DNA from: Saccoglossus kowalevskii
Taxonomy: Eukaryota > Hemichordata > Enteropneusta > Harrimaniidae
DNA: 31,791 nt
Direction: 5' to 3'
Assembly: GCF_000003605.2 (NCBI RefSeq)
Contig: NW_003132853.1
Span: forward strand, 288,675 to 320,465
Positions 1 through 31,791 of this stretch are shown in pieces. Below the pieces are notes generated by a model. The model was not told the origin of the DNA. It saw only the letters and a list, made by a program, of their open reading frames with translations, and ran no database searches. Each line of letters begins with the position of its first letter. Positions within the stretch are counted from its first letter, which is position 1. A program made the translations under genes and the position numbers.

Positions 1-776
1 CACATATCTATCCCAGTTTACCTGCGTAAATGGATTAGCCTCTTTTGATGTTGACAATCAGACTAAAATCACGTGACAGGCTGTTAACATTGGCTGTTGC
101 ATACACTTTCGCCGGTCTGGAAAATGTGTTTAGTTAGCTCTCATTCAAGTAACAATGCAGATTTCCCAATGGGAGTGAAACTATTCGACTCTCCCATTAA
201 AAAATAGGGGTGTTTTGAGCAAAAAAACGAATAACCCTGGAGTGCACACAACACACTGAATTTCGGAACAAATCTTGCATTATTTACAGCAGCAAAATAC
301 CACAGAAATATCAGACGTATCATGGAAACACTATATATATGTATTTCGGCCTGAACCCTCTCTATTGCAATTCCAGGAATTACCCCCCATATGTGCAACC
401 ATTTTCCACCTTATTACCACCCAAGCCTGAAAACAAAATCTTAATACCACGCTGAAGCGTTTGGTAATAAATTCAAAAGGAAAACCAGTTATGACAATGC
501 AGGAAACAAAAGTCTGGTCTAGTTATGATGGAATTACTTTATATTCAATATTGGTTTTGTAATATAGCCTATATTTGATCGTCGAATAAAGACCTCCTGA
601 AATGCTGAAACCCCTATCCACTGATGAACTGTTCGGTGACGTTGGTGTATTGTGAATACTGTAAATGTACAGAACACATATTACTCAACAGGTCAAAGGA
701 TTCAAACACAATTTTGAAACAATGTCGCAATACAACAAATCAAATGGAAATCTGATTTTCAAAGTGATTTCGGGAC
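1..776. other. Intergenic, nothing recognised
   Basis: AT-rich sequence; short frames on both strands show no recognisable domain or codon pattern. Confidence 0.6.
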
Positions 777-987
777 TACTGTAAAATACTTTATTTTCAC
801 TTGGAATTAATTTTCGCTATTTTCGATGAAGGAATGATTCAGTGAGAATAAAATCCATCGAATATACCTTTTTTTCCTACATTTTATTTAACTCGTCAAA
901 AATTAGTGAAAATAAATTCCATACAAAACACCCAAAAAGTATTTTCAGCGAAAATTAATTCCAGCTAAAATTAAGTATTCTACAGTA
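777..987. mobile_element. TA-flanked MITE-like inverted-repeat element
   Basis: Two arms of about 40 bp (779-818 and 947-985) are inverted copies: CTGTARAATACTT at the tips and GGAATTAATTTTCGCT at the inner ends, flanked by TA on both sides. A related motif (AGTGARAATAAAWTCCAT) occurs twice more inside at about 840-860 and 904-922. There is no coding capacity. A TA target suggests Tc1/mariner-type mobilisation, by inference. Confidence 0.7.
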
Positions 988-3900
988 TTTTTTTTTCAAA
1001 ACATATCATATGAACGCGTTAGAAAATAAATAATGATTCGCCAGGATTCTGTTCATATTCGAATTACTGTGTCCCACATAAAAAGCCATGCACATCTATT
1101 ATATATTTCCCTCAATTCACGAAAAGTCGGAATATCAAATACGTCACATAATAGTTCAAAAACTCCGATGAAGCTCAATGAATGCTCCCAGAATGCAATT
1201 TTAAATGTTGATCAATACCGTTTTTGGTTCGAAATGGACGCACATGTGTTTCCACGTGACTACGCGTTGTATTCCTTATGTATTGGCATATGGTAACCTA
1301 TTAGAACTGTTCATGGCTTCCCTTTATATATTTTAAATATCCACAATTTTATAACAATATAAAATATTTTTACACAGTATCGACAATTCCAATGAACTTT
1401 CATGTGACTGTATTGATCGTTCATAATTACTCAAAATGTTACTAGTTTTACTAAGTAGTCATCAAACAATTGGCAATTGAATTGTCTTGCAATAAACACA
1501 TTTTTATATGTAATGTTTCTAAGTTTCACTGAGCATTATATTGTTTCTTGTAACGAAATCGTTGAAATTATTGCACCTATTTGTAATATAACTTTTTATG
1601 GAAGAGTGGCGTCCAAACGTTTCATCCAGATTTAGCGCCCTCTAGTGGAATCGACATGTACAATTACATTATAATACATTTCGAATAGTGCGTTATTATT
1701 AGTCAACTAAAAGCTCAGATTAACAGCTGATAGAGTTGATTTGTAGTAAACAAACCATCACATTTTTACTATGCTGACATGTATGCGTAAACGATGCCGA
1801 CATACACACTCCAGTCAGAATACACCACAACTGATGGGCCTAAAGTGAAAGGCCAAACACATCTATAGTTGTTTCTCTAATTATAGAGAACGTCGTCAAC
1901 CTTTTTCATTCTCCTTATTGATGTACCCCTTTTAGTATCTGTCACAGTATTCGCCGTTATTACGTCATAGCCCGCCATAGTTCAAACATTGCAATGAATA
2001 TGCAAAGCAGGTGTCAGTTTATTTATAAAAAGCGGCACCATATACCGTAATAGAAATATGACAGTTTATTTGATGCGTGTTTAGCGTGTTTAGATAAAGT
2101 AATGGAAGGAGGTTATCTGTCTACATTAGCCCACTCTCCATGTACCATGAGTCATATTCAAATGGATTATCTGCCAAAATAACCCTATGAATGTTCATCT
2201 AGACGTTTGCTGCAAAACCCTTAGTTTAATATTTTGGATGACAGAAATATCTTTTTAAAAATCTGCATGTGTATGTGAGCTGTATGCAAATGAGCTGGAA
2301 CAAGTATACCCAATCTAAAGGACATTTCTGTAAAAGTGTGGAGAATTGATAATAACGTTAATATCATCTTTTGTCATATCGTATGGTAGAGTCAAATTCA
2401 AGGCACAGTATGAAACAGAGGCAAATTCTGTATTCTTCTTAATCTCAAGTTCACCTGAAAATATCATTAGGATATTATCACTATTCTTTATAAGTAAATC
2501 ATCAATATTTTTTAATGTGAAATTAAAAAAAAATGTTCTTCGTACATTATGTCTTTAACTAATTTTATCTTCATTCGAATAACGAAAATAATCAGCCAAC
2601 AAAAACGGCACATTCCGTTTCAATTGAGATGTCGAAAATATATTTTCCAAACTTAACAAATATGTTGTAAATAATGAATTTTATCGTGCTTATAACATTT
2701 GTTTCAGTCTTGTTAACAAAGTAGATATAATTGTATCCACCCAGTGTATTTCCAGAAGCTACAATTATTTTTATTGTGTTTAATGGATAATGATCAAGCT
2801 GGGAAACTCATCCATTTCTTGTGTGTATCTAAACGACTAGTGAGTCTCAAGCATTTATTTTTAAGTTATTTGTTTTTATGTAGAATTTATTAATTTCAGT
2901 ACCCCAAAATGTCTTTAATAAGACACTAATAATAAGACTCACAACACTATATTGTTGAAAGTTAAAGGTGTTGAAGGTTTTGAATCAATTAGAATATGCT
3001 AAATTGGTACAATATTTGTTTAATTGCGGGCAATGGTGGTTACCGGAAGGCTAGGATTAGAACCGTAAATCTTGATAGCGCAGAAAATGTAATGTAACTT
3101 GTAACTTAGACGTCGATTCAGTAGTCCTACCTACAGACTGGTAACTCTAAATACAGTAAAATAAATGTCTGAATTCACTACCTGAAACTTTACCTATATC
3201 TCGTTTATATGTTGATATTAAAATGTTTTTGCAAACGCATGTACATAACAGGTAAGTGGTGTACATTTAGAATGTGACGTCGCAAATCAAGACTCGTATT
3301 GTCGAGCATTGCATTGAGACCAGCTATTTACATTTGGTAACGTTACAACAACATTTATAAATATTTGAATCTGCAATAAAACTAGACTGTTAGGATGGGT
3401 AAACTAGGAGGGGTAAATGAATGCAGAATTATGAGTTGAAAATAAGTCTAAAATAATGAGTATTTATTTGACCACAATGTTAACAAGATTAATGGAAGTA
3501 AAGATTATTGCCATGTGATACATATCTTTGTAATCTTATGAGATTATATGCTGTCTTACTGACTCCTTTAAGCATGTATGTCATTGCAGCGCTGCTACAT
3601 ATGTTTGGAGTACGATTAACGAAATTATACCATCGGATTTCAAAATAAATATAAACTTATTAAATACACACTTTATTAATTTATTAAAAAGCATAATACG
3701 CGAATTCTTGTTTGGAAATAACGTTATATTAATATATGATAATGAGAAACATTTAAACTTAGGAACAGAAAGAAACATTAGTGTTTTTGAAAAACGTTAT
3801 CTGGACAAGTTGTTACTGTAACATTGGGTACTCCTAATTATGAATAATGTGTATCAATTGAATATTTACTATTCAGTAAAAACACATTGGTATTAGTGAG

Positions 3901-4450
3901 GGAAAGCTTGCTTATTTTTCCAAAATGGCTAAAATATGTTGCACATTATCATTAAACGAACATACAAAAGGCCCTTCTCGGAATAGCTTGTAAATCCCAA
4001 TTCTTGAACGTCATGTTAGCCGTCCATATGCTCGTACTTAATCCCCGTTCTTATTGCATGTAAAACGAACAATTAATGTTGTGCAGTTTTGTTTATTATT
4101 ATGTTCAATAAGAAGATAAAATTAATCAATGGCAAATAAAGAGAAAAAAGTAATAACAAATAAAAAAGTTCCCTTGCACAACCAACTTTGTGATGATAAA
4201 AAAATTAACAGTGTCACAAAAATGTTATTATGGTAAAAACAAGCATGTGATTTTGATATTGAAGAACATAAACTTCATTCGTTGAGATAAGTTGTTTTTT
4301 CATCAGGTCAAAATGACTGAATACCTCCAAAAATAGTCTCTTTTTCTAAGCTACACATTAGTTTCGATTTAATTATGTCTAAATGTTTAAAATTAAAATC
4401 ATTTTTCGGCAATTTTAATGCAGATGACAATCACTGCTCGCCTAGTTACT
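988..4450. other. Intergenic, nothing recognised
   Basis: AT-rich; only short frames such as 1033-1296 without recognisable protein similarity. A small hairpin TCTCTA-ATTA-TAGAGA lies near 1875. No exon, RNA gene or clear repeat seen. Confidence 0.55.
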
Positions 4451-4520
4451 AGTTAATCATGGTACCACACATAGAGTAAGTGGTACACAATAGTTAATTA
4501 TGGTACCACACATAGAGTAA
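4451..4520. repeat. Two-copy direct repeat, period 41 bp
   Basis: AGTTAATYATGGTACCACAC followed by ATAGAGTAA occurs at 4451-4479 and again at 4492-4520, differing at one base. Confidence 0.8.
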
Positions 4521-4803
4521 CAACTCATGTTGGGTTGTGAAGTACGAAGGCCAACGCAAAATTACCGCACCTACGAAAAAATATCATCAATGGATTAGGA
4601 ATACCACAGACCTTTTTTGTCGGACGGGGGCGGCAATCAATTTGATGTTCTGGCATTTTATTTTTAATTAGGCTTCCATACTATTTCCAATATAGAATTG
4701 TCATTTCTGTGTAAGAACATCATCTTACAGATAATAAATTATGTCATTACTAAGTCATAAATAACAGCACCTGATATTCACAATATGCTGCTGTTTTGTC
4801 TCG

Positions 4804-4809
4804 TTTATT
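4804..4809 (-). promoter_or_regulatory. Candidate polyadenylation signal AATAAA
   Basis: First canonical AATAAA downstream of the stop on the minus strand, about 370 nt past it (plus strand TTTATT). A second lies at 4657-4662. In AT-rich DNA such hexamers occur by chance, so this is only a candidate for the 3' end. Confidence 0.4.
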
Positions 4810-5176
4810 TTCATACAACGCTGTTTCCATGGCCACGAGATGTACGTAGCCGACACACGCACATACAGTGCCCCCTTCCATCTGAGTTCTTCACTACAGC
4901 TACATAATGCTCCATCAACAAATTGAAATCTGAGGTATATATGAACGCGCAGAATTCGAATGAAATCGTTAACATTACGTATAGTATTTCAATATTATAT
5001 GGTTTTAGTGAGGTAGATAGTGTCAGTGTTCCATGGATCATCAATTATCATTCGCAGGGTTACACATATTAGTGTCTTCATAGTCACGTTAAGCAGAATT
5101 TTCCGCCCACTGAAACACATTTTCAAAACCTTGTCCATACTCGCACATTCACGGCCCTCACATGTGAACGCAAATA

Positions 5177-5410
5177 TCACAGCTCGGCATTGTATACTGT
5201 GTTTATGCTAAACACTTGACTACCGTTTACATCACTCGTATGTCCTACATCTTCTTTTTTGGGTTGTCGTCTCCTTGAATAGTTGTTGATTTTCCTGATT
5301 GCATGCCGTCCCAACGTGAGAATGAAGAGTATTAACTCACAAAGTGTTATCAATGAGCAACCAACAAAGAGCCCTAATTGTCCTCCTATGTCACCAAGGA
5401 AGTTACCCGT
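5177..5410 (-). CDS. Exon 18: selectivity filter, TM2, cytoplasmic tail and stop
   Basis: Residues 839-915 and TGA at 5177-5179, 234 nt, acceptor [27 protein letters not shown] is the diagnostic pre-TM2 and filter region (G855-C856-S857). Glu863 follows in LCEL, and TM2 runs to about residue 872. The degenerin-site position is a small residue (Gly844). The tail is 43 residues and basic (RRRQPKK), with no motif I recognise. Confidence 0.94.
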   Translation of the reverse strand, partial: TGNFLGDIGGQLGLFVGCSLITLCELILFILTLGRHAIRKINNYSRRRQPKKEDVGHTSDVNGSQVFSINTVYNAEL

Positions 5411-8400
5411 CTAGAAATAAAACAATATAATTACTGTTAATGGCGGAATTAGCAGGTTTTCAGGTATCCACAACATATAAAAACATTGGAATGCAAAGTC
5501 TTATTTCATACTTAATATTTCATTAATTTAGAATAGAGATAAGTACCGTGTATGCTTCTACCTCACGTATCTCCGTGTAATGGAGGTCTTGATAGTAGAC
5601 CTCTACCATCATTAAATTCAACCTGTGAACATGTTAATTAATATAGAAATATAGCATATATCAACAGCAAATATGTTGTTGGTGTCCAGATAAGACAACG
5701 CACATTTGCGAGGAAAACGGGAAAACACTATGAATTATTTATGTTATTACATGTGATATTAGGCTTCGAAAGCTTCTGAGAAATTAGAGAAATACAGAAT
5801 TTGATTTGTTAGTATTTAATCCATGTTAACATTTTATTGGCATTGGCTGTATATTCTATTGATGTAGTTCTTGCGCCAACTTGCGCTAACTTATAACACT
5901 TTCAAGACGTTCACAGAATAGCCAAAACGCACGTTAAAAACGGTGTAAACAGAATTTTTCATATGTAAATGATTTATATTTCATTAACAACCGACAAAAC
6001 ACACAATAATATATTATTGCTTACAAAGTAGAAACTTCATCCGATATGTTTCTTGTTTTACGATTGAGAGCATGAAGCACATCCAGAAGGTGACCCTATA
6101 ACGGAACAAACGACCTTAATTCAACCAATGATACACCTGTTTGAAATGTCATCGCCTGATGAATACGTCACTTCCTGTGTTTGTGGACACATTGTCACGA
6201 ATAATACACAATGATATACACAGCAGATTGTAGTCTTTTTTCAAACATCAATATAACTGATAATTAGTAATTGCCGGTGAGTAAACTTACCCGATGGGCA
6301 TCCGATGGCCACAGTGATTGTGATGTTCTTGGGTAATAATTAACAGACCTGGAAAATCAAAAATACTTTAGGACAAAACTTAAGAAGAAAAGCATCGAAA
6401 TCAAGCAAACAAGCTTCTGCTATTTGAATTTATATTCCCAAATGTAGTATTTACACTGAAACAATCGCAAAACTCGTTTATAATAATTAGTGTTTATGTT
6501 GGTGGTCACTCTTCATACATGTATATTGAATTCACATTGCATGACACAAAAAAACACAAACATGTATATAAGCCGATACAACATTTGATTGATTATATTA
6601 CCAGACATATCAAGAAAAATTTGCGTCAGAGTCAGTGTTCAAATATGCCCAGTTAAAAAAAATACATAAATATATAAAAAACAACATATTGTCCGAGTAT
6701 ACGTAGGGGACGAGGCGTGTGATTTTATGTGGTGACTCAGTAAACTTCAGTAAAAGCATTTTAGATTGAGACTTTACAATACCGTTTGATGTTTCTGGTG
6801 TAGTGTCAAGCTATGTCGGTTAAGATCTCATTGTTAAGTGGTCAGTGAACGTATTTGTTCATCTTTCGAACTTTACACTAAATTATTAACACTGGACAGA
6901 TTATCGCATGGTGTTTTTATGTACTTGCCTGCACCGTCTTGGACAGCGACACACCAGTAGTCCTCTATAGTACAAGTAATTCATTAGTTGTTGGCATACC
7001 TCTATGACAAAATGTTAAAAGAAATAATTAAACCAACTAATCCAACACATATTAATACGGTTTTTGTATGAACTAAATTATTATATATTATTGAGTACAA
7101 TTTAAACTGTGCTGATACATCTGTCATAACAATAATTCTACCCTACCAACTCTGGTAAGGTGCTTACCTTGGGTGTCATTAAGAATCATACACCTCGGAA
7201 CTCCTTCAATCATGATTGTATCGACGCACCCACAGTAGTACTGTATGTATCTGTTCAAACATGATTTATCGCAAGCCTAATACAAATGAACGAGCATATT
7301 TGATATTTGATAATGATTTAAACATAAACGGACTAGATTGGAGAGGAGAGTAAATAGTATGCCAGATTGGCCATATACCTTGAATAATGTACTAATGACA
7401 TAATTACATGAAAAACAAAAGTATATTCCGAGCTGAAACAAGCAAGAGTTATTGAAGGGAATATTTATGTTATATCAATACTTTACCAGTGTGGTATATT
7501 TGTAGTCACCGTATATGCCATAGAACGTATCCACATTTTCACATTCCCTATTTGGCTCAGGAATAAGTATATCATCTTCCTGTCAAACGAGAATAATTAT
7601 ATGTATAGGAAGTAGTTGAAAACACACATCTGTGTGAGGTATGTAACTGGTACAAACCATACAAACAATGGCCTACATGTGCATATTTGGTTTGTGTCCG
7701 ATAGATTGTATTTTCAATGATTTTGTATGAATTTCAGTTCTTTCAAACTCAATTTCAAAACAGTTACGATCGACTCTGAAATTAAAACAGTTGACAATTG
7801 TATATCTTGCCAGTATGCCAGAGAATAGCTTGAATGGTTTGTCAGTAAACCAATAATAAAAAGTGGCTTGTGACCAATGTTTAATTACTTTGCTAATAAA
7901 ATGTATTGAACATATACCGCCATGTGTATAAATAAACAGGAAGGCTTGCATGTGGGATAGTAGGTAACTTGTTGAACCAGAAATGCAGTCATTTCTTACA
8001 AGTCAAGTATATTCCTCCGGACATTCAGACAAATAGTGTTGGTTTCACTCCAATAGCCAACTCCCATCCATCAATCTATTCATCTCTGCCATTGTTGTGG
8101 GGAGAAAATTGAATAGAACACACCTAGTTGGATGTCCAATTGCAGGGTGGATTTATCAAACTGGTAATGATAATTAAAAAAATATCGTCCTCTACGGATT
8201 TCAATAGTGAATGAATGAAGATATTCTAAAGACAATATTTTCACCTTATATAGCCCAATGGAGGTCTTGCTTCCTGTACGCAGGACCATGCCATGGTCTT
8301 CTGGAAATGGCGTGTCTTCCGGAGAATGTATAGTCATCAGAACCCCTGCATCCTTGCCATAGAAAGTGATGTATTCTGGTTGTTCTACATTCATTGTTAG

Positions 8401-11400
8401 CCGAAGACCTATATGCACATTTAGAAAGTGTAGATTAAATACGAGTAATAACCGTGTGTGTGCGTGGTGTCAATTTTGTTTTTCAAAAAACACATCTTAT
8501 ATACAAGATACCAGAAAAATCTATTTTCAAGAAAAAACAGCATATCCAACCAGATATTTCATATTTCTTTGCTCTCATCTCAACTAAACCTTGTACTGTT
8601 TTTGTAAGCATTGGTAGGATGTTTCTGATAAGCGAATGTTACATAATTATGATAGGAGAGATTGTGCTTACCATAATCACCGCCAGCTTTGGTGGAGTTA
8701 CGTAACGGCACTCCATGCATGCCATGATTGAATGTGAAGCAATTGCCATACTCGTCGTGTTGAAAAGTATGAAAATCTCTAAAATAAGGAAATCCATAAG
8801 TTATTTTCCAATTCCATCTTCCATTTTGAATGAATTAATTTCCAATGATGCTTGACGAGAGGTCACGTGATCACAGCTTTTGTTCACAATACACAGACCT
8901 GGACTTTTTTCCTCAAACCATACATTCTAGGTAAGGTTTTCAAACTTTCGTTTTTTCGTTATCTCAAACATATAGTTACTGTTATGTTTGGATTGATTCG
9001 GCAGACAAAATGTCCACATCATAGCAGTCCGTGAAATGTTATTTTACAAGACCTAGCCATTTTTGGTAATAAGTGTTCTATTAATACCTAATTGCGATAT
9101 GTGCATCTCGTTGACGGTAGTTTATTATTTATTTTTTAGTACTTTTTTGTGGTTTACTAATTAGCATAATGCATATAATTGTGTACATAGGGACATTCGT
9201 TTTTTTTGTAGTCCAGTGAAGCTGTTATGTCATGCCTTACACCTCTCCCGCAAATAATGGTATCTTGCATTAAAGGGGAGCAGATGTTTGGCTTTTGTCA
9301 CGTCGTACATGAGTTTTGAGATCTATGAATGAATTCTGGCGATGAAAACAACTTGTATGTGCTGAAAATTCCCTAAATATCGAGTATGAAATGGGCAGTG
9401 AAGTAGAGGACAAACGTACACTTTGCATGGCATTATTTTGCCTCTAGAGGGCCAGTCAATGACGTCATGCGTGAACACTGATAATTGAACCCATTCATCC
9501 ATTCAATACGTCAATCCCATAGAAATTCTACTATGAAAGGCCTTGTTTACTGACAATTTAAAAGTTGTAACATGGTGTTTGCAAATGTTTCATCTCAAGT
9601 TTCTCACGATGTTAATAGCGAGAAATCGTACAGACTGACAAAAGCCAGACCTTTGCTCACCTTTAAGTGATGCATGTATCAACTGATGCCACTTGTATGG
9701 ACGTTGCTATACAACGATTGATTGGTCAATGTCAGGGAGCTCCCCTTTTTTAGTGACCGTACTGAATTGTATTAACCGGTGATTGATTGTTTTGGTTTAT
9801 ATCAATGTATAATGAGACCAGCCTTAAGCCTTTGGTAGTTTGACTTTGCATCTTTACCTTTTCAATGCAATGCCGTGAATCTTTTGAGTTGAAATGTGAA
9901 AGCTGCCACCATGTTTCGCAGACTTTTCTGAAGCTTCATGTTTTTGAACTTTTATAGTTGTACTGTTTTATTTATACCTAATTTCAATATTTTGAACAAT
10001 ACACAATAATTTTTGTGGCTTTTATGACCAAAACAAGTGTATTGTGTAAGTGTTATTAATCAACGTTCTAACTGCACTTTTTATGTATAAATCTGAGTGG
10101 CTGACTTGCGAAGGCCACGATTAACCTTCAAACACAGCGAGAATGGTCTCTATATTTGTCGAACGATTCCAGGACACGAAGCAGACTGTTCCTGAAGCTG
10201 AGGATTGGATATCCCAGTTTGAATGATTTCGATCAACGAACACGCGCGGATTTAGGAGGAGGCGCGCTTTCAGCCCGCAAAATAAAATAAAATTGACAAA
10301 TCAATTGACAAACCCAGCCAACCGGAGGCCACGTCAGTAGGATCACGCTCCTCCTTACCGAATTTCTAGATCCACCAGTGACGAAGGAATTAAAATCCTG
10401 TGAAGTCTCGCGAAATGCGAGATTTCACAGTGACAAAAACTCCCGGGTTATTTTAGTATTAAGAAGGAAATCGTTTTTTGTTTTGTTTTACAAGTTAGTG
10501 ATCATCGAAAGCACAATTGTTCACACTCTGACAGAGCGCCCTCAATTGAATATTATTATTTGCACATAATGAGTGCCCTCAGATGATGTATACTTTCGTT
10601 TAAGAAATTTACGTCTTCAGAGGGATCATGCTCGAATGTTTTGTTCTTGTTTTCTTAAAGCTGAAGATGTAGCCAGCTATTTTTGTAAGCCGTTAGGTTT
10701 ATTGAACAACCAGCATCCAGATCGACCTTACATTTTAAATCATTTAGGTATTCTCTAAATCGGTCAGGTAATTTATAAGTGATTAGGTCTTAAGTTATTT
10801 ATCATAGATATAAGTGTGACGCTTGGCGCTGCCTTATATAAACATTTACTGCCGAAATTAATGTGTTCGAAAATACAACATAGTTCAGCCAAATATTAAG
10901 TAAAGTATGATAGCCGATTAATTTTAAACGCATGATCTAGGCTTTCAACACTGAAGCTATTCTAAAACCCAAATGTATCTTGACCACAAAACCGACTCTG
11001 ATTCCTTTTCACTACATGCTACAATATCATCTGAGTGGTAAGCAAAAATAATATTATAGCTGGAATATTAACGTTTATGTTCAAGTAAAGAAGCACATAC
11101 AGGTCACTGGTAGCATAGTGGTTGTCGTACCAGACTCATGATCGGTAGACCCAAGTTCAAATCCTAAATTAGGCTGAACATCAAAATGGTCGACCCCTAC
11201 CCTGGGTGAGTGTGCCAATTCCACTGGCCGAGATTCATTCACTAACGAATGCGACTTTGGGGGAACCTTGGTTAAGGTCCGCAGGTGCTTGTGTTCGACC
11301 GGGCCTGGTTGACGCCAGGATAGCGCATTACAAATTGCCATTTGACAGAGAGATGGCCACACAGCCCTGTCATGTAGTCCCAAACATGAATATGACTTCT

Positions 11401-14400
11401 GTGGCAAAATGCACTATGTGTCGTCACTAGCACTTGCAATTTGCACATAAAAAAGTCAGGAGAGACAACAGTGACACTTAAAAAAGAAGCACATTTGTAC
11501 GTTGCAGTGTTTTTTTTCTCCATATTTGGACAGTAATGTTGAAGTTTATAATTACTTTTCCATATCGCATTCATTTCCGTCGAAGCTGCACTCAAGTATA
11601 AGGTCTTCAAGTTGATGCCCCAACACTTTTAACTCATCTTTGGAAAACTTGAGAACTTTTCGCAATGGAGTCCACGACGGGTCTCTGCTGAATGACATGA
11701 ATGCTCGCCAGTCTGGCGGATCTTCTGACTTAACTCGACCATAAAAAGGATCTCTGTAATAACTATCTTCGAATGTCTTGTATACAGTCGGGTCCTCTTC
11801 GATATCAAGGTATGCGTCGTACCACCCAGGCATGAATAACACCTTTTTGTAGTCACGGACCTTAGCTGTAAATTTGAAATGGTCATGTTTGGATATCTAT
11901 ATTATATATGCTGAAGGCTCATTTTATATAACTGGATCAAAATTGCCGATATTTGGAAAAATTGAAAGTGTAACATGAATACATCATTTGCCATGCATTC
12001 TCAGGACACCAAAATAGATTTTCAGAACTTTTTTATTCTTTCATTTTTATCTGAAAAAAGAAAACGCAAGATAAAAAATATTTTACTCACAGCCACTGAC
12101 GTTATATGTACAAGACAATTCGTCCAATGCAATAGTTCCATTGGCTTCCTCTCCACAATCTTTCCAGCCATCGCATACTTGGTATTTGAAGATGCATTTC
12201 GTGCCATTCTCACACATCACATGTGTATCTGGGCATGATTCTACAAAATGAACCGACGCACACATATAAAACACAATATAACATGTTTTTAACACGAAAC
12301 ACGCCAGCACAGGTTAAACCGTCGAGATTTATTGTAGGACATGATCATGATAAACCCCACCCACTTGTACAATGCCATGTCAATTCCGAGGTCGGTTTTA
12401 CGCTCACCGCTTTGATCATAGTGTCAATCCTCATCTAAACCACGGCTGTGGACAATTCCTTATGACAATTTGATCAACTGAAGACGTGAATGGGTGATAC
12501 GATTTGAATTGATATGTTCAATTCCTATGAATAACACATCCAAGGACACGAAGTCTGAGTTCTGAATATTTGTGATAAAAAAGAGTGAATTCCCTATTCC
12601 AGTCTTTTACAATTCTCCTAAATAATGATGTATTCGCATATATAATTGCTATTTATTATTTTCAGTATGTGCTTTGAACTCATGTTTTTGTGACGGGTAG
12701 CTAGTCCGATTTCATAAAACAATTATTATTATAAATATGAGAACCGGGTTTGAACAGCCAGATAGGACATAACTGGGTCATGTACTTTACTATGTATGTT
12801 TATGAGTTACACAACTACTGATTATCAACTCGCATTGTAAATGTGGACATTCTAATTTAGTGGGGGGGGGTCAATTTCACTTTTGCGTAATTTGTCCTGA
12901 GCTCATAATAAATTGTTTCTATATGTCGCGTCCTTTAGCATCGAAGTGTCTCTGCTATGGAAGCGTAATTGACAGCATCAACATATGTAGTGCTTTTATC
13001 CGTATTCATTCGTTACTGCTATTCTCTAATAGGTGATTTTCCGTTCAACTGCGAGATCTCGTGAGTTGCATGAAAGACGCGCGCCGAACGTCTGCCGATT
13101 TGATTTTGAACTAGTTTATTTCGTAGCTCACGTCGAAAAGTCGATCTTTGACAGGCGAATATTGCGTTACCCTTATTTCATTGAAATCGCCTATCATCAA
13201 ATTTGTACAGCACATTATTAAGCATGGAATTCCCCCCCCCGAAATCTTTTCGCGTTTGTCGAATCCCACGCGATGTTTGTCGCCACTACGACGCTATGAC
13301 CTTTTTTTTTTTTTTTTTCGTTCGATTTCACGCATAACGCGGGATCTCGCAATGAACGGAAAATGGTATTGGCAAACGACTGCATAATCTAACATAATCG
13401 TCGATTTGAACTACATCTCTTGTTGTTATGTTGATATTATAGAAGCGCTCCGTCACTAAGAGCGAGGTTCATCATAAGAGTTGAGACGGAGTTACTAGGA
13501 CACATGACAAATCGATTCGATTCGATTGGACCATATATGAATATTAAGAAAATATTACCAGGACAGTCATTTTCATCGGAACCATCGATACAGTCAGCTT
13601 TCTTGTCACATCTGTCATATGTACTTACACACTGTTCATTGTCACACGTGAACTCATTGTCGAAACACGTCCCTGGAATAAGGAATGAAAAGAGAAATCA
13701 TTCTTGCATGTTGTATTGAAATTGTGTTCAATTTTATATGTATAATTAAATAAATTGTCATCAACAGTGTGTCACATTTTCATAGAATTTAAAATTAGTT
13801 TACAACTTTCGACCTAATATGAATATTATGTTCATAATTTTGATTCTGACACTAAAAATTACAGCTTTGAGAAACATTTGGAATTCAGTGTGCATACACT
13901 TACTATGCTCACAGTCTTTCTCGTCCGCATTGTCCACGCAGTCCTGTCTGAAATTACACACCCAGAGACTAGGTATACATAAATCCTGACAAAGGAAACC
14001 ATTGCACAGTCCTGAAAAATAACATAACAATATAGCTAATAAATTATCTATTTAATATTGATTCCATATAGCGACGCATATAACGCGTGTAAATTGTAAA
14101 CACGCGACCATGGTTTTTTTCTGTAAAAGGTCCGTCGGGGTTAACAAATTACGCGCATTTTATATGCCGCATGGAACCATATCGAACGCGACGCAGCTCG
14201 ACGACTATGACACTATAGGAACTAGAGTCGCTATAGAGTGAAGTATCAGGGGGAAATCTTTTCTGGTCTCGGGTTTCTCCAACACGTGTCAGGGGGAAAT
14301 ATCGTCTGTCTCTATATCTCGTCAGCTTGAGGTACCGGACCGGGAAAGTCACTTAAACTTTACAGTCAAATAGACGCACACAGCGAAATACGTTTCAATA

Positions 14401-17400
14401 GCTAGTCATTAGCCACCTCGAGAACGCCTCGAGGCGAACTGCCTCATCGGGGTCTCTGCCCAGCACTGACCCTGACTCTCTCGCTTCGTGGAGCTCTTTC
14501 TCTCTCTCTCTCTCTCTGACCAAGGACTTAGACTGTTTATTACGTATTACAAAACCAATTACAGAGAAGATAAAACACTGTAAGGCGTAACCTTCACACA
14601 TTCAACTTCACATAGCCAATCAAACTGAACACGTCATATCTTTTGATTAATCGTCCACTATATTACTAAGTTAAACTGAAAATACCAACTAGAATTAGCG
14701 GTCAGGATGGCGACGGTTATATCGTGATTAGTTCCAAATCACTGAGTCAACTTCCGTTTAGGACCTCGCATGAGCCTAAATGATGACAGATATCACACAG
14801 CCATTTACTAGTAATCAGCTAAATAAGTCGGTCAACAGATACGCGAAAACTAATTCATGACAGAAGTGTAAGACACAGTTTTGTTCATACCACACGACCA
14901 CGTCTGAAAACTCAGTAGCGCTAAGCAGGTGCCCCACAAGCAAAAAGAAGACGCTACTTTATAGTATAGAAGACATTAAATTAACAGATAGCTTTAAGAA
15001 GTAATTCCCATGAACATTATGCAATACGAATAAAACACGATACGAAACTTACTTTGGACAATGAATGAATGAAGCTCAGCTCCAGCTACTTGTGTCGAAG
15101 ACAAATTTGCGAGTTCTGGATGCGACTTTAACAGAACACAATCTTCAGAAATATAGTTGTACTCAAACGCTTTGCAGTTAGTCAGTGAATTACAGATTTC
15201 TTTGCACGTGTCTTTATCATAAATGTTTGATTTATGCGTTAGGATGTCGGATGTGTGATATTCAACGGTCTGGTTTAAAGGACGTCGTTTGTAGTAGTCT
15301 CCCAAACTTACCACCTGCCCTGTTACAAACATGATATTAAGTCATCAATTAATAATCATTTCGTATAAGTCGCACTTTTTCGGGCGAAGCGCTTTTATGA
15401 CGACGCAATTATGTTCAATTGTTTAGGCATTTTGTCTTTCAAATATATAACTTAGTCGCTATAAAACTATAATGCTATTAACGAACAACTTCAAATCAAA
15501 ACATATATGAACATTACGAATTCTGACATTCCACCCAATTATGTCTAGAAAGAACATTGTCTCTAGAAGGCGCAATTCGTACAAGCAGTTTATATGGCTC
15601 AGACTAAGACCAGAGACAGTCAGCTACTAAAAATATAAATATATAAATATTGTTTGTATGGTAGCAGTGTGCTGTGACCAGCGCCATGTAATAGTTTATC
15701 ACGTATTTATCATCATAAGTACTTGTAAATGCTATGTTTAAATGAGGTTGAGGCAAGGCGTAATGTGGTATCTGTAAGTGGAACTAGCAAACATCTGTTA
15801 TGTCATACTTACAGCAATCCTCTTCATCATTAGGCCGCTTGCAGTCCCGGCGACCATCACATAAACGATTGGGTTGCAGGCACCATTTCCAGGGTGTTTC
15901 ACACGTAAATTCCCTCCCTTCGCATTCTATAAATTATTTGAAATACACATACAAAATCAATAGGCATTGTAAATAAGAGAAAGGGAAAGAGAGAGCCACG
16001 AAACTTGTCTTTCGCCCCTAAAATAGTCACTCCGTTTTCTACCGTCATGGAATAAACTATTCCAAATATTATGGTCACGTAGATCATTTTTTTCTCTTTT
16101 ATTGATGTTATATTCTCTCCCATAATTCCATTGGTCCATGAAGTAGACGCGATAACAAAAGAAAATGAGACATTAGATTAGGGACAAAAACAATTTTTGT
16201 GACTTTTTCACTAGCAACGAGGCGACCAATTGCGTCTTAGTTCTATTCAAAGTTCATTATATTGATGTATCTAAAATTGCCATGAGGGACACAAGCAAGA
16301 GATTTGTTGTATATCATTGATACTACTTGGACAGACAAGATAAAAATATGAGCCAATCTAGTTTGCACTGGGAACAACGAGGCAAAAATAAGGGACAATC
16401 AAGGTTACCACTGAGACAAAAAAAGCAAGAATAAGAGCTAATCTAGTTTGGATTTGCCAAACAAGTCCAAAATGAGGGCTAAACTGTGTTGTACTTGAAT
16501 AAACAAGGCAATAATAAGTAACAATAACAAGGTAGGAATCAACTTGAATCAACAAGGCAAGAATAAGGGCCAATCTGGTTGGACTCTGAGCAACAAGATA
16601 AAAATAAAGGCCAACCTACTTTGCACTTGGACAAAAATATGGGTCAATCGAACTTTGAACTTGGACAAGCAAAGCAAGAATAAGGGCCAATCCAGGTTGC
16701 AGTTTGGTATATGTAATGCCTAATCGACTTCAATTTCAAGAACAGACAAGGCAGGAATGATGGTTAATCTAGTTTGCACTAGGCAACAACAAGGCAAGAA
16801 TAAAGGCCGGAATGGGGGGCGAAATAGTTTTACTTTCTTGAACGTGAACCAACAATATAAGAATGAGGGCTAATTTTAATTTGCAATTGGACCAACATGA
16901 CAAAAATAAGGGCTAATAAAGTTAGCTTTTTCTCCAACAAGGTAAAAATAAAAGTTTTTATGGCCGGGGCTGGGTCGGCAATTTTTTGTAAATGTAGAAA
17001 CAAAATCAATAACCCCCCTGTATACACAATGAACATTATGGTGACCCCCCGGACAAAGACTAAAAATAATGTGACCCCCCCATTTTCAGTTCTTTTTAAA
17101 ACATTTTTATAATTAATTATTAAGTTTAGTTATAGTTAGTTGGTGTTGATTAAAGATATCATCTCGAAATGAATAAATTTGAGAGAGATCCACATATAGT
17201 ACCTATATATGTAATATCAAAGCAATCGGACTTGTGATTTTTAACAAGAATTCGAAAATATCACGTTTTACCAAAAATGACAAAAATATTCATCCAAAAT
17301 AGAGAATTTGAAATTTTGACATGAAATGAACAAATCTGAGAAAGAACCACCCAAGGTACTTGCATATCAAATTTGAAAACATTCTGACTTGCGGTTTCGA

Positions 17401-20400
17401 AGAACAACAACAACAACTGATAATCAGTAATATGAACAGCTTCGCTGATAAAGAATAAGATAAACCAAAAATTGTTATATTTTATATTATTTTATATATA
17501 TTCTATATTACTAATTTTTTTATATCATACTTTATTGTGTTTCCTGTAAATCTCCATACTTTTAGTCATGTGACAGTGATTGCAAACTGTGTACAATCAA
17601 TAGCTTAGAATCTGTCAACCTATTTATTTCCACTTACTAATATTTATTTATTGTGGTATAATTTACACATTTACATTTATATTTTTATCTAATTTATTGT
17701 TCTGTAGTCAATATAAATTATTTGACATATAACCGTCCATACTTTACAGGGTGTTGTCATGTACTGTATTTGTCAACATTTACATTGACATTATTGCAAT
17801 TTATAACTAGTTTATTTCTGTTTACAGTTTATATTTACAAATCACATTCCAGACTTACAGCAACAGAGCGTATTGTGCTCTTTTCACATCTAATGTGTTG
17901 GCATTAATTGTTGCAATATTGTTAATATTCCATTTCACAAGTTTTTAAATCACTTGCTGTCATACGCCATAAATTGTTTATGTGGTGCACGGCAATAAAT
18001 TATAACTAAAATACCGATATTTGCTAGTGTAATAATTTAAAAATGCTATAGAAATACAATGCAGATAATACCAGCCTAGAAAGAAAGTAACAGTTTATAC
18101 TTGCAAAATTCTGACGGTGTGAAGAAAGTATTGCATGTTGTAACTTATAATTTGCAATATTTTATAAATAAGGTGACCCACCTCAAATGCTGTCTGAAAA
18201 AGACTGACCCCCCTCTTGATACTTCAGAAATAATGAGCCTCCCCGGAATTTGCCGGCCCAGCCCCGGCTATAATAACTGATCCGTCCCTTAGACAAACAA
18301 AATAAGTATACGGACGAATCGAGTTTTCAATGCAAGTATGAAGGCTAATCTAACTTTGCACACGAACAGCGAAACAAGTTTATGGGCAAATTTAGTTTGT
18401 ACTTGGACCAACAAGGCGACAATAGAACCCAATCGTTTTTTGCACTTTACCCAACAAGGCAAAAACAAGAGCCAATCTAGTTGGCCACTGGCCTAACAAG
18501 GCAAGACTAATCTTACCGCAGCCATCTTCGTCCTCTCCTTCACTGCAGTGTTGAACGCCATCACATACTAACGATTCATGTATACAGCGCCCATTTATTC
18601 CAGGACCACGACACAGAAATTCTTCACTGCCACATTTAACTGTTGAACAAAAAAAATCTTATTCACAAATGCGTGCAGAATAATTGTATCCTAACGTGTT
18701 GTAATGAAATTAGTCTGTGTTGTTTTGTTCCTGGTGCGATTTCATGTTACATTGACTGAAAGTTTAATTTCTTTGTGCTGCGACTCAAGGCGTTGTTATT
18801 GTTAATTGAGCCATTTTCACGATTCTGAGATAAAAACTTTTTATTTAAATGAACACAATTGAAATACAACTACTGCTTAATAAATAAATACAAAATAATA
18901 TATGGCAATTATAACAAATTGACTATTTTAGCAAATATTCACGCCCAACTTGAACAAAAAATTACGTGTACAATAGTTGCGTTATAAAATTACATAAAAT
19001 TATGTTTTTTTAGCGATTTGTTTATATTTATAATTTATGTACCCTCGTTAAACCAACAATATTTTTATAAACAAATGCAAAAGAACCACAGCATAAATAC
19101 AATGTAGCAAACATAACAATAAAATAAAGCAGCATGTGACATTCACTGTTTTTAAAAAAAATAACGAAAATACATGTATGTTTTGTTGATTAGCGCGTCT
19201 GTTTTGAATTAGGAGCTTATTGATTGGTGTCGTATGCTAATTTTGGTCAAAGAAGCATGACGTCAATTACACGCGCCAATGTAATTCTGCGCGCGTTGGA
19301 GACACACAGACATAATATTGTGTTATTAGAATAATCCTTACGTTCTAGACCAATATTTTCTGTTTAGACTGCGTCTGTTAAATCGTAGACGTGGTCATAG
19401 ATAAAGAGGGCTTGGGGCAATACTCAGTATAAAGCAGTTCCATGTATCACCCGCTATGAATGATTAGTCTCTAAATATATACCATAGACTTGACATAATA
19501 ATATAGGGATTACTATCTTCAATATTATATCAATTGTAATTAAGTAAAAATCTAAGTACCAGTGTGTAGATTTGATGTAATATAATTATATAACATCATA
19601 CTTAAAAAATATAATATATAAATAGAAAATGGTAGAAACGCATAACCAAATGCATGTTAAAAGCTTTTATGGAATGTGTGTATGTGTGATTAAAAAGAAA
19701 ACAAAAAAACAAAACCAATAGATGTAAGAATGTATCGGCAATGTGGTGTAAGTGTGTTTTAAAAATGAGGAACATTTTGTGCGGGTGATAAATATATGAT
19801 TCAGAAAGAACAACATTTCTTAAATTTATTTGATATATTATAACAAAATAATAGTGCTAGATAGTGCAGAGCATAATAATCTTGTTGCATACCAAACTGT
19901 GCAAATTGGGGGGGGGGGGGACCTAGTGCACGTTACCAGTGATATGATATATATTAAATGTTAAAACCCTCCATGGAAAGTAAATATGAGAAAAATATAA
20001 AAATAGCAAACGGAGAGCACATGTGTTCATGGAAACGGGCTAAACATAATTAAATGAGGCAGACAGAGAAAAAGAAAACTATATAAATACATTTAAAACA
20101 CACGCAGAATCAAAAGTACCAGCAAGAATAAAATTGCTTGCAGCCTCACAGCAGTCCAAGCAAGAAGAGCCATACTGTACAAGTACAGTTTGAAATTAGC
20201 ATGGTGATGGCTGCTAAGAAATATTATTATTATTTGCCACAATTAAATTATAATTTATACACATTTTAGGTTATTATAAGTGCTATAGGTTTAAGTACGT
20301 TGTGTGTGTATTCAATCCAAAATAGAAACCACAGCACATAAACATATGATAACATGCAACATATCAAGTTGATCGCTTTTAATACTCAAGGGGATTATAT

Positions 20401-21827
20401 GAACATTTTGTATAATTTTGACGGATATCCAAGATGGCGACCAAGCCACGTGACCGATCCGATTTGGTCGAACATGCAAAATATCAAGTCAATAGGTTAA
20501 AGCATCAATGAAAAACAAATGCGGTCATATTATGCCGAATATCCAAGATGGGCGTGGCTGATCACAAATTGTTTTTTCTCGTAAAAGCGTTGATTATGCT
20601 GCTTGTTAAATATTTAGTTGGTCGGTAAAACATTGGTGAACAGCAATTGACCCACATAGTTCAGCATAATCGACTGATTATTAAATGTTGGCTTGAAGGC
20701 TATGGTGAGTAGTGGAAAACAGAGCCTGCTACCCCATGGATATCGGTTTTAAAAGTAAACCACAATAATATGGCAACCCACAATGCAAATCCGTGTTTAC
20801 ACCCAACTTTTTCTGTTTATAGCATGGAAAGCACCTGAAAAACTGGATGTCCTCTCTTGGTGACAGATGTCTTAATCTGAAGGCAGTCGGACTGAGTTTG
20901 ATATGGTAAAAGCCTCAAATGGTGTTTCTGACCTAACCTTGTGACGCACACTGTTCTTCATCTCTGACATTAAACGCAACACCAGGTAATCTTTGACAGT
21001 TCCAAACACCATCACAGACATGATAGAATTTAATACACGGTCCCTGATCCTCGGTACATAGAAAATCATCGTCCAGACAAGGTGCTGAAAAAGAAAACGA
21101 CAAATACAGAGGCGAGTATTTAACTATATATTTCAGGTTTGGGTAGCAAAAGAATGAGGCTTTTGTTACACTCCACGATGCTGAGCGTTCTAAGGTTCTA
21201 ATCTATTCATTTTATAGTCTGATAGCGTAGATATTGTCAAGGTGACCAAACAATTGGGTTATTGTCGTATTTAACCATATTTGAAAGTACAACAATATTC
21301 CCCGCATTGCAGTAATGACAGATTAATAGGGAAAAGCACGGTTCATAGCTGTATATGGTGGTGAAAGTTGTTTTGGTGACGACTAAGAAATACTTACGAT
21401 AGTATATAAGAGTGTTAATTTCCAGGGAATCCAATAGCGAACTGTATCCGCTTTGTTGAATCATCGAACGTCTGACTTTATTTGTGTTACATAGGGTAAC
21501 AGCAGGAAATGGAAGAGTATTAGCAGATACCAAAATGTTTTCAGTTCGCTTAGGAACCGATAGGTACAGGCTGAGAAGATCTCCAATTTGCCACAAGTAC
21601 ACCGAACATGCTGCACAGAAGATGACAACCCACATGCATTGAGTATATGTGTGAGAACTCTTCGCTGATTTAGGAAGTGCATGTGCACTAGTTTCTAGTG
21701 CGAAACGTCTGGTTATACGTCTCACGGTTGTATCACCATTTTCTGTAGATGGATGATTGTCTTTGGTCATTGCATCAAGAGAGGTACTTGACTTTGATAT
21801 GAATGACCGAGGCATTGATGATTTCAT
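5177..21827 (-). CDS. DEG/ENaC (ASIC-like) cation channel subunit with six LDLa modules and one PAN/apple module in the ectodomain; 18 coding exons
   Basis: The join is 21827-21398, 21084-20938, 18639-18517, 15926-15813, 15319-15053, 14011-13904, 13672-13559, 12240-12091, 11865-11556, 8778-8672, 8408-8245, 7579-7487, 7276-7168, 7001-6929, 6348-6291, 6095-6025, 5622-5547, 5410-5177 (all minus strand). It sums to 2748 nt, 915 residues plus TGA, with phases matching at all 17 junctions. Seen: TM1 about 64-88; FPAVTLCN at 107-114; LDLa at 146-189, 195-233, 235-271, 363-394, 399-433 and 437-478; PAN-like 272-360; [12 protein letters not shown] (567-577) and YGNCFTFN; ten thumb cysteines (691-769); [22 protein letters not shown] before TM2; basic cytoplasmic tail. 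Family knowledge: trimeric plasma-membrane channels, usually Na+-permeable, gated by protons, peptides, force or constitutively. Typical members are about 500-700 residues; the excess here is the 341-residue cassette. Gating stimulus cannot be read from sequence. The start is the first in-frame ATG after a TGA at 21846-21848; an upstream exon is possible. Confidence 0.93.
5547..5622 (-). CDS. Exon 17: pre-TM2 palm strand
   Basis: Residues 813-838, 76 nt, entry phase 2, exit phase 0, acceptor GTTCACAG, donor [26 protein letters not shown] corresponds to the conserved N-x-x-FYE-L-YE strand leading to TM2. Confidence 0.9.
5623..6024 (-). other. Intron 16
   Basis: 402 nt, GTAAGC to TTCACAG. Nothing else recognised. 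Confidence 0.7.
6025..6095 (-). CDS. Exon 16: small palm exon
   Basis: Residues 790-812 plus two bases, 71 nt, entry phase 0, exit phase 2, acceptor CGTTATAG, donor TTT|GTAAGC. It has no strong motif alone. It is required because exon 15 ends in phase 0 and exon 17 needs two extra bases, and its length and position match the usual stretch after WPS. Confidence 0.82.
6291..6348 (-). CDS. Exon 15: thumb-to-palm WPS motif
   Basis: Residues 770-789, 58 nt, entry phase 2, exit phase 0, acceptor TTTTCCAG, donor [26 protein letters not shown] matches the family's C-x-Y...S...WPS signature. Confidence 0.92.
6349..6928 (-). other. Intron 14, GC-AG type
   Basis: 580 nt beginning GCAAGT and ending TTTTCCAG. 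AT-rich, no repeats recognised. Confidence 0.75.
6929..7001 (-). CDS. Exon 14: thumb domain end, with GC-type donor
   Basis: Residues 746-769 plus two bases, 73 nt, entry phase 1, exit phase 2. [10 protein letters not shown] gives cysteines 763, 765 and 769 after Cys748. The splice donor reads CAG|GCAAGT: GC instead of GT, otherwise a strong consensus. Only this cut gives the frame that yields [13 protein letters not shown] in exon 15. Confidence 0.85.
7168..7276 (-). CDS. Exon 13: thumb domain cysteine core
   Basis: Residues 710-745 plus one base, 109 nt, entry phase 0, acceptor TGTATTAG, donor [25 protein letters not shown] and VPRC place cysteines at 711, 715, 724, 726 and 738 in the classic DEG/ENaC order. 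Confidence 0.92.
7487..7579 (-). CDS. Exon 12: start of thumb domain
   Basis: Residues 679-709, 93 nt, phase 0-0, acceptor TTTGACAG, donor CTG|GTAAAG. Contains PEPNREC (Cys691, first thumb cysteine) and [12 protein letters not shown], equivalent to the Y...Y stretch before the second thumb cysteine. Confidence 0.87.
7580..8244 (-). other. Intron 11
   Basis: 665 nt, GTGAAA to TTTGACAG. The exon 11 frame stays open for about 165 nt into it, but family alignment stops at the donor. No repeats recognised. Confidence 0.65.
8245..8408 (-). CDS. Exon 11: palm strands
   Basis: Residues 624-678, 164 nt, entry phase 1, exit phase 0, acceptor GCATATAG. Begins [13 protein letters not shown] and ends [14 protein letters not shown], the usual palm strand arrangement. 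The donor AAG|GTGAAA is weaker than the others but is the one giving the phase exon 12 needs. Confidence 0.85.
8672..8778 (-). CDS. Exon 10: YGNCFTFN segment
   Basis: Residues 588-623, 107 nt, entry phase 2, exit phase 1, acceptor TTATTTTAG, donor [22 protein letters not shown] is the conserved family motif whose Cys601 normally pairs with the post-TM1 cysteine. [11 protein letters not shown] follows, matching the usual AG..xGL stretch across the next junction. Confidence 0.9.
9270..9666. mobile_element. TTAA-flanked MITE with about 35-40 bp inverted ends
   Basis: TTAA at 9270-9273 and 9663-9666 flank inverted ends 9274-9310 and about 9627-9662, sharing AGGKGAGC at the tips and TGGCTTTTGTCA further in. 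The 397-bp unit has no coding capacity. TTAA duplication is the hallmark of piggyBac transposition, so piggyBac-type mobilisation is inferred; the family is not identified. Confidence 0.7.
10246..10376. mobile_element. Possible hAT-like MITE remnant
   Basis: The left side reads GCGGATTTAGGAGGAGGCGC. The right side, inverted, reads GGTGGATCTAG and then GGTAAGGAGGAGCGTG. Ends starting with a GGATYTAG motif resemble hAT termini. The match needs an approximately 10-bp gap, so this is weak. Confidence 0.35.
10398..10430. other. Stem-loop, 14-bp arms
   Basis: CTGTGAAGTCTCGC, loop GAAAT, GCGAGATTTCACAG: 13 of 14 pairs match and the remaining one is a G/T wobble. Located in intron 9; function unknown. 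Confidence 0.7.
11099..11482 (+). mobile_element. tRNA-derived SINE, full length with target-site duplication
   Basis: The head (about 11102-11170) resembles a tRNA. It has a box-A-like TAGCATAGTGG, an anticodon-arm-like CCAGACTCATGATCGG with CAT in the loop position (tRNA-Met-like), and a box-B-like AAGTTCAAATCC. A unique body of about 300 bp follows. A perfect 12-bp duplication AAAGAAGCACAT flanks it at 11087-11098 and 11483-11494, showing retroposition and relative youth. It lies antisense to the host gene in intron 9. The SINE family is not identified. Confidence 0.85.
11556..11865 (-). CDS. Exon 9: channel ectodomain resumes
   Basis: Residues 485-587 plus two bases, 310 nt, entry phase 1, exit phase 2, acceptor TTTACAG, donor AAA|GTAATT. 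Ends in [18 protein letters not shown] and FDGNECD, matching the DEG/ENaC palm/finger segment with its Cys-x6-Cys pair (577, 584). The aromatic and acidic stretch before it shows no module I recognise and probably belongs to the finger region. Confidence 0.88.
12091..12240 (-). CDS. Exon 8: LDLa module 6
   Basis: Residues 435-484, 150 nt, phase 1-1, acceptor TTTTGTAG, donor GCT|GTGAGT. Cysteines are at 437, 444, 450, 457, 463 and 478. CDGWKDC is canonical. The last loop is lengthened ([15 protein letters not shown]), with an NGT glycosylation sequon inside it and another sequon (NVS) just after. Confidence 0.9.
12241..13558 (-). other. Intron 7
   Basis: 1318 nt between LDLa5 and LDLa6. It holds a run of nine G (12862-12870) and the inverted-repeat element at 13036-13364. 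Otherwise nothing recognised. Confidence 0.7.
13036..13364. mobile_element. MITE-like element with inverted termini
   Basis: Left end 13036-13061 and right end 13340-13364 are inverted copies: ATTTTCCGTTCA then TGCGAGATCYCG. The roughly 330-bp interior is CpG-rich with no coding capacity, and holds a run of nine C (13232-13240) and 17 T (13302-13318). No convincing target-site duplication. Confidence 0.65.
13559..13672 (-). CDS. Exon 7: LDLa module 5
   Basis: Residues 397-434, 114 nt, phase 1-1, acceptor TATTCCAG, donor CTG|GTAATA. Cysteines are at 399, 406, 411, 418, 424 and 433. [13 protein letters not shown] is the canonical LDLa calcium-binding signature, the best-preserved of the six. 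Confidence 0.92.
13904..14011 (-). CDS. Exon 6: LDLa module 4
   Basis: Residues 361-396, 108 nt, phase 1-1, acceptor TTTTTCAG, donor GTAAGT. Cysteines are at 363, 368, 372, 379, 385 and 394. [12 protein letters not shown] and [13 protein letters not shown] are typical LDLa. The usual CDG after the fourth cysteine is CNF. Confidence 0.9.
14012..15052 (-). other. Intron 5, with a GC-richer block
   Basis: 1041 nt. The stretch of roughly 14090-14540 is richer in GC and CpG than its surroundings, with TCAGGGGGAAAT twice (near 14247 and 14290), a 7-bp hairpin CCTCGAG-AACGC-CTCGAGG near 14416-14434, and a CT microsatellite at 14500-14518. It may be a solo LTR or other retroelement fragment; no boundaries could be fixed. 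Confidence 0.5.
14500..14518. repeat. CT dinucleotide microsatellite
   Basis: About nine uninterrupted CT units inside intron 5. Confidence 0.85.
15053..15319 (-). CDS. Exon 5: PAN/apple-like module
   Basis: Residues 272-360, 267 nt, phase 1-1, acceptor GTAACAG|GG, donor GTAAGT. The four cysteines are in TCKEIC (310, 314), NCKAFEYNY (320) and EDCVLL (332), the usual core of PAN/apple modules, which bind proteins or carbohydrates. A strong donor-like GTAAGT sits about 9 nt inside the exon. The PAN call rests on cysteine spacing and the C-KAFEY and C-LL motifs, so it is slightly less secure than the LDLa calls. Confidence 0.82.
15320..15812 (-). other. Intron 4
   Basis: 493 nt, GTAAGT to AACAG. 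Nothing beyond AT-rich sequence seen. Confidence 0.7.
15813..15926 (-). CDS. Exon 4: LDLa module 3
   Basis: Residues 234-271, 114 nt, phase 1-1, donor GTAAGT. Cysteines are at 235, 242, 249, 256, 262 and 271. CDGRRDC followed by KRPNDEEDC keeps the acidic calcium-site pattern of LDLa modules. Confidence 0.9.
16330..16950. repeat. Degenerate minisatellite, about 42 bp unit (left block)
   Basis: Repeated variants of AACAAGGCAAGAATAAGGGC then CAATCTAGTTTGCACTTGGA make a unit of about 42 bp with heavy divergence and indels. The array continues at 18290-18510 after a 1.3-kb interruption. Confidence 0.75.
16953..18278. mobile_element. TIR-bounded non-autonomous insertion inside the intron 3 minisatellite
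   Basis: The 29-nt ends 16953-16981 and 18250-18278 are inverted copies with 26 of 29 matches (core GCCGGGGCTGGGYCGGCAA). TGACCCCCC-type motifs lie inside both ends. The interior is AT-rich, non-coding and holds a diverged internal duplication (about 17170-17250 and 17325-17405). Outside the right end, AAGGGACGGATCAGTT on the minus strand resembles hAT termini, so the true boundary may be a little further out. No transposase seen. Confidence 0.65.
18290..18510. repeat. Degenerate minisatellite, about 42 bp unit (right block)
   Basis: Same unit as 16330-16950; for example, copies starting near 18410 are 43 and 42 bp apart. The block ends next to the exon 3 donor at 18511-18516. Confidence 0.75.
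18517..18639 (-). CDS. Exon 3: LDLa module 2
   Basis: Residues 193-233, 123 nt, phase 1-1, acceptor TTCAACAG, donor GCG|GTAAGA. Cysteines are at 195, 202, 211, 218, 224 and 233. It contains [14 protein letters not shown] and an acidic EGEDEDGC end. The calcium-cage Asp before the fifth cysteine is His223. The donor lies only a few bases from a minisatellite in intron 3. Confidence 0.88.
18640..20937 (-). other. Intron 2
   Basis: 2298 nt, GTTAGG to CAACAG. Very AT-rich, with a run of 13 G at 19908-19920 and a two-copy diverged repeat at 20351-20560. No extra LDLa exon could be found in it. Confidence 0.7.
20351..20560. repeat. Diverged tandem dimer, about 115-120 bp unit
   Basis: AACATGCAAMATATCAAGT starts at 20351 and 20471, and ATATCCAAGATGG occurs at 20425 and 20539. 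The intervening sequence is diverged. Probably part of an old dispersed repeat in intron 2. Confidence 0.55.
20938..21084 (-). CDS. Exon 2: LDLa module 1
   Basis: Residues 144-192, 147 nt, phase 1-1, acceptor TTTTTCAG, donor G|GTTAGG. Six LDLa cysteines are at 146, 153, 160, 167, 173 and 189. The C-x6-C-x6-C-x6-C-x5-C spacing and VCDG fit LDLa, but the usual DC is NC (Asn172). The last loop is extended ([16 protein letters not shown]), so calcium binding is uncertain. Confidence 0.85.
21085..21397 (-). other. Intron 1
   Basis: 313 nt, GTAAGT to TTTTTCAG, between the TM1 exon and LDLa1. It is the 5' boundary of the inserted module cassette. No repeats recognised. Confidence 0.75.
21398..21827 (-). 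CDS. Exon 1: N-terminus, TM1 and post-TM1 motif
   Basis: Residues 1-143 plus one base, with donor GTAAGT after ...TATC. The cytoplasmic part holds [13 protein letters not shown], the position of the DEG/ENaC His-Gly gating motif, but with Ala after His49. TM1 covers roughly [17 protein letters not shown] onwards, followed by [17 protein letters not shown], a strong family signature whose Cys113 is the first conserved ectodomain cysteine. The frame stays open upstream only to 21845; directly before it lies an in-frame TGA. The codon at 21843-21845 is GTG, so ATG at 21827 is the first usable start. Its Kozak context is weak; ATGs at residues 5 and 20 are alternatives. Confidence 0.9.
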
Positions 21828-21848
21828 TGATACAGTCTTAACCACTCA

Positions 21849-23913
21849 AATATTTCTATATATGGAAGTAGACTCAACTTTCAACATAACCATATCCATT
21901 AATACCAGTCACTGTAATGTGAAGCACAGATTATCATAGTTAAATGTGATTATATAGAATCAAACCTGTTTGGATATATCTTCTGAATATCATCTAATTA
22001 CAGTCACTTATTTGAGGTATCGTTGATTTTCTTGGATTTTCTTTCCAGTGTTTAAGATATAATGACTGAACTGGCAGTGACTGTTAGTTAGGTTAAGTTA
22101 GTCCTTCGTTTCCATATGTGTCACGTGAAAGACCAATTTCCTAAAACCCCTATAATATTTCTGACTGACAATTATAGGATACACTCAGTGTTACTAAGTT
22201 CATGTACATTTGTCCCGCCTGTTTTAAGAACCTGTTTTTATTTTACAGAAGTGTCTTCCAGTTAACATCTTTTACGAGCCATTATTCCGTGATAACGCAA
22301 GACATTAAACAATAACATCTCGCATTGTGGCGCTATGGTAGTGGTTTAGATGGGGGTTCCAATGAGGTAATTACAGTATAGCAACTACTAAATATTACAA
22401 GAAAATAATATGCTAATGAGGCAGTGCAGGCTGCCAATGAAATGTTAGTATCCATTGTTATGTAAATATAGCAATTTAGGGACAAATCATTCATGTAAGC
22501 AAACAGTGCTGGTTTGATTAATGTGTCACAAACACTGGGAGATATGTTAACTATCTATAGTGATTCATCTACGTTTAGAAAGATGTTTTCGATTGTGAAA
22601 AAAAAATAAAAGAGACGTTTTTATTATTTGTTCATTGAATATTCTCTTGAAGCAACAGAAATGTTAGCAAAATAAATAAATGTAGACAATTCAGTGATTT
22701 TAAAGGTTTTTTATTTCTACATATTTACAAACAGAAAATCACATTTAACACTGCGTCAAATGCGATTGCTGCAAGTAGTTGTCAACATATTGGGTATATT
22801 TGGTCGGAAGATTCAGTTGACGTACCTTCAAAATAAAAAATAGTTTTGTTACCAATGGAACACCTGACCATTGAGAATGTTTATATGAACTGATTAGAAG
22901 GAGCCCTCAGTGGATGTTAGGTAGAGAGCGTGACATTGTGACAAACAAAGTACACAAATATCCAGTAATCCGTATGTTATTTTACAGACAATCGTTTAAC
23001 TCAAAGCATAGTTCAGTGTGTCTTTGCCATGTTTTAGAATACATTTTGAAAATAAACTTTAAAATCAAGGCCATGAATGAAATGTTACTTCATACAATGA
23101 ATATGAAAAAATGTTGTTCAGTTAATGAAACTAACAGACTGAATGTATGTATAAATTGTGTCAACAGACAAGGTTGAATATATTAATGTATTTCTATAAA
23201 TGCAGAAGCCATGTGCAATACAGAATATTTTATAATAATAAATACACAGATTAGGACATACCGAATTGATCAGAAGTTCGGCCGCTCTATCACCACGCCA
23301 TCATAGTTTCCGGAAGTTGTCAATTCAATATCACACCTGGTGAATTCTAGAAGTAAGGGTGAACTACATTTGACCGAATTACTTTTAAAAGCTATTTCAA
23401 ATCACTGTTCCCACAAAAAAAAAAATTATCCCAACCAGCGTATCTACAAAAAATAAAACTTTGCTAATCTCTCTGTCTATTTTTACACATAACATATCTA
23501 CATAAGTTTAGCTTAGCAAGAGATTAATGCAATAATATGTTTTATTCGTACCGTGCTTTTCAAATGTGGCAGGATACACTTTTATACAAAGGTGTGAAAC
23601 CCTTCACTTAGGGCGAAACATAACAAATGTATAATAATATGTTTCATGTATTTTAAAAAGTATATTAAATGTGCGGGCGAGAAGATATTGAATTGTAATT
23701 GAAAAAGCAATTCAATTCAACAACGGCGGCATGCTTCAATGACAGAAAAGCACGCATGGAATTTACTGCTATTTTCGTCGGGTTGTTATAAAATGTAAAA
23801 TGTAAAATCATGCCCACAGTTGTAAGATGTTGTTTTTCATCACAACACGCCTTGATTTACGAACAATAACACATAGATAAATAAATGAATAAACAAACAA
23901 ACGAACAAAGTTT
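21849..23913. other. Intergenic, upstream of the channel gene
   Basis: Probably holds the promoter and any 5' non-coding exon, but no core promoter could be assigned. A TATATA-like stretch at about 21857-21863 lies too close to the ATG to be convincing. The frame at 22914-23177 shows no similarity I recognise. Confidence 0.45.
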
Positions 23914-23914
23914 A

Positions 23915-23996
<82 letters not shown>
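23914..23996. repeat. AAAT tetranucleotide microsatellite
   Basis: About 20 uninterrupted AAAT units, followed to about 24053 by degenerate AAAT/AATT repeats. Confidence 0.95.
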
Positions 23997-23998
<2 letters not shown>

Positions 23999-24053
23999 AA
24001 ATAGTGAATGAATTAATAAATTAATTAATTAATTAATAAATTAATAAATAAAT

Positions 24054-25841
24054 TGTACAGGTAAAATTAAAATTAAAGGAAATAGACCCCTCATATAAAT
24101 CATCCAGAATATACTATTTGTGTGTTTGTGTTTTATATAATTTTATTTTTCTGCTTTACAAATTAAAGATTTATATCCTTTATAGACACCTTTATGTCCA
24201 TGATAAACACAAAAAGACCATATTATTATCAGTATAGCGTGTTTTGTTCATTGCATTTTAATTCCTTTCTCTTCGACAATTGTATTGTATGAATACCAAT
24301 CATAACCATGGCCATCAATGCATGTCATTGTATAACAGTACTTAGCTAATGCTGTATATTTTCGGCTCTGTCCATTAATGTGTGCTGTTGTATTTACTAG
24401 TTGTAAATGTACAACCCGGTGGGAAATGTTCATATCGATGTGTTTCATTCGGAGTTATTCACAAAATGTAATTGGAGTTGTAAATTACAATTAGATACCT
24501 GAAAATACATGAATTATGTTTTAACTTAGTCGGAGTTCGGTGTTTTGTGAGGTAAAGAGGAGAAGTTAACTTATTGATGAAATGCCCTATTTTATCCAGC
24601 AGGTATAAAAGAAGAATTCCAATTTGAAGTTGGCCTAATAATAATTCGCATTATATTTTATTCATTCATATTAAAATGTCAACACTGTAAAACACATTAT
24701 AGAATTTTAACAAATATATTTTTCATTATAATACCAATTGGAACGTCAAATTTACCACCGAACTGCTCTATATAACGAACATTTTAGATAATTCTTTCAG
24801 ATGCTTGTAGATTAGCGACTAAAATAGAGTTTCGTAAAACGTTAATATATTGGGAGAAAAATGAAAGAATTTGTTGTAGCATTGGACAATAACACTTCTA
24901 TTGAAGGTCAACTCCAATGTCACTCTGGGTTATTCGTGAATCTCAAGTGTCCAAACATGCAAAGTTATTGCATCAGTGGAGCTATTATCCTAAATAGATG
25001 AGTGGAGAGAAGATAAGGATATACAGCTGTTCAAATTGTCAGATCTTACTAAGCTTTACACTCAGAATAGATAAGATTGTTGTGGGTGTTACCAGATGAG
25101 TAAACAGTAAGCACCTAAAAGACTGGATTCTCATGCATCTACAAGGTGTGAAAGCCTACAGGGAAGTAAGAGATGAGTAGCTGACAGATCGTCTGTACTT
25201 CAATGGTTCAGACAGTCAGTTGGATATCTGAATAAAGTATTGGAACTGTTGCATTAACTTTTATAGTTGAATACATGCCAAGTCCTTTGCATTTTGAAAC
25301 ACGTAATTGGCCGAAGGCGTCAGGGGAAAAGCCAATCAAAACTGCTAATTGTTTTTATAAACACTGGAACAAACCATTATATATAAGGGCACTTATTTCA
25401 AACAAATGTTCAACGCATTTTCAGCCAAATTACCTGCAGAAATATTCAAAAATGATGAAACATCTCTCATGTGTTGAATAGATATTCTGACCCCCCAGTA
25501 CTGCAATCAAAAAGAAGTTCAACAGGGCAGGAAGAATGAACAAACTATTCACTCATATAAATGCACTACATAACATGGAGAATTATATTGTTATCAATCC
25601 ATGGGAAACTCATTGTACACGTCCTTCACGAGCGTTTTGTCGCACCCATTGCAGAGAAAATACTTCGATGTGGGTTGCAATTGACATGATCTTGCAGCAA
25701 AGTAAATTCAGGAATTTCAGCTCAAATATGTTTGTAGTAGTTATTCCTTTGTAAAACGAGGATGCGTGGTTGCACGTCTCCTTTTTACTCCCCGTTAGAC
25801 GTAGTCAATCAACATTTGGACAAGTCATCGACCGTTTCTCG
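24054..25841. other. Intergenic, nothing recognised
   Basis: AT-rich; short frames at 25275-25481 and 25536-25754 have no recognisable similarity. Confidence 0.55.
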
Positions 25842-26440
25842 GACATGCCTTGACCGATTTCATTCAAACTTGGCATTGGCACCATTCACGGTTGGTTACT
25901 GATGCGCATCATTTTTTCGTGATTCGATACAGAATGGCGGACTCGTGGCCATTCTGTTTTTTACGAGTGCTCTGCTCATTTTACAGAGATGATTGTACAG
26001 ATTTGGGTTTAATGTGTCACAAAGGCAAGATATAAATGGTTAAATGTTGTGTTCTGTTTTATTTTCGTTTTCATCAAAATTTCGTCGAATGGCAGCCATT
26101 TTAATGAAAACGTCAAAAATGAATAAAATCACAAAATTCAAACAACTTTGACATGAGTCATAGTGAGTTACTGATGCACGACTGGTGGCCATTTTGTTTT
26201 TTATGAGTGTTCTGCCCATTTTGTAGAGAGGGTTTAAACTTGGTACAAAGCCAAGATAAGTCATGATACATATTAATATCATTATGTTTTATTTTGTTAA
26301 TCTTCAACTGACAGCCATTAATTGTCCCCAAAATCAGTTTCTGGTGCATGCCTTGACCAATTTCATTAAAACTTATACCTTTTTCATGCGCATTTGTAGT
26401 TAATATGCTAAATACTATCCCAATGTTTAAACATAATCTG
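25842..26440. repeat. Diverged repeat, about 250-272 bp period
   Basis: GTTACTGATGC with GTGGCCATTYTGTTTTTTA shortly after recurs at 25895 and 26167. TGCCTTGACC then ATTTCATT recurs near 25846 and 26347, about two periods apart. The copies are well diverged. Probably part of a dispersed family. Confidence 0.55.
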
Positions 26441-27196
26441 ACTATGCTTTTCATTGTTCACCAAAAACATGACGGGGACTATGTCATTGACAATGACTTG
26501 TTATTGTTATATTTGTTATTATGATAACAACAACACTTAAAGATAGAGAATGATGTGTGAATACATTAATTAGATTTTTTCTGAAAATTGTGCTTATATG
26601 ACACATATGATAGTAGATGACAAATTGTGAACTGTGAGCATTTTGGACCTGCATTTAGTCTCAATTAACAGAAATTTAGTTTCAGCCATTTTTATAAAAA
26701 TGAAAAAATAATCCTGCTGCTGTAAACATATATTATTATGATAGCATCCCGATATAAAATGGCTACAATCGATGATGTCACTTGAAGACTAGCCAAGGTA
26801 TATCATGTGTTTAGTTAAAATTAAGTTAAAATCAGATCTTTGACAAAAAAGGAAATCCCTAACGGATATCAGCAAATCGGTCGCCTTCTTTGTTCTTCAC
26901 TGAAGATGTGAGAATTGAACATGTTACCATAGTCATATCCCCAAAACTGAGGCATATTTGATCGTGATACCATTCTTCATGAAAAGGCCAAAATCACTTA
27001 TATGTCAGCTCTTTTTGTGAAAGCATGTAGAGACGATTAGTGTCTAGGCGAGCGATTAGTGCCACCATGAGTACAAAGCTAAAATCTTAGCTGAATTAAT
27101 GTAGCATGGGCTCAAATAACATCGCTGCAGTGGTTAAAGAACATATACTGCAAGCATATGGTCAACCATTATGAATCTGAATGTGTCATAGTGACC
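26441..27196. other. Intergenic, nothing recognised
   Basis: AT-rich, no supported gene or repeat. Confidence 0.55.
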
Positions 27197-27319
27197 ATGA
27201 GGTTATTACGAAGATACCGAAAAGTATGCACGAAGACAGTACAGCGGGAGTATCGATGTGTCAATGCGACAGCGTACTGTCTGGTGCAAAAATTTGCGGT
27301 ATCCTTGTAATAACCTCAT
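27197..27319. mobile_element. Foldback (hairpin) element with 50-bp arms
   Basis: Left arm 27197-27246 and right arm 27270-27319 are inverted copies with only a few mismatches (outer end ATGAGGTTATTAC, inner part GACAGTAC), separated by a 23-bp loop. There is no target-site duplication I can see. A transcript would fold into a long near-perfect hairpin. Confidence 0.75.
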
Positions 27320-29519
27320 TATTATACATCTTTTCCACCCGATAATACATCATGGGAATGTCGAAATCCTAAATCTTTAGAATAGATTTAGAGAACTTCT
27401 TTCTGTGGGGTTAGGGCAAACCCTGGGGGCCGCCATGTTTGTTTGTATTATTAGAGAACGCTTGCACGCGTAATCGTTCCATACATATAACTCGCATTTC
27501 CTAATATGGTAGGATGACAATACCCAGTGCTATACCGCGACATTACGGCACACTGTTAACTTATGGCATTACGGTGACAGATGTATAATAATTTGAAGTA
27601 TTGTTCATATTAAAATAATACATTTGAAACATGTGCTTATCAAAATATAAATGTCAGTTATTTTGTACATGTAGCCAATACATAATAAAGAAAAACGGTT
27701 TTAGTAACACGCCATAATATTTCTTGGTCAAACTAATAAATTGTATGTTTGTGTTTCTTTGACGAAACGAGGTAGTTACGCAAGAAATGGCAATTGTTAA
27801 ATTGTTCCCATTATCTCAATATTTGTCCAAACGATACGCGAATACGTATGAAAGTATTGTCTCTAGGTGATCACGTGTATGAGAGATTATGATTGACTGA
27901 ATAAATTATGAAGTCGCTGTATCATGTATGCATGTTATGCTACCATACGACATTTATGGTGAGGTTAACCACAAACACACCGAATCTATTAATTTTTAGA
28001 AAAAGAGTCAACATTATAATTTAGACATTTATTATTTTATATGGGGTAATACAGGACGTACAAATGTGTACTTTTTCAAATATCCTTTGTGTTATATATG
28101 CCAAGTGTGAAGTACAGTTGAACCAGTTGGCCACCTTGCTATTATACTGGCTATATAGGGGTTGAGTAGATAAAATCAGCAACACTTTGTTCACCGTATT
28201 GGTTAAGAGATCATTGTCTTAAACAGTGACATACAACCATCCTCCCATCAAAGAGACAATATCCTGCATTGCGGCTATTTAATATATTAATTTGTTTTTT
28301 CATGTAATATCAAAGTTAACCAATCATGTTTTCCAAATTGCTGGGAGCCACAGTGTAAGACACCATTAGTAGTCAACACCTTTTTTAATTGCCTTATTAT
28401 AATGCGATTGCAGAAGTATTTACTAACAACTAGGTAATAAATTTTATGCATTTTTGTCGCCATTTCGAATTATTGGAAATATGTTTTTGCAGTCCAGATG
28501 CATTATTCAACCAACAAATAAGATTGATGCAGGTAGTGCCATATATATATAGAAAATCGATTTCTTTGTATTAGTAACAATTAGACACATACAGAATCTA
28601 TTCAGTGTCATACAGTTTGCATTTTTATTCATTCTGTCATTCAAGAGATATTTGATAATTATAGAATTCCCACGAGTGCCTGAACCCAACAACAACAACG
28701 TGTGTTTCGTACGTGTTATGTTAGATTACTCGTGACTGGCCAACTAACACGGTGTAAGGATTGACCAATAATTTATAAACTATCATGACACCTAAATGTT
28801 TTTTCTTATTAATGGAAAGCTTTTGCAATGACTTAGATTACAGTTCAGCTAGCAATCACTGAACCATTATTTTCAAAATGTAATGTTCACACGTGTTATT
28901 TTACCATATCGAAAGTATGCACCTTCAGTACACATGGCAGAGTGTGTTTATAATCGCAAACCCTACAGTTGTGTTCCGCATAATGTAAACCTTCTGATAA
29001 CAAATTGATATTATCTATTTTCCGTCTTGCATAATGTATGACACTGAAGTCAAAAGTTAATACAATGGCTTACATGCAATTGTCTTTTGTATGCTTTGCC
29101 ATGTGCTTGTTAATAACAACATTTAGAAATGAAAAAAATTTATTAAAAGACAAAAACCGACACAAGAAGAGCTGTGGGGTAACGGCTCGGTGCAATGGGT
29201 ATGCCGTCTAAGGTGGTAATTAGAGTACACTCAGTTTACCGAGGTATATAAGGACACTTGCTTGGTTAAACCATAGAGATTGACTGAAAACTGGTCAAAA
29301 TCAGTTACAGGATTGCCTCAGTAAGTGTTCATTACGTAATTGTCAAAGTTCAACCTAGTTTCCAAAGGGTAAAACAGCTCTAGTTAATACACTGTTGCCG
29401 ATTGCATGAAAACATACAGAAGCGATTCTTCGGAGCAGTGCAGATCACAAAACACTGTGAGCACGAATACGTTAAATATTATTACCAGGCCACGGGGAAA
29501 TAGGGTTTAACTACTTGGA
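27320..29519. other. Intergenic, nothing recognised
   Basis: AT-rich. A small hairpin CTAAATCT-AGATTTAG lies near 27370-27392. No supported gene. Confidence 0.55.
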
Positions 29520-30063
29520 ATGAATGACCACTTTCAACGGATGTACGGTACGATATGTGTTTGTCCAAATACGAATTTAATTTTTTGCATCCTATATTTT
29601 TGTTTGGAAAACATGACAGGGTGTAAATCGATATTCACCATTTATAATACATTTGATAGCTTTCCGTCGCTTTTCGCTTTCCAGATGAAATCAACACAGT
29701 TTTATTCATGGCACGTAATATACCAAGTTGTCAAAATATATGAATCGCCACTTCCAGATAATGTAGCAATAATTCAGGACGGATATAGTCCAATTAACAC
29801 AGGCATGATACAAAGCTATGATATTAATGAGTCAAGTGCAATGTACCCCATCATTTCCAGAATTGTATTTTGTGAATTTTACTGAGCAGGGATTCCCGGT
29901 TTATCAATTATTTTCTAGTAATTCCTTAATATGTGGTTATTCTGTAACAAGGCATTTCCCTCGTGACAGACTATTTCTTTTAACTGATGTTGTACAAGGA
30001 ATAACGATTCCCCCGCTGATCTATTTAACCTGTTATCTTAGCAATACAACGAATCGTGTTTAA

Positions 30064-31353
30064 TCTTTATTATGTACACAACAGCGAATACTTGTCTGTA
30101 TTTATTCAAAACCCATCTGGGAACAGGCAGTCGTAATTCACTTCAGAAATATAAATTAAAAAAAGAAAAGATACGATGATGATGTGACACTTCCCGTTAT
30201 ATTAATTATATTTATACATTTCTTGACAGATCAATACAGGAAATGAGTTTGTAATCAACGCTTTGACGAGTACATAAAGGCAGAGTGACGGTGCAAACCA
30301 GTCAACTACACTTTCGAGTTATATACTTTAATATTAGTATACGATAACGACCAGCTAGTAATAACGAAGGATAAAATACTGCCTTATTTGCATAATTTCA
30401 ATATGGCCACCTACTTTCACACAATTGTCATGGTATGAATGAGCTTTGATGCGTAATTATTAATAGTGAGATAATTATATTGGTTTCTTAACAACTTTAT
30501 TAGATCAAGGTTGTTTTTTTAATTGGTAATATTAGAAGGCTCACAAAATAGCCGAAAATCCGTATACATTTAAGATGACCGTCTCTTGCTGCTACCCTTC
30601 ATCAGGTGGGGGCGTCATCTCTATCTTATGAAGCTTAATCTTAGCCTCTCTCCATTGTAAGAGAATAAGAGTGGGACCTAAAAGCAGTGCACCGTTTGCC
30701 TTGCTGTGCTGGCGATTTTAATTGAACCAATTTTTCTTAGCTGCTACTCCCTACTTTGCTAAAAACTCTCCTAATACTTTATCTGGTAACAGCTGGTCTG
30801 GTTGTTACCTTACTTGCCCACCACCGTTTCGAACACCTGTTTTTGGCAAACGGCGTGTTTCCAGTTTGTCAATTTAAATGCCTAAGCCAATCATACTGAG
30901 AATGAGTGACAGAACTTCTCAGCTAATTATTCAGTCCTTCTATGTGAGAGCAGTGTATTCTACATTAGGCATGCAGATTCGTAGCCCAGCAACTTACTAC
31001 ATATATCCTGCATTGCTGACATGACCAACAGTGCTTACAATGTCTCAAGTGGAACGTGATTCTGGAGTTGCCAAAAAAGAACACAAATGACAATTTCTGT
31101 TGCAATTGTTCATCTCTCGTGAAATAAGCCCAACACTAAATAAAACATGGGAAATTGCTTAAAATAAAATTGAATTTCAATACATAAAGCTCATGACTCG
31201 TGGATTGTATCAGATTGCAGTGATACAGAATAAATAGATAAATCCGGTAAACAGATATTTTGCTAGAGATGCGATTTTTGTTTCACACGGACCCGTCATA
31301 AACTTGTCCTTTGCTTTGGCTGTTCTATTTTGCATCTGTGAAAAACATTGTTT
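30064..31353. other. Intergenic, nothing recognised
   Basis: The stretch at about 30570-30860 is less AT-rich than its surroundings and may be an old retroposed fragment, but no boundaries or family could be seen. Confidence 0.5.
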
Positions 31354-31791
31354 GTTGACAGTACACATGGCAGTACGTTTACCTTGGGGGTTGACAGTAC
31401 ACATGGCAGTAAGTTTACCTTGGGGGTTGACAGTACACATGGCAGTAAGTTTACCTTGGGGGTTGACAGTACACATGGCAGTAAGTTTACCTTGGGGGTT
31501 GACAGTACACATGGCAGTAAGTTTACCTTGGGGGTTGACGGTACACATGGCAGTAAGTTTACCTTGGGGGTTGACGGTACACATGGCAGTAAGTTTACCT
31601 TGGGGGTTGACGGTACACATGGCAGTACGTTTACCTTGGGGGTTGACAGTACACATGGCAGTAAGTTTACCTTGGGGGTTGACAGTACACATGGCAGTAA
31701 GTTTACCTTGGGGGTTGACGGTACACATGGCAGTACGTTTACCTTGGGGGTTGACAGGTACACATGGCAGTAAGTTTACCTTGGGGGTTGA
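31354..31791. repeat. 36-bp minisatellite, at least 12 copies, running off the window
   Basis: Unit GTTGACAGTACACATGGCAG then TAAGTTTACCTTGGGG. Eleven copies are exactly 36 bp; the twelfth (31750-31786) has one extra G, and a new copy starts at 31787. Only two positions vary: GACAG/GACGG (GACGG in copies 6, 7, 8, 11) and TAAG/TACG (TACG in copies 1, 8, 11). Homogeneity implies recent expansion. Because 36 is a multiple of three, long frames open on both strands; these are not evidence of coding. Confidence 0.95.

Follow-up and report, generated by a model that had tools for sequence, protein, structure and literature searches.

A predicted DEG/ENaC channel subunit from Saccoglossus kowalevskii with an LDLa3-PAN-LDLa3 cassette in the finger of its ectodomain

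An 18-exon gene and its surroundings

We analysed a window of 31,791 nucleotides from the hemichordate Saccoglossus kowalevskii (contig NW_003132853.1), reading the gene region in full on its minus strand and taking the open reading frames of the window from both strands. The channel gene lies on the minus strand, with its ATG at 21827 and its stop codon ending at 5177. Rebuilding it exon by exon with a scripted check yielded a spliced open reading frame of 18 exons and 2748 nt, which encodes 915 amino acids plus the stop in one frame (Table 1). No other ATG precedes it in its open frame, which starts at 21845 after a stop codon. All 17 introns have AG acceptors and 16 of them have GT donors; the remaining one, the intron following exon 14, has a GC donor (AG/GCAAGT, 6923-6930), GC-AG being a rare but known donor class. 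The original prediction of one continuous 18-exon frame holds, with the exon count and boundaries right and the splice sites proper throughout.

Table 1. Exons of the predicted channel gene, with coordinates in the window
Exon	Coordinates	Strand	Content	Score or basis
1	21398..21827	-	N-terminus with HA for HG, TM1, palm strand FPAVTLC, finger helix alpha-1; ends in phase 1	Splice model; ASC 58.1 bits (profile 1-87); alignments to ASIC, ENaC gamma and FaNaC1
2	20938..21084	-	LDLa module 1, phase 1-1, six Cys	16.4 bits alone (below cut-off)
3	18517..18639	-	LDLa module 2, phase 1-1	36.9 bits
4	15813..15926	-	LDLa module 3, phase 1-1; Ca-ligand side-chain positions 4/4	27.9 bits
5	15053..15319	-	PAN module, phase 1-1, four Cys	PAN_1 29.0 bits, 9.7e-7
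6	13904..14011	-	LDLa module 4, phase 1-1	33.4 bits
7	13559..13672	-	LDLa module 5, phase 1-1; Ca-ligand side-chain positions 4/4	39.2 bits
8	12091..12240	-	LDLa module 6, phase 1-1; Ca-ligand side-chain positions 4/4	20.7 bits alone (below cut-off)
9	11556..11865	-	Remaining finger and beginning of next palm strand; starts in phase 1	Splice model, ASC match; subdomain by ASIC alignment and general family layout
10	8672..8778	-	Palm / beta-ball	Splice model, alignments; subdomain by general family layout
11	8245..8408	-	Beta-ball / palm	Splice model, alignments; subdomain by general family layout
12	7487..7579	-	Thumb start, LIPEPNREC	Splice model, alignments; subdomain by general family layout
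13	7168..7276	-	Cysteine-rich thumb	Splice model, alignments; subdomain by general family layout
14	6929..7001	-	Cysteine-rich thumb; GC-AG intron next	Splice model, alignments; subdomain by general family layout
15	6291..6348	-	Thumb-palm strand	Splice model, alignments; subdomain by general family layout
16	6025..6095	-	Knuckle/palm	Splice model, alignments; subdomain by general family layout
17	5547..5622	-	Palm to wrist	Splice model, alignments; subdomain by general family layout
18	5177..5410	-	Pore segment (G-x-S filter), TM2, cytosolic tail, stop	Splice model, alignment, hydropathy

Ten open reading frames outside the gene, chosen from 101, gave no Pfam match at the cut-off and three weak ones, and both Rfam and ARAGORN returned zero hits in the window. 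The window also has a long ATAA microsatellite of about 45 copies (23873-24053) and a 36-bp minisatellite of about 12 copies with 97% matches (31354-31791), which is open on both strands and reaches the end of the window. Intron 3 contains degenerate repeats of about 40-45 bp (16298-16935 and 18393-18494), accompanied by inverted arms at 16953-16984 and 18247-18278. Intron 9 harbors 31-nt inverted repeats (9270-9666) that are 87% complementary, lie 335 nt apart and start with TTAAAGGGG; this could be a small non-autonomous transposon. The same intron has, at about 11096-11330, a stretch that resembles a tRNA-derived SINE and includes a B-box-like GTTCAAATCC, which was recognized by eye only, ARAGORN and Rfam being blank for it.

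The channel core and the inserted modules

The protein predicted from this gene is a subunit of the DEG/ENaC (ASC) superfamily. A Pfam search with the whole protein recovers the ASC profile with an E-value of 2.2e-77 (261.5 bits against a cut-off of 23.6), and by exon the match falls into two parts, one in exon 1 (58.1 bits, profile positions 1-87) and the other in exons 9-18 (223.2 bits, positions 138-455). Hydropathy windows exceed 1.6 only within residues 64-85 and 848-876, which gives two membrane segments flanking a cysteine-rich ectodomain. The FPAVTxC-type motif occurs a single time among the 1064 six-frame segments of the window, and the pore reads GLFVGCS as against GLFIGAS in ASIC, with the GCS at residues 855-857 aligned to GAS. 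The architecture that had been proposed for this gene, from TM1 to a canonical DEG/ENaC thumb, filter and TM2, is right.

When the PDB was searched with the cassette removed, ASIC2 (162 bits), ASIC1 (154 bits) and gamma ENaC (151 bits) were among the best of the 32 matches listed; the same query gave 126 bits with FaNaC1 and 42 bits with Pickpocket 26. The ENaC subfamily model TIGR00859 scores 264.4 bits, under its curated cut-off of 428, and the degenerin subfamily model TIGR00867 scores 242.6 bits, under its curated cut-off of 598.45; as both models remain well under their cut-offs, the protein is a member of the superfamily without placement in a subfamily. Of the 54 cysteines between the first palm strand and the thumb, 14 belong to the channel, 36 to LDLa modules and 4 to the PAN module, so that each part can close its own disulfides. 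The 14 in the channel ectodomain are the number needed for the seven conserved disulfides of the family, and an ENaC structure paper describes bridges 1-7 as conserved across the family (PMC6197857). A departure from the familiar pattern is seen at residues 49-50 (21678-21683), where, by alignment to gamma ENaC, ASIC5 and FaNaC1, the HG gating motif reads HA; the HG motif is described as highly conserved and implicated in gating (PMC10148893).

The cassette comprises residues 144-484 (341 aa) in the order LDLa3-PAN-LDLa3, its length and module order being as originally predicted. With the whole protein as query, Pfam matches Ldl_recept_a in six stretches (4.2e-29) and PAN_1 at 1e-4, with 22.5 bits against a cut-off of 21.4, which exon 5 alone also exceeds (Table 1). 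Together with the ASC match, this domain search upholds the six LDLa modules and the PAN-like module. Searched as single exons, four of the six LDLa modules score above the cut-off of 24.1 bits; the two that score below it, in exons 2 and 8, have additional residues ahead of their last cysteine. All six modules have six cysteines, and by the usual calcium-ligand rule three of them have the full set of ligand positions and the other three keep three of the four. Five N-glycosylation sequons lie within the cassette. ASC, LDLa and PAN are the only Pfam domains found, and Pfam detects no EGF or propeller domain in the 915-residue protein.

We also searched the 1064 six-frame segments of the window (each of at least 20 residues) with a profile made from the six LDLa exons, and recovered six segments above the inclusion threshold, all of them the known modules; the next best segment had an E-value of 0.27, and thus no further LDLa module was found in the window by this profile. 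Since the profile was made from the same exons, its hits to them are not independent proof of their identity, for which Pfam is the independent source. The cassette finds its top PDB matches in proteins of the LDL-receptor family (megalin/LRP2, LDLR and VLDLR). The PAN exon has weak PDB matches only (seven listed, with E-values of 0.022 or worse), among micronemal proteins, plasma kallikrein and Kelch-domain entries, which are known to bear PAN/apple domains; a single-sequence AlphaFold2 model of this exon was uninformative (pLDDT 42). We are close to certain of the predicted architecture taken by itself, namely a DEG/ENaC subunit with an LDLa3-PAN-LDLa3 cassette in its ectodomain, as read from the gene sequence.

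Entry point and assembly of the cassette

The original prediction had the cassette enter the finger just after FPAVTLCN (residues 107-114). The entry into the finger stands; the exact point does not, as the junction between exon 1 and the cassette lies about 29 residues later, at 143/144. Among the alignments listed a single one, that to ASIC2, crosses this junction, with the end of exon 1 lying on ASIC2 GELLALLDVNLQIPDP; the alignments to ASIC1, ASIC5, ENaC gamma and FaNaC1 end at residues 118-127, i.e., 16-25 residues before it. The ASC profile is covered over positions 1-87 before the cassette and 138-455 after it, and the cassette accordingly falls in the 50 profile positions between the two. 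The SKN-xxx-H motif of ASICs is described as lying in a short loop and the adjoining helix alpha-1 (PMC10507113), and the SKN of ASIC1 is aligned with residues 124-126 of the hemichordate protein. The position of SKN at the loop and helix alpha-1, taken with the ASIC2 alignment that continues through the junction, points to entry at or just past alpha-1. It is thus reasonable to place the predicted insertion in the finger at or just after helix alpha-1, by the alpha-1/alpha-2 segment.

The exon structure bears on how the cassette came to be there. Each of its seven exons, with lengths of 147, 123, 114, 267, 108, 114 and 150 nt, encodes a single module and is of phase 1-1, and all eight junctions from exon 1 through exon 9 are in phase 1. 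Among the nine channel exons 9-17, one alone (exon 12) has a length that is a multiple of three. Symmetric exons that each encode one module are the classic mark of exon shuffling, and the run of seven symmetric phase 1-1 module exons between phase-1 boundaries looks like the outcome of such a process. From this arrangement we infer that the cassette probably arose when module exons of phase 1-1 were shuffled into an intron of phase 1 in an ordinary channel gene.

Possible function and relation to known systems

The use that we favour for the cassette, with a probability of roughly 0.45, is to anchor the channel outside the cell as an in-built part of it, possibly with coupling to the finger. 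The subunit would assemble as a trimer, and the cassettes would project from its outer top edge and bind a protein or matrix partner. Their primary role would be the anchoring or clustering of the channel at a contact site, with the cassette acting as a built-in auxiliary subunit. Coupling could be a secondary role, in which a pull on the cassette or binding to it would shift finger helices alpha-1/alpha-2, and hence the thumb and the pore; skipping of module exons could tune this. The earlier suggestion that a ligand or matrix contact is coupled to gating via the cassette may likewise apply.

The in-built anchor is favoured by the presence of LDLa modules in channel auxiliary proteins together with the input sites at the same corner of the finger. 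Neto, SOL-2 and LEV-10 are channel auxiliary proteins with LDLa modules in their ectodomains (PMC9083331). In FaNaC1, finger helices alpha-1 to alpha-3 make up the agonist pocket together with neighbouring elements, and modulatory sites of ENaC as well as the matrix tether sites proposed for mechanosensitive members are said to lie at that finger corner too (PMC11026163). Further, the GRIP gating domain occupies the alpha-1/alpha-2 segment of ENaC (PMC6197857). The coincidence of GRIP, the FMRFamide pocket and the proposed tether site at alpha-1 to alpha-3 marks this as the gating-input corner of the family, which supports anchoring and coupling. Matrix tethering of ENaC through N-glycans, proposed for the alpha subunit (PMC7958617), likewise speaks for the model, as do the five sequons of the cassette. 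On the other side, the shear-tether asparagines reported for ENaC lie in the palm and knuckle, outside the alpha-1/alpha-2 segment (PMC7958617), a location that counts against the model. Clustering does not require the LDLa of LEV-10 (PMC9083331), which argues against a simple scaffold role for LDLa modules. The single alignment (to ASIC2) across the junction and the HA in place of HG were also counted against it.

An alternative that we consider unlikely is that the cassette is a ligand-binding domain in the manner of a grafted receptor head, with a soluble ligand on the LDLa or PAN modules gating the pore directly. LDLa modules of the LDL-receptor family bind protein ligands, and the cassette has its top PDB matches in that family; moreover, the insert adjoins the helices of the FaNaC1 neuropeptide pocket (PMC11026163). 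However, there is no known ligand, and the gating signal would need to cross flexible multi-module linkers.

Alternatively, the cassette might be made optional by alternative splicing, with an ordinary channel as the main product and the module-bearing forms minor or tissue-specific; a truncated form with TM1 and the cassette that stops after exon 8 is also conceivable under this reading. A direct join of exon 1 to exon 9 is in frame and gives a 574-residue full ASC protein, and of the 128 subsets of the cassette exons 108 remain open as a single frame. Translation continued past the exon 8 donor ends at a stop two codons on, beyond which lies an AATAAA at 12037 (within 12032-12090). However, by estimate rather than computation, an AATAAA in an AT-rich intron of 225 bp is not unusual by chance, 20 of the 128 subsets do not remain open, and all seven exons retain their frames, cysteines and splice sites, which suggests that they are used. 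We hold an optional cassette of this kind to be quite unlikely. As an observation in its own right, read-through of exon 8 offers a possible early end, with a TM1-cassette product lacking TM2.

It is improbable, in our judgement, that the cassette is an enlarged GRIP, which would keep the channel inhibited until a protease cuts or removes it. The insert, by the ASIC2 alignment, would share the alpha-1/alpha-2 region with the GRIP of ENaC (PMC6197857), and there is a dibasic KRR at residue 282 in the PAN exon. Against this, no furin-like RxxR site is present in residues 144-484, the four in the protein being at 37, 764, 767 and 801; further, the families in the insert are unrelated to GRIP, whose stretches the ENaC structure paper calls unique to ENaC (PMC6197857).

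Finally, nested genes do occur, and exons 2-8 could in principle be a separate secreted or membrane gene lying within the channel gene and wrongly joined to it, for which one could cite a 31-codon open reading frame in intron 1 (21215-21307) whose start is mildly hydrophobic and the AATAAA of intron 8, but we rejected this as highly improbable: introns 1 and 8, of 313 and 225 bp, leave little room for the ends of such a gene, the cassette and channel exons lie on the same strand with all eight exon 1-9 junctions in phase 1, and intron 1 holds no convincing candidate for a signal-peptide exon, the sole GTRAG donor there being that of exon 1 itself and the 31-codon frame having none.

Returning to the favoured anchor, how DEG/ENaC channels receive input from the matrix or from partners is still poorly understood, and knowledge of the tethers is described as scarce (PMC7958617). 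Binding modules built into the subunit would make this question testable within a single polypeptide. The locus also suggests that large inserts are tolerated in one segment of the finger and that this segment acts as an input port in evolution. A broader generalization, which we regard as doubtful, is that the finger alpha-1/alpha-2 segment of DEG/ENaC channels serves generally as a plug-in position for gating inputs, taking GRIP in ENaC and exon-shuffled receptor modules here; the subunit would then be a channel fused to an auxiliary subunit of its own, and the inclusion or skipping of single-module exons could re-set both its partner and its gating.

Judged from titles and abstract openings, no LDLa-bearing DEG/ENaC channel was found among the papers listed on DEG/ENaC channels with LDLa or inserts, on lophotrochozoan channels, and on LDLa auxiliary proteins and tethers. 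The term LDL has zero occurrences in the main text of PMC10507113, PMC9822975, PMC9949801, PMC10148893 and PMC9234716. The layout is thus new relative to the searched literature alone, and similar predicted proteins may well exist in public databases. One scan of viral contigs gave no relatives, as expected for an animal gene.

Among the known systems, ASIC1 and ASIC2 (154 and 162 bits) align with the predicted subunit over TM1, the palm, the thumb, the G-x-S pore and TM2, and the lysine aligned with the K211 region of ASIC is kept. In contrast, the ASIC HG motif is HA here, the wrist histidines that precede the FPAVTLC strand are not kept in the alignment to ASIC1, and ASICs are not known to carry LDLa or PAN modules. 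The LDL-receptor family has the LDLa module in common with the subunit; here, however, the modules are encoded by single-module exons within a channel, with no EGF or propeller domain found by Pfam. ENaC (151 bits for the gamma subunit) probably resembles it in having an extra gating-linked segment between finger helices alpha-1 and alpha-2 (PMC6197857), but the insert in the hemichordate protein is made of LDLa and PAN modules, spans 341 residues and lacks RxxR, and TIGR00859 stays under its cut-off. The peptide-gated FaNaC channels share the finger region alpha-1 to alpha-3 as a place of ligand input, but the PDB score is lower (126 bits), and the passages considered on FaNaC mention no grafted modules (PMC11026163). 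Neto, SOL-2 and LEV-10 are type I proteins in their own right and carry CUB domains (PMC9083331), whereas in the predicted hemichordate channel the modules lie inside the pore subunit.
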